NCBI GenBank assembly: GCA_903871875.1
Contig: CAIQIR010000058.1
Span: 1-64,000, forward strand
Source of the DNA: an uncultured Schlesneria sp.
GTDB taxonomy: Bacteria > Planctomycetota > Planctomycetia > Planctomycetales > Planctomycetaceae
Direction of reading: 5' to 3'
DNA length: 64,000 bases
Both the position numbers and the translations under genes were made by a program. Positions 1 through 64,000 of the stretch are shown here, piece by piece. Within the stretch, counting starts at the first letter, position 1; every line of letters begins with the position of its first letter. The notes under the pieces were generated by a model. It was not told the origin of the DNA, searched no databases, and worked only from the letters and a program-made list of their open reading frames with translations.

Positions 1-36
1 GTTTTGAACACCCAGGCACGGTCGATCTGCCGTACT

Positions 37-86
37 CCGTGAAGCCTGCGGCTTTTCGCTGGCGCTCAAAACCGCAGGCTTCACGG
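37..86. repeat. Perfect 15-bp inverted repeat (stem-loop)
   Basis: Arms CCGTGAAGCCTGCGG (37-51) and CCGCAGGCTTCACGG (72-86) are exact reverse complements with a 20-nt loop. No T-tract follows on either strand, so it is not a classical intrinsic terminator. It lies 273 bp beyond the 3' end of the minus-strand gene at 360-1040 and may be a repeat-type palindrome. Confidence 0.7.
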
Positions 87-127
87 CCTCCACTACACTG
101 CGTTTACTTCGTTTGGGCAACATACAA

Positions 128-272
128 GTCACAGAGGACACAGAGAGAAAACTGAGAAAGAGATGACGGGCAAAAGAAATTGCTTCGTCGCAGCCATGCC
201 ATTCCTGGCCTCATCTCCTCTGACCTCTGTGTCCTCCGTCCCTCTGTTTTTTCACCTCTGGATTCCTTGCAA
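128..272. repeat. Dispersed hairpin repeat, copy A
   Basis: About 145 bp, alignable along its length with 1132-1305. Shared blocks include CACAGAGAGAAAACTGAGAAA near the left end, a middle AGCCATGCCATT, and CCTCTGACCTC plus a GATTCCT block near the right end. The left arm (CACAGAGGACACAGAG) is complementary to the right arm (CTCTGTGTCCTCCGT), so the element can fold into one long imperfect hairpin. It encodes nothing recognisable, which fits a small non-autonomous palindromic element. Confidence 0.7.
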
Positions 273-359
273 CCTGTCACCAGTTCAACCGTTCACGATG
301 AAGCCTCACCGATGCCGGATTGGGGCGGGTCTCTTGATGACTGGCGACGGTCTGGTGCC

Positions 360-1040
360 TTACAGGACGCAACCTCGTCGCGCGTCCAGGGCATATTGGA
401 TCAACGACTGCGAGGCCTGCGGTTGTTGACGATAGCGAAGCAGGAATTCATCGATGCAGCCTCTTAGCGGCTCGACGAACTCCGTTTCGCCTTGGATTTC
501 ATTCAGCTGAATCCAATGCCCGATTCCGTGCAGGCCGCTGGTCATGCATGCGGCACTTTGGCAATGGAGTGCGATGTCGAGCACGCTCAGGCAATCCTCT
601 TGCAACTCGGGAATCGTCTGGGCCAGGTCGAGACTGTCCATGTCCCACAGCATGAAGACCACCCCGCAGAATGAGTCTGTTTTGCACAGCTCGTACGGGA
701 CCGAAACGCAGAGTGGATCGAACAGGTCTGTATACAGGGTACCAATCGCCCGGATCCATCGCTGTCGCTCCAGATCGGGAACCGAAGGATCCATCGCGAC
801 GCGAAACACTCCTTCGACACCGCAGAGTCTCCAGAAGCCTGCGGTCAATTGCTGTCGATTGAATTTTTCCGCCAGAAACGCGGGATGCTCAAACAACCGG
901 GCGCAATACTCGGCCTCGTCCCGATCCTTAAGATTCTCGACTTCGTCTTCGTCAGAACTCTCGTCGTCAAAGCTTGCAAACCAGCAATCTACCCATTGCT
1001 CGAAATCCGGTGACGGAGTGGAGACATCAGCGTTGACCAT
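360..1040 (-). CDS. Hypothetical protein (226 aa)
   Basis: I do not recognise a family. The open frame extends much further upstream, but that part crosses the dispersed repeat at 1132-1305 and reads as low-quality sequence. The ATG at 1038-1040 gives a compact protein beginning MVNADVSTP. Residues near 25-45 are strongly acidic (a run of D, E and S), followed by an apparently alpha-helical soluble domain with many Trp, Leu and Cys residues. There is no signal peptide or membrane segment. The gene is isolated, 361 bp downstream of the hydrolase gene on the same strand. Confidence 0.6.
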   Translation of the reverse strand: MVNADVSTPSPDFEQWVDCWFASFDDESSDEDEVENLKDRDEAEYCARLFEHPAFLAEKFNRQQLTAGFWRLCGVEGVFRVAMDPSVPDLERQRWIRAIGTLYTDLFDPLCVSVPYELCKTDSFCGVVFMLWDMDSLDLAQTIPELQEDCLSVLDIALHCQSAACMTSGLHGIGHWIQLNEIQGETEFVEPLRGCIDEFLLRYRQQPQASQSLIQYALDARRGCVL

Positions 1041-1401
1041 GGTGCGATCGCCCTCCCCGGGCGGAATTCGTTCCGACTCGTCCGATGCGAGCAGTGCATC
1101 AGGGTACGCCTCATTTCTCTGCAAGACAAATGAAGATTGGAAACACAGAGTCACAGAGGCCACAGAGGCCACAGAGAGAAAACTGAGAAAGTCATTTCGG
1201 GCAAGAGGGCCTGATTCATTAGGAGCCATGCCATTTCCTGGCCTTACCTCCTCTGACCTCCGTGATCTCTGTGACTCTGTGTTTCTACCTCCAGATTCCT
1301 CGCAGTCTTTACAGCGGCCCAGAGACAGGTGACGGGTCCCATCGTGGCGGGCGCGGAATGAAACGAGTCCAGCCTCCTCCATGCAGGGCCCTGATATCGG
1401 A
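1041..1401. other. Non-coding spacer holding repeat copy B
   Basis: The 361 bp between two minus-strand genes are about half occupied by the hairpin repeat at 1132-1305. Nothing else is seen. Confidence 0.55.
1132..1305. repeat. Dispersed hairpin repeat, copy B
   Basis: About 174 bp; a fuller version of the element at 128-272. The left arm from 1141 (AAACACAGAGTCACAGAGG) is nearly perfectly complementary to the right arm ending near 1284 (CTCTGTGACTCTGTGTTT), giving a stem of roughly 28 bp with few mismatches. The first 19 bases recur at 2672-2690, so that site is a third, truncated copy. Confidence 0.7.
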
Positions 1402-2289
1402 TCAGCGAACTTGGGCGGTTCCCCACTTTTCGGACTCAATGGCATTCGCTCGGGCTGGTGTGACGCGTGGCAGGTTACGGAGGAAGAATTCGCGTTCCGA
1501 GGCACAGGAACGAATATGATCGTCGTTGTGGGTGCCGTCGGGAACGACGATGAACTTTTTGGGACCGGGGGCACTCGCAAACAGCTCTTTGCCCAATGAC
1601 AGCGGAATCAGTTGGTCCGCATCACCGTGACTCTGTAGCAATGGTCCGGAGTATTTCTTGATCTTTTCCACGGAGTTCAGCCGCTGCGTCATGTTCCATT
1701 CGGGCAGCAGCCAGGACGCATGTTGCTCAGCAACATCCGGCAGCGAGGAAAACGTGCTTTCGAGAATCAAGCCTCGAGCTCCACCGTTAGAGGCCAGGTC
1801 GACCGCGACGGCTCCGCCCAGTGACCGGCCGATCAGCACGACATCGCATGGCCGGATTCCGTTTTCCTTGGCCAGCCAGTTCCGTGCGGCTTCTGCGTCT
1901 TGCAAAATACCGCGTTCGTAGGAAATGCCCGTGCTGCGACCGTAACCGCGATAATCAAACACGAGAATCGACAGCCGATGCAGTTGCGACAGACGCCCGG
2001 CGAGCACGGCCCATTTGTCGACGGTTCCGGTACTGCCATGGCAGTACAGCGCCACCGCCTGGGGATAGGGATGTGAGAAATACCGACCGTCCAGGTGCTG
2101 ATGATCCTCGGTCTCGACCTTGACCTGTCGGCCTCCCGCCGCTTCGTGAGCGGAGAATGATGGCGCGACGGACTGGGGATAAATCAGTAATTGCTCCACC
2201 GGCCGGAAAGGGGAAAACGGTCCCAGAATTCGACAGCCGGACGCCGCAAAAATGAGTGCAGTCATCAGTAGCAATGACAGCCGTCGCAT
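1402..2289 (-). CDS. Alpha/beta-hydrolase lipoprotein (BEM46/ABHD13-like)
   Basis: A 295-aa secreted hydrolase of the serine alpha/beta-hydrolase superfamily; substrate unknown. The N-terminus has a lipoprotein signal with lipobox AASGC (lipidated Cys19), placing the enzyme at a membrane surface. The catalytic triad can be read as Ser156 in GRSLGG, Asp225 in HGDADQLIP and His254 in DGTHND. An HGSTGT oxyanion-hole motif lies near residue 84 and FDYRGYGRS near 111, as in the BEM46/ABHD13 branch. The gene is monocistronic by spacing. Fold assignment is secure; function within the family is open. Confidence 0.85.
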   Translation of the reverse strand: MRRLSLLLMTALIFAASGCRILGPFSPFRPVEQLLIYPQSVAPSFSAHEAAGGRQVKVETEDHQHLDGRYFSHPYPQAVALYCHGSTGTVDKWAVLAGRLSQLHRLSILVFDYRGYGRSTGISYERGILQDAEAARNWLAKENGIRPCDVVLIGRSLGGAVAVDLASNGGARGLILESTFSSLPDVAEQHASWLLPEWNMTQRLNSVEKIKKYSGPLLQSHGDADQLIPLSLGKELFASAPGPKKFIVVPDGTHNDDHIRSCASEREFFLRNLPRVTPARANAIESEKWGTAQVR

Positions 2290-2916
2290 AGCTGCGTGTC
2301 ACACATTCCAGGATGATTGTTGGCACTCAACCAGAGATTTGGCCAAGGCGTTACCGGCAGGCAAAGTGACGACGACGACGAGCGTCGAGACCCGGTGCGA
2401 CCAGCTCTTCGGCAGTTCTTGGTCGATGATGATCCTCCGGCGGAATCGGCTGAACAATGACGGCGGATGTCTGCCTGATCGTCAGGTTCCTTTGCTGGGT
2501 GGTTCAAGGACAGCCGGACCAGGTGTTGGTTCCGGTCGGCAGCAGGTCCAAAACATCCACAACGGATCCGTCGAATTGGCAGAATCACCAGTTGGTTTCG
2601 GACGTCAAGCTGGCGAAAGTTTAGCGATTTTCGCGATTATTCCGCGAGTGAGAACGAGGGAGGCAGGCCGGGAAGATTGGAAACACAGAGCAGGTCCAAT
2701 CGCGGCGGGAACGTTTTTAACCGCAGGATCCGGAGACGCTGGGGGGGCAGCTGGAGTCATCACTGAACACGACCTGCTTGTTTAATATTTCAGAGGGTCA
2801 AATTTTTCCGTTGCCGAAATCACAGACTCTTTGTCATAGTGTCAGACGCTACAGCTCAAGTTAACTGGTCTCACCGAACCTGACCGACCCGTCGGTTCGT
2901 AGAAGTGGAGTTAGCC
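2290..2916. other. Long intergenic region between divergent genes
   Basis: 627 bp between the minus-strand hydrolase and the plus-strand LRR gene. It holds the truncated repeat fragment at 2672-2690 and a small hairpin at 2875-2899 (CGAACC paired with GGTTCG, plus GAC with GTC) just before the ribosome site of the LRR gene. No convincing gene was found; the open frames here have biased, unfamiliar compositions. Confidence 0.5.
2672..2690. repeat. Truncated fragment of the dispersed hairpin repeat
   Basis: GAAGATTGGAAACACAGAG is identical over 19 bases to the left end of copy B (1132-1150), after which the sequences diverge. It is most simply a decayed or partial third copy. Confidence 0.5.
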
Positions 2917-4662
2917 ATGTTCCCCGCGCGCGCGATTGCACTCGTCTTTTTGGCAGCGGCCCCCACCCTCGGCAACGCAGTGGAACTGACCGGCGAAGTC
3001 GCCGTGATCGAATCGAATGACGGTTCGATCGTGACGCTGGAGCACGCGGAAGTGCGTGAGATTGCTGGGCAAAGCTTCGTCGGCGGCAAGGTGCTGTCGA
3101 CTGATGCGAAAGCCGGTGCCGCCAAAGCCGTGGGCAGTCGGATTTGGATCGCAGGAGGCTCGATCGCGCGGATCACGGAATTCGATACCAAGGCTCAATT
3201 CACCGGCCAGCAGACCACTGGTGGAGCGGCCACCGGTCGACAAGCCACCACCAAACCTGGCACCGAGATCGCTCGCATTGAAGATCTGGGTGGGACTGTC
3301 ATGCGAGAAAATCAGCAACCGGATGGTCCGGTCGTCTCGGTCGATCTCTCGGATAATCAGAAACTGAAGGATGACGATCTGAAACTGCTCAGCTCCTTTC
3401 CGGACCTGCGGGAACTGCATCTGCACGGCACGACGATTACTGATGCGGGCTTAAAGCATCTGGCGGGGCTGACGAACTTGACCTATCTCGGACTGATCGG
3501 AGCGGAAAACATTACCGACGAGGGCCTGAAGGAACTGGTGGGACTGCAAAAACTGGAAGAACTTCGCATCGGTAACACAGGGATCACGGACGCCGGATTG
3601 AAGGAACTGGCGAAGCTCAAGAATCTGAAAATGGTTGGCTTGATTGGAACCCCGGTGACGGAAGAGGGTTTGAAAGAATTCAGTGAAGCGCTGCCGGACA
3701 TGCACCACAATCGCGGAGCGGAAGCAATGGGCGGCGGGGGTGGCGGGCAACGCGCCGATCCCAACTTTGATGTGACGATCGAATCCCCGGCCTATGTCGA
3801 CAAGCATCCCTCCGTCCTGTTCGATGAGGCTCACCAGAATTTCCACACCGCGTCCGGCCGCTATAAGGTCTTCGCCGATCTAATGACCAACGACGGTTAT
3901 CAAGTGACCTCGAATACGGAAATGCTGACTCCGGAACGCCTGGCCGGTCACAACATCCTGATCATCGCCAACGCCTGCGCCCTGTCGGCAGAGTCCCCCT
4001 CGGCCTTCACGGAGGCCGAGTGTGACAGCGTCCAGAACTGGGTGAACGACGGTGGTTCCCTGCTGCTGATCACGGACCATGAGCCGTTTGGCTCGGCCTC
4101 TGAGGCTTTAGCCAAGCGGTTCGGCGTGTGGATGAGCCTGCAAGTTGCCAACGATCCGGTGCATGAAACAGGTCGAGGATTGGAGTTTTCTCGCGCGGAC
4201 CGCCAAATCGGCAATCACCCGATCATGACCGGCCGCGATGATTCGGAACGAGTCAATCGCGTGCTGACATTCACGGGGCAATCGCTGAAAGGCCCCGTGG
4301 GCAGCGCGGCACTGCTCAAGTTTGCGGATACCGCCATTCATCACTGGGACGATACGACGGCGGCCGGCCGCACTCAGGGTCTGGCGTTGAATCACGGCAA
4401 AGGCCGAGTCGTCGTGATGGGCGAAGCGGCCCAGCTTTCCGCACAAGTCTTCGGCGAACCTCCGATCCCGATGGGCATGAATGTGCCGGATTGCGACAAT
4501 CGGAAGATGGCCTTGAACGTGATGCATTGGCTGTCAGGTCTGCTGGGCGACAGTAGCTCGACCCCGAAACCAAATGCCACCGACTCCGCCGCACCCGCCG
4601 CCACAGATTCCCCGTCAGAGAATTCTGCACCGAAGACAGACGGGGCGGGCTCGGAGAATTGA
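2917..4662 (+). CDS. Secreted LRR protein with DUF4350/GATase-like domain
   Basis: 581 aa. The ATG at 2917 is chosen over the in-frame GTG at 2905 because GTGGAG (2905-2910) then serves as a ribosome site 6 nt upstream, and the protein starts directly with a signal peptide ending near NAVEL. Residues about 30-100 look like a small beta domain. About 130-260 hold at least three leucine-rich repeats of the type TDAGLKxLxxLxxL (ribonuclease-inhibitor/cysteine-containing class). A glycine linker (GGGGGG) follows. Residues about 285-540 resemble the DUF4350/ThuA-like GATase fold (VLFDEAHQNF, LLLITDHEPFG, GKGRVVVMGEAAQ). The C-terminal 40 residues are a Pro/Ser/Ala tail. It is probably a periplasmic interaction protein; no enzymatic residue set is evident. 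Confidence 0.8.
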   Translation: MFPARAIALVFLAAAPTLGNAVELTGEVAVIESNDGSIVTLEHAEVREIAGQSFVGGKVLSTDAKAGAAKAVGSRIWIAGGSIARITEFDTKAQFTGQQTTGGAATGRQATTKPGTEIARIEDLGGTVMRENQQPDGPVVSVDLSDNQKLKDDDLKLLSSFPDLRELHLHGTTITDAGLKHLAGLTNLTYLGLIGAENITDEGLKELVGLQKLEELRIGNTGITDAGLKELAKLKNLKMVGLIGTPVTEEGLKEFSEALPDMHHNRGAEAMGGGGGGQRADPNFDVTIESPAYVDKHPSVLFDEAHQNFHTASGRYKVFADLMTNDGYQVTSNTEMLTPERLAGHNILIIANACALSAESPSAFTEAECDSVQNWVNDGGSLLLITDHEPFGSASEALAKRFGVWMSLQVANDPVHETGRGLEFSRADRQIGNHPIMTGRDDSERVNRVLTFTGQSLKGPVGSAALLKFADTAIHHWDDTTAAGRTQGLALNHGKGRVVVMGEAAQLSAQVFGEPPIPMGMNVPDCDNRKMALNVMHWLSGLLGDSSSTPKPNATDSAAPAATDSPSENSAPKTDGAGSEN

Positions 4663-4799
4663 AGGCCAGCACATTGTATTCGGTCGGTTTCAGTTCGCGG
4701 GGGGGACAGAACACAGCCCCAAGGTTCGGCCTGTTGGGGAAGAGTCATGGACATGGCCCCTGCTCAGGGGCCTCATCATTGCCCTGGAATCATTTGAGA

Positions 4800-4829
4800 T
4801 TGACAGGCAATTACCAGTCTGTCTATGAT
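4800..4829 (+). promoter_or_regulatory. Sigma70-type promoter of the padR operon
   Basis: TTGACA (4800-4805) and TATGAT (4824-4829) with an 18-bp spacer: a perfect -35 hexamer and a one-mismatch -10. Initiation would be expected about 7 nt after the -10, at or next to the A of the ATG at 4837. Confidence 0.7.
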
Positions 4830-4842
4830 ATTCATCATGAAT
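4830..4842. promoter_or_regulatory. Putative PadR operator palindrome at the start site
   Basis: ATTCATCATGAAT is a perfect 6+1+6 palindrome spanning the predicted transcription start and the start codon (4837-4839). It overlaps a second inverted repeat, ATGATattcATCAT (4825-4838), on the -10. PadR repressors usually bind short palindromes in their own promoters, so autorepression is the natural reading. Confidence 0.45.
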
Positions 4843-5181
4843 GAAATCACCGGCGACAAACTGCGTGGGCATCTCGAAACCATGATTCTTTCTTCTTTGG
4901 AGAAAGGTGAGACCCACGGTTTGGAAATCTTGCGCCGCCTGGAACTGGCCGGGTGCGGATTGTTGCGGCTGAAAGAAGGATCGCTGTACCCGGCCCTTTA
5001 CCGGCTGGAAGCACAAGGGCTGGTTCAAGCGGTCTGGGAAGAGGAGATGCACGGCAGGCGAGGTGCCCGTCGTCGCTTCTACCGCCTCACGTCAAAAGGA
5101 AAACGAGCCTTGAACAAAGGCCGAGCGGACTGGGTCGTGTTTGCACGGACAATGAGCGGAATTCTGGGGGCACCAGCATGA
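4837..5181 (+). CDS. PadR-family transcriptional regulator
   Basis: 114 aa, a winged-helix repressor of the PadR family. The DNA-binding part shows the family core: a helix around residues 8-30 (LETMILSSLEKG), THGLEILRRLE, and the wing segment KEGSLYPALYRLEAQG followed by RRFYRLTSKGK. The ATG at 4825 lies inside the -10 hexamer of the promoter, so it cannot be the start if that promoter is used; the ATG at 4837 coincides with the expected transcription start, implying a leaderless mRNA. The stop overlaps the start of the next gene (ATGA, 5178-5181), so the regulator and the membrane protein are co-translated. The pairing of a PadR regulator with such a membrane protein is common; the inducing signal is unknown. 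Confidence 0.9.
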   Translation: MNEITGDKLRGHLETMILSSLEKGETHGLEILRRLELAGCGLLRLKEGSLYPALYRLEAQGLVQAVWEEEMHGRRGARRRFYRLTSKGKRALNKGRADWVVFARTMSGILGAPA

Positions 5182-5936
5182 ACGAGACCGTCTTGTTGAA
5201 ACTGAAAGTCCTCGTCGAGAGTGCGGTCCGTCCAGTGCGGGCGTGGCTTCCGTGGAAAAAGAAGCTGCGGGAAGAATTACTTGGTCATGTCACGGGAGTA
5301 TTTGAAGATGAGTTACCTCGGTGTGCAGATGAAGCAGCCGCATTGATTCAGGTGGAAAGGCGATTTGGCAATCCGAGTGAACTGGCTCGGACACTGCAAG
5401 AATCGGTTCCTTTCAGGGACCGTTTTGCTTTTTACTTCGAGCGATGGCTTGGTCCACGCCCCGGCGAATCGCTGTTTCGACGTGCCGTGAGACATGGGGT
5501 CGCGTCGATTGCTGCGGAAGCGGCGGCATTCGTCGCGCTGATGCCGCTATTTCCCTTCTTTTGGCAGCCTGATGAGATGGGTCTATTCCTTTCGTTTGCC
5601 ATGGTCTTCTGCATTTGTTTCGGCGGATTGATGTTCATGAGCACTCTGCTGATCAATGGATTGGAACAAGTATTGTTCAGCGGCATCGGGCGTGCTCGTT
5701 TCAAGGCCTGCCTGCTCGTGGCCTTTTCGTGCGTCAGTCCTGTGTTGTTGTATTTTACTTTTGTGTCGGCAATGTCGTTGGCCATACCAGATCATAACCC
5801 CTCCCTTGGGATGGCGAGTCTCTGGAGCATTCTGTCGGCGGCGGTTCTGTTTGCGGGCATCCTGATTTGGCTCGCATGGGAACTTTCTTCGGATAATCGC
5901 TATCGCGAAGAATGGTCTCGGCTGCAAATCGATTGA
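5178..5936 (+). CDS. Membrane protein with permease-prefix/HAAS-like N-terminus
   Basis: 252 aa. The start is the ATG overlapping the padR stop (ATGA), which fits translational coupling. Residues about 1-85 are a soluble helical region rich in charged residues (KKKLREELLGHVTGVFEDE, VERRFGNPSELA), resembling the HAAS or permease-prefix domain found next to PadR regulators. About 105-240 carry four or so hydrophobic segments. The last residues are charged and cytosolic. No transporter motif is seen. Its role is probably a membrane partner or target of PadR-controlled stress adaptation; function unknown. Confidence 0.75.
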   Translation: MNETVLLKLKVLVESAVRPVRAWLPWKKKLREELLGHVTGVFEDELPRCADEAAALIQVERRFGNPSELARTLQESVPFRDRFAFYFERWLGPRPGESLFRRAVRHGVASIAAEAAAFVALMPLFPFFWQPDEMGLFLSFAMVFCICFGGLMFMSTLLINGLEQVLFSGIGRARFKACLLVAFSCVSPVLLYFTFVSAMSLAIPDHNPSLGMASLWSILSAAVLFAGILIWLAWELSSDNRYREEWSRLQID

Positions 5937-6151
5937 ACGCGGTGCGGTCGCTGGGGCCGGCATCTGGAATCGATTTCTTTGTCCCCTTCGCAGGTCTTCG
6001 GGTCAATGAAACATCGGTCCCGCGAATCCGGTTTCACGCGGTGATTGCGGCTCAATGCTATCTCCGCTGGTCGTGTGACAATAGAATTGGCGATCAGCTG
6101 GCGCCGTCACTCGGACCCGTGGACCCGAAATTGCTCCTGGAAAACTTGCTC

Positions 6152-7723
6152 ATGCGCGGATTCTGTTTGCTCAAGTCGGTCTCGTTGTGTGGTCTGGTTC
6201 TGCTGCTCGGTTCGTCGGCGTTCGCCGCGGTCGAACTGGGCCAGCCGGTGGGGGATTTTTCGGTTCTTGATGCGCGTGACAAAGAACTGGTCGTGAAGAC
6301 CAGCCCGGAACGAGCCGCCATCGCGGTCGTCTTTCTGTCGTCGCGAAGTGATGCGGTCGACAAATCGATTGAGAACATCAACCGCTTGTACGGCAAACAT
6401 CGACGACTGGGTGTGCTGTATCTTGGCGTTTGTTCGAACTCCGTCGAGTCGGCGGACGAACTGGGCATATTTGCTCGCAATCAGGGTTTGATCTTCACGA
6501 TCTACCGAGACCCGAAAGCGACGATCGCCGGGAAAATCGGCCTGACCACAGTCCCTTCGGTCGCACTGATCGATTCGGCTGGGAGATTGATTCACAAAGG
6601 CGGCCTGGAGTCGGACGCGGGACTGCTGGCGTTTGATGCCGCCGTGACCGACAAAGTCACCCCGCGAGGAGAGGGCGTGTCCGTCAAGCCCTCGCTGATC
6701 GCTCAACCAGGCGAGAAACGGACAGCCGTTGACCGCTACGGGTCGCTGTCGTTTTCGTCGGAACTGCTGTTCGAGCGAATTCCTCAAGCCGCCGTTTTTC
6801 ATTGTTCGACCATTACCGAAGCGGCCAACGGTGATCTGTTGTGCTTGTGGTACGGCGGCAGCTTCGAATCGGCCGACGATCAGACATTGTTTCTGGCTCG
6901 TCGACGCGCCGGTGAACGAATCTGGCAGACCCCGCAAGCACTGATCAAAGGCCCCGAGCCGCTGCCGGGCAACGGCGTGATCTTTGTCGACGGACAGAAG
7001 CGGGTGTGGATCGTCTGGTGCCGGATGGAAAGCACCCGGCCGCTGGGGCGAGGCCAAGGCTGGGACAACTGCCGGCTGATGGCCCGACAATCGAACGATC
7101 ATGGACTGACCTGGAGCGAAGACACGCCATTTCTGACCGACAAGTTACGGGCCGTGCCGCGGAACCCTCCGGTTCAGCTGGCGACGGGCGATCTGGTGCT
7201 GCCGCTGGAAGGCATCGTCGACGGCGTGGAAGGGTCGGTGTTTCTGATCGGTTCCGAAGGAGGAACTCGCTGGCGTCAGGGAGGGTTTACTCCCGGCGGC
7301 AGTCAACCGGCAGTCATCCAGCGCAACGACAAGTCGTTGTTTTCGCTGATGCGGCAAGCTCCGCGGTTGACTCAGATCGAATCGAAGGACGGGGGCGAAA
7401 GCTGGTCGACGGCCGTCCCAAGCTTGCTGCGGAATCCGGACTCGGGGATCACCATGACGCGGCTGACCAATGGTCATCTGGTGGTGATTTTTAACGACTC
7501 GGACACGGAGCGAACTCCGCTCAGCATTGCTCGTTCGCTCGATGAAGGCCGCACCTGGGAAACGCCATTGCACCTGGAATCGAATCCCGGCGAATACTCA
7601 TATCCGTGTGTGATCACGACTCGCGACGGGAAGATTCACGTGACGTACACCTGCCGGCGGTACTCCATCAAGCACGTCGAGTTCAACGAAGGCTGGCTGA
7701 CACACTTCGAGAGGCCAGACTGA
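6152..7723 (+). CDS. Thioredoxin-like/exo-sialidase (BNR) fusion protein
   Basis: 523 aa. The open frame starts earlier, but the ATG at 6152 gives a clean signal peptide ending at AFA before AVELGQ. Residues about 24-170 have the thioredoxin/TlpA pattern (AIAVVFLSS, TVPSVALID, GRLIHKGG), but the redox CxxC is absent: the position reads LSSRSD. Residues about 190-520 form a sialidase-type six-bladed propeller with Asp-boxes SNDHGLTW, SKDGGESW and SLDEGRTW. The C-terminal part belongs to the BNR/neuraminidase-like family often found in planctomycetes, where substrates are rarely known. It is likely exported. The fused, redox-dead thioredoxin domain may be a binding module. Confidence 0.8.
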   Translation: MRGFCLLKSVSLCGLVLLLGSSAFAAVELGQPVGDFSVLDARDKELVVKTSPERAAIAVVFLSSRSDAVDKSIENINRLYGKHRRLGVLYLGVCSNSVESADELGIFARNQGLIFTIYRDPKATIAGKIGLTTVPSVALIDSAGRLIHKGGLESDAGLLAFDAAVTDKVTPRGEGVSVKPSLIAQPGEKRTAVDRYGSLSFSSELLFERIPQAAVFHCSTITEAANGDLLCLWYGGSFESADDQTLFLARRRAGERIWQTPQALIKGPEPLPGNGVIFVDGQKRVWIVWCRMESTRPLGRGQGWDNCRLMARQSNDHGLTWSEDTPFLTDKLRAVPRNPPVQLATGDLVLPLEGIVDGVEGSVFLIGSEGGTRWRQGGFTPGGSQPAVIQRNDKSLFSLMRQAPRLTQIESKDGGESWSTAVPSLLRNPDSGITMTRLTNGHLVVIFNDSDTERTPLSIARSLDEGRTWETPLHLESNPGEYSYPCVITTRDGKIHVTYTCRRYSIKHVEFNEGWLTHFERPD

Positions 7724-7792
7724 GGCACGCCGCGCGAAGCGTCTGGACGATTCTGTGCCTTCGCAGCGGATTGGCCGTGGCGTTCGTGGTGG

Positions 7793-8194
7793 TTAATGCG
7801 TCGTCGCGATCCAGGCTTTCAATTGCTCGCGAGTGCGATATCCCTTCGCCGTGTCCACCTGTTTGCCATTGTGAAACAGGACCAGGTGTGGGATCGACGT
7901 GACTTGATAGTGTTGCGCCAATGCGCGGTTTTGATCGATATTGATTTTGACGACCGTCACATGGTCTGGATCAGCATGGACCAACGCATCGAGTTCCTGC
8001 TCAATCCCTCGACAAGGCGGGCACCAGTCGGCGCCAAACTTGACCAAGACCGTTCCCGGCTGCTGGATTTGAGCGACAAAATGAGCATCATTCGGCAGCG
8101 GTTTTGGCGGCCCCGGAGTTCCCACCCAAACCACGGCCGTGACCACGACGACGGCAACCACGCAGAAGTTCAGAATCGCATTGATTTGCGCCAT
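7793..8194 (-). CDS. Membrane-anchored thioredoxin
   Basis: 133 aa. One N-terminal hydrophobic helix (residues 7-26) anchors a thioredoxin domain to the membrane, most likely facing the periplasm. The active site is WCPPC (Cys58, Cys61), with the cis-Pro loop SIPH near residue 100 and the glycine-rich strand end GYRT. The ribosome site GGGGA stands 7 nt before the ATG. The active site WCPPC suggests a reductant or oxidase for exported proteins or cytochrome maturation. It converges with the sialidase fusion gene, 69 bp away. Confidence 0.9.
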   Translation of the reverse strand: MAQINAILNFCVVAVVVVTAVVWVGTPGPPKPLPNDAHFVAQIQQPGTVLVKFGADWCPPCRGIEQELDALVHADPDHVTVVKINIDQNRALAQHYQVTSIPHLVLFHNGKQVDTAKGYRTREQLKAWIATTH

Positions 8195-8506
8195 CTCATT
8201 CCCCTGACCGGATACCAGTTCCCGTTCAGGTAGAATCTAGGTCCGATTTCCTCGGAGTCCCGGTGAATCACCGTTTGGTCGCAACTTATTTCCGTCTCCA
8301 GCAGATCAAACGGAATAAAAGGGAAATCTGGAACACGGGAAATGGCTGGCGATGCTGTGTTTGGAGTTGTCAGACTAACTGCCATTGCGACGACAATGAT
8401 TTTCCCATCGTGCCGTTACCGAAGAGATTCGTAGACCAGCCCGATACCCCCCTCCCAGGCCGGGAGTGGAAATGTGCGTACGAGGTCGGCAGCGTACGTG
8501 ACACAT
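8195..8506. other. Intergenic region
   Basis: 312 bp upstream of the membrane thioredoxin and downstream of the SulP gene, both on the minus strand. No gene, clear terminator or repeat was identified. Confidence 0.45.
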
Positions 8507-10801
8507 TTAGGTGTTTGGCGATGACGCAGCCAGGTCTGTTGTGGAATCCGTTGGTTTGATCACCAAGGCGTTTTCTCGCAGAAAATTGATCTTGCCCGTC
8601 ATAATGTCGAAGATGGCTCCGACGACGGCCACTCGGCCTTCGTCCGACAGGCGACGGATGGTCTGGCTTTCGCCCAAGATCTTGTCGACGCACAATTCGA
8701 CGTTCCGGATCGCGACCGATTCGATGATCGATGTTTTGACTTCGGGCGTGGCTTGTGTCAGCACGTTCAGCATCGACTCATCAATGGCCAGTTGCAGATC
8801 GCTGATGATCGGTCCGAGATTCTGACAGCCTGTCGCCTGTTCGGTGTTTTGCTTCGAACAAGCCAGATTGACGGCAGAGGTCACCGCTCCACAGCGCGTG
8901 TGACCCATGACCAGGATCAGCTTGCATCCCGCCACATTGCAGCCGTATTCCAGACTTCCCAGCACATTGGGACTGACGACATGACCCGCCATCCGCACGC
9001 TGAAGATATCCCCAATTCCCAGGTCAAAGACGAGTTCCGCCGGAGTCCGCGAGTCGATACAGCTGAGCACGGCGGCGATGGGGTTTTGACTTTGGGCCGT
9101 GGCGTTCAGCTGACGACTGAAGTCTCGGGTCAGTCGTTGGCCCTGTAGGAATCGAAGATTGCCTTCCTTCAGAATTCGCAGCACCTGCAGCGAGGTCAAT
9201 TTCTCTTGCAGTTCACGCGTCGAATAGTCCACAAACTGGATCTCGTCCTGGATCTGATACCGATCGCGAAAGCCCTGCAGACTGACCTGAATCTGACGGC
9301 TGGGCGCAATCTCGTCCCTGAACTCATGGATCAGACTCAGCACATCGGGATCGACATAGTCGGTCGATTCGGCATCCAGCAACACGTGTGAGCCCGGTGG
9401 TAAATCTCGCAAAATCTTCTCGAGGGCAGCTCGATTCAGGAAGCTGACCTGATTGGCCAGCACGATGTGCAAAACGTCCCCGCCCAGATGCTTTTCCTGA
9501 ATGCGACGAATGGGCGAGCGCAAGTTGCTGTACAGAATAAACCCGACGCTGATCGCCATACCGATCAGCATGCCGGTTACCAGATCCGTTAAGACGATGG
9601 CGCACAGCGTCGCCGCAAAGGGCGCGAACTGGTAACGCCCCTGGGCCCACATCCGACGAATCAAATCCCAACTGATCAGCTTCATGCCCGTGGACAGCAG
9701 GATGGCCGCCAAACACGACAGCGGAATCAGATTCAGGTACGTCGGCAGGAAGACGACGGAAATCAGCATCAGGAGCCCATGCACAATTGCGGACAACTTG
9801 GTCTTCGCGCCGGCATTCAGATTGACGGTACTGCGAACAATCACCGACGACGCGGGAATCCCTCCGATGAAGCCCAACAGCAGATTTCCAATCCCCTGGC
9901 ACAGCAACTCACGACTGGAGGGGGACACGCGATGCTCGGGATCACTCTTGTCGACGGCATCGATGTTCAGCAGGGTTTCCAACGACACGACAAGTGCCAA
10001 GGTCAGACCGGCCTGATACACCGCGGGGTTGGCCCATTGGGAAAAATCGGGCATCCGCAATAACTGGAAGAAGCCGCTAAGACCACTGGACACCGGAACC
10101 TGTACCAGATGGCTTTCGGAAATGGCTAAGGCTCCGCCGATCAAACGAAACAATTGCCCCATCACGACACCGAAGATGATGACGCCAAGGGGTGCCGGAA
10201 TTCTGGTTTTCTTCAACGCGGCCGATTGGTCCCAGAACTTCAACAAAGCAAACGAGGCGATCCCGATCACCGCCGCACCGATCTGGATCCCGCCCAGCAA
10301 TTCTCCGAATTCCGAGAAGGTCGTTTCGTGGTCGGGCTGCTGGAACGACATCTCACCTTCGGGGTCTGTGTCGCGGCCCAGTACGTGCGGAATCTGTTTC
10401 AGCACCAGGATCATTCCCACGGCTCCGAGCAAACCCTGGATGACACTGGAGGGAAAAAATGCGGAAACGAATCCGGCACGGGCCAGCCCCAGACCGATTT
10501 GAATCAAACCACAGACGACCATCGCCAGCAGGAAGGCTTCAAATGAGCCCAGCTGTGCGATTTGTGCGACGACGATAGCCGTCGTTGCCGGGGAAGGACC
10601 GCTGACACTGGTATGCGAGCCGCTGAGCGAGCCGATCAGAATTCCACCGACGATTCCCGACAGTAATCCGGAAAAGAGCGGAGCTCCGCACGCCATGGCC
10701 ACACCCAGGCAGAGCGGCAATGCCACCAGAAAGACGATGGTGCCCGCCGTCAAATCAGCGACGAGCTTTCCTGAATCCGTTTTCGCAGTGAGTTCATTCA
10801 T
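8507..10801 (-). CDS. SulP transporter fused to beta-carbonic anhydrase
   Basis: 764 aa. Residues about 1-430 form a SulP/SLC26 membrane domain with ten or more hydrophobic segments and the family pattern SGPSPATTAIV near the N-terminus. About 435-540 resemble a STAS domain (VLLDAESTDYVDPD). About 545-764 are a beta-class carbonic anhydrase with zinc ligands Cys581, His634 and Cys637 and the Asp583/Arg585 dyad (SCIDSRT, GHTRCGA). The natural reading is bicarbonate uptake coupled to CO2/bicarbonate interconversion at the inner membrane. Family members without the enzyme can carry sulfate, so the ion is inferred from the fusion. It stands alone in transcription. Confidence 0.93.
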   Translation of the reverse strand: MNELTAKTDSGKLVADLTAGTIVFLVALPLCLGVAMACGAPLFSGLLSGIVGGILIGSLSGSHTSVSGPSPATTAIVVAQIAQLGSFEAFLLAMVVCGLIQIGLGLARAGFVSAFFPSSVIQGLLGAVGMILVLKQIPHVLGRDTDPEGEMSFQQPDHETTFSEFGELLGGIQIGAAVIGIASFALLKFWDQSAALKKTRIPAPLGVIIFGVVMGQLFRLIGGALAISESHLVQVPVSSGLSGFFQLLRMPDFSQWANPAVYQAGLTLALVVSLETLLNIDAVDKSDPEHRVSPSSRELLCQGIGNLLLGFIGGIPASSVIVRSTVNLNAGAKTKLSAIVHGLLMLISVVFLPTYLNLIPLSCLAAILLSTGMKLISWDLIRRMWAQGRYQFAPFAATLCAIVLTDLVTGMLIGMAISVGFILYSNLRSPIRRIQEKHLGGDVLHIVLANQVSFLNRAALEKILRDLPPGSHVLLDAESTDYVDPDVLSLIHEFRDEIAPSRQIQVSLQGFRDRYQIQDEIQFVDYSTRELQEKLTSLQVLRILKEGNLRFLQGQRLTRDFSRQLNATAQSQNPIAAVLSCIDSRTPAELVFDLGIGDIFSVRMAGHVVSPNVLGSLEYGCNVAGCKLILVMGHTRCGAVTSAVNLACSKQNTEQATGCQNLGPIISDLQLAIDESMLNVLTQATPEVKTSIIESVAIRNVELCVDKILGESQTIRRLSDEGRVAVVGAIFDIMTGKINFLRENALVIKPTDSTTDLAASSPNT

Positions 10802-11421
10802 GTTCCGTTTTTACCCTCGACAGCGCCAACCAGCAACGGATTGACTCCGTCAGGAATTGACAGCTGCACACCTTTCCTGGTGGTGACCGCGTTCAATCAC
10901 TCGGTCATTCGCTCGTTGCTGGCTTGAAGATGGTGACATCACTGCCCGCGGCCATTGCTTCGGACTGACGGAACGATGGATCGGTTTCGATCGACCGGAG
11001 TTCAACACTTGAGAACCGTGTTCTGCAGAATTCTTAACTCTCCGGCATCTTGTAGGAATAGGCAATAACATTCCTCTTTTGGGCATTGCTCCCGTGCTTG
11101 TTGTGGAGTTTTATGTGTTGCAGCACATTGTGCTTCGTCAGTTGAAACTCCCCATTTTCCCCGAAGGAATGTGGAACCATGCATGATGCGACACCGGGGC
11201 AGACAGGGCGGTTGGTTTCGAAACGTTGCTTCGGCATCAGGACCTTCGGCCACGGATGAGCGAACGACAAAGTGATCGGCGGTCATCGGCAAACCGAAGC
11301 AGATGATTTGTCAGCGACTGGTCAACCGATTCGCTGACGCCAATAAACCGGAAGTTTCCAAGTGACCAGAATGTCGTCTCGTCGCTCGTTTCAGCGAGTC
11401 GTCCTCAAGGAAAAATTCGAG
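10802..11421. other. Long divergent intergenic region
   Basis: 620 bp between the SulP-carbonic anhydrase gene (minus) and the PQQ-propeller gene (plus). An inverted repeat GTCAGCGA (11310-11317) / TCGCTGAC (11331-11338) lies 84 bp before the propeller gene start. Short minus-strand open frames around 11002-11292 have no family resemblance and are not called. Confidence 0.45.
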
Positions 11422-12741
11422 ATGAATCAGTTTCTCGGCGTGGTGTATTGCGGTCTCGCTCTGTTCGCTGTCTCCAGTGCCGTTTGCGCGGACGACTGGC
11501 CACAGTGGCAGGGGCCAAATCGCGATGCGATTTCGGCAGAAAAGAATCTGCGGACCGATTTTGCAGAAGGCTTTCGTCCCATTTGGACCTCTACCGACTG
11601 CGGGGTTGGTTATTCGGCACCTGCCATCGTGAAGGGCCGGATTTATCTTTTGGGAGCAACAAAGCGCGAGGACGGAGGGTACGTCGAGTTCGCGATGGCA
11701 CTGGATATCGATGGCCAACAGATCTGGAAAAAGCCTGTCAATCAGTATGAAGAAGAGATTTTGCTGCCGAACTGGGGACATGGGCCTCGAGGAACTCCTT
11801 CGATCGCCGAGGGGAAGCTTTACGGCCTGGGAGCCAACGGTGACTTGTTCGCGATGGACGCTGGAACCGGTGAGCCGATTTGGCAAATCAACCTGCGCCG
11901 TGATCTCGGCGGGGAAATCATGGGTGGTCGCGGGGAAGCAAAAAACGTCTGGGGATACAGCGAATCGCCACTCGTCGACGGCGGTCAGGTGATCTGCACT
12001 CCGGGAGGAAAGAAAGGCAGCGTCGCGGCGATCGATGCCAAGACGGGTTCGGTCATCTGGCAATCAACGGGATTGACTGATCCTGCCAGCTACACATCGG
12101 TCGTGCTGGGGAACTTTGGTGGAATCCGACAATATGTCGTCCTGACAGCAAAGCGATTGGCGGGGTTGCAGGCGACAGATGGAAAGGTGCTGTGGCAGGC
12201 GGATGTTCCACTGAATGAAATCGCAATTATTCCGACCCCGATTGTCACCCCGAGCCAGGTCTATATCACGGCTGACTATGGTTCTGGATGTTCGCTGGTT
12301 GACGTGAAAATGGAATCAGGCCAGTTCAAGGCCGACATCGTCTACAGCAACAAAGTGATGGCCAATCATCATGGCGGCGTGGTCCTTGTGAATGGACATC
12401 TCTACGGCTGGAACGGAAATACGAACACGCGCGGACGCTGGACCTGTCAGAATCTGGCGACGGGCGAAGCGATTTGGACCGAGGAACAATCGGCCAAGGC
12501 CGGATCGCTTATCGCCGCTGAAGGACATCTTTACTGCTACACACAAGAAGATGGCGAACTGGTCTGCATCAAAGCGACCCCCGAAGGCTGGAAAGAGACC
12601 GGTCGATTCACCATCCCACAGCGAACCGATCTACGAAGCATTTTGGGGAAAGTCTGGACACACCCCGTCATCGCCGATGGACATCTTTATCTGCGCGACC
12701 AGAACCTGTTGTTTTGTTATGACATCAGGACTTCCACCTGA
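11422..12741 (+). CDS. PQQ-binding-like beta-propeller protein
   Basis: 439 aa, exported (signal peptide ending near VCADDW). The open frame begins at 11362, but the ATG at 11422 starts the signal peptide and has AAGG 11 nt upstream. The mature part starts with the motif WPQWQGPNRD and continues as repeated propeller blades with GxxxAIDAKTGSVIW-type strands characteristic of the PQQ-like/YncE-like repeat. Planctomycetes carry many such proteins. There is no cytochrome domain, no obvious PQQ ligand set and no adjacent dehydrogenase subunit, so enzymatic activity is not implied. It converges with the DUF1080 gene across a strong hairpin. Confidence 0.88.
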   Translation: MNQFLGVVYCGLALFAVSSAVCADDWPQWQGPNRDAISAEKNLRTDFAEGFRPIWTSTDCGVGYSAPAIVKGRIYLLGATKREDGGYVEFAMALDIDGQQIWKKPVNQYEEEILLPNWGHGPRGTPSIAEGKLYGLGANGDLFAMDAGTGEPIWQINLRRDLGGEIMGGRGEAKNVWGYSESPLVDGGQVICTPGGKKGSVAAIDAKTGSVIWQSTGLTDPASYTSVVLGNFGGIRQYVVLTAKRLAGLQATDGKVLWQADVPLNEIAIIPTPIVTPSQVYITADYGSGCSLVDVKMESGQFKADIVYSNKVMANHHGGVVLVNGHLYGWNGNTNTRGRWTCQNLATGEAIWTEEQSAKAGSLIAAEGHLYCYTQEDGELVCIKATPEGWKETGRFTIPQRTDLRSILGKVWTHPVIADGHLYLRDQNLLFCYDIRTST

Positions 12742-12831
12742 GCGACCACGATTGCCCGTTGACGTGATTCCTGTTTGTCACCGGCCGTCGCCAGTCAGCT
12801 AGCGGAACGATTGGCCTGACGGATTTCAGAG

Positions 12832-12865
12832 GGGTTGGCTGCGGTTCATGTGCCGCAGCCAACCC
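12832..12865. terminator. Hairpin between convergent genes
   Basis: GGGTTGGCTGCGG (12832-12844) and CCGCAGCCAACCC (12853-12865) are perfect 13-bp arms with an 8-nt loop. The position between two convergent stops suggests bidirectional termination or 3'-end protection, but no T-tract follows on either strand. Confidence 0.6.
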
Positions 12866-12925
12866 GATTCGGCCCTCAATCTTGGGCCGTCCCCTGCCCT
12901 CTTGTCGTCCCAACTCGCACGGAGT

Positions 12926-13720
12926 TCAATCAATGGGTCGCTCGTTGCCTTTATCGTCGCGGATGAATGGTTTGCGAACCGGCTCACCCTCAGCCGGCTT
13001 CGTCTCGCGAATCCAGATGTTGCGGAATCGTGTCGGATTGCCGTGATCTTGCAGACGAATCGGCAAACGATCGGCATGCTTCTCATAGTGCGGCGGTCGA
13101 CTGTACGGCGTGTCGCCTTTGAGTTCGAAGTGGTTCAGAATCAAGATGCCATTATGCAAGGCAGTGATGTAGGCCGGGGATTTCAACGATCCCTCTTCGT
13201 TGAACCGAGGTGCGGTCCAGATGATGTCGTAGACGTTCCATTTTCCGGGAGCGACCGTCGCGTTCACTTGAGGCGGAGTTTGCTTGTAGATGCCCCCTGC
13301 CTGCCCATCGAAGTAGGTTTTGTTTCCGTAGGAATCCAAGACCTGAATTTCATAGTTGTCCATGAAAAAAATACCACTGTTACCGCGGCCCTGCCCGCTA
13401 CCCTTGATGGGTGTCGGTGCCGACCACTCAATATGCAACTGGCAATCTCCAAACGCGGCCTTGGTATGAACGTCGCCTTTGCCGCAGATCATGGCTCCAT
13501 TTTCGATCTTCCAATTGTCAGCACCTTGCCAGGCCGAAAGATCTTGGCCGTCGAATAGGACGACGGCGTCGGACGGTGGGCCTCCGTGCTCACCGGGAGC
13601 GATAACGGGCGGCTCTTTCCAATCGATTCCATTGAGGTATTCATCTGCATTCACGAAAGCCATCAATCCCCCCACGACGCAGGTGAACAGCAGCCCCGTC
13701 AGCCAATTCGACGTTTTCAT
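12926..13720 (-). CDS. DUF1080 (3-keto-disaccharide hydrolase-like) protein
   Basis: 264 aa, secreted: signal peptide to about residue 26 (AFVNADEY). The DUF1080 concanavalin-like domain is shown by VVLFDGQDLSAWQG, FGDCQLHIEWSAP, GNSGIFFMDNYEIQVLDS and a central GKWNVYDIIW. Members of this family include 3-keto-glycoside hydrolases and carbohydrate-binding proteins. The C-terminal PIRLQDHGNP and FRNIWIRE close the fold. It probably acts on, or binds, exported carbohydrate. A second DUF1080 domain occurs at 43366-44670, there fused to an SGNH domain. Confidence 0.92.
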   Translation of the reverse strand: MKTSNWLTGLLFTCVVGGLMAFVNADEYLNGIDWKEPPVIAPGEHGGPPSDAVVLFDGQDLSAWQGADNWKIENGAMICGKGDVHTKAAFGDCQLHIEWSAPTPIKGSGQGRGNSGIFFMDNYEIQVLDSYGNKTYFDGQAGGIYKQTPPQVNATVAPGKWNVYDIIWTAPRFNEEGSLKSPAYITALHNGILILNHFELKGDTPYSRPPHYEKHADRLPIRLQDHGNPTRFRNIWIRETKPAEGEPVRKPFIRDDKGNERPID

Positions 13721-13767
13721 GCGTTGATTTCCTTGAGAAAGCGAGTCCGATCTTTTGCCAATCTGTT

Positions 13768-13828
13768 GACCGTTCGCGACCAGCTAAAGGAGTCGTTGCT
13801 CGACTTCTTTAGCTGGTCGCGAACGGTC
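13768..13828. repeat. 28-bp stem-loop with perfect 22-bp arms
   Basis: GACCGTTCGCGACCAGCTAAAG (13768-13789) is the exact reverse complement of 13807-13828. Six more pairs (one G-T) extend the stem inward, leaving the 5-nt loop TTGCT. It sits 114 bp after the MFS stop and 48 bp before the DUF1080 start on the minus strand. No T-run follows, so it may be an RNA-stability or attenuation element or a palindromic repeat. Confidence 0.8.
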
Positions 13829-13941
13829 GGCATCAGAATGTTACCTAGCCGTGCTGCAGTTTTCCTCACTCGACGGGGCCGGTGCAGTGATGACAGAAAA
13901 TTCGAACTTGGCCCGAACCCGCTATTCCCGTTTGCCGACGG

Positions 13942-15153
13942 TCACGAGTTCAAAGGGCTGCCAGCCGTTGAGAGGCGGCGGGATGCGACGGCGATCACTA
14001 GCTCGTGAGTCATCAACATCAAAACTGACGCCGCAATCACAAGTTGAGAGACGATGGTCAGTCCCTGAAATTCGGCGAGTACTCCGGCCAAACCTGGTAC
14101 CGCGGCGCCACCAATGATTCCGGCGCTCGCCTGGAACCCAATGGCGTGACTGGCGTACTCGACACCCAGCCGCTGTGGGGTTCTTGTCATCAGGCTGGGA
14201 AAGATGGGGGCCAGACCGAGTCCGATGATGATCAGTCCCACGAAGCTGACTTCCACCGGAGAACCAAACGCAAACAGCACAGTTCCGAACAGAACAAGGC
14301 CGGTGGAGAATCGCAACAGCGGATCCAGGCCGACTCGATGAGCGATGATGCCGGCCAGAATCCTTCCGATGCCAATGGAGGCGTAGTAACTACCGACCAT
14401 GATCCCGGCGATGTCGGGTCGCACGCCGCGTGATTCGCTGAGCAGCGTGTAACACCACTGCCCGACGGTGAATTCGATCCCGACATACAGGGAGAACAGG
14501 GTGATCTGCAGACAGACCAGCGGATCACGGAGAATGGTGATCATGCGGACGGCTGGGCGGGCCGGACGCTGGGGATCAACGGGCGAAACATACCATTGGT
14601 TTCGCGTCGCAAGGAAGAGCACGGCCATGACCAGAAGCAGCAAACCGACCAGGCCGTAACCGGCTCGCCAGGAATTCGCGCGGACGATCGTCGCGGTCAT
14701 CATCAGCGGGCCGAACGTGGCACCCAGGCTGTAACAGGCGTGCATCCAATTCATGTGGCGGGCCGAGAAATGGTTAGAGGCGTAGGAGTTCAACCCGGTG
14801 TCGATCCCACCGGAACCCAACCCCCAGACCACCGAGCAGACGACGATCATCACCCAGGCCGGTGACAACGCGATCCCCAGCATGGCGACGCCGACCAACC
14901 CGCTACTGATCCAGAGAAGGCTGCCCAACCCCAGCGCATGGGTCAGTTTTCCACCGAAAAAACTGGATAGGCAGTAGCCACACCCTAGACCGATGAACAT
15001 CAGCCCAAAGCTGCGTTGATGCAGATCAAACGTGTCGCGGATCGAAGGCCAGGCCACACCGGCAACGGAGTCAGGCAAACCCAGGCTGATAAAACCAATA
15101 TAGGCAATCACGAGCAGCAGCCGCTTGCTTGCTTGTTGATGGACACCCGACAA
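13942..15153 (-). CDS. Major facilitator superfamily transporter
   Basis: 403 aa, about twelve hydrophobic segments. It starts with a short polar head then GFISLGLPDSVAGVAWPSI, a pattern seen in the FucP/BSC6-like group of MFS proteins. The loop between helices 2 and 3 has GGKLTHALGLG in the position of the MFS motif A, in degenerate form. A glycine-rich VWGLGSGGIDTGLN segment marks helix 4, and the second half repeats with GIMVGSYYASIGIGRILAG. The substrate cannot be told; sugars are a guess from the subgroup. It is followed by a strong hairpin. Confidence 0.88.
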   Translation of the reverse strand: MSGVHQQASKRLLLVIAYIGFISLGLPDSVAGVAWPSIRDTFDLHQRSFGLMFIGLGCGYCLSSFFGGKLTHALGLGSLLWISSGLVGVAMLGIALSPAWVMIVVCSVVWGLGSGGIDTGLNSYASNHFSARHMNWMHACYSLGATFGPLMMTATIVRANSWRAGYGLVGLLLLVMAVLFLATRNQWYVSPVDPQRPARPAVRMITILRDPLVCLQITLFSLYVGIEFTVGQWCYTLLSESRGVRPDIAGIMVGSYYASIGIGRILAGIIAHRVGLDPLLRFSTGLVLFGTVLFAFGSPVEVSFVGLIIIGLGLAPIFPSLMTRTPQRLGVEYASHAIGFQASAGIIGGAAVPGLAGVLAEFQGLTIVSQLVIAASVLMLMTHELVIAVASRRLSTAGSPLNS

Positions 15154-15355
15154 TATCGATCTCCCACACCGGTTCGTTTTCCGGGATGATAGGCGATGCG
15201 ATGCCGGATGTTTAGCCTGCCCACATACAGAGCAGAACCTCGACGTTTGGTCAGGCCTGACGCGGGAGTTGGCAACTCAAGCCGGCAACATCGGGTAGTT
15301 TCCCTCAGGGCAGTAGGCGTTCAGAACATGCCTGGTGAATTCGCCAACACGGCGG

Positions 15356-18300
15356 TTATTCCATCGCCAGTTTGTTGGCGACTTCGATCGCCTGTTTGAA
15401 GGTGCCGAGACAGGCCAGGCGGCCCATCGTGTCGATCACGGCGGTTGAGGGAATCGCGTCAATTCCGAACGCGGCGAACGTTGTTCCGAAGGAGCGAGAA
15501 GTCGCATCCAATTCGTCGATGGCCGTCGGAAACGACAGTCCTTTCTTTTGAACGAACTTTGCGACGTCCGCGACGGACGCGCCACTCGAATGCAGGCCAA
15601 TGATGACGATGTTCGAGTTTGCGAAATGTTGGGCCGCTTCATTTACCTCGGGCAGTTCACCGACGCACGGACCGCAGCCGATGCTCCAAAAATCAATGAC
15701 GAGGATTTTCCCGTTCCAAACGGGAGCGGCGATTTCTCCGGAGGCGTTCAGCCAGGTCGTGAATTCGACTTTCGGAGCGTTTTGGCCAACCTTCAATACG
15801 GGTTCGCGGGCGGGCGCGAATTGGTTGCGATAGGCGACAACATCAGGAACGGCCGCCCGCAAAACACCTGACGGAGGACGGCGTCCACGCCCGAGTTCCT
15901 CGCGAGGAACCCCACGATAGTCAATGATGTTCGTCCCTGCAGAGGCTTCGACGAGAAACGTCTCGGGCGGAAGACTGTCGGGCAATTCCACTTGATCAAT
16001 CGACGTGACCGCAAGGCGAAGTTTGTTCTGCGGATGGTAGTAGACTTTGATGGAAAGCTTTGGAACCGCAACTCCATTGGGAAGCAGCGAGGGAAACAGC
16101 ATTCGAGTTTCTTCGCCAAGCTTAGAGTCTTGATAGGTGACTGATGTCCGGCGGACAAAGCCTGTTTCCGATTCGATTTCTATCAGGGACGTGGTGGCTC
16201 CGGAAAATGTTTCGACGTTGAGAACCCCGTTTTCTTGACGGAATGTTCGGGTCGGCACACCCTGGCCACGCTGTTGCATCGGCTGCGCCAGAAACCGCGG
16301 TTGCGCCGGCCCAGACCAAAAATCATTTCGATCCAAGAAGTGCAACATCGAATTCTTGCTGTCATAGATGTCCAACTGCCTGCCAGAATCCATCGAGATC
16401 AACATCTCTTCGCCGTTGACGACATTGACTTGAGTTCGTTTCTCGTTCGGACCTCGAAAATTGATCCGGCGTTTCGTCCCGTCCATGACCAGCTGATATT
16501 CGCTGAGACCTCGAAAATCGGAGAACTCCTGACGAATGGTTTCGATGCACTCATCGACGGTCTTGGAAGCGAACGAATCGAGCAGCGTTGTCATTTCCTC
16601 GCGGCTCTTTTCCCCGGGGATGTAGTTATTATGCCGTAACTGAAACCGAAGTCTTCGCTCACGTTCAAAGCGTTCGCACTGGTGCTTAAGCATTTCGGAT
16701 AAGGACTTCACTTCGTCCGGGATTGTCTCGACCTCGGTAAGCCGATCGGGTCGCCTGACAAACTCAAAACGAACTTTTGTCGGGGTGCCGGCGACGACGT
16801 CAATGAACTCGGTCATCGGACTAACCGCTTCGAACAGATGCGAGGAACGACTTTGATCCACGATGAATCGCCGCTGGCCCGGTTCAAAGAACGCACACAT
16901 CGTACCGGCTTCGTTGGTCTGGGGATGATCGACGAATGACAATTGCGATTGCACCGGCGTGCGTTTAAGCACATCGACAGGTTCGCTGAGGAAGGCAATT
17001 CCGCCAATCGCAACATCCGTATGTTGCTCGACCGCCTCGAACACGACTTCCGCTGCAGGTTCCAATTGTGCCACGAGATCGACGGCCTCGGCCTGCTGCG
17101 GGTCGTTCATTTCGAGAGTGAGTTTCTGCGGCAGAAATGGCTGGCCGAAGTTGGGTTCGATGATCAACGTTGAGTTTACGGGTGGCAGTTTCAGCGTGGC
17201 CACGCCATCAGCGTCGGTTCGATCGAGGGAGCCCGAACGACGAGCGTGGCGTTCCGAGTCCTGCCGCACGATGACACCAGCAATCGGCTTATGGTCGGGA
17301 TCGGTGATTTTCAATCGCACCGTCACGGGCGCAATAAATGTGTGATTGAGTACTTGTGGGGACAGCAATTCCGCACCGTTCGGCAGCTTCTTGGCCCCGG
17401 TCTGAATACTGTCGACCCATGGCTCATATTCGGGCCGATAATCGATGCTGACGATGAAGCCGACGTCTCGTGGCAGCCCTGGAATTTCGTAGTGACCGTC
17501 GGCATCAGTCTTACCGGCTCGATACTTTTCGGGCAGAAACGCAAATCCATTGAACGACTGGTCGGCCGCCCGGCGGGAATCCTCAAGATAAGCGCCTCCC
17601 CACATATTCGGCGTGTCAGTTGGCATATCCCGGCTGCTCGTGATCAGTCCGACTCGCACAATCGCATCCTGCAACGGATTTCCATGATTGTCGGCAATCG
17701 TGCCTTGCAGTCTGACTTCGGATGAAAACTCCAGATCGACAACAATCGGTTCGTCCGCGTAAAAGACCGACCACGACTGATCGATGTCAGTCGACTTGGC
17801 ATCCGTTTCGTTCACGATCTGCTCTGCCGCGCTGCCAACACGATTTTCTGGCCGGTACGAAATCGGTCGTCGCCAGACGTAGCCATAACCGTCCGCCAAA
17901 GCAAAGATTTGAACTTGGGCTTGGGTAGGTTTCGGTACGGCTTGAGGTGCGAATTCCAGCAAGGTCAAAGGCACGTTTTCAAGCTGATACTTACCCTCAC
18001 GATCACTCGTCGCTTCAGCGAGAATATTTACGTCTTTTCCATAGGGAACACCGTTGGGAACCACGGGCATCACGAAAACACGCGCACCCGCAATGGGCTC
18101 TCCCTCTTCGCTGAGCGTTCGACCCGTGATCGTCACCGGATGCTCATGCATTACGTAGCCGAATGGTTGAAACCGCTTCGGATCGTCTGACTTGCCGGCG
18201 GACTTGTCAGCATTGGGCGGCAACGCTGATCGCTGCCGTTTCGTCTGCTCAACCGGCGAATTCGTTTGGGCAACCGCCGGTCGCGGCGAGCTGGCATTAA

Positions 18301-18415
18301 TGAAGATCACAAGCGCAACGACCAGCGCGAATGACGAACGGGAGATCGCAAGAGGAACGGCCTGCAAGAATCGGCTTTGCTGCGGCAATTGAGTTGACCT
18401 GGTTCGTCTGTTCAT
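15356..18415 (-). CDS. Multidomain regulatory-like protein with C-terminal TlpA thioredoxin
   Basis: 1019 aa. An uncleaved or cleaved N-terminal hydrophobic segment (about residues 28-45) exports the protein. Several carboxypeptidase-regulatory-like (transthyretin-type) beta domains follow, visible as GRTLSEEGEPIAGARV, GTIADNHGNPLQDAIV and DPDHKPIAGVIVRQD, each continued by DGHYEIPGLP-type strands. A middle region (about 560-850) lacks recognisable motifs. The last 140 residues are a TlpA/AhpC-type thioredoxin with active site CGPC (WSIGCGPC) and cis-Pro AIPST. This architecture is common in planctomycetes. A periplasmic thiol-disulfide role on a scaffold is inferred. The start follows GGGAAA about 5 nt upstream. 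Confidence 0.82.
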   Translation of the reverse strand: MNRRTRSTQLPQQSRFLQAVPLAISRSSFALVVALVIFINASSPRPAVAQTNSPVEQTKRQRSALPPNADKSAGKSDDPKRFQPFGYVMHEHPVTITGRTLSEEGEPIAGARVFVMPVVPNGVPYGKDVNILAEATSDREGKYQLENVPLTLLEFAPQAVPKPTQAQVQIFALADGYGYVWRRPISYRPENRVGSAAEQIVNETDAKSTDIDQSWSVFYADEPIVVDLEFSSEVRLQGTIADNHGNPLQDAIVRVGLITSSRDMPTDTPNMWGGAYLEDSRRAADQSFNGFAFLPEKYRAGKTDADGHYEIPGLPRDVGFIVSIDYRPEYEPWVDSIQTGAKKLPNGAELLSPQVLNHTFIAPVTVRLKITDPDHKPIAGVIVRQDSERHARRSGSLDRTDADGVATLKLPPVNSTLIIEPNFGQPFLPQKLTLEMNDPQQAEAVDLVAQLEPAAEVVFEAVEQHTDVAIGGIAFLSEPVDVLKRTPVQSQLSFVDHPQTNEAGTMCAFFEPGQRRFIVDQSRSSHLFEAVSPMTEFIDVVAGTPTKVRFEFVRRPDRLTEVETIPDEVKSLSEMLKHQCERFERERRLRFQLRHNNYIPGEKSREEMTTLLDSFASKTVDECIETIRQEFSDFRGLSEYQLVMDGTKRRINFRGPNEKRTQVNVVNGEEMLISMDSGRQLDIYDSKNSMLHFLDRNDFWSGPAQPRFLAQPMQQRGQGVPTRTFRQENGVLNVETFSGATTSLIEIESETGFVRRTSVTYQDSKLGEETRMLFPSLLPNGVAVPKLSIKVYYHPQNKLRLAVTSIDQVELPDSLPPETFLVEASAGTNIIDYRGVPREELGRGRRPPSGVLRAAVPDVVAYRNQFAPAREPVLKVGQNAPKVEFTTWLNASGEIAAPVWNGKILVIDFWSIGCGPCVGELPEVNEAAQHFANSNIVIIGLHSSGASVADVAKFVQKKGLSFPTAIDELDATSRSFGTTFAAFGIDAIPSTAVIDTMGRLACLGTFKQAIEVANKLAME

Positions 18416-18612
18416 CGTCGTTTCCCGCGTAAGCCACGACTGGACGGAGGAAACACTTTAACCTTTTCTGTCTGAAATTTCAGGTTCCGTTTTGCAATTC
18501 CCAGACGTCATCGAATGAGGAAAAACTCATTTGCGTCAATAGCCCCGCACAACAGCGAGAAATCGATTTACACCAATGGCTCTGGCCAGAAACCCGTGCG
18601 TATCAAATAGAA

Positions 18613-19374
18613 TCAGCGAGAAAGCCACCCGCCATCGATGGCGACTGTGCTGCCGTGCATGTAGTTCGAAGCGTCCGAGGCCAGGAACACACACAGGCCG
18701 GCCAGTTCATCGGGTTGGCCCCAACGGCCAACGGGAATGCGATCCAGGATTTGCGGGCCGCGGATGGGATCGTCTTGCAGAACGTGTGACATCGACGTTT
18801 CGAAATAGCCGGGGCAGATGCAGTTCACGTTGATCCCTTGCCGACCCCAGGAGTTTGCCAGGGACTTCGTCAGTCCTGCGAGGCCGTGCTTGGCCGCGGC
18901 GTAGGCCGGAATGTTCAGGCCTCCCTCGAAGGTCATCACGGAACCGATATTGATGATCTTTCCACGCCCACGCGCCAGCATGTGCCGCGACACCTGTTGC
19001 GACAGATCAAACGAGGCGTGCAGATGCACCTCAAATAATTGATGCCATTCGGCCAGCGGATATTCCTCGGGAGGATGTCGGTGCGAGATCCCGGCATTGT
19101 TGACGAGAATATCCAGCCGCCCCGTTTTTTCCACAATCCGATCAATCAATCCGACTCGATCGGACGGAACTCCCAGATCGGCCGAGAAACCCCAGAATTG
19201 CCGACCGGTTTGGCGAACCAGCGGTTCCAACTCGTCCCAGTCACCCGAACGGCTGATGCCGACCACGTCCGCACCCGCTTCGGCCAGCCCCAGTGCCATC
19301 GACTGCCCCAGTCCGCGGCTGGCCCCCGTCACCAGGGCGACGCGACCGTCAAGCTTAAATAAATCGAGGATCAT
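18613..19374 (-). CDS. kduD: 2-dehydro-3-deoxy-D-gluconate 5-dehydrogenase (KduD-like SDR)
   Basis: 253 aa with the ATG at 19374, exactly the usual KduD length; the open frame extends 13 codons further upstream. Classical short-chain dehydrogenase: NAD-binding TGASRGLG, NNAG, catalytic Ser in NIGSVMTF, and YAAAK. Beyond the general fold it matches KduD in the N-terminus (MILDLFKLDGRVALVTG), the ILDRIPVGRWGQPDEL segment and the C-terminal VAIDGGWLSR. KduD interconverts 5-keto-4-deoxyuronate-derived 2,5-diketo sugar acids and 2-keto-3-deoxygluconate in pectin, alginate or glycosaminoglycan breakdown. No kduI or lyase is next to it, so the exact substrate remains inferred. Confidence 0.85.
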   Translation of the reverse strand: MILDLFKLDGRVALVTGASRGLGQSMALGLAEAGADVVGISRSGDWDELEPLVRQTGRQFWGFSADLGVPSDRVGLIDRIVEKTGRLDILVNNAGISHRHPPEEYPLAEWHQLFEVHLHASFDLSQQVSRHMLARGRGKIINIGSVMTFEGGLNIPAYAAAKHGLAGLTKSLANSWGRQGINVNCICPGYFETSMSHVLQDDPIRGPQILDRIPVGRWGQPDELAGLCVFLASDASNYMHGSTVAIDGGWLSR

Positions 19375-19650
19375 GTTGTTCTCGCGGCTGTGTGCTGATT
19401 GCGTTCGTTCCATTCGTTGCGATCGGCAGGATACGAACGCTTCGTAGATTTGCCCAGTCTGTCGGCAGAGTGAGCGATCGCATCAAAACAGAGACATGTC
19501 CAGAGAGTTCTTGACCGATGTCATCCAAAGGCCCTGTTCAAGGCTTCACCAATCGATTGGCAGTCGCCGCTGGCGTCGTTTTCATCCTTACCCCGGGACG
19601 GTACATTAACTATGGCGTTTTGGCCCTGGAATCGGTTTAAGGATCCTCAA

Positions 19651-20796
19651 ATGTCGGCGGGTGAAGTCATCACCGATGCAGACGGTGTTTCACGTCGCGA
19701 CTTTTTGCGAGCAGGAAGCCTGACCGTGGTCGGATTGTCCGGTGCCGCACGGGCGTCGACGTTGACTGTGTCGCCCAATCGACGAGCCATTTTTATTCTC
19801 ATGACTGGCGGCGTCAGCCAGCTGGAAACGTTCGATCCGAAGCCCGACGCTCCCTCGGCCATTCGCGGTCCGTTTAAATCGATTGAAACGGTCGTGCCGG
19901 GATTGCGGTTTGGCGAGTCGCTGCCGGGGCTGGCGTGCCGGGCTGATCGCTTCGCCGTCATCCGATCGCTGAACCACGACGCGGCTCCGATCCATGAAAC
20001 CGGCCAGCAGCTGTTGCAGTCCGGCCAACTTTCGATGAATGGGGTCACCTTCCCGAACTGGGGCAGTCTGGTGGCCCAGGCCGTTCCGTCGCGAGCCGGA
20101 ATTCCCGCTAACGTGATTCTACCCAAGCCCGTCATCGATACGGGTGTCACCGCCTATCGCGGCCAACAGGCGGGGTTGTTGGGCAGCGAATGGGAACCAG
20201 TCATCGATTTGCCGGGACTTGCCGATGAATCCGAATCGGTTTGGCGACTGTACGGTGATACGTCATTCGGGCGATCGCTGTTGCGGGCGCGGCAGTTGGT
20301 CGAGCGCGGCACCCGTTGTGTGACGGTCAATCTGTTTGATTCGCTGCAAAATCAAATCACCTGGGACTGTCACGGGGACGCTAGTTGCGGGCCGGCAACG
20401 CTGTTCGATTATCAGGACCGGCTTTGCCCCGAGTTCGATCAGGCGATGTCGGGACTGCTGGATGATCTGAGCCAACGGGGATTGCTCGACGACACGCTGG
20501 TAATCGCCACCGGCGAGTTCGGACGAACTCCACGCGTCAACGACAACATGGGTCGCGATCATTGGCCGGATTGCTGGTCGGGCATCGTCGCCGGCGGAAA
20601 AGTCAGCGGGGGAGCGATCATCGGAGCCAGTGATTCGTCCGCCTCCGCACCGGTCGAACGTCCTGTTGCCCCGGGAGAGATTACAGCGACCCTGCTGAAT
20701 TGGTGTGGCGTCGATGGATCGTTGCAAACGATCGAGATCGGCGGCCATAGCATGCCACTGGTACCGCATGCACCGCTGACGGAATTGTGGGGTTAA
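19651..20796 (+). CDS. DUF1501 family protein with Tat signal
   Basis: 381 aa. A member of the DUF1501 family, abundant in planctomycetes and related to the alkaline-phosphatase/sulfatase fold. The Tat motif SRRDFLRAG begins at residue 14 of this start, so the folded protein is exported. Conserved parts seen are FILMTGGVSQLETFDPKP, GEFGRTPRVN and GRDHWPDCWSG, which carry likely metal-binding Asp/His residues. I prefer the ATG at 19651, with AAGGA 7 nt upstream, over the ATG at 19612 (13 codons longer). Function is unknown; in this phylum DUF1501 genes often pair with DUF1549/DUF1553 genes, which are not here. Confidence 0.88.
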   Translation: MSAGEVITDADGVSRRDFLRAGSLTVVGLSGAARASTLTVSPNRRAIFILMTGGVSQLETFDPKPDAPSAIRGPFKSIETVVPGLRFGESLPGLACRADRFAVIRSLNHDAAPIHETGQQLLQSGQLSMNGVTFPNWGSLVAQAVPSRAGIPANVILPKPVIDTGVTAYRGQQAGLLGSEWEPVIDLPGLADESESVWRLYGDTSFGRSLLRARQLVERGTRCVTVNLFDSLQNQITWDCHGDASCGPATLFDYQDRLCPEFDQAMSGLLDDLSQRGLLDDTLVIATGEFGRTPRVNDNMGRDHWPDCWSGIVAGGKVSGGAIIGASDSSASAPVERPVAPGEITATLLNWCGVDGSLQTIEIGGHSMPLVPHAPLTELWG

Positions 20797-20831
20797 TTCG
20801 TCGCCTGGGATTCGAGGCACCGAAAGTTCCG

Positions 20832-21986
20832 CTACTTCGCCGAGGTCGTGGTTGAACTGGCAGGCGGAACAGCAATTCCTGATCTGTCGCAGACGCGCAA
20901 CTGGAACGTCCAAGCTTGCGCCCAGTCTTCCGTTTGCTCGTTCTGACAAACCTTCAGCAGAATCACATTGGGACCCGGCTTCATTTTGGCAGTGACTTTG
21001 TACTGATCGAGAAATGTTCCGCGATGGTATTCATCGCGACCGAACAACAATTCCCCGTTCACCCAGAGTTTCCAGGCGTTGGGAGTGCCGAGTCGAAGTT
21101 CGATTTCGCGAGCTTTATCCGAGACGAACGTCGTGGTCGCATAGGTCACTGCCCCTTTGAAAGGGGAAGTCTTCTTGGCAATATCCAGCGTGCCATATTC
21201 GTCTTCCGTGGCAATGGATTGCCATTCGACGTCGCCCATTTTCCCTGGGTATTTCGCTTTCAGACTGATTTCCTTTTCGGGCGGATAAGCGACGTCAAAG
21301 CCTTTCAGCCCCACATTGTCGAAGGGCCCGATCAAATGCCACTCCGTCAGGAATCCAAAATGCTTTTGCAGATCGACCGTCTCGCCCAGTTCTCGTAACG
21401 GAGTAATGATCGCCTTGACCTGGTCCTCGTCGCTGGCGCCGCTCAAGGCCTGTTGTAACAGTTTCGTTTCGGCAACCTTGTCGCTCTCTTCGTGGACCTT
21501 TTTGGCTTGGGCAATCAGACGTTCCACGGCGTCGCGCCGAAAATCGGGACTGGGGTCGTGCAACATGCCTGGTATCAGACGATCAGACGCGGTGGGGTCG
21601 ATCTTCACCAGTAAATCATAAGCCAGTCGACGGGCGACCGGTGATTGGGCCGTTTCCTTAACAAAGTCTTCCAAGGCCTTCGCGGGCAGTTTGCCCGATG
21701 TCTTCAACTCACGATCGGCGATCGATTCCACCGCGCCGCACAGCCAATTCACTGCCAGTGGATTCGCTCCGTCAAATCCTTTCAGGATCACGAGCAATGA
21801 ATCTGCGGGTGCTCTGGAGAGTTCTTTAACAGCCGCGATCGCTTCGGCGTGCCGTTGGCCATTTTTCTCGACCGATTTGACCGTGCGAACGTTCTCTTCG
21901 ACCGATGCTGCCTGCAGTGGCAGACCGACCGCAAACAGGCTGAAACAACCGATTGCGAATCCTAACGTCCAATCGCGTACGCTCAT
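20832..21986 (-). CDS. Secreted HEAT-like repeat protein of unknown function
   Basis: 384 aa. Signal peptide to about residue 26 (PLQAASVEE). Residues 30-190 are alpha-helical, with repeats of roughly 30-40 residues (LLVKIDPTASDRLIPGML, DPSPDFRRDAVERLIAQA) that look like HEAT/Armadillo units. Residues about 205-375 are a beta-rich domain with WHLIGPFDNVGLKGFDVAYPP, a motif met in many planctomycete exported proteins, and WKLWVNGELLFGRDEYH, a jelly-roll carbohydrate-binding-like pattern. The ATG at 21986 has GGGAG about 8 nt before it and is preferred to the GTG at 21995. Probably a periplasmic binding protein; no catalytic site is seen. Confidence 0.75.
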   Translation of the reverse strand: MSVRDWTLGFAIGCFSLFAVGLPLQAASVEENVRTVKSVEKNGQRHAEAIAAVKELSRAPADSLLVILKGFDGANPLAVNWLCGAVESIADRELKTSGKLPAKALEDFVKETAQSPVARRLAYDLLVKIDPTASDRLIPGMLHDPSPDFRRDAVERLIAQAKKVHEESDKVAETKLLQQALSGASDEDQVKAIITPLRELGETVDLQKHFGFLTEWHLIGPFDNVGLKGFDVAYPPEKEISLKAKYPGKMGDVEWQSIATEDEYGTLDIAKKTSPFKGAVTYATTTFVSDKAREIELRLGTPNAWKLWVNGELLFGRDEYHRGTFLDQYKVTAKMKPGPNVILLKVCQNEQTEDWAQAWTFQLRVCDRSGIAVPPASSTTTSAK

Positions 21987-22201
21987 CACCCACACTCCCG
22001 TGACAGTTCGTTCTTATCGGGTCGTTCATCCCCCGGATTCTAGCAACCACCTGCCAGAAATGACCAACGCCGGTCGATTCGTTACTATTTGAACAGAAAT
22101 TAAACCGATTGAACGCTCAATCAACAACGTCTAAGTACGTCGTGCGAGCGCGGCGAGAGGTCTTGTCAAATCCCCGCTGCCACCCCCTGTCGAGGTCGTT
22201 T

Positions 22202-23029
22202 ATGAAATTTGCGATTTGCCATGAATTGTTCGAGAACTGGGATTGGAAACGGCAATGTCAGTTTATCGCGGACCTGGGTTATACGGGGATCGAATTGGCT
22301 CCCTTTACGCAGGCACCCCGTATCACGGATGTTTCCGCGGCAAAGCGCCAGGATTTGCGGTCGCAGGCTGAGGAGCATGGGCTGACGATTTGCGGCTTGC
22401 ACTGGCTGTTGGCGAAGACCGAAGGTCTGCATTTGACCACCAACGATCGAAGTGTCAGAGAGGCCACCACGAAGTACCTGATCGAACTGGGTAAGGCGTG
22501 TGCGGATTTCGGTGGGACCTTTATGGTCTTCGGATCACCCGCCCAGCGCAATCTGCAGTCAGGCGTTTCTCGGGAACAAGCCTATGCCAACGCGGCTGAA
22601 GTTTTTCGAGCCGCATTGCCTGCCTTCGCCGATCGAGGGGTTAAGATCGCGATGGAACCACTCACGCCGTTGGAAACCAATTTCGTCAACACTTGCGCCG
22701 AAGCAGTCGAATTGATGGAACGCGTCGGGCATCCGAACCTGGTGCTGCATCAGGATGTCAAAGCGATGCTCAGCGAACCGACTCCGATTCCCGAGCTGAT
22801 TGCCAAATATGCGCCAATCACGGGACACTTTCATGTGAATGACGACAATCTGCTCGGCCCGGGAATGGGGCGTACCGACTACCGTCCGATCGTCAAAGCC
22901 CTGCTGGAAACCGGCTATTCCGGTTGGGTCAGCGTGGAAGTATTTGACTACAAACCGGGTGCGGAATTCATCGCTCGTTCGAGTATCGAATACATGCGAC
23001 AGATCCTTGCCGAAGTGACCGCGAAGTAA
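22202..23029 (+). CDS. Sugar phosphate isomerase/epimerase (xylose-isomerase-like TIM barrel)
   Basis: 275 aa with the ATG at 22202, where the family's conserved beginning KFAICHELFENWDW starts. AP endonuclease family 2/xylose isomerase-like TIM barrel. Metal and substrate residues expected in this family appear as MEPLTPLETNF (Glu), HQDVKAML (Asp), GHFHVND (His) and VSVEVFD (Glu) on the later strands. The family includes hydroxypyruvate isomerases and sugar epimerases; the substrate cannot be read from sequence. It is followed 46 bp later by aroB on the same strand; a functional link is not obvious. Confidence 0.9.
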   Translation: MKFAICHELFENWDWKRQCQFIADLGYTGIELAPFTQAPRITDVSAAKRQDLRSQAEEHGLTICGLHWLLAKTEGLHLTTNDRSVREATTKYLIELGKACADFGGTFMVFGSPAQRNLQSGVSREQAYANAAEVFRAALPAFADRGVKIAMEPLTPLETNFVNTCAEAVELMERVGHPNLVLHQDVKAMLSEPTPIPELIAKYAPITGHFHVNDDNLLGPGMGRTDYRPIVKALLETGYSGWVSVEVFDYKPGAEFIARSSIEYMRQILAEVTAK

Positions 23030-23075
23030 GGCCAGCCCCCTGCCGACTCCACCCAGGGAATTCAGGAGACCAATT

Positions 23076-24260
23076 GTGAGTCACGACGATCTGTCGATTT
23101 TTGTCGATCTGGGGCCACGCAGCTACGAGATTCCGATCGTCAGCCAGCAACTCGCTCATTGTGCCAAAACGTTCGAGCAATGGTGGTACTGCCGCGATGG
23201 GATGTCGTCGAGTTTCTGCTCGCAAAAGCCTCCGGCCGGCAGCGTCTGGCTCGCCGAAAAACGCCAGGCGGGGAAACCGTTTGCATTCGTCGTCACCGAT
23301 TCGAATGTCGCCAAGTCGCACGCAGTGACGGTTCGGCAATCTCTGGTCGACGACGGCTGGCGGTGTGAAACCGAAATCCTTGCCGCGGGAGAAACGTCCA
23401 AATCGCTGGATGTGATCACGAGAATCTATGATCGATTGATTGAGCTGAATGCCGATCGACGCACGATCGTGATCGCAGTGGGCGGCGGAGTCGTGGGTGA
23501 TGCTGCCGGTTTCGTCGCCGCGACGTTCATGCGCGGCCTGCCCTTTATTCAGGTGCCCACAACATTGCTATCGGCGGTCGACAGTTCGGTGGGTGGTAAA
23601 ACGGGGGTTAATCACTCCAAAGCCAAAAACATGATCGGTGCCTTTTACCAGCCGATCGGCGTGTTGATCGACACGGCGGCGCTCGAAACGCTACCCGATC
23701 GGGAGTACCGCTCGGGACTGGCCGAAGTGGTCAAATACGGTGTGATTCTTGACGCCGAATTCTTCACCTACCTGGAACACCACGTCGAGGCGATTAATGC
23801 TCGGCGACCCGACGTTTTGCGGCGAATCATCGCGCAAAGCTGTACGTTAAAGGCGAAAGTCGTCGAAGAAGACGAATTCGAGATGAAAGGACTTCGCGCG
23901 TCACTGAATTACGGTCATACGTTTGGTCACGCCTTCGAAGCCCTGGCCGGCTATGGAGAATTGTTGCATGGGGAAGCCGTGGCCATTGGAATGGTCCATG
24001 CCAGCCGTCTGGCCGAACGTCGCGGGCTGATCGATGCCAACGTCACCCAACGACAAATCACACTTCTCAAAGCGCTGCATCTTCCCACGGCGTTACCGTG
24101 TGCAATTCAATTGACGACGGACGACGTCTTGGCACGCATGAAACTCGACAAAAAATCGGTCTCGGGCCGACTGAGATTCATCCTGCCCACCCGGTTGGGA
24201 TCGGTACAATCGTTCGGGGATATTCCCGTAGAGGATGTGAAGGCCGTTCTGGAATCCTAG
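23076..24260 (+). CDS. aroB: 3-dehydroquinate synthase
   Basis: 394 aa. Converts DAHP to 3-dehydroquinate in the shikimate pathway; NAD- and metal-dependent. The GTG start has AGGAG 7 nt upstream. Family motifs: GGGVVGDAAGF, QVPTTLLSAVDSSVGGKTGVNH, KNMIGAFYQP, LAEVVKYG and NYGHTFGHAFE (metal His). The catalytic core is complete. Compared with typical proteins of about 360 residues, there is an extra stretch of roughly 30 residues near 30-65 (containing CAKTFEQWW and SSSFCSQKPP) before the first Rossmann strand. Cytosolic. Confidence 0.95.
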   Translation: MSHDDLSIFVDLGPRSYEIPIVSQQLAHCAKTFEQWWYCRDGMSSSFCSQKPPAGSVWLAEKRQAGKPFAFVVTDSNVAKSHAVTVRQSLVDDGWRCETEILAAGETSKSLDVITRIYDRLIELNADRRTIVIAVGGGVVGDAAGFVAATFMRGLPFIQVPTTLLSAVDSSVGGKTGVNHSKAKNMIGAFYQPIGVLIDTAALETLPDREYRSGLAEVVKYGVILDAEFFTYLEHHVEAINARRPDVLRRIIAQSCTLKAKVVEEDEFEMKGLRASLNYGHTFGHAFEALAGYGELLHGEAVAIGMVHASRLAERRGLIDANVTQRQITLLKALHLPTALPCAIQLTTDDVLARMKLDKKSVSGRLRFILPTRLGSVQSFGDIPVEDVKAVLES

Positions 24261-24411
24261 CCGCACGGGCCAAGGCGGGGGTGAGACGGATTGTCGCCAT
24301 CTGTCGCACCGGTAGTTTTATTCCAGACAGCAGCCTAAACTACGGTCAAGAGAATACCGAGACTCTCATCGTCGCTTGCAAGAAACCATGGAATTTAACG
24401 AGGCTCCGCGC

Positions 24412-25830
24412 ATGTCGGGGAAGGATAGTATCCCTGTCGACCTTTCCGGGATTTCGATCCGCGTACTGATTGTTGATGACGACGAGGCTCACGCACAAAC
24501 CGTGGCAGAAAGCCTTCAACGGGTTGGTTACGATTGCACGGTTGCTGGCTCGGGAAAACGAGCAGTGGCCTTGATCGAAAGCCAGACCTATGACGTCATC
24601 GTCACCGATCTGATGATGGACGAAGTCGATGGACTGGAGATTCTGCGCAAGTCGAAGGAAGAACTTCCGGACGCCGAAGTCATTTTGCTGACAGGACATG
24701 CGTCGATCAAGACGGCGGTTGCCGCCGGCCAGCATGGCGTCCACACCTATCTGACCAAGCCCCTGGATATCAGCGAACTGCGGCACGCGGTCGAAAAAGC
24801 CTCCAGCCGTGTCCGGTTGCTCCGCAACAACGCCGAACTGAGCCGACGGCTCGATGAGAAGTTCGGTTATGAAGGTGTGATCGGCAACAGTCCGGCCATG
24901 CATCGTGTGATGGAAAAGCTGCGCAGCGTGGCTCCCACTGATAGCACGGTGCTGATTCTTGGCGAAAGTGGGACAGGAAAAGAGCTGGCGGCTCGAGCCC
25001 TACATCAAAACAGCGAACGCAAGAATAAGCCGTTCGTCCCCCTGAACATTTCGGCTCTTCCCGAAAGCCTGCTGGAAGGGGAACTGTTTGGGCATGAGCC
25101 GGGTGCCTTCACGGGCGCGGTCGGTCGACGCATCGGTAAATTCGAATATGCGAATGGTGGGACCCTGTTTCTCGACGAAGTCGGCGAAATGCCAATGCCG
25201 ACCCAAATCAAGCTGCTTCGCGTCCTCGAAGACCGCAAGGTCTCGAGAATCGGTGCGAATGAAGAGATGGACGTCAACGTGCGTGTCGTGGCCGCCACCA
25301 ATTCCGATATGCAGGAAGGGATCAAAAAGGGAACGTTTCGCAAGGATCTGTACTTCCGGTTGGCGGTCGTGACGATCGAACTTCCACCGCTACGGGAACG
25401 CCGTAGTGACATTCCGCTGCTGGTCGATTCGTTTCTGAAGCAACTGGCCGCGCGCTATCATCGACCCCTTCCGATCGTGACCCGTCAGGCCCAGCAAGCG
25501 TTGATTGCTTATGACTGGCCGGGGAATGTCCGCGAGTTGCGCAATACCATGGAAGGGATGATGATTCTCGACAAAGACGGCCGGCTGGATGTGGACGACC
25601 TGCCCACCGATATCGCGCCTGTCGGATTGAGTCTCGAAAACAACGACGGCCAGGGTCTGGCTCATGGTGCCGATTCGCTGGTGGGCCGTCCCTTCATCGA
25701 AGTGGAAAAGTATTACATCCAACGCGCACTGGAACTGACCGGCGGCAAGCGGGAAGAAGCGGCTCATCTGCTGGGGATCGGCGAGCGAACGATGTATCGC
25801 AAGATCAAGGAATTCGACATCAAAGGATAA
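24412..25830 (+). CDS. NtrC-family sigma54 response regulator
   Basis: 472 aa. Receiver domain (about 17-135) with the acidic pocket VDDDE, phospho-acceptor Asp66 in VIVTDLMM and the Lys in TKPLD. AAA+ domain with Walker A GESGTGKE, the sigma54-contact loop GAFTGA, Walker [12 protein letters not shown] and arginine-finger region [10 protein letters not shown] Fis-type helix-turn-helix is at the C-terminus ([22 protein letters not shown]). It activates sigma54 promoters after phosphorylation; the cognate histidine kinase is not adjacent. The ATG at 24412 has GAGG 8 nt upstream; an ATG at 24388 and a TTG at 24376 are alternatives. Confidence 0.94.
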
Positions 25831-25988
25831 AGCGAATCCGATCCCGCGTGGTCCTGAAGACTGCGAACCTGTCGTGACCTGAACCTCGCATCTGGCGGAA
25901 CTGTCATCTCCTCCTCCGGTCACGGCATCAGTCGCCTACCGAGATCGCCGATCAGTCGGGCATCCTTCATCAACGGAGTTTTTCAAAC

Positions 25989-26786
25989 GTGCAGTCAGCC
26001 TCGCCTGTGACCCCGGCGTTTCAATGTACACCCTCGGAACTCGATCAGTTTCGAGAGGATGGGTTTCTTGTGGTGCGCGGGCTGGCCAGTCCGTCGGATG
26101 TCGAGCAGATGAGAACGATCACCGACATTGGACTGCGCGACCAAATCCAGCCGGTCGAGTATGAAGCCGAACTTCGTTATCCCGGTGCTCCAGCCTCGAC
26201 GGAATCGGAAGGCGGACGAACGATTCGCCGTTTGAAGCAGGCCAACAGCCGTGGCTTCTTATTCACAGAATGGATGATGCGGCCTGAAATCTTGAATCGA
26301 CTGAAGCAGTTGCTGGGGCCACGCGTGGTCTGTCCCTTGGCCCACCACAATTGCATCATGACCAAGCAGCCGAAATACAGTAGCGAAACTGGCTGGCACC
26401 AGGACATTCGCTATTGGTCATTTCAACGCCCGGAACTGATCAATGCTTGGATCGCCCTGGGTCGCGAACGCCCCGAGAACGGCTGTTTGCAGGTCATCCC
26501 CGGCTCACACACGTTGATTCTTGATCGCAGCCGTCTGGATCAGGATCTGTTTTTCCGCAGCGATCTGCCAGAGAATCAGCCGTTGATCGACTCCAAGATC
26601 TTCGTCTCGCTGGATCCTGGCGATGTCCTGTTCTTTCATTGTCGGACGCTGCACGCAGCCAGCCGCAATACGACAAACGAAACAAAGTACTCGGCCGTGT
26701 TCACATTCCGCGCTGCCGACAACCCACCGCTGGCCGGAACTCGCTCTGCGGCCTTACCTGAGCTCTTGCTGACGCCGGGTGTGTGA
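25989..26786 (+). CDS. Phytanoyl-CoA dioxygenase family protein
   Basis: 265 aa, Fe(II)/2-oxoglutarate-dependent oxygenase of the PhyH family. The GTG start is preceded by CGGAG. Iron ligands can be read as the His and Asp of WHQDIRYW and the distal His in FFHCRTLHAASRN; the N-terminal FREDGFLVVRGLAS is the family signature, and NGCLQVIPGSH the central strand. Members hydroxylate diverse small molecules; the substrate here is unknown. The 3' end overlaps the convergent permease gene by 33 bp. Confidence 0.92.
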   Translation: MQSASPVTPAFQCTPSELDQFREDGFLVVRGLASPSDVEQMRTITDIGLRDQIQPVEYEAELRYPGAPASTESEGGRTIRRLKQANSRGFLFTEWMMRPEILNRLKQLLGPRVVCPLAHHNCIMTKQPKYSSETGWHQDIRYWSFQRPELINAWIALGRERPENGCLQVIPGSHTLILDRSRLDQDLFFRSDLPENQPLIDSKIFVSLDPGDVLFFHCRTLHAASRNTTNETKYSAVFTFRAADNPPLAGTRSAALPELLLTPGV

Positions 26787-28205
26787 TACGTTGCCCAGCC
26801 ATCGGCTGCCAGCATAGAGCGGAATCCCCATTGCGAAGGGACCGGCGATTAGCGGCAAGAGCGGGGCCCCATAGTTGACGGCCGAATACAGGCCGAACAA
26901 GCACGTTCCACAAAACAACACAGGGCAAAGTGGAAACCAGGGAGCGGTGAAAGGTCGGGGCCGATCCCGATCCACGACCCGCAGAACGAAGTACGCGATC
27001 CCCGTGGCGAGAAAAAAGAGCCAGAAAATCGGGGCGGAAGCGGCGTACAGCGTTTCGAACCCGCTGTTGAAATACCGATCCCAAGGAACCGCGCGGACGC
27101 CACACCCGCGAAAGATCTTGTCGATCGCCTCTCGTCCCGATTCGGTTCCCACTGCGACGATCATCACCACGGTGATCACGCCTTGCGCCAGCAACGACCA
27201 GATCGGCGTCTTCGTGCGCGGTGACCAGCGGCCGAGCCAGGCAAACAGCGCGTGATCGGCCCCCACGGCGGCATGGACTCGCGAGACGGCCAGGATCAAT
27301 CCATTCAGTCCGCCCAAGGCCGAGATCATCACCAGCAGGCTCATCGCGTGACCGGCGTGTTCGCCGAATGTCGCGGACAACGCATCGGCGGCGGGACGGG
27401 ATGACGCGCGCAGTCCTTCAAACCCCAACGCACGCAGGTAAGCGAAGTTGATCAGTACGTAGACAACCGTAATTGCCCCCAACCCAAACAGCAGTGCCCG
27501 TGGAATGTTTCGCGAGCGATTGCGAACTTCAGCCGTCACGAACGCCGCGTCATTCCAGCCACCGTAAGCGTAGAGAACGAGGATCATCGCCAATGACCAG
27601 CCGGGGCCGTTCATCGGTTTAGTCACTTCGAAGCTCGATGCCGACGGTGAAGCCATGCCGGCGGCAATCAGCACCAACAGACCCAGCAATTTCGCTAGCA
27701 CCAGGACCTTTTGAGTATGACGACCGGCATGCACGCCGAGCATATTTAACAGCGTCAGACCGGTCACGGCCAGGACAGCAAACCAAAATGCCGAATCTTT
27801 GGAAGTCCTGAAAACGTCCGTCGCATAGTCAGCAAAGACGTACGACAAAGCTCCGATGCTGCCGGTCTGAATAATGGCCAATTGAGCCCAACCGAACAGA
27901 AAGCCAGCCCACGCACCAAAGGCTCGTGTCAGATAATTGTATTCGCCGCCCGAGCGAGGATACGTGGTTGCTAATTCCGCGTAACACAGGGCGCCGACCA
28001 ATGACAAAACGCCACAAAGCACCCACAGGGCCAACCCCGTCCAGGGATCGGATACGTTGCTGAAGATGAACCCAGGCGTCTTGTAGATCGTGCTGCCAAT
28101 AACGATGCCGATAATCAGGCTGACAGCGTCCCACAACGAAAGCGGGCCAGACTCGTCATTGTCAGTCGCGAAGTCGTCAGACAACTTGTTTCCTTTGGCG
28201 ACCAT
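26754..28205 (-). CDS. APC-superfamily amino acid permease
   Basis: 483 aa, about twelve hydrophobic segments. Belongs to the amino acid-polyamine-organocation superfamily: IIGIVIGSTIYKTPG in helix 1, a cytosolic loop AELATTYPRSGGEYNYL, and a central KVLVLAKLLGLL region. This resembles the LAT-like/serine-threonine exchanger branch. A loop of about 35 residues (GREAIDKIFRGCGVRAVPWDRYF) separates later helices and is rather long. The transported amino acid is unknown. The last 11 codons overlap the convergent PhyH gene, so the two mRNAs are antisense at their 3' ends. Confidence 0.9.
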   Translation of the reverse strand: MVAKGNKLSDDFATDNDESGPLSLWDAVSLIIGIVIGSTIYKTPGFIFSNVSDPWTGLALWVLCGVLSLVGALCYAELATTYPRSGGEYNYLTRAFGAWAGFLFGWAQLAIIQTGSIGALSYVFADYATDVFRTSKDSAFWFAVLAVTGLTLLNMLGVHAGRHTQKVLVLAKLLGLLVLIAAGMASPSASSFEVTKPMNGPGWSLAMILVLYAYGGWNDAAFVTAEVRNRSRNIPRALLFGLGAITVVYVLINFAYLRALGFEGLRASSRPAADALSATFGEHAGHAMSLLVMISALGGLNGLILAVSRVHAAVGADHALFAWLGRWSPRTKTPIWSLLAQGVITVVMIVAVGTESGREAIDKIFRGCGVRAVPWDRYFNSGFETLYAASAPIFWLFFLATGIAYFVLRVVDRDRPRPFTAPWFPLCPVLFCGTCLFGLYSAVNYGAPLLPLIAGPFAMGIPLYAGSRWLGNVSHTRRQQELR

Positions 28206-28322
28206 AATTCCGGGTATTGTTCGATTCGCCGCATGAAGACCCTGATCGAATCACCGAGCCATTTCTTTTTCGTAGTAGACGGGGCGGATCTTCGATCTGC
28301 CTTGGTCGGTGAGCTCCTGCTA

Positions 28323-29288
28323 TCACTTCTTGGTCGCGGAAACCGCCCGGTCAGTTTTCCCTTCTGCTTCAGGCGGTTCGAACTGAAACGTCAGGGCAGT
28401 CGGAGTTTTTTTCTTGACCACCTGTTTTTTGGTATTGCCCGACAAGGGAGTTGCCGGGGCGCTGACTTTCGGCTCGGGCGCGCCTTCCAGAGGGTCCCCA
28501 ACCTGGCAGGCGGCTAATCGTGCCAGACCGCGCGTGATGTATTCTTCGCTGATGTCGAAGCCGATGAATTGACGGCCTAGCTTCTTCGCCACAGTCAGTG
28601 TGGTGGAACTGCCGCTGAAGGGATCGAGGACCAATTCTCCGGGGCTCGAAGCGACTTTGATAATTCGGCCCAGCAGTTGTTCCGGCATCTGGCAGCCGTG
28701 AAAACCTTCTCGTTCTTTGAACGTGCCGGCAACGCGGGGAAAGTACCATGTATCTTCGTCGGGATTGAAGCCGTCGGTCAGATCTTGGGGCCGCAAGATC
28801 CAAGTATCATCGGGCATTCGGCCGCCTTTCGCCGCGCGAGCGTCGGCATACACGGTTTGACGGGCTGACGGAACGACGACATCGACGGCGTTGAACTGAT
28901 AGTTCTTCTTGTCCTTCACGAAATGAAAGATGTGAGTGTGAGACCGGCTGAATTTTTTGGTGCAATGCACGCCGAAAGTGTAGTACCAGACCACCCAACT
29001 GCGACAATGAAAGCCGACTTGCTGACTGAGGATCTTCAGCTCGGCGGCATAATCGTCACCAATCGCCAGCCAGAACGCACCGTTCGGCTTCAGGGCACGA
29101 TGTACGCCTGAAATCCAGTCCTTGGACCAATCCAGATACGACTGGGCATCCTTGCGATCGTCGTAAACATCGTATTTATAGCCGATGTTGAAGGGCGGAT
29201 CGGCAAACGCCAGATCCACACTACCCGCCGACAGTGTGTTCATTGCCTCAATGCAATCGAGACGATGGATCGTGTTCAGTTCCAGCAT
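28323..29288 (-). CDS. Orphan N6-adenine DNA methyltransferase (CcrM/beta class)
   Basis: 321 aa. Motif order is that of beta-class enzymes: catalytic motif [13 protein letters not shown] comes first (residues about 31-41), the target-recognition region lies in the middle, and the AdoMet motif [19 protein letters not shown] with FIGFDIS comes late (about 226-250). DPPF points to adenine-N6 modification. The last 55 residues are a basic, Lys/Pro-rich tail (KKQVVKKKT) not needed for the fold. No restriction endonuclease or specificity gene is adjacent, so it is probably a regulatory or cell-cycle orphan. It lies 78 bp downstream of the LutC-like gene on the same strand. Confidence 0.92.
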
Positions 29289-29366
29289 GACGTGGTCGCT
29301 CCGTTGCGATCAAGATTTCTCGTGTTGGTCGATTCGATTCTTTCAGGTACCGATTTCATCGAGGTC

Positions 29367-29957
29367 TTACCCAACGAGGAACACGGTCATTGATCGTGGC
29401 CCGTGAGCCCCAATCACGAGCGACTGTTCGATATCAGCCGTCTTCGAAGGGCCGGCAATAAAGCCACCATAAGGCGAAGCCGACACCGATATTTTGTCGT
29501 ACGCTTCGTGCAGATTGTGAACAAGGTTGGCCGCCGGAACCACGAGTGCCAGATGCTGACAGAGGAAATAAATTACTCGGTGTCGCACGTGTAATTCATT
29601 GACCCACACCGCCGCGTTTTCGGCGACCGCCACTTCACCGGGCAGAATCGCAAAGTCGATGTCGGCCAAATCATGGGGATCATGAATCAGATCCATGGAG
29701 GTCGTCCCCGTGAACGCGGCCGGCACGAGCGACAACGTTTGTTTCGCGGAATTGTACTGTGGTAACTGAGCCAATTGCGCAGCGATTTCGGCCTCCGACG
29801 AGACGCGAATACAACGGCCGCCAATCATCTCGAGCACGCTGGCGAATTGAGCGAACGGATCCGGATACTGGATCCAGGGTCCCTCGAAATCCGGCAACGG
29901 CGATGATTCGGGCAGATGTTTTCGGATCGCAGTAAGAATGGCATCACGGGAGGACAT
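29367..29957 (-). CDS. LutC/YkgG-like LUD-domain protein
   Basis: 196 aa with the ATG at 29957 (the open frame has 12 extra codons upstream). LUD (DUF162) domain: SSRDAILTAIRKHL at the N-terminus, the central VAVAENAAVWVN and SLIVGAHGPRS-like C-terminus (VIGAHGPRSMTVFLVG) are typical of LutC. LutABC oxidises L-lactate; LutC is an accessory subunit. The lutA and lutB genes are not in the neighbourhood, so it may work with distant partners or in another role. Confidence 0.85.
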   Translation of the reverse strand: MSSRDAILTAIRKHLPESSPLPDFEGPWIQYPDPFAQFASVLEMIGGRCIRVSSEAEIAAQLAQLPQYNSAKQTLSLVPAAFTGTTSMDLIHDPHDLADIDFAILPGEVAVAENAAVWVNELHVRHRVIYFLCQHLALVVPAANLVHNLHEAYDKISVSASPYGGFIAGPSKTADIEQSLVIGAHGPRSMTVFLVG

Positions 29958-30464
29958 GAAGATCAACAAACTCCAGAAAAAACCTCGCGCCACGGAAACG
30001 GTCAGGAACGCAGTGACACCGTACGAAGTCTAATCGAGCCGTCACCGCAACGCACGCCAAGGACCGCCAGTGGGACCAATCTGATGCCGTTGATTTTACG
30101 CTAGTCCGCAGACAGATGAGGCGGAATGCGAAGGCGTTTTTTCTTTCTCGGTGAATGCGGACGTAGCGTACCACCGCCGATATTCCCAAACCCTAATCCT
30201 CGAGATCCGGGTTACCTCATCGGCGTCAGAAACCGAAAATCTCGACTTTCGACTTCACAACGACCCCATCCCATCACGATCCCGGCGGATTTTCGTGCGA
30301 TTAGCAGGCGGCGTATCGATTATTCGTACATCAACCGGGTGAACCGCCGGCGGCGGGGCAGTGATGCTTTGCGAGTCCTTATCGGCCGGGTTATGATTCC
30401 AATCCGATCTTGGCTCGTTCGTTTGTTTTGAACCCCGACCAACTCTTTTGCAGTTCAAACACCA
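29958..30464. other. Intergenic region
   Basis: 507 bp between the divergent LutC-like gene and a small plus-strand gene. No gene, repeat or strong promoter consensus recognised. Confidence 0.4.
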
Positions 30465-30713
30465 ATGGCTGATTACACAAAGTACGATGCACGCGTCGAC
30501 TCGCTGGTGATTGAATCCCGCACCTTGTGGGATGCCTCCGTGGGAAAGCTGTCTGAAGAAGACAAAACATTCCTGGCGACGATGGTACACCGCTCCCCCG
30601 CCAAGGCAGCAAAAATCGCGTACTGGCGATCTCATACGGGATTCACCCGGGAAATCACGGTCACGGCTGACGATATTGCCCGAATCTATGACGAGCAGAT
30701 GCAAACGTCGTAG
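30465..30713 (+). CDS. Small hypothetical protein (82 aa)
   Basis: I do not recognise a family. The sequence has balanced soluble composition (MADYTKYDARVDSL, KLSEEDKTFLATMVHRS, ITVTADDIARIYDEQ) and looks mainly helical. Its 3' end is followed after 94 bp by a convincing bidirectional terminator, which supports expression from this strand. No clear ribosome site is seen. It could be a planctomycete-specific small cytosolic protein. Confidence 0.55.
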   Translation: MADYTKYDARVDSLVIESRTLWDASVGKLSEEDKTFLATMVHRSPAKAAKIAYWRSHTGFTREITVTADDIARIYDEQMQTS

Positions 30714-30807
30714 AGCTCGTTTGAAAAACGACAGGACGTACCAAACGACTGCCCCAAATCGATTGCGAGAATTGTTCATTGCTCCCAGCGCTTCGGGACA
30801 ATGACAA

Positions 30808-30849
30808 AAACCGGCTGGTCGATCTTTTTCAAGAACGACCAGCCGGTTT
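30808..30849. terminator. Bidirectional intrinsic terminator
   Basis: AAACCGGCTGGTCG (30808-30821) and CGACCAGCCGGTTT (30836-30849) form a 14-bp perfect stem with a 14-nt loop. GTTTTT follows on the plus strand, and on the minus strand the stem is followed by TTTTTG-like sequence (ACAAAAA at 30804-30810). It separates the small plus-strand gene from the minus-strand DUF11 gene. Confidence 0.85.
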
Positions 30850-30873
30850 GTTTTTCGGATCGATTGAAACCGA

Positions 30874-32907
30874 TCAGTTCGAGTTATCGGAATAGGCTCG
30901 GGTCACTTCTTCGAGCCCCATGGGCTCTTGCAGGCCACCACCCGTCAGGCGAACTCGTAGACGGTGGCTGCCGTCACGAATCACCTTCATCTGAATCCGA
31001 ATCGTCACATGGGCACCGGGGGCAATCTGTTCGATGGGCAAGAAGGTCAACTGACGTCCTTCCACCACTTGATCAACCGGCGCCTTGGCCGACAGGAATT
31101 CCATTCCGGCGGGCAGCTCGCAGGTCACAATGACGCCCGTTGCCGTTTTCGATCCGTCGTTCTTAACGCGAATCTCGTAGGCCGTTTCGGAACCGGTTTC
31201 TACCGGATCATCGAGATCCGACAGTTCCAGCATGAGCGATGCGATACCATCCACACGGGTTTCGATCCGAGCGTCAGCCTGCACGCCCGATTCCGAGACG
31301 ACCTGCACGGCGTGAGAGAATTCACCGATTTGAAGGGTATGCAATTCACAGTTCACTTGGGTTGAGTCACCCGGTTCCAACCGTCCCACGTACCAGTTGA
31401 TGGTCCTGACCGTGGCATCATATTTTCCGTGATGATCGGCTGCGACGAACTTGAATCCGTCGGCAATCGTTTGCGAGATATGAATGTTGTTGTTGGCCAG
31501 GCTGCCATCGTTCGTAATCGTCAACGTGTACTTGGCGTTGCGTCCCTTGTACCTCAGCGAGGGTCCCTCGACGGCGATTTTCAGACTTGGGGCGATCACC
31601 TCGAATTCGACCGAATCGGTGCTGCTGGCATCCGAACTGGATGTGGCCACAACACTGACCGACTGCGTTCCACCTTTCGCCGCAGCCAACGGCAAGCGGT
31701 AGGTTCGCGTTTCTCCGGGACCGATCGCTCCAACTTCGATGACCAAGCGATCTTCTCGAGTGGGGTGTTCCAGACCGTCCGACAACTTTGCTTCGATTTT
31801 GACGTCCTGAGCCGTGCCCGTTCCTGGGTTCGTCACAGTAATCATTTGTGATGCCGGATCACCCAGCATGATTTCTTTGGAAGGCGACTTCACCGACACT
31901 TTCAACAGAGGCTCACTGACGGCAAAAGCCGCCATACTAATCCCCGTGAACCGAACTTCGGCCGTGGCGCCAATTTCGCCTCGTTTACTGGGAATCAATT
32001 TAACGGTAATCCGTTTTTCGCTGGCGGGTGCCAGTTGATCAAACGTCCAAGTCAGTCGATCGGTCGCAGACGCAGGTTGCGGTTCCGCGGATGTCAGGCG
32101 AACATTGGTGGGGAAAATCGCGTCGACTGCGACTTGTGAAACGGGTGAATCACCCGCGTTTTTTACAACCAAGTCCACCAGACACTCTTGTCCAACGTTG
32201 AATTCTCCTCGTTTGACCCATTCCACCGTTACCTGAGGAGTTTGCGGTCCGGCGCTGACCGTGACCTCTTCCGCCGGTCGAGAACCGCTGAAGTCCACAT
32301 CGTCGGCGAACGGATCACGAGCGCTGGCTTCCTTCACAGGTTCAGGTCGAGCCGCCTTTTCAGCTGGCTCGTCAAATCCCGCAACCGGTGGTGCGCTACG
32401 AGGACGACCATCACTGCGGATTTGACGGACTTGTGACTTCTTCCCCGGCTGCCGATCATAAATCGCCTGGGTCACTCGCGCACCGACCTTGGCTTTTTCC
32501 GCCGTGGGTGTTGGTTTCTTGGTCATCGTGCTGCGCTGATCATCCCACGACGGCTCTTCCGGCTGGTTGCCGAAATCAATCGTTTTTGCGGCCGGTTTAG
32601 AGGACGCGGTCGGGCGGTCAACGTCGGCGTCGACATCCCAATCACTGAGGGTCGTTTTTGACGGAGCCGATGCCGGCAGGTTTCCCTTGGCGGCGGGCGC
32701 CAAGGCGGGATCATCCTCGCCGAACAGGTCCTTATAATAATTCTTCGGCTTCTTGGCCGACCGGGAGGCAGCTACGGCGCCCGAAAGACGTGCAGTGCCG
32801 ACCGAGGTCTGGCCAGATGACTGGTCAGCAGCGGGGTCAGCGGCGTATCCGCTTTGAGAGAGCGCCATCAATCCCGAGATGGCGAGAATCCAAGTCCCGC
32901 GTTGCAT
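30874..32907 (-). CDS. Secreted DUF11/CARDB-repeat protein
   Basis: 677 aa. Signal peptide to about residue 22 (SGYAADP). Residues 30-215 are low-complexity and charged (Lys/Pro/Ala/Ser), probably disordered. From about 225 on come four or more immunoglobulin-like domains of the DUF11/CARDB type, each with V-x-N-x-G-x-x-x patterns: DLVVKNAGDSPVSQV, ITVTNPGTGTAQDV, TLTITNDGSLANNN, IRVKNDGSKTATGV. These repeats occur in surface or cell-envelope proteins (for example OmcB-like). It is likely an envelope structural or adhesion protein. It is monocistronic, ended by the bidirectional terminator at 30808-30849. Confidence 0.85.
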   Translation of the reverse strand: MQRGTWILAISGLMALSQSGYAADPAADQSSGQTSVGTARLSGAVAASRSAKKPKNYYKDLFGEDDPALAPAAKGNLPASAPSKTTLSDWDVDADVDRPTASSKPAAKTIDFGNQPEEPSWDDQRSTMTKKPTPTAEKAKVGARVTQAIYDRQPGKKSQVRQIRSDGRPRSAPPVAGFDEPAEKAARPEPVKEASARDPFADDVDFSGSRPAEEVTVSAGPQTPQVTVEWVKRGEFNVGQECLVDLVVKNAGDSPVSQVAVDAIFPTNVRLTSAEPQPASATDRLTWTFDQLAPASEKRITVKLIPSKRGEIGATAEVRFTGISMAAFAVSEPLLKVSVKSPSKEIMLGDPASQMITVTNPGTGTAQDVKIEAKLSDGLEHPTREDRLVIEVGAIGPGETRTYRLPLAAAKGGTQSVSVVATSSSDASSTDSVEFEVIAPSLKIAVEGPSLRYKGRNAKYTLTITNDGSLANNNIHISQTIADGFKFVAADHHGKYDATVRTINWYVGRLEPGDSTQVNCELHTLQIGEFSHAVQVVSESGVQADARIETRVDGIASLMLELSDLDDPVETGSETAYEIRVKNDGSKTATGVIVTCELPAGMEFLSAKAPVDQVVEGRQLTFLPIEQIAPGAHVTIRIQMKVIRDGSHRLRVRLTGGGLQEPMGLEEVTRAYSDNSN

Positions 32908-33444
32908 GATCGGTTCCTTCCGAACAGTTCTTGCCGAGATACCAACAACTCAAGCCGGCTCGTGGAGCGCGAGGAGTTTGACAACATTCGCACAAATCCC
33001 ATTTGCGCGAATGGCCTTTCAACTTATCGGTATCGCCGCCTGAAGCGATTGAATCGAACTCGGGGACTCGGGCGACTTTTTCGAATACTCCGCCATCGAC
33101 AGGTGGTGAACGTCTGAATCCTGCCTCGATTGGCGAGCCCAGCTGCACCAGACCCCAGTTGACGTATCGAAGCTGATCAAATCGAAACCACACGCTTCGG
33201 CTAAAGAAGCCCGCCCAAAGTCGAGACCAGCCCCAGTATTTATATGGTCATCATCACGAGTGTCCTTACCGTTCATGAGGGATCGGCATTTTCTGCCGAT
33301 CTCGACGCAATTATTACGACGAAGAACGGATGCCGATGACATTGAATGACCGATGGGATTGATAGGAGTCTTTTTTGTATGAGAAGACCCCTCGCCCGCT
33401 AACGGATTCAATTCAGACAGACGGCCCCGTGTCGAGATGCTGCC
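32908..33444. other. Divergent intergenic region
   Basis: 537 bp between the DUF11 gene (minus) and the recombinase gene (plus). It holds the inverted repeat at 32985-33013 next to a TTGACA. No gene is supported; a minus-strand open frame here is a shadow without a plausible product. Confidence 0.45.
32985..33013. repeat. 13-nt imperfect inverted repeat beside TTGACA
   Basis: CATTCGCaCAAAT (32985-32997) and ATTTGcGCGAATG (33001-33013) pair with one mismatch around a CCC loop. TTGACA at 32978-32983 lies immediately upstream. No matching -10 is clear, so promoter or operator status is tentative. Confidence 0.4.
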
Positions 33445-34395
33445 ATGCCCCCACGTAAACGTCCTGTTCAAGCCGCTGTCAGCGATCTGTCGCGGCCAGC
33501 CGATCCGTCGCAACATCTCTCGGGATTCGCTCACTACCTGAAAGCAGAATGCGGACTTTCCGAAAACACACTGATGGCCTATCAGCGTGACCTTACGCGG
33601 TTCATGGCCTGGTATCGCGACCATGGCCCCGCCAAAATCCAAATGGTTGATCTGGGCTTATTGTCCCAATATCTGCAAGATCTTCACGACCATCAATTTG
33701 CCGCGACCTCGACGGCTCGCCATTTAGTCTCGCTGAAGATGTTCTTTCGATACCTGGTACTGGAATCGATCCTTCCAGAAAGTGTCGTCGAGCTCGTGAA
33801 TTCTCCGAAACTCTGGCAGCATTTGCCCAAGGTGCTTAGCCCGGAAAAAGTCGACGAACTGATCGCGGCGCCCACACGAATGGATCGACTTCCATTGCGT
33901 GATCGTTCGCTGTTGGCGTTGATGTATGCGACCGGTTGTCGTGCGTCAGAAGTCTGTGGGATCACTCTGCGGGATATTCAGCTGGAAGAAGGATATTGCC
34001 GTTGCGTCGGCAAAGGCAACAAAGAACGAATCGTCTCGCTGAATCCGGTGGCCCGGGCATCGGTCGAAGCTTACTTGAAAAACGAGCGACCGAAACTAGT
34101 CAAGCAGGAAGATGCGTCGACACCCCTACTGGTGTCCCGCACCGGAAAACGGCTGTCACGGATCACTGTCTGGAAGTTAGTTAAACGCTACGCGGCACGA
34201 ATTGGGGCGAGTCGTGAAATCAGCCCGCACACGCTACGACACAGTTTCGCGACGCATATGCTGGCTGGTGGAGCTGAGATTCGAGCACTGCAAGAGCTTC
34301 TCGGCCATGCCAGCATTCGGACCACGCAGATTTACACTCAGGTCGATCACAGTCGACTGAAATCGATTCACGAAAAATGCCATCCACGCGGATAA
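33445..34395 (+). CDS. xerD: Tyrosine recombinase, XerC/XerD family
   Basis: 316 aa. N-terminal SAM-like core-binding domain (about 25-120; FAHYLKAECGLSENTLMAYQRDL) and C-terminal catalytic domain. Catalytic residues are visible: Arg in GCRASEVCG, Lys in GKGNKERIV, His-x-x-Arg in HTLRHSFATH, the second His in LLGHASIRTT and nucleophile Tyr in TTQIYTQV. Length and motifs fit the housekeeping Xer proteins that resolve chromosome dimers at dif; XerC versus XerD cannot be separated with certainty. It lies about 7 kb from the oriC candidate and is convergent with rlmB (13-bp gap). No integron or island features surround it. Confidence 0.93.
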   Translation: MPPRKRPVQAAVSDLSRPADPSQHLSGFAHYLKAECGLSENTLMAYQRDLTRFMAWYRDHGPAKIQMVDLGLLSQYLQDLHDHQFAATSTARHLVSLKMFFRYLVLESILPESVVELVNSPKLWQHLPKVLSPEKVDELIAAPTRMDRLPLRDRSLLALMYATGCRASEVCGITLRDIQLEEGYCRCVGKGNKERIVSLNPVARASVEAYLKNERPKLVKQEDASTPLLVSRTGKRLSRITVWKLVKRYAARIGASREISPHTLRHSFATHMLAGGAEIRALQELLGHASIRTTQIYTQVDHSRLKSIHEKCHPRG

Positions 34396-34408
34396 CGACA
34401 GCGAAGGA

Positions 34409-35149
34409 TCAGGCTTGTCGCTGCCTGAGAACCTCGTAGAACAAGATGCCCGCCGAGACAGCGGCATTCAATGATCCAACGCTGCCCAACACGGGTATCT
34501 GAACGAAGCGCGTACAGAGTGATTCCAGCGCCGGTTGAATGCCACGACCTTCGTTGCCGATCAGTAATAACGTCGGCTGACGAAAATCCGGTTCAAAGAT
34601 CGATTCGCTGGCGTGATCTGAAGTGCCGACGATCTGAAAACCACGCGATCGCAAATCTTCGACCGTTGTCGTTAGTTCGTCCGCTTGGGCGATCGGAACG
34701 TAATTGACCGCCCCCGCCGAACTGCGAGCGGCCAGGCTGTTGACCTGCGCCTGTTCGCGCGTACCGACGATGACCCCGTGAATGCCCAAGACATCGGCCG
34801 AACGAACGATCGCACCAAAATTGTAGGGATCATGCACACGGTCCAGCATCACCAGTACGGGATTGTTGGGTAAGCTTTGGACGAGTTCCTGCACGTCACG
34901 ATACGGAAACGGGGGCATGCGTGCCGCCAGGCCCTGGTGTTCGTCCGAACGACATTGCTTCTTCACTTCGGCATCGCTGACCGAACACACCTTGATGCCG
35001 CGTTTCGTTCCCACCGACACCACTTCGGCTCGAGCCTCTGGTTCACAGCGATCACTGTGAAGTAATTCCAGCATGGGCCAGTATCCGGCGCGCAGCGTTT
35101 CCACAACCACATTGCGGCCCCAGATCCAGCATCGGTTGTGATTGGCCAT
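34409..35149 (-). CDS. rlmB: 23S rRNA (guanosine-2'-O)-methyltransferase, TrmH/RlmB family
   Basis: 246 aa with the ATG at 35149, where the family start NHNRCWIWGRNVVVETL appears; the open frame extends some 100 poorly conserved codons upstream. N-terminal substrate-binding domain (about 5-75), then the SPOUT knot with DRVHDPYNFGAIVRSAD, LLIGNEGRGI and VGSLNAAVSAGILFYE. These three motifs bind AdoMet in the trefoil knot. RlmB methylates G2251 of 23S rRNA in E. coli; a related TrmH-family tRNA or rRNA target cannot be excluded. Confidence 0.9.
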   Translation of the reverse strand: MANHNRCWIWGRNVVVETLRAGYWPMLELLHSDRCEPEARAEVVSVGTKRGIKVCSVSDAEVKKQCRSDEHQGLAARMPPFPYRDVQELVQSLPNNPVLVMLDRVHDPYNFGAIVRSADVLGIHGVIVGTREQAQVNSLAARSSAGAVNYVPIAQADELTTTVEDLRSRGFQIVGTSDHASESIFEPDFRQPTLLLIGNEGRGIQPALESLCTRFVQIPVLGSVGSLNAAVSAGILFYEVLRQRQA

Positions 35150-35577
35150 CAAAGGACGACGCTGAACAGACATGAATCTCGGCAAATGGGCAGCAGGTTC
35201 AATTTGGTTTCCGAGTTTCCGCATCGCGAGAGACTCCCGGCGATGCGCCCGAACCAACCCGGCAGCCGACATTCTACGTCGTTTAAAAAAATCGGCTGCG
35301 GGAACTAGACTATAGTTTGTTGTGGCCGCGAGCCCAACACAACAGGATGGGAAACAACGAGGCGACGTGCTTTGGTTTTGGGATCGACGACACTTATTTG
35401 GAGGAACGAGGATCTCCGCTTTAGCAGCATTTGAAGAGGATTCGATTCGCCTCTGAATCAACTCGCAGTATTATTTCGTCCGCTGCACTTGGATTTGTCT
35501 CGATCCCTGGTGAAATTGGTAAAGCGGATTTCGGAGTCGTCATTCGACGCGAACAAGAATTTGGGCTCGGAGATTTG
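35150..35577. other. Divergent intergenic region rlmB/sixA
   Basis: 428 bp. A TATAGT (35311-35316) resembling a -10 element points toward sixA, but no good -35 lies at the right distance. GGAG (35569-35572) is the ribosome site of sixA. Confidence 0.4.
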
Positions 35578-36081
35578 ATGGCCACGAAAACCTTATTGCT
35601 GCTGCGCCACGCGAAATCGAGTTGGGACGATCCGCAACTTGACGATCATGATCGTCCACTCAATGGCCGCGGACGCAAGGCGGCACGCCGGATCGGGCAA
35701 CTGTTGATTGATGAGGCAATCACGATCGATCTTGTCCTCTGCTCAACGTCCATGCGCACACGCGAGACGGCCAGCTTGATCTTTGCCGTCTCAACTCGTA
35801 GTCCTGCCATTGCGTATCATGACGAACTTTACCACGCATCACCCAGCCAGATGATTGATCTTCTACGGCAAGTTGCCGAACCGATGCGAACCGTCATGGT
35901 GATCGGACATAATCCGGGCTTTGACGAATTTCTTGAGCGGTTGACCGGAAACGAGATTTCCTTTCCGACGGCCGGGCTCGCCAAGATCGAACTCCAGATT
36001 GATCGTTGGAGTCTATTCGACGATCAAACGAACGGACAACTGGCACAGTTCTGGCGCCCGCGAGACTTGGGGGCGGATTGA
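35578..36081 (+). CDS. sixA: SixA-type phosphohistidine phosphatase
   Basis: 167 aa with the ATG at 35578; GGAG lies 5 nt upstream. Histidine phosphatase (RHG) fold: catalytic LLLRHAKSSW at residues 6-15, DRPLNGRGRKAARRIG, SMRTRETA and VIGHNPGFDEF with the second catalytic His. Small RHG proteins of this length are SixA-like and remove phosphate from phosphohistidine on proteins such as phosphotransfer domains or PTS components. The target here is unknown. Convergent with prs. Confidence 0.9.
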   Translation: MATKTLLLLRHAKSSWDDPQLDDHDRPLNGRGRKAARRIGQLLIDEAITIDLVLCSTSMRTRETASLIFAVSTRSPAIAYHDELYHASPSQMIDLLRQVAEPMRTVMVIGHNPGFDEFLERLTGNEISFPTAGLAKIELQIDRWSLFDDQTNGQLAQFWRPRDLGAD

Positions 36082-36161
36082 GCCTGATCGGTCAATCTTT
36101 CTTCAATTCAAACCGCGTGACGATTCGTCGCGATCCGATAAATCTCGCCAGTCCGCGGCAG

Positions 36162-37181
36162 CTAAGCTCGGGGTTCTTCCTGCTTCTCGGGAAACAGCAT
36201 GCTGACACTCGTGCGGTCATGGATGGAACGAATGGCCGCGGCCATCAGATGCGACACCGAAACAACTTCAATATTGTGGGGCAGCGGATCGAACGAGTTT
36301 TCGATAGTGTCGGTGATGAACATACGCTTGATCTCGCTGTTGGCAATTCGGGCTGCTGCACCGCTCGACAGCACTCCGTGGGTGACACCGACGTAAATGT
36401 CTTTGGCGCCACGCAACTTCAATGTCTTCGCCATTTCAACCAGCGATCGTCCAGTGATCGTCAGATCATCTACGAGAAACACGTTCTTTCCCTGCACATC
36501 GCCGATCACTTCCAGAATCTGAACCGTTTCCGTGTGATCCGCGCGATGTTTATTTCCGATGACAACGGGCGCATTCAGCAGGCTGGCATACGCGGCCGCT
36601 CCCTTGGCGAAACCGACGTCAGGGCTGCACACCACCAAATCTGGCACGTTCAACGTTTTGAAGAAATTGACCAGCACGATCCGGCCATATAGATGATCGA
36701 CGGGGATGCGGAAAAACCCCTGAATCTGCGGGCTGTGCAAATCCATCGTCAACACTCGATCGGCCCCCGCCGCTTCGATGGCATCGGCGCAGACGCGTGC
36801 ACGAATGGAAACCCGGGGCTCGTCCTTCTTGTCACCCTGAGCATAACTGAAGAAGGGGATCACTGCCGTTACGTTCTGGGCACTCGCCCGTCGCGCCGCA
36901 TCGATCCAAAACAGCAACTCCATGAAGTTGTCGTTAACCGGATAGTGGCAGCCTTGCACGATGAAAACGTCTTTTCCACGCACGTTCTCTTTGATGCGAA
37001 CGAAGACATTCCCTTCACTGAAGATGTGGGCACGAGCCGGCGTCAGTGACACACCCAGTGTATTGGCAATGTTTTGGGCCAGTAATGGATTGCCAGTCCC
37101 CGCGATAATGGCCAAATCTCCCTGAGGAGCTTGGAATGACGCGATTCGCGGGCCGCCCCGATCGGGCCGCATGAAGTCCAT
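36162..37181 (-). CDS. prs: Ribose-phosphate pyrophosphokinase
   Basis: 339 aa with the ATG at 37181 (an ATG at 37172 is an alternative). Makes PRPP from ribose 5-phosphate and ATP. Typical features: FSEGNVFVRIKENVRGKD-type N-domain (FVRIKENVRG), the ribose-5-phosphate/metal segment LTMDLHSPQIQGFF and IPVDHLYG, and the tandem PRTase fold. The PRPP loop reads VDDLTITGRS instead of the usual VDDMIDTAGT, and DVGFAKGA replaces DAGGVKRA, so this is a divergent subtype. On the minus strand it follows pyrG after 155 bp, close to kdsB: a nucleotide-supply group. Confidence 0.9.
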   Translation of the reverse strand: MDFMRPDRGGPRIASFQAPQGDLAIIAGTGNPLLAQNIANTLGVSLTPARAHIFSEGNVFVRIKENVRGKDVFIVQGCHYPVNDNFMELLFWIDAARRASAQNVTAVIPFFSYAQGDKKDEPRVSIRARVCADAIEAAGADRVLTMDLHSPQIQGFFRIPVDHLYGRIVLVNFFKTLNVPDLVVCSPDVGFAKGAAAYASLLNAPVVIGNKHRADHTETVQILEVIGDVQGKNVFLVDDLTITGRSLVEMAKTLKLRGAKDIYVGVTHGVLSSGAAARIANSEIKRMFITDTIENSFDPLPHNIEVVSVSHLMAAAIRSIHDRTSVSMLFPEKQEEPRA

Positions 37182-37336
37182 TGACGAAATTCCAAAAAAA
37201 CTGCCACCGATCTCTGTGACGCATCGTGCCGTACGCACCACAATTGTGGCGGGCCAAGTGAGCGCGTGTCCAGAAACAACTTCACGATTTGCAAAACTGC
37301 CGGAAATCCACCGGCGGCCATTCCGGAAATCAGTGG

Positions 37337-38947
37337 TTACATCCGAGACTGATGCCGTTTGAGAGCCGCTTCGATGAATCCGAAAAAGAGCGGATGAGCT
37401 CGATTGGGCTTCGATTTGAATTCCGGATGGAATTGGACGGCCACGAACCAGGGGTGATTGGGCAGTTCAATCGCTTCCACCAGCTTGCCGCTGGGGCTAT
37501 TACCACAAAGCGACAAGCCTCCCTCCTCGAACCGCTGACGGTAGTTGGGGTTAAATTCGTAACGATGGCGATGTCGTTCGGAGATCTCGCGACTGCGATA
37601 AACCGCAGAAATCAACGAACCATCTTTCAGCAGGCACGGTTGAGCGCCCAATCGCATCGTTCCACCCTTTTCGTCGATGGTTCTTTGCTCTTCCAACAGA
37701 CAGATAACCGGATGCGGAGTATCACCTTCGAATTCGGTGCTGTTGGCGTCATCCAGGCCGATCTTGTGTCGGGCATACTCGATTACCGCGACTTGCATCC
37801 CCAGGCAGATGCCGAAGTAAGGAATGTTTTGCTCGCGTGCGTAACGAACAGCCTGAATCTTGCCTTCGATCCCGCGGTGTCCGAAGCCGCCAGGAACGAG
37901 CAGGCCATCGATTCCCGCCAATGCCTCTGACGCGTCCTGACGTTCGAGCAATTCAGCCTCGATTCGCTTGACGATAACCCGTGTCGAGTGGGCGAAACCG
38001 GCATGATCGAGTGCTTCATAGATCGATTTGTACGCGTCGCGATGCTCGATGTATTTCCCGACAACGGCGATGTTCACGTCATGCTTAGGATTTTTGATGC
38101 GATGAACAAGGTCTTCCCAATCGTCCATCGCGGACGGATTCGCTTGTATGTGAAGTTTTTCCAGGATCAGCTTATCCAAGCCGTATTCCACCAGTCCGAC
38201 AGGAACCTCGTAGATTGAGAATTCCTTGTCCTTTTCCTCGATGACCGCTCGCTTTTCGAGGTTACAGAACAACGCGATTTTGTCGGCATTCTCACGACCG
38301 AGCTCGCGTTCCGTCCGCACGATCAGAATGTCTGGCTGGATACCGATTTGCCGCAACTGCTGAACGCTGTGTTGTGTCGGCTTGGTCTTCAGTTCCTTGG
38401 CCGCCTTCAAATAAGGCACCAGCGTCAGATGGATGAACAGACAATTCTCGCGGCCGATATCGAGCGGAATCTGCCGGATCGCTTCGAAGAACGGCAGGCC
38501 CTCAATGTCACCGACGGTTCCACCCAATTCCGTAATGACAACATCCACATCAGGACTGGCCAAGCCACGCACAGCTGATTTGATCTCGTCGGTGATGTGA
38601 GGCACCACTTGCACGGTCTTGCCGAGATATTTTCCTTCCCGCTCTTTTTGAATCACCTTGGAATAAATTCGCCCCGAGGTGTAATTCGATTCTCGTGACA
38701 GCGGGCTATTGGTGAACCGTTCGTAGTGCCCCAGATCGAGATCGGTCTCGGAACCGTCGTCCAGCACATAGACTTCACCGTGCTGAAAGGGACTCATTGT
38801 CCCCGGGTCGACGTTGATGTACGGATCGAGTTTCTGCATCCGCACTCGCAGACCACGTCGTTCCAGAATCGTGCCGATCGAAGCGGACGTCAGCCCTTTT
38901 CCGAGCGAACTCACCACACCGCCAGTAACAAAAATATGCTTGGTCAT
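37337..38947 (-). CDS. pyrG: CTP synthase
   Basis: 536 aa. Amidates UTP to CTP using glutamine. N-terminal synthetase domain begins [17 protein letters not shown] (P-loop) and has the UTP-binding DLGHYERF and [13 protein letters not shown]-terminal class I glutaminase has the Cys nucleophile in GICLGMQ and His-Glu in VQFHPEF. All catalytic residues are present. Gene order kdsB-pyrG-prs on one strand links CTP supply to CMP-Kdo formation, as pyrG-kdsA neighbourhoods do in many Gram-negative bacteria. Confidence 0.97.
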
Positions 38948-39065
38948 TGAAAATCTTTTGATTGGAGGTCCAGACGCAAAAGGATCAAAACGAAAGGACC
39001 AACAAAACGGTGCCCTCGGGACAACTGAGATCCGTCATCCTTTCGCCTTTCTCCTCGCATCGATG

Positions 39066-39821
39066 CTAGCGGGGATTCGAGCGGAATCGTTCAACGAACC
39101 GAGCATAATCCTCGGGCGTGTCGATGCCAACCGAGTGATGATCAACGATCGCGACTTGAATGCGAGCGCCGGCTTCCAAAGCCCGCAATTGTTCGAGCTT
39201 TTCAAGCTTTTCAAGCCGTGACGGAGAAAGTTTCGTCAATTCAAACAGAAAATCGCGGCGGTAAGCATAAATGCCGATATGCTGCAACCACGGATGCTCG
39301 CTGACCAGAATTTCTTCGGGATCGCGATCTCGGCAAAACGGAATCGGCGATCTGCTGAAATAAAGGGCTCGACCGTCCCCACCCCGCACGACCTTCACGC
39401 ACGATGATGCTCGCACCTGATCCAGCGATTTCATCGGTGTTCCCAACGTCGCCATCTGAGCCGTCGGGCACTCAACAAGCGCCTGTACCACCGCATCAAT
39501 GTTCGCGGGATCAATTTCGGGTTCGTCACCCTGAATGTTCACAAAAATGTCGCCGTCAGCACAGCAACGCAACGCAACCTCAGCAATCCGGTCGGTTCCA
39601 CTGGGATGTTCGCCGGTTAATTCGCACCGCCCACCAAAACCTGCCACGGCCGAAGCAACCTCGTCACTATCCGCCGCAATGATCAAATGGCTCAGACTTT
39701 TCGCCTGTGATGCGGATTGCCAGGTGTATTCGAGTACCGTGCGGCCGGTTTCGGCCAGCAACAGCTTTCGTGGCAAACGGGTCGACTGCAAACGAGCGGG
39801 AATAATTCCGTAGACGTTCAT
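39066..39821 (-). CDS. kdsB: 3-deoxy-manno-octulosonate cytidylyltransferase
   Basis: 251 aa. Activates Kdo with CTP to CMP-Kdo for lipopolysaccharide core synthesis. Family motifs: GIIPARLQSTRLPRKLL at the N-terminus, HPSGTDRIAEV, VNIQGDEPEI (metal site), YFSRSPIPF and the C-terminal GIDTPEDYARF. It implies that this organism makes Kdo-containing LPS, consistent with a Gram-negative-type envelope in planctomycetes. pyrG follows after 118 bp on the same strand. Confidence 0.96.
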   Translation of the reverse strand: MNVYGIIPARLQSTRLPRKLLLAETGRTVLEYTWQSASQAKSLSHLIIAADSDEVASAVAGFGGRCELTGEHPSGTDRIAEVALRCCADGDIFVNIQGDEPEIDPANIDAVVQALVECPTAQMATLGTPMKSLDQVRASSCVKVVRGGDGRALYFSRSPIPFCRDRDPEEILVSEHPWLQHIGIYAYRRDFLFELTKLSPSRLEKLEKLEQLRALEAGARIQVAIVDHHSVGIDTPEDYARFVERFRSNPR

Positions 39822-40137
39822 AATTTGCCGTGCCGTACTAACTGGACAGAGGTTCGATCAACAGGATTGCCTGGAAACTTGACCACGCAACTCCGGGAAC
39901 GATAACAACGCCACCACGATCACTCAACGGCTTCTGGATTCGATCGCCGGATCCCCGCAGTCATCACAATCTGAATATTTGATGAACCTTCGTTTTATGA
40001 AAGATCGTGCCGACTTGACGGGACAAGCAAGATCCGACGTTGTACGATAACAGCCCCCGAGGCAACCTCGGTTTGACATGGACGACCTCCTGCAAACGGA
40101 CACTTGCGAACATGACTGCCAATAAGGTCGGTTCCCG
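39822..40137. other. Divergent region kdsB/dnaA
   Basis: 316 bp upstream of dnaA. No consensus DnaA boxes were found here, in contrast to the downstream side. A small hairpin CCGAGG-CAA-CCTCGG (40057-40071) is followed by TTGACA (40073-40078) without a clear -10. AAGG (40124-40127) is the likely ribosome site of dnaA. Confidence 0.45.
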
Positions 40138-41202
40138 ATGTTCGAAGAATTGCTCAAGACGAGCAAATCGGCGCTCCAGGGTGTCGATACGTATCTGTCT
40201 TTCGCTGAAAACAGGCTCGGCCAGGCTGCAGTAACTCGCCTTCACCCGTCTCGCCAGGCAGCGCTCTTTGGTTCGATTACGCTGATCTACGGTCCCTCGG
40301 GCGTGGGCAAAACTCACCTTGCCCTGTCGACGCTGAACGAATCGACTCGTCGACATCCCCGTTTAAAATTTGCTTATGCGACGGTCAAAAGCCTGTGCGA
40401 CATGATGCAAATGGCTGAAGAACGCCAGTCCCTGGCTGAGTTGCTCGAACAATTCCAAACACTGGATGTCCTGGTCTGCGAAGACCTGCACGAGTTGGAA
40501 CAGAACCCAATGTCGCAACCCTGGTTCGTGATGCTGATCGAATCACTGGGAGAAAGTTTGACACAGATTCTGATGACATCGCGAAAACCCGCTGGAGAAA
40601 TTCGACCGCTGGATCAGCGCCTGGTTAGTCGCTGCCACGGTGGCCTTTGTGTTTCGATGCCCCTGCCCAGTCTCGAAAGCCGCGTCCAATTGTTCCAGCA
40701 TTGGTTTCGAGAGCTCCGATTGCCGATCCTAAAACCATTTGTCGCCTCAGCTCGATTTCTCGCCGAACGACTTCCTTTGACACCACGCGAACTCCGTAAG
40801 GCGGTCCAGGATCTCGCTGCACGGCAATCCCGGCGACCAACTCCGATTGATGTTGCCTACCTGGAACGCTGGCTGAATAAGGAAGATCGAACCCCGCGTC
40901 TGTCGTTTGAAGCGATTGTCTTTCAAGTCGCACAAGAGTTTGGTGTCGAACCGACGGAAATCCGCTCTCGTTCCCGTCAACAGGGTTTGGCTGTTCCGCG
41001 GCAATGTGCCATGTGGCTGGCCCGCGAACTGACCGGCCGACCACTGGAACAGATCGGTGAATATTTCGATCGATCACATACCACGGTGTCGCACAGTCTG
41101 TCGCGCTTAAAGGAATTGATGCCGACAATTCCTTCGCTTCGCCAACAGGTTCATAAACTGCAACAACGCTTGAAAGAACTGCCTCGCGAAGACTGTGCAT
41201 AA
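40138..41202 (+). CDS. dnaA: Chromosomal replication initiator DnaA, short form lacking domain I
   Basis: 354 aa, against about 440-470 for typical DnaA. AAA+ domain III begins almost at once: Walker A GPSGVGKT at 52-59, Walker B DVLVCEDLHE (Glu115-Asp116 in place of the usual Asp-Asp), sensor I ILMTSRKP, and the arginine-finger region RLVSRCHGG. Domain IV is intact with the DNA-binding signature RSHTTVSHS (residues 312-320; usual form RDHTTVLHA). The in-frame TAA at 40123-40125 rules out a longer N-terminus, so domains I and II (helicase and DiaA contact, linker) are missing. DnaA opens oriC; the boxes start at this gene's stop codon. Confidence 0.9.
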   Translation: MFEELLKTSKSALQGVDTYLSFAENRLGQAAVTRLHPSRQAALFGSITLIYGPSGVGKTHLALSTLNESTRRHPRLKFAYATVKSLCDMMQMAEERQSLAELLEQFQTLDVLVCEDLHELEQNPMSQPWFVMLIESLGESLTQILMTSRKPAGEIRPLDQRLVSRCHGGLCVSMPLPSLESRVQLFQHWFRELRLPILKPFVASARFLAERLPLTPRELRKAVQDLAARQSRRPTPIDVAYLERWLNKEDRTPRLSFEAIVFQVAQEFGVEPTEIRSRSRQQGLAVPRQCAMWLARELTGRPLEQIGEYFDRSHTTVSHSLSRLKELMPTIPSLRQQVHKLQQRLKELPREDCA

Positions 41203-41495
41203 CCTGTGGATGACCTGTGGATGACTGTCGATGAATCGGCCTGGTTATGAACACCGACCGCCAACAATTCCGGCCCTTCGTTGATAACTCGACCAAACAA
41301 CACCCGTTTCCCACACGGTTGTCGACGTGCTGTCGGCGAGGAATCCACAGTCACTAAATGTGGATTCCAAATCTTAAAGTTTCTGATCAGTTCAAGTTCC
41401 GTCATCACCTGAACTGACAATCCACATTTCCAAGGCTTCTCTAATAAGACTGCTACGATAAATTATCTCAGTAAAGAAGAAAGAAGAGCGGACAG
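41194..41495. other. Candidate chromosomal origin of replication (oriC)
   Basis: Starting in the dnaA stop codon there is TGTGCATAA (41194-41202), the exact complement of the DnaA box TTATNCACA. Then come TGTGGATGA at 41205 and again at 41216 (one mismatch each), and a weaker TGTCGATGA at 41226: spacing 11, 11 and 10 bp, one helical turn. Further sites are TTATGAACA (41245), an inverted pair GGAATCCACA (41340-41349) / TGTGGATTCC (41359-41368), and CAATCCACA (41418). An AT-richer stretch with the palindrome GATAAATTATC (41457-41467) near 41436-41480 could be the unwinding element. It lies between the convergent dnaA and gltX genes. Confidence 0.75.
41340..41368. repeat. Inverted pair of DnaA-box-like sites
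   Basis: GGAATCCACA and TGTGGATTCC are perfect 10-bp inverted arms separated by GTCACTAAA. Each arm contains the ATCCACA core of a DnaA box, so paired binding by initiator molecules is plausible. Confidence 0.6.
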
Positions 41496-41509
41496 AACCC
41501 TCAACGAAC

Positions 41510-43084
41510 TTAGACTCGATTCAATGCTCGCTCGACTCTTCGCAACGAGCTGTCTCGCCCCAAAATTGCCAAGGCATCGAACAGTCCGATGCCGACTGAT
41601 TTTCCGGTCACGGCGACTCGCAAAGCATGAACGATCTGTCCGATCTTAATGCCCTGGCTTTCAACGAAGTCGTGTACCAGCTTGTCGAGCGTTGGAGCAT
41701 CGTAAGGTTCAATCACGGCCAATTGTTCTCGAATGGACTTCAGCAAACCGACCGCTTCCGTCGCATCGCGAAGACGTTGTTGAAAAGGCTTCTCGTCAAA
41801 CGGCATCGCGTCGTCAGCGATGAAGAATTCCTTGTAATCGAGAATGTCACTGAAAATCCGCAGTCGATCAGCAACAGCCCCAATCACACGGCCCACAGTT
41901 GAACGGACGGCATGATCAACGTCTGCAGGAATCAATTTGGCCTTGGTCAAATAAGGCAGACAGCCATCGATCTTTTCTTCGATGGAAAGCTGATTCATCC
42001 AATGCTGCTGAAAGGATTGCAGTTTTTCGGGATCGAAACCGGCTGGCGCTTTCACGATTCGTTCGAGTGTGAAGTTTTGAACGACTTCCGCCAGTGACAT
42101 AAATTCAGTTGTTCCATCGAGTGACCAGCCAAGTCGTGACAGCGCGTTCAGGATGCCGGCAGGCAGGTAACCCAGTCGTTCGTAATACTCCACCATAACC
42201 GGGTTCAGCGTTTTGGAATCACCGACGCCAATTTGTGGGAAGACCTCGTCTGCTCGTTCGAACATTTTCTTTAGTTGCGGGCTGGTTCGCAGTTTTTCGA
42301 CATCTCGCTTGCTGAGCTTTTTGGTCGAACCTGGAGCCGTGATGAACGGGATATGTGCGAAAACCGGCATCGGATTTTCGAGTGCCAAGTGAATCAAGGC
42401 CTGGACGGGCGTGTTGGCTAGATGTTCTTCTGCTCGAATGATATGGGTGATTTGCATCTGGCCGTCGTCGACGACAGTAGCAAAGTTGTAAAGAAACGAG
42501 CCATTGCTGCGCATGATGACCGGGTCGGGCATCAGTGAGCAATCCCATTCCACGTGCCCGCGAACGGCATCGTCGATAGCGATCTTCTGGTCGCGTGGGA
42601 TCAAAAACCGAACGACAAACGGTCGCTCATTGGCTTCCAGTTGTTGTCGTTCGGCATCGGTTAACTCAAGTGACCGGCGAACGTTGACGTAGGTCCGTTT
42701 GGCAGCTTCGGCCTGTTTGCGATCATCAGCGATCACTTCTGGTGGATCGAAATCTTTGAATGCTTTCCCCGACGCCAGCAACTTGTCGACAGCCGCCTGG
42801 TAAAGAGGGGTTCGTTTGGATTGGTAATATGGTTCAAAGGGACCACCGACTTTAGGGCCTTCGTCCCAAGTCAGACCCAGCCATTCGAACGCCCGGAAAA
42901 TCGGGTCAAGTGCCGCTTCAACATTGCGTTCCTGATCGGTATCGTCGATCCTCAGAATGAATGTGCCACCCATGTGGCGAGCCCACAACCAAGCAAATAA
43001 AGCGGTTCGCATCCCACCAATATGCATGTAGCCAGTGGGACTGGGGGCAAATCGAGTTCGAACAGGTACGGTCATCAGCGACAT
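41510..43084 (-). CDS. gltX: Glutamyl-tRNA synthetase
   Basis: 524 aa. Class I aminoacyl-tRNA synthetase. HIGH motif as FAPSPTGYMHIGGMRTALF near the N-terminus, DDTDQERN, the tRNA/Glu recognition segment, and the KMSKS loop as STKKLSKRD. The C-terminal anticodon-binding part is complete. The start at 43084 (MSLMTVPVRT) is chosen over an upstream extension of 14 codons; an ATG at 43075 is also possible. No GatCAB gene is adjacent, so discrimination versus tRNA-Gln charging cannot be judged. Confidence 0.95.
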   Translation of the reverse strand: MSLMTVPVRTRFAPSPTGYMHIGGMRTALFAWLWARHMGGTFILRIDDTDQERNVEAALDPIFRAFEWLGLTWDEGPKVGGPFEPYYQSKRTPLYQAAVDKLLASGKAFKDFDPPEVIADDRKQAEAAKRTYVNVRRSLELTDAERQQLEANERPFVVRFLIPRDQKIAIDDAVRGHVEWDCSLMPDPVIMRSNGSFLYNFATVVDDGQMQITHIIRAEEHLANTPVQALIHLALENPMPVFAHIPFITAPGSTKKLSKRDVEKLRTSPQLKKMFERADEVFPQIGVGDSKTLNPVMVEYYERLGYLPAGILNALSRLGWSLDGTTEFMSLAEVVQNFTLERIVKAPAGFDPEKLQSFQQHWMNQLSIEEKIDGCLPYLTKAKLIPADVDHAVRSTVGRVIGAVADRLRIFSDILDYKEFFIADDAMPFDEKPFQQRLRDATEAVGLLKSIREQLAVIEPYDAPTLDKLVHDFVESQGIKIGQIVHALRVAVTGKSVGIGLFDALAILGRDSSLRRVERALNRV

Positions 43085-43365
43085 TCTCTCAAGTGACGAA
43101 ACGAGCACGAAAGTTCCTTGGGGCATTCTCGCGATTTACGCCCCCCCGTACACTGTGCGGACTTTACAAATTTGGCATTCCAGGTTGAGTCCGATCTCAA
43201 TGGGCAACATCGGTGCTTCTACTTGTGGCTGTCTGACCCTACCCTGTTTGTGGTTGTCGACCAATCGTCTCGGAACGCTCAACGATTTCAAAGGATTGGA
43301 ATCCCGAATGGCCTATTCTTGGATTCGTGATTGAAAGTCCAGAAGTGATTGATCAGGATACCGAA

Positions 43366-44670
43366 ATGAATCACAAAACCCTCTCACTGCTGTCATTGGT
43401 CCTGTCAGTTTGTCTGCTTGGATTGGAGACATGCCCACTGTCCGCCCAGGGAACAGCGGTGTCGGTCAGTCTCGAGATTCCAGACAAGGATGACGGACTT
43501 CCCGGTGCCGGTCCGATTCGTCGGCAGGATTGGTTTCGCGGCCTTTGGAATCAACGACGGACTGAATGGGCCAAGCGTGTTCCACAGGACCAGAAGGCGT
43601 TGGTATTTGTCGGAGATTCGATCACCCATGGTTGGGGTGATGATTTCGGCGGCAGTTTTCCTGAGGTTAAAGTCGCGAATCGAGGAATCGGTGGTGACAC
43701 GACACGCGGCATGTTGATTCGATTGAAAGAAGATGTGTTGGCGCTCAATCCGTCAGGCGTTGTGCTGTTGATGGGGACAAACGACCTCGAAGAAAATGCG
43801 GATCCCGAGACGATTACCGGGAACCTGAAACTGATCATCGCGGAATTGAAGAAGTATGATCCGAAAATGCCGGTGATTCTTTGTCAGGTTTTTCCGAGTT
43901 CCGAGACGAAAAAACGTCCTGCGGACAAAATCAAACAACTCAACAAGTTGTATGCCGCCGCAGTTAAAGGCGATGCACAAGTGACTTTGGTGGAAACATG
44001 GCCATTGTTCGCCAACGAGCAAGGCGACGCCAAAGAAGCGGAATTTCCTGATCTGTTGCACCCGAACAAACTGGGATATGCCAAATGGGCTGCCGCCTTA
44101 CGGCCGATTCTGGCGACTTTGGATTTCCTGGAAACCACGGATGACAATTTCGCTGTCGAATCCGGTTTTGTGAGTTTGTTTAACGGCAAAGATTTGACTG
44201 GTTGGGGATTCCGCGACCAGAAAACGATGGAACCACAAGGTGTTTTCGACGGCAAACCGGTCAGCAGCGATGGTCGATATGTGGCCAAACATGGTCGGGT
44301 GGTTGTCACAACGCCTCCGGAAGGACGTCGTGTCGAACAGATGTGGACGACGCGTGAATTTCCCAAGGACTTTGTGCTGAAATTGGAATTCCGAGCCACA
44401 CCGAATGCCGACAGCGGGGTCTTTATTCGGAAGCCACAACTGCAGTGTCGCGATTATCCACTCGCCGGGCCTTACAAGAGCCTGAGCCAATACCGACCCC
44501 AGGATTGGAACGAGTTGGTCGTGACGGTCAAAGATAATGTTGCTCACTGCACATGCAACGGTGAAGTCTTGGAAGAGGCTTTGAAGCTGCCAACGACTGG
44601 TCCGATCGGTCTGGAAGGTGACAGCGGTCAAATGGAATACCGCCGCATTCGAATCATGGAACAGCCGTAA
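43366..44670 (+). CDS. SGNH hydrolase fused to DUF1080 domain
   Basis: 434 aa. The ATG at 43366 has AGGA 8 nt upstream and begins a signal peptide ending near LSAQG. Residues about 55-255 are an SGNH/GDSL hydrolase: FVGDSITHGW (Ser nucleophile), NRGIGGDTTRG (Gly block), LLMGTNDLEEN (Asn block) and DLLHPNKLGY (Asp/His). Residues about 270-432 are a DUF1080 domain with VSLFNGKDLTGWGF, FVLKLEFRATPNADSGVFI and QDWNELVVTVK. Such proteins are exported esterases or acetylhydrolases on carbohydrates, with DUF1080 binding or processing the sugar part. The combination is inferred to act on an acylated polysaccharide. Confidence 0.9.
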   Translation: MNHKTLSLLSLVLSVCLLGLETCPLSAQGTAVSVSLEIPDKDDGLPGAGPIRRQDWFRGLWNQRRTEWAKRVPQDQKALVFVGDSITHGWGDDFGGSFPEVKVANRGIGGDTTRGMLIRLKEDVLALNPSGVVLLMGTNDLEENADPETITGNLKLIIAELKKYDPKMPVILCQVFPSSETKKRPADKIKQLNKLYAAAVKGDAQVTLVETWPLFANEQGDAKEAEFPDLLHPNKLGYAKWAAALRPILATLDFLETTDDNFAVESGFVSLFNGKDLTGWGFRDQKTMEPQGVFDGKPVSSDGRYVAKHGRVVVTTPPEGRRVEQMWTTREFPKDFVLKLEFRATPNADSGVFIRKPQLQCRDYPLAGPYKSLSQYRPQDWNELVVTVKDNVAHCTCNGEVLEEALKLPTTGPIGLEGDSGQMEYRRIRIMEQP

Positions 44671-44747
44671 CAATCAGCTGCGACCGGTGTTTGCCCGTGG
44701 AATTTGCAAAACGGTACGTACCCGCTGGACTGTGTTGTTTTTGATTT

Positions 44748-45581
44748 TCAAAAACCAAACCAACTTTTTCGGCAGCAATTCTTGCGACGAAGATTGATCA
44801 ATTCTGTTACTTGACCGTGGTCAAGGCGGTCAAGTAATGCCTTCATTCCGAGATTCAGTTTGCATTCCATTTCTTCTGGAAACAGAGGCACAACAGCATA
44901 AAAGAGAATGGACTGCTCTTCGTCGATCTTTAGTGTTCTGAAGTCGTCTGGACAGGTCAAAGGTGGCGTTAACACCGCACCACAGAACTTGGTATTCGAC
45001 GCGTAGGCCAGCGGAGGTTCGCTATTCGGCACGGAATGACTGGCGCCCAGCCACGTGCGAAATTCATGCGGCAACCGAGCCAAGACTTTCAACAAGCGAA
45101 TTGGCCAATAGTTTCGCTCATCTTGGAAATCGTCCATGCTCAGCGGCCAATCGGCAGGCAGGCAAAGCATCAATTCCGCATAGCGTAATGACTCGGCTCC
45201 GTTAGGGACGGTCATTGGCCGTTCTGACATACCGCTGGTGACCAGTGTGTAATACGGGCGATGTGGCTGAGGCGGGATTCGGTGAACGTCGATATGAACA
45301 TATTCCGAGACCAGTTCGTGAAACACATAGTCGATCGGTCCCAGATGAGTTTCAAGATGATCCGAGATCATCTGTGTATGAGCGTCATTGGCCGGCGGAA
45401 GCGGAGTTGACGGCTGTCGTCGATCCCGAAGTGCCGGCATGCCGACCAACTGTTCGCGTGGCAGGGGGTCTGGAACGACGAGGCTTTGACCACAACATCG
45501 ACAGGTGGCCTGACAGCCGGCTTTGTCGAGGTCCACTCGATAACGGGTGTCACATTTTTCGCAGCGGAAAACGATCGCCAT
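44748..45581 (-). CDS. Zinc-ribbon protein with Suppressor-of-fused (SUFU) domain
   Basis: 277 aa, cytosolic. Residues 1-35 form a zinc ribbon with Cys7-x2-Cys10 and Cys27-x2-Cys30 (CEKC, CRCC). Residues about 70-265 match the bacterial SUFU-like fold: HLETHLGPIDYVFHEL at its start, VTSGMSERPMTVP, LRYAELMLCLPADWP and WPIRLLKVLARLPHEF are the recurrent conserved pieces. In animals SUFU regulates Hedgehog signalling; bacterial copies are often toxin-immunity proteins or polymorphic-toxin partners. No toxin gene is adjacent, so its role is unknown. The stop overlaps an 8-bp AT-rich hairpin. Confidence 0.88.
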   Translation of the reverse strand: MAIVFRCEKCDTRYRVDLDKAGCQATCRCCGQSLVVPDPLPREQLVGMPALRDRRQPSTPLPPANDAHTQMISDHLETHLGPIDYVFHELVSEYVHIDVHRIPPQPHRPYYTLVTSGMSERPMTVPNGAESLRYAELMLCLPADWPLSMDDFQDERNYWPIRLLKVLARLPHEFRTWLGASHSVPNSEPPLAYASNTKFCGAVLTPPLTCPDDFRTLKIDEEQSILFYAVVPLFPEEMECKLNLGMKALLDRLDHGQVTELINLRRKNCCRKSWFGF

Positions 45582-45714
45582 AATTCACCGTTCACCCGCT
45601 AAAGCGATAGGGCGTTGACTCGCCGGCCTGACAGAATTGAAATGGTCACAATCACCATTGTACGACGTCAGGCAATTACGTCTCGCTTGCAATAGCAAGT
45701 TGTCCATGAATTCT

Positions 45715-47751
45715 TTACTTGCTCTCAATCACGAACTGGTTTGACGCGTCGAGTAACTCAAACATGCGTTTTGTGTTCGCGAATTGTTTCGTCAAATCTT
45801 CCGCAATCAGTGAGACGCCCGTTCCGGAAGTTCCCCCACTGATGGTCAGAGTACGAGGAGCGATCAGTGCTGCCATATCGGCGATATCGCCAAAATCCCG
45901 CAGGATCCCTGGCACGATCAAACCGAGCCGGAATCCTCGATATGCCTGATCTGTTGCGTAGCTGGCCAGGGAATCAATCGCCTTCACTCGACTGATCCGC
46001 TCATCGAGCGCCCCGGCACACAAGGCGACGATTCCCGCTGATCCATGACCGACAACGAGGATCTCTCGTGGCAAAGAGCCGTCGTGTTCGGCAATGGCAT
46101 CGAGTGTACGACGAACATCTTGAGACCATTGTCCCAACAGCGGTCTACCGATCCATAGCGACCATTCTGCAGAATTGTGATCGATTGCATGGCCGATCTT
46201 GTCACGAGGCACGGCGAACTGTCCCGTGGCCCGCAGTTCAGGCGTTACAACCTTCCAGCCCTCGTCTCGAAGTCCTTTGGCGAAATCGCTGGTCCATGCT
46301 TGCTCGACTCCGCCCTCCAGATCGAGGACGACTGCCAGGCGGTCTGGTCGTTCCGGTAGATCTCGTCGGGCGAAGAGAGTCAGTTCGGGTTCGGTTTCGA
46401 ACGTCAGCTGCTGACTTCGACCTTCCGCCTCATTTTCCGCTTTCAAATGCAGCGGAGATGCATTCGGAATCCCGCCCAGTTGTTCGATTAAAATCCGCTG
46501 TCGTTCGGTCCGATCTTTTCTCCACTTCGTTCCGTCGGTACTGATCGAGGGACGTTGGCTCAGTCGAGCTACTTCCGCAGCGGCAAAACGGGGAATTGTG
46601 ATGAAATCGTCCGGTCGAGAACCCCCAGGGTAGCAGCGTAGGAGTTCGGGATCCTCGGGCTGAATCGCGGGCTCGGAAATCGGCGAGCCGTTGCCTTCGT
46701 GTTTGAGCTGCAGCGTCATCCAACCATACATGGCTTCGCGCATCGACTGATTGTAATCGTGCGGTGATTCAATAATGGTATGTCGCACGGTAGCCCCCGG
46801 GAACAAGCCGGCCACCGCTTCCACCCGAGCGAGCGATTTCTTGGCCTCGCCGACCGAAAACTGAAACGCGTCTTTGGTGGCGCTGGTGATCATCAACCCG
46901 CGATTGGCCGCGAGCGCCAGAATGTCACCCTCTTCCGTGAATTTCAGGCCGCCGGGGACAAGTTCACACAAACAGCAGGCCGCGCTCAGATAGGCTTGAT
47001 ATGTGCCGACCGAACAGGTAGGTACGACGCAGTGCAGCCGTTCGTCGATTGCTCCCGCGTACATCGTCTGGTTGCCGCCGCCGCTCGCACCGGTGATTCC
47101 GATTTGTTGCGGATCCACTTCGGGGCGCGTCAGCAAATAATCGACCGCTCGTTGGTTCTCGTAGACCTGCAATCCGGCCAAAGGTAAACCGACGGGAAGC
47201 AACGTGGCGGCCGTCATTTCACCGTGATATTCGCCCAGTTTTGTGTTGATTCCTCGTTCTCCTGCTCCGAACGCATCCACGCAAAGCACGAAAAACCCTA
47301 GTTTTGCACAGCCGATGCAACGCGATTGCACCACGCGATCTTGTTTGGCCCCGGCCCAATGGCCGTGTACGTGAAGGATGGCTGGCTGTCGACCGGGTTT
47401 GTCAGGGACGTAGGCGTTCGCCGTCATCCAGACGCCGGGCCGTGTTTGAAAGACAAGCTTTTCGACGCGATAACCGTCCCGCTGGAATTCACCCAATTTA
47501 CGAGGTGTCAATTCGCAATCGGAAATCGGAAATCCGCCCCACGCACTGACCAGGTTTCGACGTAGATCCTCACGTCTCTGCTTCCACTCGTCAGATGTGG
47601 CGGGGGGGCGATCGTTTTGTCTTAACTGCAAAGCCTGTTTTTGGATAAACGTCTGAAAGGACGTAGTGGGCTTAGCGGGCTCGAGTGAGAACGCAGGTCG
47701 GCTGATCGCCGAGATCAACACGAATGCCACGAACAGCGATCGGTTTTGCAT
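45715..47751 (-). CDS. Secreted protein with two alpha/beta-hydrolase domains
   Basis: 678 aa with the ATG at 47751, chosen because AAAGGA stands 6 nt upstream and a signal peptide (ending near PAFSLEP) follows. The first hydrolase domain (about 85-375) resembles acetyl-xylan-esterase/dienelactone-hydrolase proteins: LHVHGHWAGAKQ, nucleophile elbow GITGASGGGNQT and a late His in IIESPHDYNQ. The second (about 470-670) has another elbow GHGSAGIVALCAG and Asp/Gly strands but no equally clear triad. Planctomycetes encode many such exported esterases. The substrate is unknown; a polysaccharide acetyl ester is a reasonable guess. Confidence 0.8.
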   Translation of the reverse strand: MQNRSLFVAFVLISAISRPAFSLEPAKPTTSFQTFIQKQALQLRQNDRPPATSDEWKQRREDLRRNLVSAWGGFPISDCELTPRKLGEFQRDGYRVEKLVFQTRPGVWMTANAYVPDKPGRQPAILHVHGHWAGAKQDRVVQSRCIGCAKLGFFVLCVDAFGAGERGINTKLGEYHGEMTAATLLPVGLPLAGLQVYENQRAVDYLLTRPEVDPQQIGITGASGGGNQTMYAGAIDERLHCVVPTCSVGTYQAYLSAACCLCELVPGGLKFTEEGDILALAANRGLMITSATKDAFQFSVGEAKKSLARVEAVAGLFPGATVRHTIIESPHDYNQSMREAMYGWMTLQLKHEGNGSPISEPAIQPEDPELLRCYPGGSRPDDFITIPRFAAAEVARLSQRPSISTDGTKWRKDRTERQRILIEQLGGIPNASPLHLKAENEAEGRSQQLTFETEPELTLFARRDLPERPDRLAVVLDLEGGVEQAWTSDFAKGLRDEGWKVVTPELRATGQFAVPRDKIGHAIDHNSAEWSLWIGRPLLGQWSQDVRRTLDAIAEHDGSLPREILVVGHGSAGIVALCAGALDERISRVKAIDSLASYATDQAYRGFRLGLIVPGILRDFGDIADMAALIAPRTLTISGGTSGTGVSLIAEDLTKQFANTKRMFELLDASNQFVIESK

Positions 47752-47995
47752 GATAAATCCTTTCATCCAAGGATATTGAGGCGGAACCGTGGAAAACACA
47801 AGCGCCGACTGGGGACCCGCAGGATTACGTTGTGGACGGCGGTTTTACCCCGGCAATCGCCCTTTCCCGCCTTGAATGCGGTTGTTTTCCACGCCCGGCG
47901 GTCTTTCAGTTGTTGCGGGCAGCGCATGTCGGTTATCGTGATCTTTCTGCGAATGGAAAATAGCTAGCGTTTGACGCGGATTCTTGGAGCGGTTC

Positions 47996-48982
47996 ATGCA
48001 ACGTTGTCTTGTCACGGGTGGAGCAGGGTTCATCGGCAGCCACCTCTCCGAGCGGCTCCTGGAATTAGGGCATGAGGTGACGATTCTCGACGATCTTTCC
48101 ACGGGCCGACGAGAAAACCTGAATCACATTGAAAACCATCCGCGGCTGAAGATTCGGACTGGTTCGATCACTGATCCCGTGTTGCTGGCAGACGTGATGA
48201 CGAAGGTTGACGTCATCTATCACATGGCGGCTGCGGTCGGTGTTAAACTGGTCGCCGATGATCCGGTCCGAACGATTCAGACCAACATCTACCCGACCGA
48301 AGAACTGCTGCGATTGGCCGTTCAACGCAAACAACGTGTCTTTATCGCGTCGACCAGCGAGGTTTACGGAAAGAATCCGAAAGAGCGATGGACCGAAGAA
48401 GACGATCTGGTGTTTGGTCCGACGTCGCGGCCTCGCTGGGCTTACGGATGTTCAAAAGCCATCGATGAATTTCTGGCCCTGGCCTTTCATCGAAAATTTG
48501 GGCTGCCGGTGGTGATTGGTCGCTTCTTTAATGTCGTGGGTCCGCGACAGGTCGGTCACTACGGAATGGTGATCCCCCGATTCGTGGATTCGGCCATGAA
48601 TGGTGGCCCGATTGTCGTCTACGACGACGGACAACAAGTCCGCTGCTTTGGACATGTTCGCGAAGTAGTCGATGCAGTGATCGGTCTGGTCGAAACCCCT
48701 GCTGCGCATGGGTTGGTGTACAATATTGGCAGCGATTTTCCGATCACGATTCAGAAATTGGCAGAAGAGATCATTCAACGAGTCGATCCTGCGGTGAAAC
48801 TCCAATTCTTGCCCTATCGCGATGCTTATGGGGATGATTTTGAAGATGTGCGAAGACGAGTGCCGGACGTCTCGCGCCTGGAAAAGATGCTCGGTCGTAA
48901 GCCCACAATGACACTGGGCGCGATCCTGGACGATATTATCCGCTGGAAACGCGAACAGCTTTCGGCGTCGGCGAAGAGCTAA
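47996..48982 (+). CDS. NAD-dependent epimerase/dehydratase (UDP-sugar type)
   Basis: 328 aa. Extended SDR: Rossmann [15 protein letters not shown] at residues 7-21, [10 protein letters not shown], and the active-site triad STSEVYG with YGCSKAIDE (Tyr-x3-Lys). [11 protein letters not shown] and [15 protein letters not shown] resemble UDP-glucuronate decarboxylases and UDP-glucose 4-epimerase relatives. GGAG sits 6 nt before the ATG at 47996, which is preferred to the TTG at 47984. It is followed by a GT39-like gene after 32 bp, so both likely build or transfer a sugar for the envelope. Confidence 0.9.
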
Positions 48983-49014
48983 GCCTTCCCTCGGTTGTTG
49001 GCGATAAACAAGCA

Positions 49015-50856
49015 ATGACAACAATCTTACCGACGCCAGTTTCGCTGAGCGACTCGGAGCTTTTGCGAGTCGCCAAGACTCCGCGACGACGACTGTTTCA
49101 GATCCTGAATCGGGCCTCGGCGTTTGCACCGCTGATCGTAGTCTGTTGTGTTTTGCCCGCGTTCCAACTGTTGGCCAAACCGGTACTCGACGAAGTGGAA
49201 TCGTTATGGGGTTTGCGAAGTCTGGCGGTCGCTGATGCCACGTCGCTGGCGGATATTCTCGAGCCGGGTTTGAATGAGCCGGGTGAGCCGCTGATTTTTC
49301 AACCACCGCTGGCCGCCTGGTTGAACGGGATTGTGGTTCGAATTCTTGGCCCGTCACATCCCTTGTCCACTTCAATCGTTTCGCTCACAGCGACAAGTTT
49401 GGCTATCTGGTTGACGACACGGCTGGCCTGGCGCATGGGAGGAGCCAACACGGCTCTGATTTCGGCCTTGTTGATGTGTAGCCATCCCCAAGTACTTGAA
49501 ATGGCCGTTGCGCCCAGCAACGGATCGATCGGGATGTGTCTGATGCTGGCATCGGTTTTCGGCTTCCAGAGGCATCTGGAAGGGAAAGCGGTTCGAGTTT
49601 CGTCTAGTCTCGCGATCAGCGGCATCGTTTGGGGACTCTCCTTATTGGTGATCGGTCCCGTCGCGTTCACCGTGCCGCTCGTATTCGCGTTGCATGCGAT
49701 GAATCAGAAGTCCGGCATGCAACCGGAATTCGTCGCTCGATCGTTCCGAAATCAGTTGTTGCAAAGCCGCACCGTCCTTCGATCGACGTGGTTTCTGGTG
49801 GGAACCGGATTGGTTGTCAGCGGATGGTGGGGGCTTGTTATGTTCTCTGCACATGGGATGGCCTTCCTGCGTTCATGGGTAGCCAGCCTTCCTGTGGAAT
49901 GTCTGGCCCAGGGAAATGGCGACTGGCGATGCGATCTTCGTCCGCTCCTTCAACCCTCCTGGCGCGACTGGTTTGGTCAGCAGTCGTTGATTATCGGCTG
50001 GCTGGTTGTGGGATTGGAACGATCTTGGCACGCGTGGCGATGCCCTGTCAGCGAATTGGCTCGACGACGTTTCCAGCTGTTGATGTTGTGGTGGACCGTG
50101 GTTTTTTGCGGTCGGATTCTCGCGGAAGTCGTGGAAACGCACTTTATCTCGAATACGGCCGTCTGGAACGTGGCATTGATCTGTCCCACGATTCTGCTGG
50201 CCGCTTTAGGGATTGGAACACTGATCGAACGCGATGTGTCACGACGGGGAGAATTCTTCCTGGTTGTTCTGCTAGCCAGCCTGACGGCAGCCCGCGTGAC
50301 CGCGTCCTGGTCGTTCGGAATGGTCGCGGCGGCGGCCACCGCAACCTACTTAATCTGCTTTCCGATGCTAAACACCTTAACGGGGCGATCCGGCAATCAT
50401 TGGTCGGAAGAGGCCTGGCGACGGATCTTGCAAATCACCGTCTATGGATCGTTGGCCGCTTGTTTAGGGGTCGGTCTGGGAATTCGGAATTCGGTATCCG
50501 AGGATGCCCATCGTCTGGCCGACGTGCGTGATCGTTTAAAGACGTTTCCCGAAGTGAGACGTGTTTCGCTGATTGCGACTCGTGATCCTGTCCCCGTGAC
50601 ACTGAGGTATCTCCTACGTTGCCGCTGGCCCAAGGCCAAACTGACAACCAGCGAAGGCTGGGACTTGGGGCTGACTGAAGCCATGAATCAAGAATCCCAA
50701 TCGCCTCAATCGCGATTTCTGGTATTGGAATGGACCAGCCGCGAAGTTCGGCTATCGGCCGACACTGGCCAAGCCTGGAAGATCTCTGCCGCTGGCGAAC
50801 CGATGCGCTTTCACGGCCGACGACTTTCGATGGTGCTAATCGAGCCAAGAACGTGA
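49015..50856 (+). CDS. ArnT/PMT-like (GT39/83) membrane glycosyltransferase
   Basis: 613 aa with about ten to twelve hydrophobic segments. The first extracytoplasmic loop holds the acidic dyad typical of polyprenyl-phosphate-dependent GT-C enzymes (LDEVESLWGLRS), followed by IFQPPLAAWLNGI, the substrate-side motif of the ArnT/PMT group. The C-terminal 120 residues are soluble and would be periplasmic. It probably transfers a sugar from a lipid carrier onto lipid A, protein or glycan. The upstream epimerase gene may supply the donor. Confidence 0.82.
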   Translation: MTTILPTPVSLSDSELLRVAKTPRRRLFQILNRASAFAPLIVVCCVLPAFQLLAKPVLDEVESLWGLRSLAVADATSLADILEPGLNEPGEPLIFQPPLAAWLNGIVVRILGPSHPLSTSIVSLTATSLAIWLTTRLAWRMGGANTALISALLMCSHPQVLEMAVAPSNGSIGMCLMLASVFGFQRHLEGKAVRVSSSLAISGIVWGLSLLVIGPVAFTVPLVFALHAMNQKSGMQPEFVARSFRNQLLQSRTVLRSTWFLVGTGLVVSGWWGLVMFSAHGMAFLRSWVASLPVECLAQGNGDWRCDLRPLLQPSWRDWFGQQSLIIGWLVVGLERSWHAWRCPVSELARRRFQLLMLWWTVVFCGRILAEVVETHFISNTAVWNVALICPTILLAALGIGTLIERDVSRRGEFFLVVLLASLTAARVTASWSFGMVAAAATATYLICFPMLNTLTGRSGNHWSEEAWRRILQITVYGSLAACLGVGLGIRNSVSEDAHRLADVRDRLKTFPEVRRVSLIATRDPVPVTLRYLLRCRWPKAKLTTSEGWDLGLTEAMNQESQSPQSRFLVLEWTSREVRLSADTGQAWKISAAGEPMRFHGRRLSMVLIEPRT

Positions 50857-51194
50857 CGCGTCGTAAGGCGATGACCAACGCAGTTTGACTGGAGTGCTGT
50901 CCCGCCTTGACGTCTATCATAGCGAGGCATGTACGAGTCCAGCAGAACGATGTCCGGCGTACCTCGGCTAGAAGTAGTGACGTCGTTGTTGGCGTCGAGT
51001 ATGTCAAATAGACATCTTGCGGCTGTCATGGCCGGGTCGAGTCTTGAAGGCGCCGAAGCAAGTTGCCACCAAGAAAATGAGCAAATGTTCTATTCGCCAA
51101 AACCATTCCCCCTTTCTCAGCTCGCGCCAAGAAATGGGGGATGGCGGTCGAAGTGAGTGTGGCCTGCCCTGTCCGCAGGTGAGCAGGCCTTGTC
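50857..51194. other. Intergenic region between GT39 gene and gyrB
   Basis: 338 bp between convergent genes. A 7-bp inverted repeat GGCCTGC (51161-51167) / GCAGGCC (51183-51189) lies directly behind the gyrB stop and could end its transcript, though no T-run follows. No gene is supported. Confidence 0.45.
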
Positions 51195-53786
<2,592 letters not shown>

Positions 53787-53856
53787 TTAAGGTCTCGGCC
53801 GCGAAGTGCACCCCTGTCATTTTTCGTGCGGGTTCACGTCGCGTTCAGGTGTCAGT

Positions 53857-54171
53857 TCATGTTCCGCTGAGTTTGAATTTCAGGGTCTTAATTTTCAGGT
53901 GGGGATATTGTTGTTTCAGGTTCTGCAGCAGTTCAGGTCCTTGGAACGAAGCCAGTTCGCTGAGCAATGGCGCGTTCTCGACGGAGACTGTCAGTGTGCC
54001 CCGACTGACAAGTAGCGGACGCGATTGGGCGGCGATGTCAGGGCCGGCAATTTTTTTCCAGGCCGCTTCCAGTTCACTGTCGCTGCGGACCCGCGCAAAA
54101 CCGCGAATCGCGATCAGTTCGCTCAAGGCAACGGAAAGTGGCAGGGGGTCACGAGGAACCATGCAAACCAT
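53857..54171 (-). CDS. dciA: DciA-like helicase operator/loader (DUF721)
   Basis: 104 aa. DUF721 domain: LSELIAIRGFARVRSDSELEAAWKKIAGPDIAAQSRP is the family core (helix with WKKIAG), followed by LTVSVENAPLLSELASF and a basic C-terminus KIKTLKFKL. DciA is the ancestral loader of the replicative helicase in bacteria lacking DnaC/DnaI. Its position between dnaN and gyrB, where recF or DUF721 genes sit in many genomes, supports this. ATG at 54162 is an alternative start. Confidence 0.88.
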   Translation of the reverse strand: MVCMVPRDPLPLSVALSELIAIRGFARVRSDSELEAAWKKIAGPDIAAQSRPLLVSRGTLTVSVENAPLLSELASFQGPELLQNLKQQYPHLKIKTLKFKLSGT

Positions 54172-54252
54172 CTAGCAATACGCAGTATTCAGTGGTCAAT
54201 TTTTCCTGTTTCACACCAGCAACCGCTGGTGAACAGATTCGTCCGTGATCCT

Positions 54253-55362
54253 TCAATCTCGGGCGAGTGGCATTACGACATAGGTGTAATTGTCGTCGGT
54301 GACCAAGGTAGCTCGGTCATCATGGCTGATCAGTTTGAGATGGAACTGAGAGCCGGCATCGAGCACCTTCAGAAAATCGGCAACATAGCGAGGGTCAAAC
54401 GTAATCGTCATTTCAGGGCCGTCATACGAAATTGGCATTTCGATTGTCGATTGACCGATGTCGGTGGCTTTGCTGTTCAGCTTCAAAGTGCCTTTGCCAA
54501 ATGCGAAATCGACACCGCGGCTTTCTTCGTTCGTCACGATCATCGCCTGACGAACGGCCGTGTAAAACGGAGCCACAACCATGTCGATCGTCGAAACACA
54601 GTTTTCGGGAACGACCTTGCGATAATCTGGGAACCGGCCCTGCACCAATTGACTGGCGATCGTAGTTCCCTGACAGCGAACAACGATGTCGTTCTGATGC
54701 AAGGCGATATGGGCCTCACCCGTTCCATCTCCCAAGCTTTTTTCGATCAGTCCCATCGCCTTCGACGGAATGACGGGCGAGGTGGCTGGAATCGATGGTT
54801 TGCCGACCATGCTGGAGGCTGACGTGACAACCGCCAGGCGTCGACTGTCGGTGGCTGCCAGCGTCAATTTTTCGGCACCCAGTTCCATCTGAATACCGCC
54901 CAATGCATAGCGAGTGCTTTCGCTATCGGTCGCGAACAGGGTTCGACGGATCATCGTCCGCAGTGCGCCAGCAGGAACCACGAAATAATCGGTGTCCTCA
55001 AATGTGGCGACGGGTGGGAAGTCGGCAGGGTCTTCGGCCGACAAGCGAAATTCACTGTAGCCGCAGCGAATCCAGGTCGCATCGCCAGTGACTTCCAGCT
55101 TGACGACATCGTCGTTCAATTCGCGGAGCACTGCCAACACGCGGGCGGTCGGCAGCAATGCCTCACCACGCGAGTCGGATTGAACATCGGGTACGTCGCA
55201 GCGCATGCCAATTTCGCTGTCGTTACCGATCAGCGTGGCCTTGCCACCACCCACTTGTAGTTTGACATTTTTGAGAATGTCTTTGGGAGTCCGCGCGGGA
55301 ACGACACCGGCCACGGTTTGAAATGCGGCCGTCAGGGAATTTCTCTGGCAGATCAATTGCAT
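54253..55362 (-). CDS. dnaN: DNA polymerase III beta sliding clamp
   Basis: 369 aa, the usual length for three clamp folds. N-terminal QLICQRNSLTAAFQTVAGVVPART, the central YALGGIQMELGAEKLTLAATDSRRLAV (clamp signature) and the C-terminal YVADFLKVLDAGSQFHLKL-DDRATLV-YTYVVMPLA end are all typical. It encircles DNA and tethers polymerases. It heads the dnaN-dciA-gyrB group; dnaA is 13 kb away on the other strand instead of directly upstream. Confidence 0.96.
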   Translation of the reverse strand: MQLICQRNSLTAAFQTVAGVVPARTPKDILKNVKLQVGGGKATLIGNDSEIGMRCDVPDVQSDSRGEALLPTARVLAVLRELNDDVVKLEVTGDATWIRCGYSEFRLSAEDPADFPPVATFEDTDYFVVPAGALRTMIRRTLFATDSESTRYALGGIQMELGAEKLTLAATDSRRLAVVTSASSMVGKPSIPATSPVIPSKAMGLIEKSLGDGTGEAHIALHQNDIVVRCQGTTIASQLVQGRFPDYRKVVPENCVSTIDMVVAPFYTAVRQAMIVTNEESRGVDFAFGKGTLKLNSKATDIGQSTIEMPISYDGPEMTITFDPRYVADFLKVLDAGSQFHLKLISHDDRATLVTDDNYTYVVMPLARD

Positions 55363-55544
55363 GGTATGGAACGGATCTCTTGAGGATAGGGGGATCGTCT
55401 GGTAACGCCCGTTGCCAGCCCGATTTCCGGTGATAGAGATTTCACTTCGTCCGGGTCACTAATTCTAGCAAAAAAGCCCGCTTCACGCACCCGATCCGGC
55501 CTCGAACAGAGAGGGGATAACGGACAAAAATTCCGCGTCGGGAA

Positions 55545-56747
55545 TTAGAGGATTTGCTTGCCTTGGCGTAGCTGATCGACGGCAACGGCGACGATGATCA
55601 CAATCCCCAGCAGCATATCCTGAACCGGATTTGTTACTTCCAGCTGCGTACAGCCACTCGTGATGACCGACATGATCAGTGCCCCTGTGAGTGTTCCCAG
55701 CACCGAAGCTCGTCCGCCATTCAGGCTGCCCCCGCCGATAACCACCGAGGCGATGATTCGCAGCTCTAAGCCGACGCCAGATGTCGGGTTTCCTACAGTC
55801 ATTCTCGAGAATTGATACAAACCCGCGATGCCGACGAATAACCCCCCCAGGGTGTAGATTGCGATCTTGTTCCTGCGAACATTGATCCCGCACAATCGTG
55901 CTGTGGCTTCGTTTGAACCAATCGCGAAGACGTATCGCCCGAACACCGTGAAATGTAGGACCGCTGCTAACAGGATGGCCAAAACCAGTGTGATCCAGAC
56001 GCCGACGGGCAACCCATACAGCAAAACCGTCGGACGAATACTGAGTAGGTTGGCACACCATTCCGGTACCTGGGTCTCACGGTCGGGTCGAACCGTTGTG
56101 TTATCTGCAACCCATTTTGCCCAGCCGAGATACAGTTGCATCGTCCCCAATGTCACGATGAACGGAACCATCTTCAAAGTACTGATCAGTAAGCCATTCA
56201 GCAGGCCACATAAGCAGCCGGTACCGATCCCTATGAACAGTGCCAGGGGCGGGGTCCATTTCGTCCAGCGACCGGAAGCCCGTTTCACTTGTTCCAGGCG
56301 ATCGGACAACGCTGCGACACGGGCTTGAGCCGCGGATTTTGTCTCGTCATCTTTAGCGCGACTTACATCCCCTTCAGCCGTTCGCAGCTTCTGGCTGACG
56401 CCCGCGACATTATCGCCCGCCATCAGACGCAGCGCGAGATCTTCCTTGAGACTCCAAGCCAGCATCGTAGCTGACAGCGCGATTGCTGTCCCAACCGAAA
56501 GATCGATTCCGCCCGCGACAACGACAACCGTCATGCCCAAGGCCGCGACAGCCACAATCGCCGTTTGCGTGGCGATGTTTCTCAGATTTTCTTCTTTCGC
56601 AAACTGGGCCCGGTCACCGTGCATCCAGCAATCGGCCGCGTAGAACAGCATCGAGACGGTCAACAACGCCAAAAAAGGCCGAGCTAAGCCGACGGCCGAA
56701 CGCCAAGAAAGACTGGGCGTCCTACGAGAATCCAGAGAATTCGTCAT
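55545..56747 (-). CDS. ABC sugar transporter permease (RbsC-like) with insertion
   Basis: 400 aa. RbsC/XylH-type permease: [21 protein letters not shown] in the first conserved region and the permease signature [22 protein letters not shown], with [18 protein letters not shown] near the end. Between early helices lies a charged insertion of about 60 residues (approximately 105-165, rich in Lys/Asp/Glu/Ala/Arg) predicted to be coiled-coil. The ATP-binding (RbsA-like) and binding-protein genes are not adjacent. It follows a Gfo/Idh oxidoreductase gene on the same strand by 25 bp, suggesting co-transcription in sugar metabolism. ATG at 56747 is used; a GTG at 56759 is possible. Confidence 0.88.
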
Positions 56748-56772
56748 GTCAGCGATCACGTCACGTCCGAGG

Positions 56773-57888
56773 TCATTTTACGCCAGGCCGCTTCGGATCT
56801 TTCAACAGCGGCAACGTCACCCGCTTGCCCGTCCAGGCCGACTGATAAATAGCCAGGATGATTTCCACTGCCTTACGGCCTTCGTCGCCCGTAATCCTTG
56901 GCTTTTTCCCAAGCTGAATCGCTTTGACGAAATCTTTCAGCTGTTCCATGTGTCCGACATAGCTGATCGCCTTGGGATCACTTGCCCCGCCTGAACTGCC
57001 TTCCTTGTTCATCAGCTTGTCGACGACGGCCCGGTCTTTGGGTTTAGGCTTTTCGAAGTTCCATAACAAGACATCGTCTTGCTCGACGATCGCCGAACCT
57101 GCCGTCCCATGAATTTCTGTCTTTTTGAGCAATCCAGGCCAGATAGCGGTACTGGCGGTAATCGTTCCCACGGCACCGTTCTTGAACTTGATCGCTGCGA
57201 CACCGACGTCTTCGACTTCGATCCGTTCGTGTCCCAGTGTGGCTGTGACCGCACTGACTTCCGCGACATCGCCCATCAACCAGTAAAGCAGATCCACATT
57301 GTGAATGGCCTGATTCATATAGGCCCCGCCGCCATCCAGATTCCATGTTCCGCGCCAACCGGTCTTCTTCGGAACTTTCGTCCCTTTGGGTTGCGGACCG
57401 TCATAGTATTCTTGTGTCCGCCACCATTTGACGAAGGTATCACCCAACGTGAGTTTACCGAAACGCCCTTCTTCAATTGCTTCTTTCAAGGCGATATTCG
57501 CCGCCCCGAATCGCGACTGGAAAATGGGACAGAGCATAACCCCGTTGCGGCGACAAGCATCGAGGATGGCGTCGCAACGCTTCAGCGTGATCTCCATCGG
57601 CTTCTCGACTACCACGTGCTTTTTGGCTTGTGCGGCCTTGATCGCAGGCTCCATATGAGCGCCGCTGGGTGTGCAGATGGTGACGATATGTAGGGTGGGA
57701 TCCGCTAGCATCGCGTCCAGGTCGTCGTAAGCGGTCACGCCGGGATGGGCTGCCGCAAAGGCTGCCGCAGCCCCAGGGAAACTATCGAAACAAGTGACGA
57801 GTTTCGTACCCTTCATTCGTTTGATCGCTTCGGCGTGAAAATTGGCGATCATTCCACAACCGACGATCCCGAATCCGACATGAGACAT
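56773..57888 (-). CDS. Gfo/Idh/MocA family oxidoreductase
   Basis: 371 aa with the ATG at 57888, preceded by AAGG at 7 nt. Rossmann NAD(P) domain [16 protein letters not shown] near residue 6, followed by the catalytic [12 protein letters not shown] (EKP) at about 100 and the C-terminal alpha/beta domain including [18 protein letters not shown] with the conserved His/Asp region. Members oxidise sugars, inositols or sugar amines. The RbsC-like permease downstream suggests that an imported sugar or inositol is the substrate, but this is inference. Confidence 0.92.
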
Positions 57889-58152
57889 AATGAACCTTAT
57901 CAAAGGTCGACAACCGGTCCCTGAGCAAGTCGGGCATTCTACAGTTCCCACCCGCGAAGTTCGATCCAATCAGAGTCGTGATCCCTTTTTCTGCTATCGG
58001 ATCGGCCGAAGGCGAAAATGGATTTGATCGAGAGGAAGTTAAGCGATTGCGCAAGTGTCTTTGCTTTTGGGCTATGCATGAAGATGCTCACCGTAGGGCG
58101 GCGACATTAATTGCTGCGCCCGCGGCCGGTGCCAATCGTCTCCCCCCTTTTT

Positions 58153-58626
58153 TTACAGGGGCTTTTTGAAGCGACTCGAGGGGGCCGTCGAACGGATTTT
58201 CATGACGCCGATCTGCGTTTTGACGAAATCCAGATACTTAGGATCTTCGTCCTCGAACAGCCCTTCGCCATACTGCTGAAAAGCGGCTTCTAACGCATCG
58301 GCCGCTCCGTCCAGATCAGCGATTTCGAACAAGCTTTGACCGAGCCGCAGCAGGATGAAGGGGTTGGTTTTGCCGTCGGGCGAATCGAGCGATTCTCGCA
58401 AGGTCTGGCTGGCCGCGAGAAAATCGCGCTTCTCGAAATAAACATCACCAGCCGCCATGAGAATCCATGTTGCGGCGGGCCACTGGTTTTTGGGTTCCGG
58501 CAATAATTCCCATGCTGCTTCGTACTGATCGAGCGCGTCATCATGCTGATCGATTTGCGCGAACTGGTCCCCTTTTTGACAAAGCTTGTCAATCAGTTGG
58601 GAGAGGTCGCCAGGAAGCTTGGGCAT
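58153..58626 (-). CDS. Tetratricopeptide-repeat protein
   Basis: 157 aa, cytosolic. About three TPR units are visible: CQKGDQFAQIDQHDDALDQYEAAW, AAGDVYFEKRDFLAASQTLRES and LGQSLFEIADLDGAADALEAAF, each with the Gly/Ala and Asp/Phe spacing of the motif. This is a protein-interaction domain; partner unknown. A small hairpin (CCCCT/AGGGG with T-runs near 58143-58166) overlaps the stop and may end the transcript. Confidence 0.75.
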   Translation of the reverse strand: MPKLPGDLSQLIDKLCQKGDQFAQIDQHDDALDQYEAAWELLPEPKNQWPAATWILMAAGDVYFEKRDFLAASQTLRESLDSPDGKTNPFILLRLGQSLFEIADLDGAADALEAAFQQYGEGLFEDEDPKYLDFVKTQIGVMKIRSTAPSSRFKKPL

Positions 58627-58865
58627 GTTACGCTCGGGAATGACACGACTCGGTTTTACTAAACCGGTTTCGGCCCGACATCTTACACGGGCGCGGAGGG
58701 GGCGGTCTCGTGCGGATGCCGACTTTTTGGCGGTTTGTGGGCAATTGGAGAGGAATTTGCCTGCACGAAATGCGGCCTATCGTGGTTGTCCCGAAAATCG
58801 AAAGACAAAACCAGAGCTTTTTTGAAATGAACAGTGTCCGCGGCACCTTTGCCCTCATTCGCCGG

Positions 58866-59741
58866 TCAGTTAACCGCTCCGGCAGTCCGCATCATTCTGA
58901 GGACCAGATCCTCGAAATTCACGTCATTTGTCGTTTGAGTGCAGCCGAGTCCGTACCTCTTGCCGTAGGCGGCGACGCCCATTTGGAACTCGTCGAAAAC
59001 CCGGCGATATTCCCGCAGAGCGCGTTCTGTAATGGTCACTTTACGGATGGTCTCAGTTTCGGCGTCGACGAGTTCGATTTCTCCCAGCAAATTCGGCCGC
59101 GCTTCTGCCGGATCGTGAATCTGTATGATGTGTGGTTCGTAGTTTCGATGCCGCATGATGTCCAGGCCATGTTCGTAGCCGGTCGGATCGAACAGGTCGC
59201 TGACGACGATCGCCAATCCACGACGCTGGGGCCGCATCACAAAACCGCTCGCCACCCGTGCCAGATTCGTATCGGTTCCCTGCGGCTTCAGATTTTCGAG
59301 AAAACGAAGGAGCGACAGGATTCGATCCTTGCCACGAGCCAGCGGAAAGTCGCCCAGAATTTCCTGCGAATACGCCACGACGGAAACTCGGTCGAGATCG
59401 GCCAGTGCAATATAGGCCAGCGCGGCGGTCACCTGGCGAGCGAGATCGAATTTTGCAGGTTCGCCAAACCCCATGCTGCGAGAACAGTCGAGTAGAAAGT
59501 AAACGTGTAAATCTTCTTCTTCCTGAAACCGCTTCAACAACAATTCGCCGTGGCGTGCAAAGACGTTCCAGTCAAGGTGCCGAAAATCGTCGCCGGGGGT
59601 GTACTCGCGATGGTCGGCAAACTCGATTCCGCCTCCCATTTGCTTAGTCCTACGCTGCGCCAGAACCGATCCCCGAAAGACTCGCTGCGAGATCAGCGAG
59701 AGGTATTCCAGCTTCTTCAAAAAGTCACCGTCGAACAGCAT
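58866..59741 (-). CDS. DUF58 domain protein (vWA-like)
   Basis: 291 aa. DUF58 signature: GIEFADHREYTPGDDFRHLDWNVFARHGELLLKRFQEEED (residues about 40-80 in pieces GDDFRHLDW and ARHGELL), then a von Willebrand A-like core with the metal-site sequence LLDCSRSMGFG and VVSDLFDPTGYE. DUF58 proteins usually work beside a MoxR AAA+ ATPase in chaperone-like assembly of membrane or periplasmic complexes. No moxR gene is adjacent here. The ATG at 59741 is used; a TTG 7 codons upstream is the alternative. Confidence 0.9.
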   Translation of the reverse strand: MLFDGDFLKKLEYLSLISQRVFRGSVLAQRRTKQMGGGIEFADHREYTPGDDFRHLDWNVFARHGELLLKRFQEEEDLHVYFLLDCSRSMGFGEPAKFDLARQVTAALAYIALADLDRVSVVAYSQEILGDFPLARGKDRILSLLRFLENLKPQGTDTNLARVASGFVMRPQRRGLAIVVSDLFDPTGYEHGLDIMRHRNYEPHIIQIHDPAEARPNLLGEIELVDAETETIRKVTITERALREYRRVFDEFQMGVAAYGKRYGLGCTQTTNDVNFEDLVLRMMRTAGAVN

Positions 59742-59839
59742 GCAGCACTCCGTGTCAGACAAGGTAGAGACAGTATGACATTGGTGAGGAGTGTTTGGTA
59801 GTCAGTCTGCGGTTCCGGCGAAAAAACGACTGGATCAGG

Positions 59840-61030
59840 TCAAACGGTATCCTGGGTTCGCAATACCAGCTTGATCAGTTCCGGAACACATTGATAACGG
59901 ATCGGCTCTCGGCCGCTGAGACCACGAGAGACGTACATCAGTGTCGGTTCCAACCAGAAGACCCCCGATGCAAATCGGCAGCCGAAGCGACTCGGCGAAT
60001 AAACAGGACCGATGATCGGAAGTCGGATTTGCCCGCCATGAGTATGGCCGGCAAACATCAGATCGATCCCCTGTTCTCTCGCCCAAGTGATATTATCGGG
60101 TGTGTGGCTGACCAAAATCCGAAACAGTGGATTCGATTCGGGTGGCAGTGTGGGATGGGTTCCCATCCAGGGTGACTCGTCGCCGGCCAAAAAAATCGCT
60201 GATCCCGCATCGGGCGATGCGATTGGAATGGAGCGTTCGGCCAGATCGATCCAACCATTTCGTTCGAATTCTTCGCGGATCGCAGCAGGGTCTAAATGCC
60301 AATCATGATTGCCCAGGATGAAATACTGTCCGAGGGGCGCTTTCAGCCTGCCAAAAGTCTCGGGTAGCCAATCGAGCAACGATTGATCGTCTAGCAAATC
60401 ACCGGTGAAGATGAAAAGATCCGGTTTCAACGCCTGAGCTTGCTCGCAGACCTGTTCAAAATACTTGCGTGTCACCGCGCCGCGGAAATGCGTGTCGGCC
60501 AACTGGACGATCGACAGCCCGTCCCATTCTTTCGGCAGCCGTGGCAGCGTGTAGGTCTTGGTACTCACCTCGACCATAAACTGTTCGTTGCCGGGTAGTA
60601 GCGCGACGCGTCGCATCGGCCGCGGTCCGACCAGTGACGTTTGCCACGAATTGTCGGGATCTTTCTGTCGAAAATCGATAATTTGTGATTCGTCGCTGAT
60701 CTGACATCGAGGCGGACAATAGCTTTGATACGCGATCGTCGAGTAAATCAGTAACAAGAACCCGATCACGCCGAGACTGGCCAGAATCATTCCGAACGGC
60801 GTCATTAATTCCCAAAACGGCACCGTGGATTGTTGTTGTGAATCGATCCTTGTGAAGTCGCGAAACAAGCAGAATGTGTAGAGGGGGATGAGCGAGAATT
60901 GGGTCAGTTCCGTCAGCCCAATCGCCAATTTCGACTGTGGTCGAACCAGCAGGCGATTCAAGACCACGGACGCTGCCTTCGCAAAGCCCATCGTCAACAG
61001 AAACAAGGCGCCCCATAACCACCACGACAT
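59840..61030 (-). CDS. Membrane metallophosphoesterase
   Basis: 396 aa. Three to four N-terminal hydrophobic segments (residues 1-110) anchor a calcineurin-like phosphoesterase (YaeI/YkuE-like). Metal ligands follow the family order: ADTHFRG, FIFTGDLLDD, LGNHDWHL, the His of VSHTPD, and FAGHTHGGQ. Such enzymes cleave lipid- or nucleotide-linked phosphates, for example UDP-diacylglucosamine in LPS synthesis or phospholipids; the substrate is unknown. It starts 12 bp behind the ABC exporter gene on the same strand, so the two are probably one operon. Confidence 0.92.
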   Translation of the reverse strand: MSWWLWGALFLLTMGFAKAASVVLNRLLVRPQSKLAIGLTELTQFSLIPLYTFCLFRDFTRIDSQQQSTVPFWELMTPFGMILASLGVIGFLLLIYSTIAYQSYCPPRCQISDESQIIDFRQKDPDNSWQTSLVGPRPMRRVALLPGNEQFMVEVSTKTYTLPRLPKEWDGLSIVQLADTHFRGAVTRKYFEQVCEQAQALKPDLFIFTGDLLDDQSLLDWLPETFGRLKAPLGQYFILGNHDWHLDPAAIREEFERNGWIDLAERSIPIASPDAGSAIFLAGDESPWMGTHPTLPPESNPLFRILVSHTPDNITWAREQGIDLMFAGHTHGGQIRLPIIGPVYSPSRFGCRFASGVFWLEPTLMYVSRGLSGREPIRYQCVPELIKLVLRTQDTV

Positions 61031-61042
61031 TTTCGCTGTCCT

Positions 61043-62992
61043 TCAACCCGCTTGGCGTTGCGTGGCCACGGGATTCGTTTCAGGGAGATCGCTGGTCAAC
61101 TGAAGTCTGGCTAACTTTGCGTATTCTCCGTCCAGTTTGAGCAATTCCGCGTGCGTGCCGTATTCCACAATCCGCCCCAGTTTTAAAACATAGATGCGAT
61201 CGGCGTGACGGACGGAGCTGATGCGGCTAGACACGAGGATCGTCGTCCGACCGTGCTGCGCGGTTTCGATCGCCTGTTGAATTTCGTGCTCGGTTTCGGC
61301 ATCCACGGCGGCGGTGGCGTCATCGAGCATCAGAATCGGTGGGTCAAGCAACAGGGCGCGAGCAATGGCCAAGCGTTGTCGTTGCCCGCCAGATAAATTC
61401 GAGCCATGTTCGCCGACCAGGCTATCATAGCCGTCGGGCAATTCGCTAACAAATTCATGAGCCGCTGCCATTCGAGCGGCCTGTTCAACGCTTTGCATAT
61501 CGGTCCCTGGTTTTCCGAAGGCGATATTGGCGGCTACCGTATTGCTGAACAAGAAGCTTTCTTGAAAGACCAAGCCGATGCTCTGCCGCAGGTCTTGCAG
61601 ATCTATTTTACGAACATCGATTCCATCGACCAGAACTCGGCCCGCGGTCACGTCGTAGAACCGAGCGATTAACTGGAGCAGCGTCGTTTTTCCCGCGCCC
61701 GTTTCCCCGACAAATCCGACACATTCACCCGCGCGGATGGTGAGGCTGATGTCGTTGAGCACCAAAGTCGATTGACCGGTGGCGAGGAGTCTGTTTCTGG
61801 CGGCAGGGGCGGAGTGAGATTCGTCCGTCGAATAGGCGAAACTCACATGTTCAAATGTCACGTCACCTTGAGCACGAGGTAAGGGGGCACAGTCCATGGG
61901 ACTTTGAATTTCGATCTCTGCATCAAGAATCGCAAACACGCGGTCGGCACCTGTTAAACTGCTTTGAATGCTATTGGCAATGTTGATGATCTGGCCAACC
62001 TGATTGGCAAATTCGTGAATCAGATTCGCAAACACGAACAGACCGGTTCCGAGCGGCAATTGCCCTCGAATGACCAGCAGTCCTCCATAACCGATCAGAA
62101 TCAATTGGCTGACTTGTGTCAGAAGACCCATCACCGGCTGATAAAGGCTCAGGCTCCAAAAGATGTCGAACTTCTGGTCTTTGAGCGTTCGGTTCGCCTC
62201 TTCGAAGCGAGCAATCTCATCGTCCTCGCGAGCAAACCCTTTGACAACCTGAATCCCCTGTACGTTTTCGGAAAGCCGTAAGACCAGTTTGTCGCCCAGT
62301 TCGCTACTGCGTTGATAGAGCGGACGGACAGCTCGTGAAAACCAGACCGCGCCGACCCAGAGCAAGGGCGACGTAATCAGGCAACTTAAGGCAAGTGAGG
62401 CATGCATCGATAGCATGTAGGCGGTATAAACGGCCAATGACAGAACGACGGTCAACACTTTCAAGATCACACCGTCGACGAATCCACGGACGGCCTGGAC
62501 ATCACCGGCCACGCGATTGATCAATGAACTACTATCGTGTGCATCAAAGAATCGAAAACTCAATCGCTGAAGCTTGTCATAGACGTCCGTTCGTAACTGG
62601 ATCACGATTGACTGGCTGAGAATCGCGCTGACGACGGCGGTCACATACTTCAGAGTTGCTTGCAGTGCGGCCATTCCCAGTATCAGACTGGCGACCAGGA
62701 CCACCACCGCCATCGCGGACCAGTTGTCGGGAGGGGGCAGTCCGAACGGCCAAACTGGCGGAACACTGGTCGGTTGCATCGCGTGCCGCAGAACGTCGAT
62801 TGCCAACCCGGTAAAACTGAGTCCCGCCAAGCCTAGTCCAACTAAAAGCAGGTTGAGAACCAGCACCATGAGGCAGGTCGATCGATATCTCCAACCCAAT
62901 AGCAACATGCGCCGAATCAACAACCAGTTTGAGGTCGTGGGAACGGCAGACGAATCAGAGACGGAAGCAGTCACGGACATCGACTTTGGCAT
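61043..62992 (-). CDS. ABC exporter, fused permease-ATPase
   Basis: 649 aa. N-terminal six-helix ABC exporter domain (about 40-340) and nucleotide-binding domain (about 385-640): Walker A GETGAGKTTLL, Q-loop, signature LSGGQRQR, Walker B PILMLDDATAAVD, and the histidine switch region (TILVSSRISSVRHADRI), where the usual His of the switch is replaced by Ser-Arg. It probably exports lipids or a glycolipid (MsbA/multidrug type). The ATG at 62992 is used; a TTG precedes it by one codon, and an ATG at 62980 is possible. A metallophosphoesterase gene follows after 12 bp. Confidence 0.92.
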   Translation of the reverse strand: MPKSMSVTASVSDSSAVPTTSNWLLIRRMLLLGWRYRSTCLMVLVLNLLLVGLGLAGLSFTGLAIDVLRHAMQPTSVPPVWPFGLPPPDNWSAMAVVVLVASLILGMAALQATLKYVTAVVSAILSQSIVIQLRTDVYDKLQRLSFRFFDAHDSSSLINRVAGDVQAVRGFVDGVILKVLTVVLSLAVYTAYMLSMHASLALSCLITSPLLWVGAVWFSRAVRPLYQRSSELGDKLVLRLSENVQGIQVVKGFAREDDEIARFEEANRTLKDQKFDIFWSLSLYQPVMGLLTQVSQLILIGYGGLLVIRGQLPLGTGLFVFANLIHEFANQVGQIINIANSIQSSLTGADRVFAILDAEIEIQSPMDCAPLPRAQGDVTFEHVSFAYSTDESHSAPAARNRLLATGQSTLVLNDISLTIRAGECVGFVGETGAGKTTLLQLIARFYDVTAGRVLVDGIDVRKIDLQDLRQSIGLVFQESFLFSNTVAANIAFGKPGTDMQSVEQAARMAAAHEFVSELPDGYDSLVGEHGSNLSGGQRQRLAIARALLLDPPILMLDDATAAVDAETEHEIQQAIETAQHGRTTILVSSRISSVRHADRIYVLKLGRIVEYGTHAELLKLDGEYAKLARLQLTSDLPETNPVATQRQAG

Positions 62993-63449
62993 CAAAATCA
63001 GGAGGGCAGTACACCGTCAAGGATCGACGAAGCGGTGGTTAAGTGCAAGCTGCCTTGATCGCGAATTCCGATTGTGCGTCAGTCGCGCAGTCGAATTCCG
63101 CAGCGAAAAAAACGGACTTATGGTGACGTGTTCTGTTTGCTTTGGGCCAGTCTGTTTTGAGGCAGGTAACGGGGTTTTGAGCGGAAATCGCCGGTGATTC
63201 GACGAAACCGGTTCCAACTGCCGGTGTCCGAGACTCGGCTCTGAATCTCTCCTTGCAATCTTGATCCGTTTTCGGGCCGGCGAGGATTTTCCGAATGAAT
63301 TTGGCTGTGGGTGCCGATTATTCGGATAGTGACGAGCTTCCGCGCTGGCGGAACGTCTGTTTGCGGCTTACGAACGGCACACACATTGTGCCTGTTGACG
63401 AAGGTCGAGTTTCCGCGCTCGCGGAACGTTAGTTTCCCGGGAACACACT
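62993..63449. other. Divergent intergenic region with repeated hairpins
   Basis: 457 bp between the ABC exporter (minus) and the SLBB gene (plus). The right half holds a 30-bp direct repeat (63333-63362 and 63406-63435) and a third hairpin between the copies. No gene is seen. Confidence 0.5.
63333..63435 (+). repeat. Direct repeat of a hairpin in the leader of the SLBB gene
   Basis: Two 30-bp units starting CGAG at 63333 and 63406 (73-bp period, 26 of 30 identical) each contain a palindrome: TTCCGCgctgGCGGAA (63338-63353) and TTCCGCGctCGCGGAA (63411-63426). Between them GGCACA-cacat-TGTGCC (63376-63392) forms another stem. The second unit ends 14 nt before the start codon, close enough to affect ribosome access. 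Confidence 0.6.
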
Positions 63450-64000
63450 ATGACGTCCAGAGTCTCCCGATTGACATGCTTCGCTCTGGCCCTTTCCCTG
63501 GCCTTGGGTTCGATTCCGGCATTTGCGCAAGTTGGTAACGCGCCGCTGCCCAGACGACCGAAAGTCATCGCATTTTCCGCTGCCGAAAATGTGAAAGAGC
63601 TTTATGTGGCCATCATGGGCGAGGTCGTCAATCCCGGCACGTACCACGTCGATCCGTCGGCTCTCAACCTGCATTCGATTGTGAAAAAAGCAGGAGGCTT
63701 CACGGCCGACGCCACGAAGACAATTCGTGTCATACGGCAGGGACAGTTGAACCACCAAGAGAGCTATTCGGAAACCGTGAACAGCTTCCTGTTGCCGGGT
63801 GATTTGCTGATCGTCGATTCCAGGCCAATCAATGCCAGTTCCAGTCAGGTACAGGAGTTTGTACAGGAGCCGACCACGATTCACGCCAGCTATCAAGAAC
63901 GAGTGGCTTCCGCAGGTGTTCAAATCGCGTTGCTGAACGTACAGGATTATCCCATCGTGTTGCGGCTGCGACCTGACGAGGCCAACACCGTCAACATTAT
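63450..64000 (+). CDS. Polysaccharide export (SLBB) protein, 5' part only
   Basis: The gene runs off the right edge with no stop in the window (183 codons visible). The ATG at 63450 opens a signal peptide ending at FAQVGN (about residue 26). Residues about 45-125 fit an SLBB/soluble-ligand-binding beta-grasp: LYVAIMGEVVNPGTYHVDPS, LHSIVKKAGGFTADATKT, IRVIRQGQ and LLPGDLLIVDS. Proteins of this kind (Wza/BexD-like) form periplasmic or outer-membrane parts of capsule and exopolysaccharide exporters. The remaining half and any second SLBB domain lie outside the window. Confidence 0.82.
   Translation, partial: MTSRVSRLTCFALALSLALGSIPAFAQVGNAPLPRRPKVIAFSAAENVKELYVAIMGEVVNPGTYHVDPSALNLHSIVKKAGGFTADATKTIRVIRQGQLNHQESYSETVNSFLLPGDLLIVDSRPINASSSQVQEFVQEPTTIHASYQERVASAGVQIALLNVQDYPIVLRLRPDEANTVNI

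Follow-up and report, generated by a model that had tools for sequence, protein, structure and literature searches.

Where on the chromosome does replication begin in a Schlesneria whose DnaA boxes start inside a dnaA stop codon? The locus lies in a stretch of 64,000 nucleotides (the window), which belongs to a genome of 7.61 Mb assembled as 178 contigs, and an earlier note had marked the boxes as a candidate oriC. Our analysis, for which 14 relatives of the same genus were in the search set, supports that proposal: judging from the sequence, segment 41194–41490 is very probably the chromosomal replication origin, and one of a standard kind. Arguing for this are the GC-skew minimum at the site, a core element that is kept in all 15 Schlesneria and is unique in the genome, the density of DnaA boxes, trio-like repeats at the corresponding site of other genera, and the adjacency of dnaN in relatives. 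The features are collected in Table 1.

Table 1. Features of the putative origin and its surroundings (window coordinates).
Feature	Position	Strand	Remarks
Short dnaA paralog, 354 aa, DnaA domains III and IV only	40138–41202	+	Pfam/NCBI profiles
DnaA box 1 (TTATGCACA; read on the + strand as TGTGCATAA)	41194–41202	-	Its TAA ends ORF 40138–41202
DnaA boxes 2 and 3 (TGTGGATGA twice)	41205–41213, 41216–41224	-	11-bp register
Weak DnaA box 4 (TGTCGATGA)	41226–41234	-	10 bp after box 3; two mismatches
Inverted box pair	41340–41349/41359–41368		Perfect 10-bp arms, 9-nt gap
Core DnaA box CAATCCACA	41418–41426	+	Two mismatches; box + CTCTA[AC]TA in 15/15 Schlesneria
Spacer, 14 nt	41427–41440	+	Between core box and trio repeat
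Degenerate DnaA-trio repeat CTA ATA AGA CTG CTA CGA	41441–41458	+	Complementary strand to the 3'-GAT-5' form
AT-rich stretch, candidate unwinding element	41437–41487		71% AT vs 45% in the window
gltX	41510–43126	-	Convergent with short dnaA
gyrB, dciA, dnaN replication operon	51195–55362	-	Inverted relative to dnaA/oriC, 10 kb off

The gene next to the boxes had been read as dnaA. This is right as far as domains III and IV are concerned, which are indicated by matches to Bac_DnaA (PF00308, 69 bits) and Bac_DnaA_C (PF08299, 77.7 bits), but DnaA_N (domain I) was not matched in the protein, and its score of 194.8 bits against TIGR00362 lies below the cut-off of 343.9. The protein has 15 residues ahead of the point where domain III starts in Bacillus subtilis DnaA, whose structure (8btg) it matches with an E-value of 1.3e-28. 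By its profile matches, the dnaA of the window is a paralog that lacks domains I–II. A full-length DnaA is encoded on contig C55; it reaches 354 bits against TIGR00362, above the same cut-off, with a DnaA_N match below the Pfam cut-off. A tree built from 48 sequences, of which 19 are short, 23 are long and 6 come from other bacteria, places the short and long DnaAs in separate clades with bootstrap values of 100 each.

At the 3' end of the short gene, the four boxes lie where the earlier note had placed them, at steps of 11, 11 and 10 bp, and boxes 1 to 3 are three copies of an 11-nt direct repeat. Box 1 had been called exact. It does overlap the TAA of dnaA, and it fits TTATNCACA, the DnaA box consensus in E. 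coli usage, but it has one mismatch to TTATCCACA, as have boxes 2 and 3 each, and box 4 has two. Exact ATCCACA/TGTGGAT 7-mers are clustered, with five in less than 300 bp vs 0.042 expected from the 242-kb contig (Poisson ∼1e-9 for a single 300-bp stretch, with no correction for how many stretches there are); in the rest of the contig, such a stretch holds two at most. Two boxes in an 11-bp register do not recur in the 242-kb contig, nor do they occur in 2,770,372 bases of control DNA (L033–L172).

Conservation of the boxes in relatives, suggested earlier as a check, holds for the core at 41418–41458, which is present in 15 of 15 Schlesneria (one with a box reading ATCCACG), and fails for the phased array. 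TGTGCATAA is found at the stop codon of the short dnaA in 10 of the 15, where it also codes for the last residues, DCA-stop; G015 has a box at this site too, TGTGGATAA, though with different codons. An exact box 2 occurs in only three of the 15, box 3 in the window only, and box 4 was not seen in an alignment of relatives comprising 14 Schlesneria and G015. Since the 11-bp array is not kept within the genus, we rejected phasing as the functional core. The same alignment has two conserved islands, the TGTGGA of the inverted pair, whose right-arm copy is present in all 15 aligned rows, and ACAATCCACA-spacer-CTCTAATAAGACT. The locus left out of it, L008 from genome G007, had its core located separately: in the 1.5 kb that follow its short dnaA, about 750 extra bp with inverted repeats stand between the gene and an intact core, and the stop-codon box is lost. 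This insertion is a natural test that separates the gene from the origin core. Single copies of the core pattern are present in the genome of the window and in G003, both at the short dnaA, and in G027, at another place; 8 further genomes searched had none.

Two further elements proposed in the earlier note, the perfect inverted box pair and the AT-richer stretch, are both present. The AT-richest 51 bp of the origin region begin at 41437, adjoining the core box, and the 51 bp at 41440–41490 are 67% AT, a value matched by 0.03% of sampled 51-mers of the window.

This arrangement resembles the basal unwinding system (BUS) of the B. subtilis oriC, which in the accessible text of PMC8287927 and PMC6669920 likewise combines a DnaA box, a short spacer, a trinucleotide repeat and upstream distal boxes. 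The BUS rules, as given in that text of PMC8287927, ask for a box with at most two mismatches, a spacer of 0–16 bp and at least three consecutive NAN triplets. CAATCCACA and its 14-nt spacer fall within the first two limits; in contrast to the B. subtilis form thus described, the trio of the window is interrupted (AGA, CGA), and 41418–41500 has no three consecutive NAN triplets. The degeneracy of the repeat, which has no run of three NTN triplets, speaks against an origin. A further difference from B. subtilis is that the DnaA linked to the site lacks domains I–II. Another comparable system is oriC2 of Clostridioides difficile, which according to the accessible text of PMC7561715 has its unwinding region 3' of dnaA and a trio, CTACTACTATTACTACTA, in the strand form that we see in other planctomycete genera; that paper treats it as one half of a bipartite origin, whereas the boxes of the window are, so far as seen, on one side of the gene only.

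In those other genera, the same place often carries plainer repeats, such as TAATCCACA followed by CTCTGATACTACTACTGCTAAAT in L197. Compared with shuffles, a trio-like repeat 3' of the short dnaA reached p ≤ 0.02 in 20 of 49 other loci, where about one was expected, and the remaining 29 lay above that value (two loci with <150 bp downstream were left out of the scoring). Among 15 further genomes, trio runs of at least four follow the short dnaA in G047, G056, G049 and G057 and runs of three in G040 and G038; an accepted run at this place is absent from G018, G021, G039, G043, G044, G045, G048 and G053, and G051 has a doubtful one. In the closed genomes G018 and G021, a core-like element is missing from the 800 bp after the short dnaA, a finding that counts against the origin.

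GC skew, suggested earlier as a check, agrees with the site in the contig of the window, in G003 and in G027, disagrees in G015 and is indecisive in G032. In the contig of the window, the cumulative minimum lies at 41,896; the skew climbs from ∼65 kb to the right end and is mixed over the left 42 kb, and against an origin it is not negative in the first 25 kb. In the closed genome G003, the only congener assembled as a single contig, near-contiguous sampling places the minimum at 4,347,689, 3.4 kb from the core (4,351,104–4,351,130; short dnaA 4,351,341–4,352,402), and of the 20-kb samples, 8 of 9 between 1.42 and 4.26 Mb have a negative skew and all 5 between 4.46 and 6.06 Mb a positive one, with the remaining circle mixed. 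The other three relatives are closed genomes too. The best coarse fit for G027 is the record start, which is the site of its short dnaA, with a local minimum 14 kb earlier. G032 is strongly positive from its record start, with a left flank that is not negative, and its best coarse fit, at 4.82–5.20 Mb, slightly exceeds that of the start. In G015, coarse sampling (L073–L092, L153–L172) yields a fit at 1.66–2.0 Mb, near dnaN (1.617 Mb) and not near the short dnaA (6.47 Mb), although a box and a core-like element are present at the latter.

As an independent marker of the origin, parS was of no use. Matches to it were found in 2 of 11 genomes, and control matches occurred in G003 as well; the parS-like sites are two in G003, which at 1.8 Mb from the short dnaA speak against the origin, and one in G039, 65 kb before the record start. 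In Rfam searches the window was empty at curated thresholds, and at relaxed ones the origin region had a single chance-level match.

The position of the site between convergent dnaA and gltX genes had been considered unusual, a view that the relatives do not bear out. In 22 of 59 genomes (G017, 023, 024, 027, 029, 032, 034, 035, 036, 038, 039, 040, 043, 044, 045, 047, 048, 049, 051, 053, 056 and 057, from families f1, f3, f4, f5 and f7; in G045 across the record start), dnaN follows the short dnaA within 1.2 kb on the same strand. An origin beside the short dnaA is therefore the usual layout, and only dnaN has moved here. Long dnaA is followed by dnaN in none of the 59, and by coordinates no match to the long gene lies within 50 kb of dnaN, many of the assemblies being fragmented. 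The remaining 14 Schlesneria carry dnaN on a separate contig or, in the case of G003, 0.48 Mb away. Inverting ∼41.5–55.4 kb of the window would place dnaN immediately behind the core, the order seen in relatives, and the layout suggests, as its simplest reading, a past inversion that had one of its ends between oriC and dnaN. The accessible text of PMC5109545 describes dciA within the planctomycete replication operon or beside scattered genes of that operon. A few kb from the origin, a gene at 44748–45581 (- strand) encodes a protein that matches the SUFU (suppressor of fused) domain with an E-value of 8.1e-48.

Clusters of DnaA boxes can also titrate or reactivate DnaA, datA and DARS being the respective types, and the site could be such a cluster or one through which the short dnaA regulates itself. 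The overlap of boxes with a dnaA stop codon would suit this explanation, and the distant core of G007 shows that gene and core are separable; but a box-spacer-trio series is a layout for unwinding, the skew minimum falls at the site both in the contig of the window and in G003, the same place is the dnaA–dnaN gap in 22 of 59 relatives, and boxes 3' of a gene are ill-suited to the control of its promoter. We consider it very unlikely. Slightly less likely still is an origin at the long dnaA or at dnaN, of which the present site would be a relic. Only the long DnaA scores above the NCBI DnaA cut-off, and the coarse skew minimum of G015 is closer to dnaN than to the short dnaA. In G003, however, the skew is negative at the long dnaA (3.21 Mb) as well as at 3.55 and 3.91 Mb, around dnaN (3.87 Mb), with no flip, and a relic would hardly be expected to retain its core in all 15 Schlesneria. 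That the inverted repeats at 41340–41368 and 41387–41417, lying between convergent genes, are a mere transcription terminator for dnaA and gltX is scarcely credible, as no terminator-like site was found in 41100–41560 and relatives keep the box bases, not whole stems.

For the replication origin, we propose the following course of events. DnaA would bind the boxes first, and an oligomer starting from the core box (41418–41426) would extend across the 14-nt spacer onto the trio (41441–41458), where it could open the AT-rich stretch. Helicase would be loaded next, perhaps with DciA, which is encoded 12 kb away. Distal delivery or regulation may be the role of the inverted pair and of the boxes where the short dnaA ends; in the species of the window, the phased boxes, ∼200 bp before the core, could serve as helically phased distal sites. 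A distal box of B. subtilis acts with helical phasing, possibly via a loop, according to the accessible text of PMC6669920.

The long-DnaA query matched with at least 190 bits in all 36 genomes searched. The long form is the only DnaA match in G037, G046 and G050 (98–99% complete) and also in the less complete G019 and G033, and perhaps in G041 (97%), where a further weak DnaA match is present. Because such genomes exist, the long form is possibly sufficient alone and the short form possibly a regulator. A known DnaA-related protein is Hda, which lacks the usual domain set and, like the short DnaA, is a DnaA-type AAA+ protein found beside full-length DnaA; the short DnaA differs from it in retaining the DNA-binding domain IV and in adjoining the origin, and its match to the Hda model is weak (43 bits against a cut-off of 194.8).

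The two forms differ at a position in domain IV equivalent to E. coli Q408, a contact residue; this Gln, of the PRQ motif of DnaA, is usually invariant. The residue is Gln in 24 of 24 short DnaAs, a count that excludes proteins picked by a PRQ-containing pattern. In the 26 readable long DnaAs (L001, L042, L170, L240–L263; the G046 protein, in the wrong frame, was left out), it is Met in 24, Ala in one and Ile in one. The difference suggests divided labour between the DnaAs, yet the long-only genomes show that a DnaA of the Met type may serve alone. The motif for binding single-stranded DNA provides a clean division of short and long forms only weakly. The position of B. subtilis I193 is Leu in 7 of 7 long forms of family f1 and Val or Ile in 2 of 9 short forms, several long forms outside f1 have Ser there, and the I190 position is not Ile in either set.

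The separate clades and the Gln vs Met/Ala/Ile residue lend support to a tentative, rather doubtful proposal, namely that many planctomycetes have a split initiator, in which the origin-linked short DnaA would read the boxes and nucleate assembly, and the long DnaA would supply domain I, with which helicase is loaded, and would form the filament on the trio. The genomes in which only the long form is seen speak against it.

Among titles and the beginnings of abstracts in the open-access literature, we found neither an experimentally mapped planctomycete origin nor paired DnaA forms in planctomycetes, and the two-DnaA setting of this oriC is unusual and apparently undescribed. In the accessible text of PMC5177795 and PMC10923784, the one origin-related mention is the rotation of records to dnaA. 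In records rotated to 'dnaA', position 1 is the origin or not depending on which paralog was taken. With an origin that is fixed and open to testing, and with a minimal DnaA alongside a full one, it would become possible to ask which DnaA domains are needed at origins, and a fragment carrying this oriC would aid the construction of replicating planctomycete plasmids.
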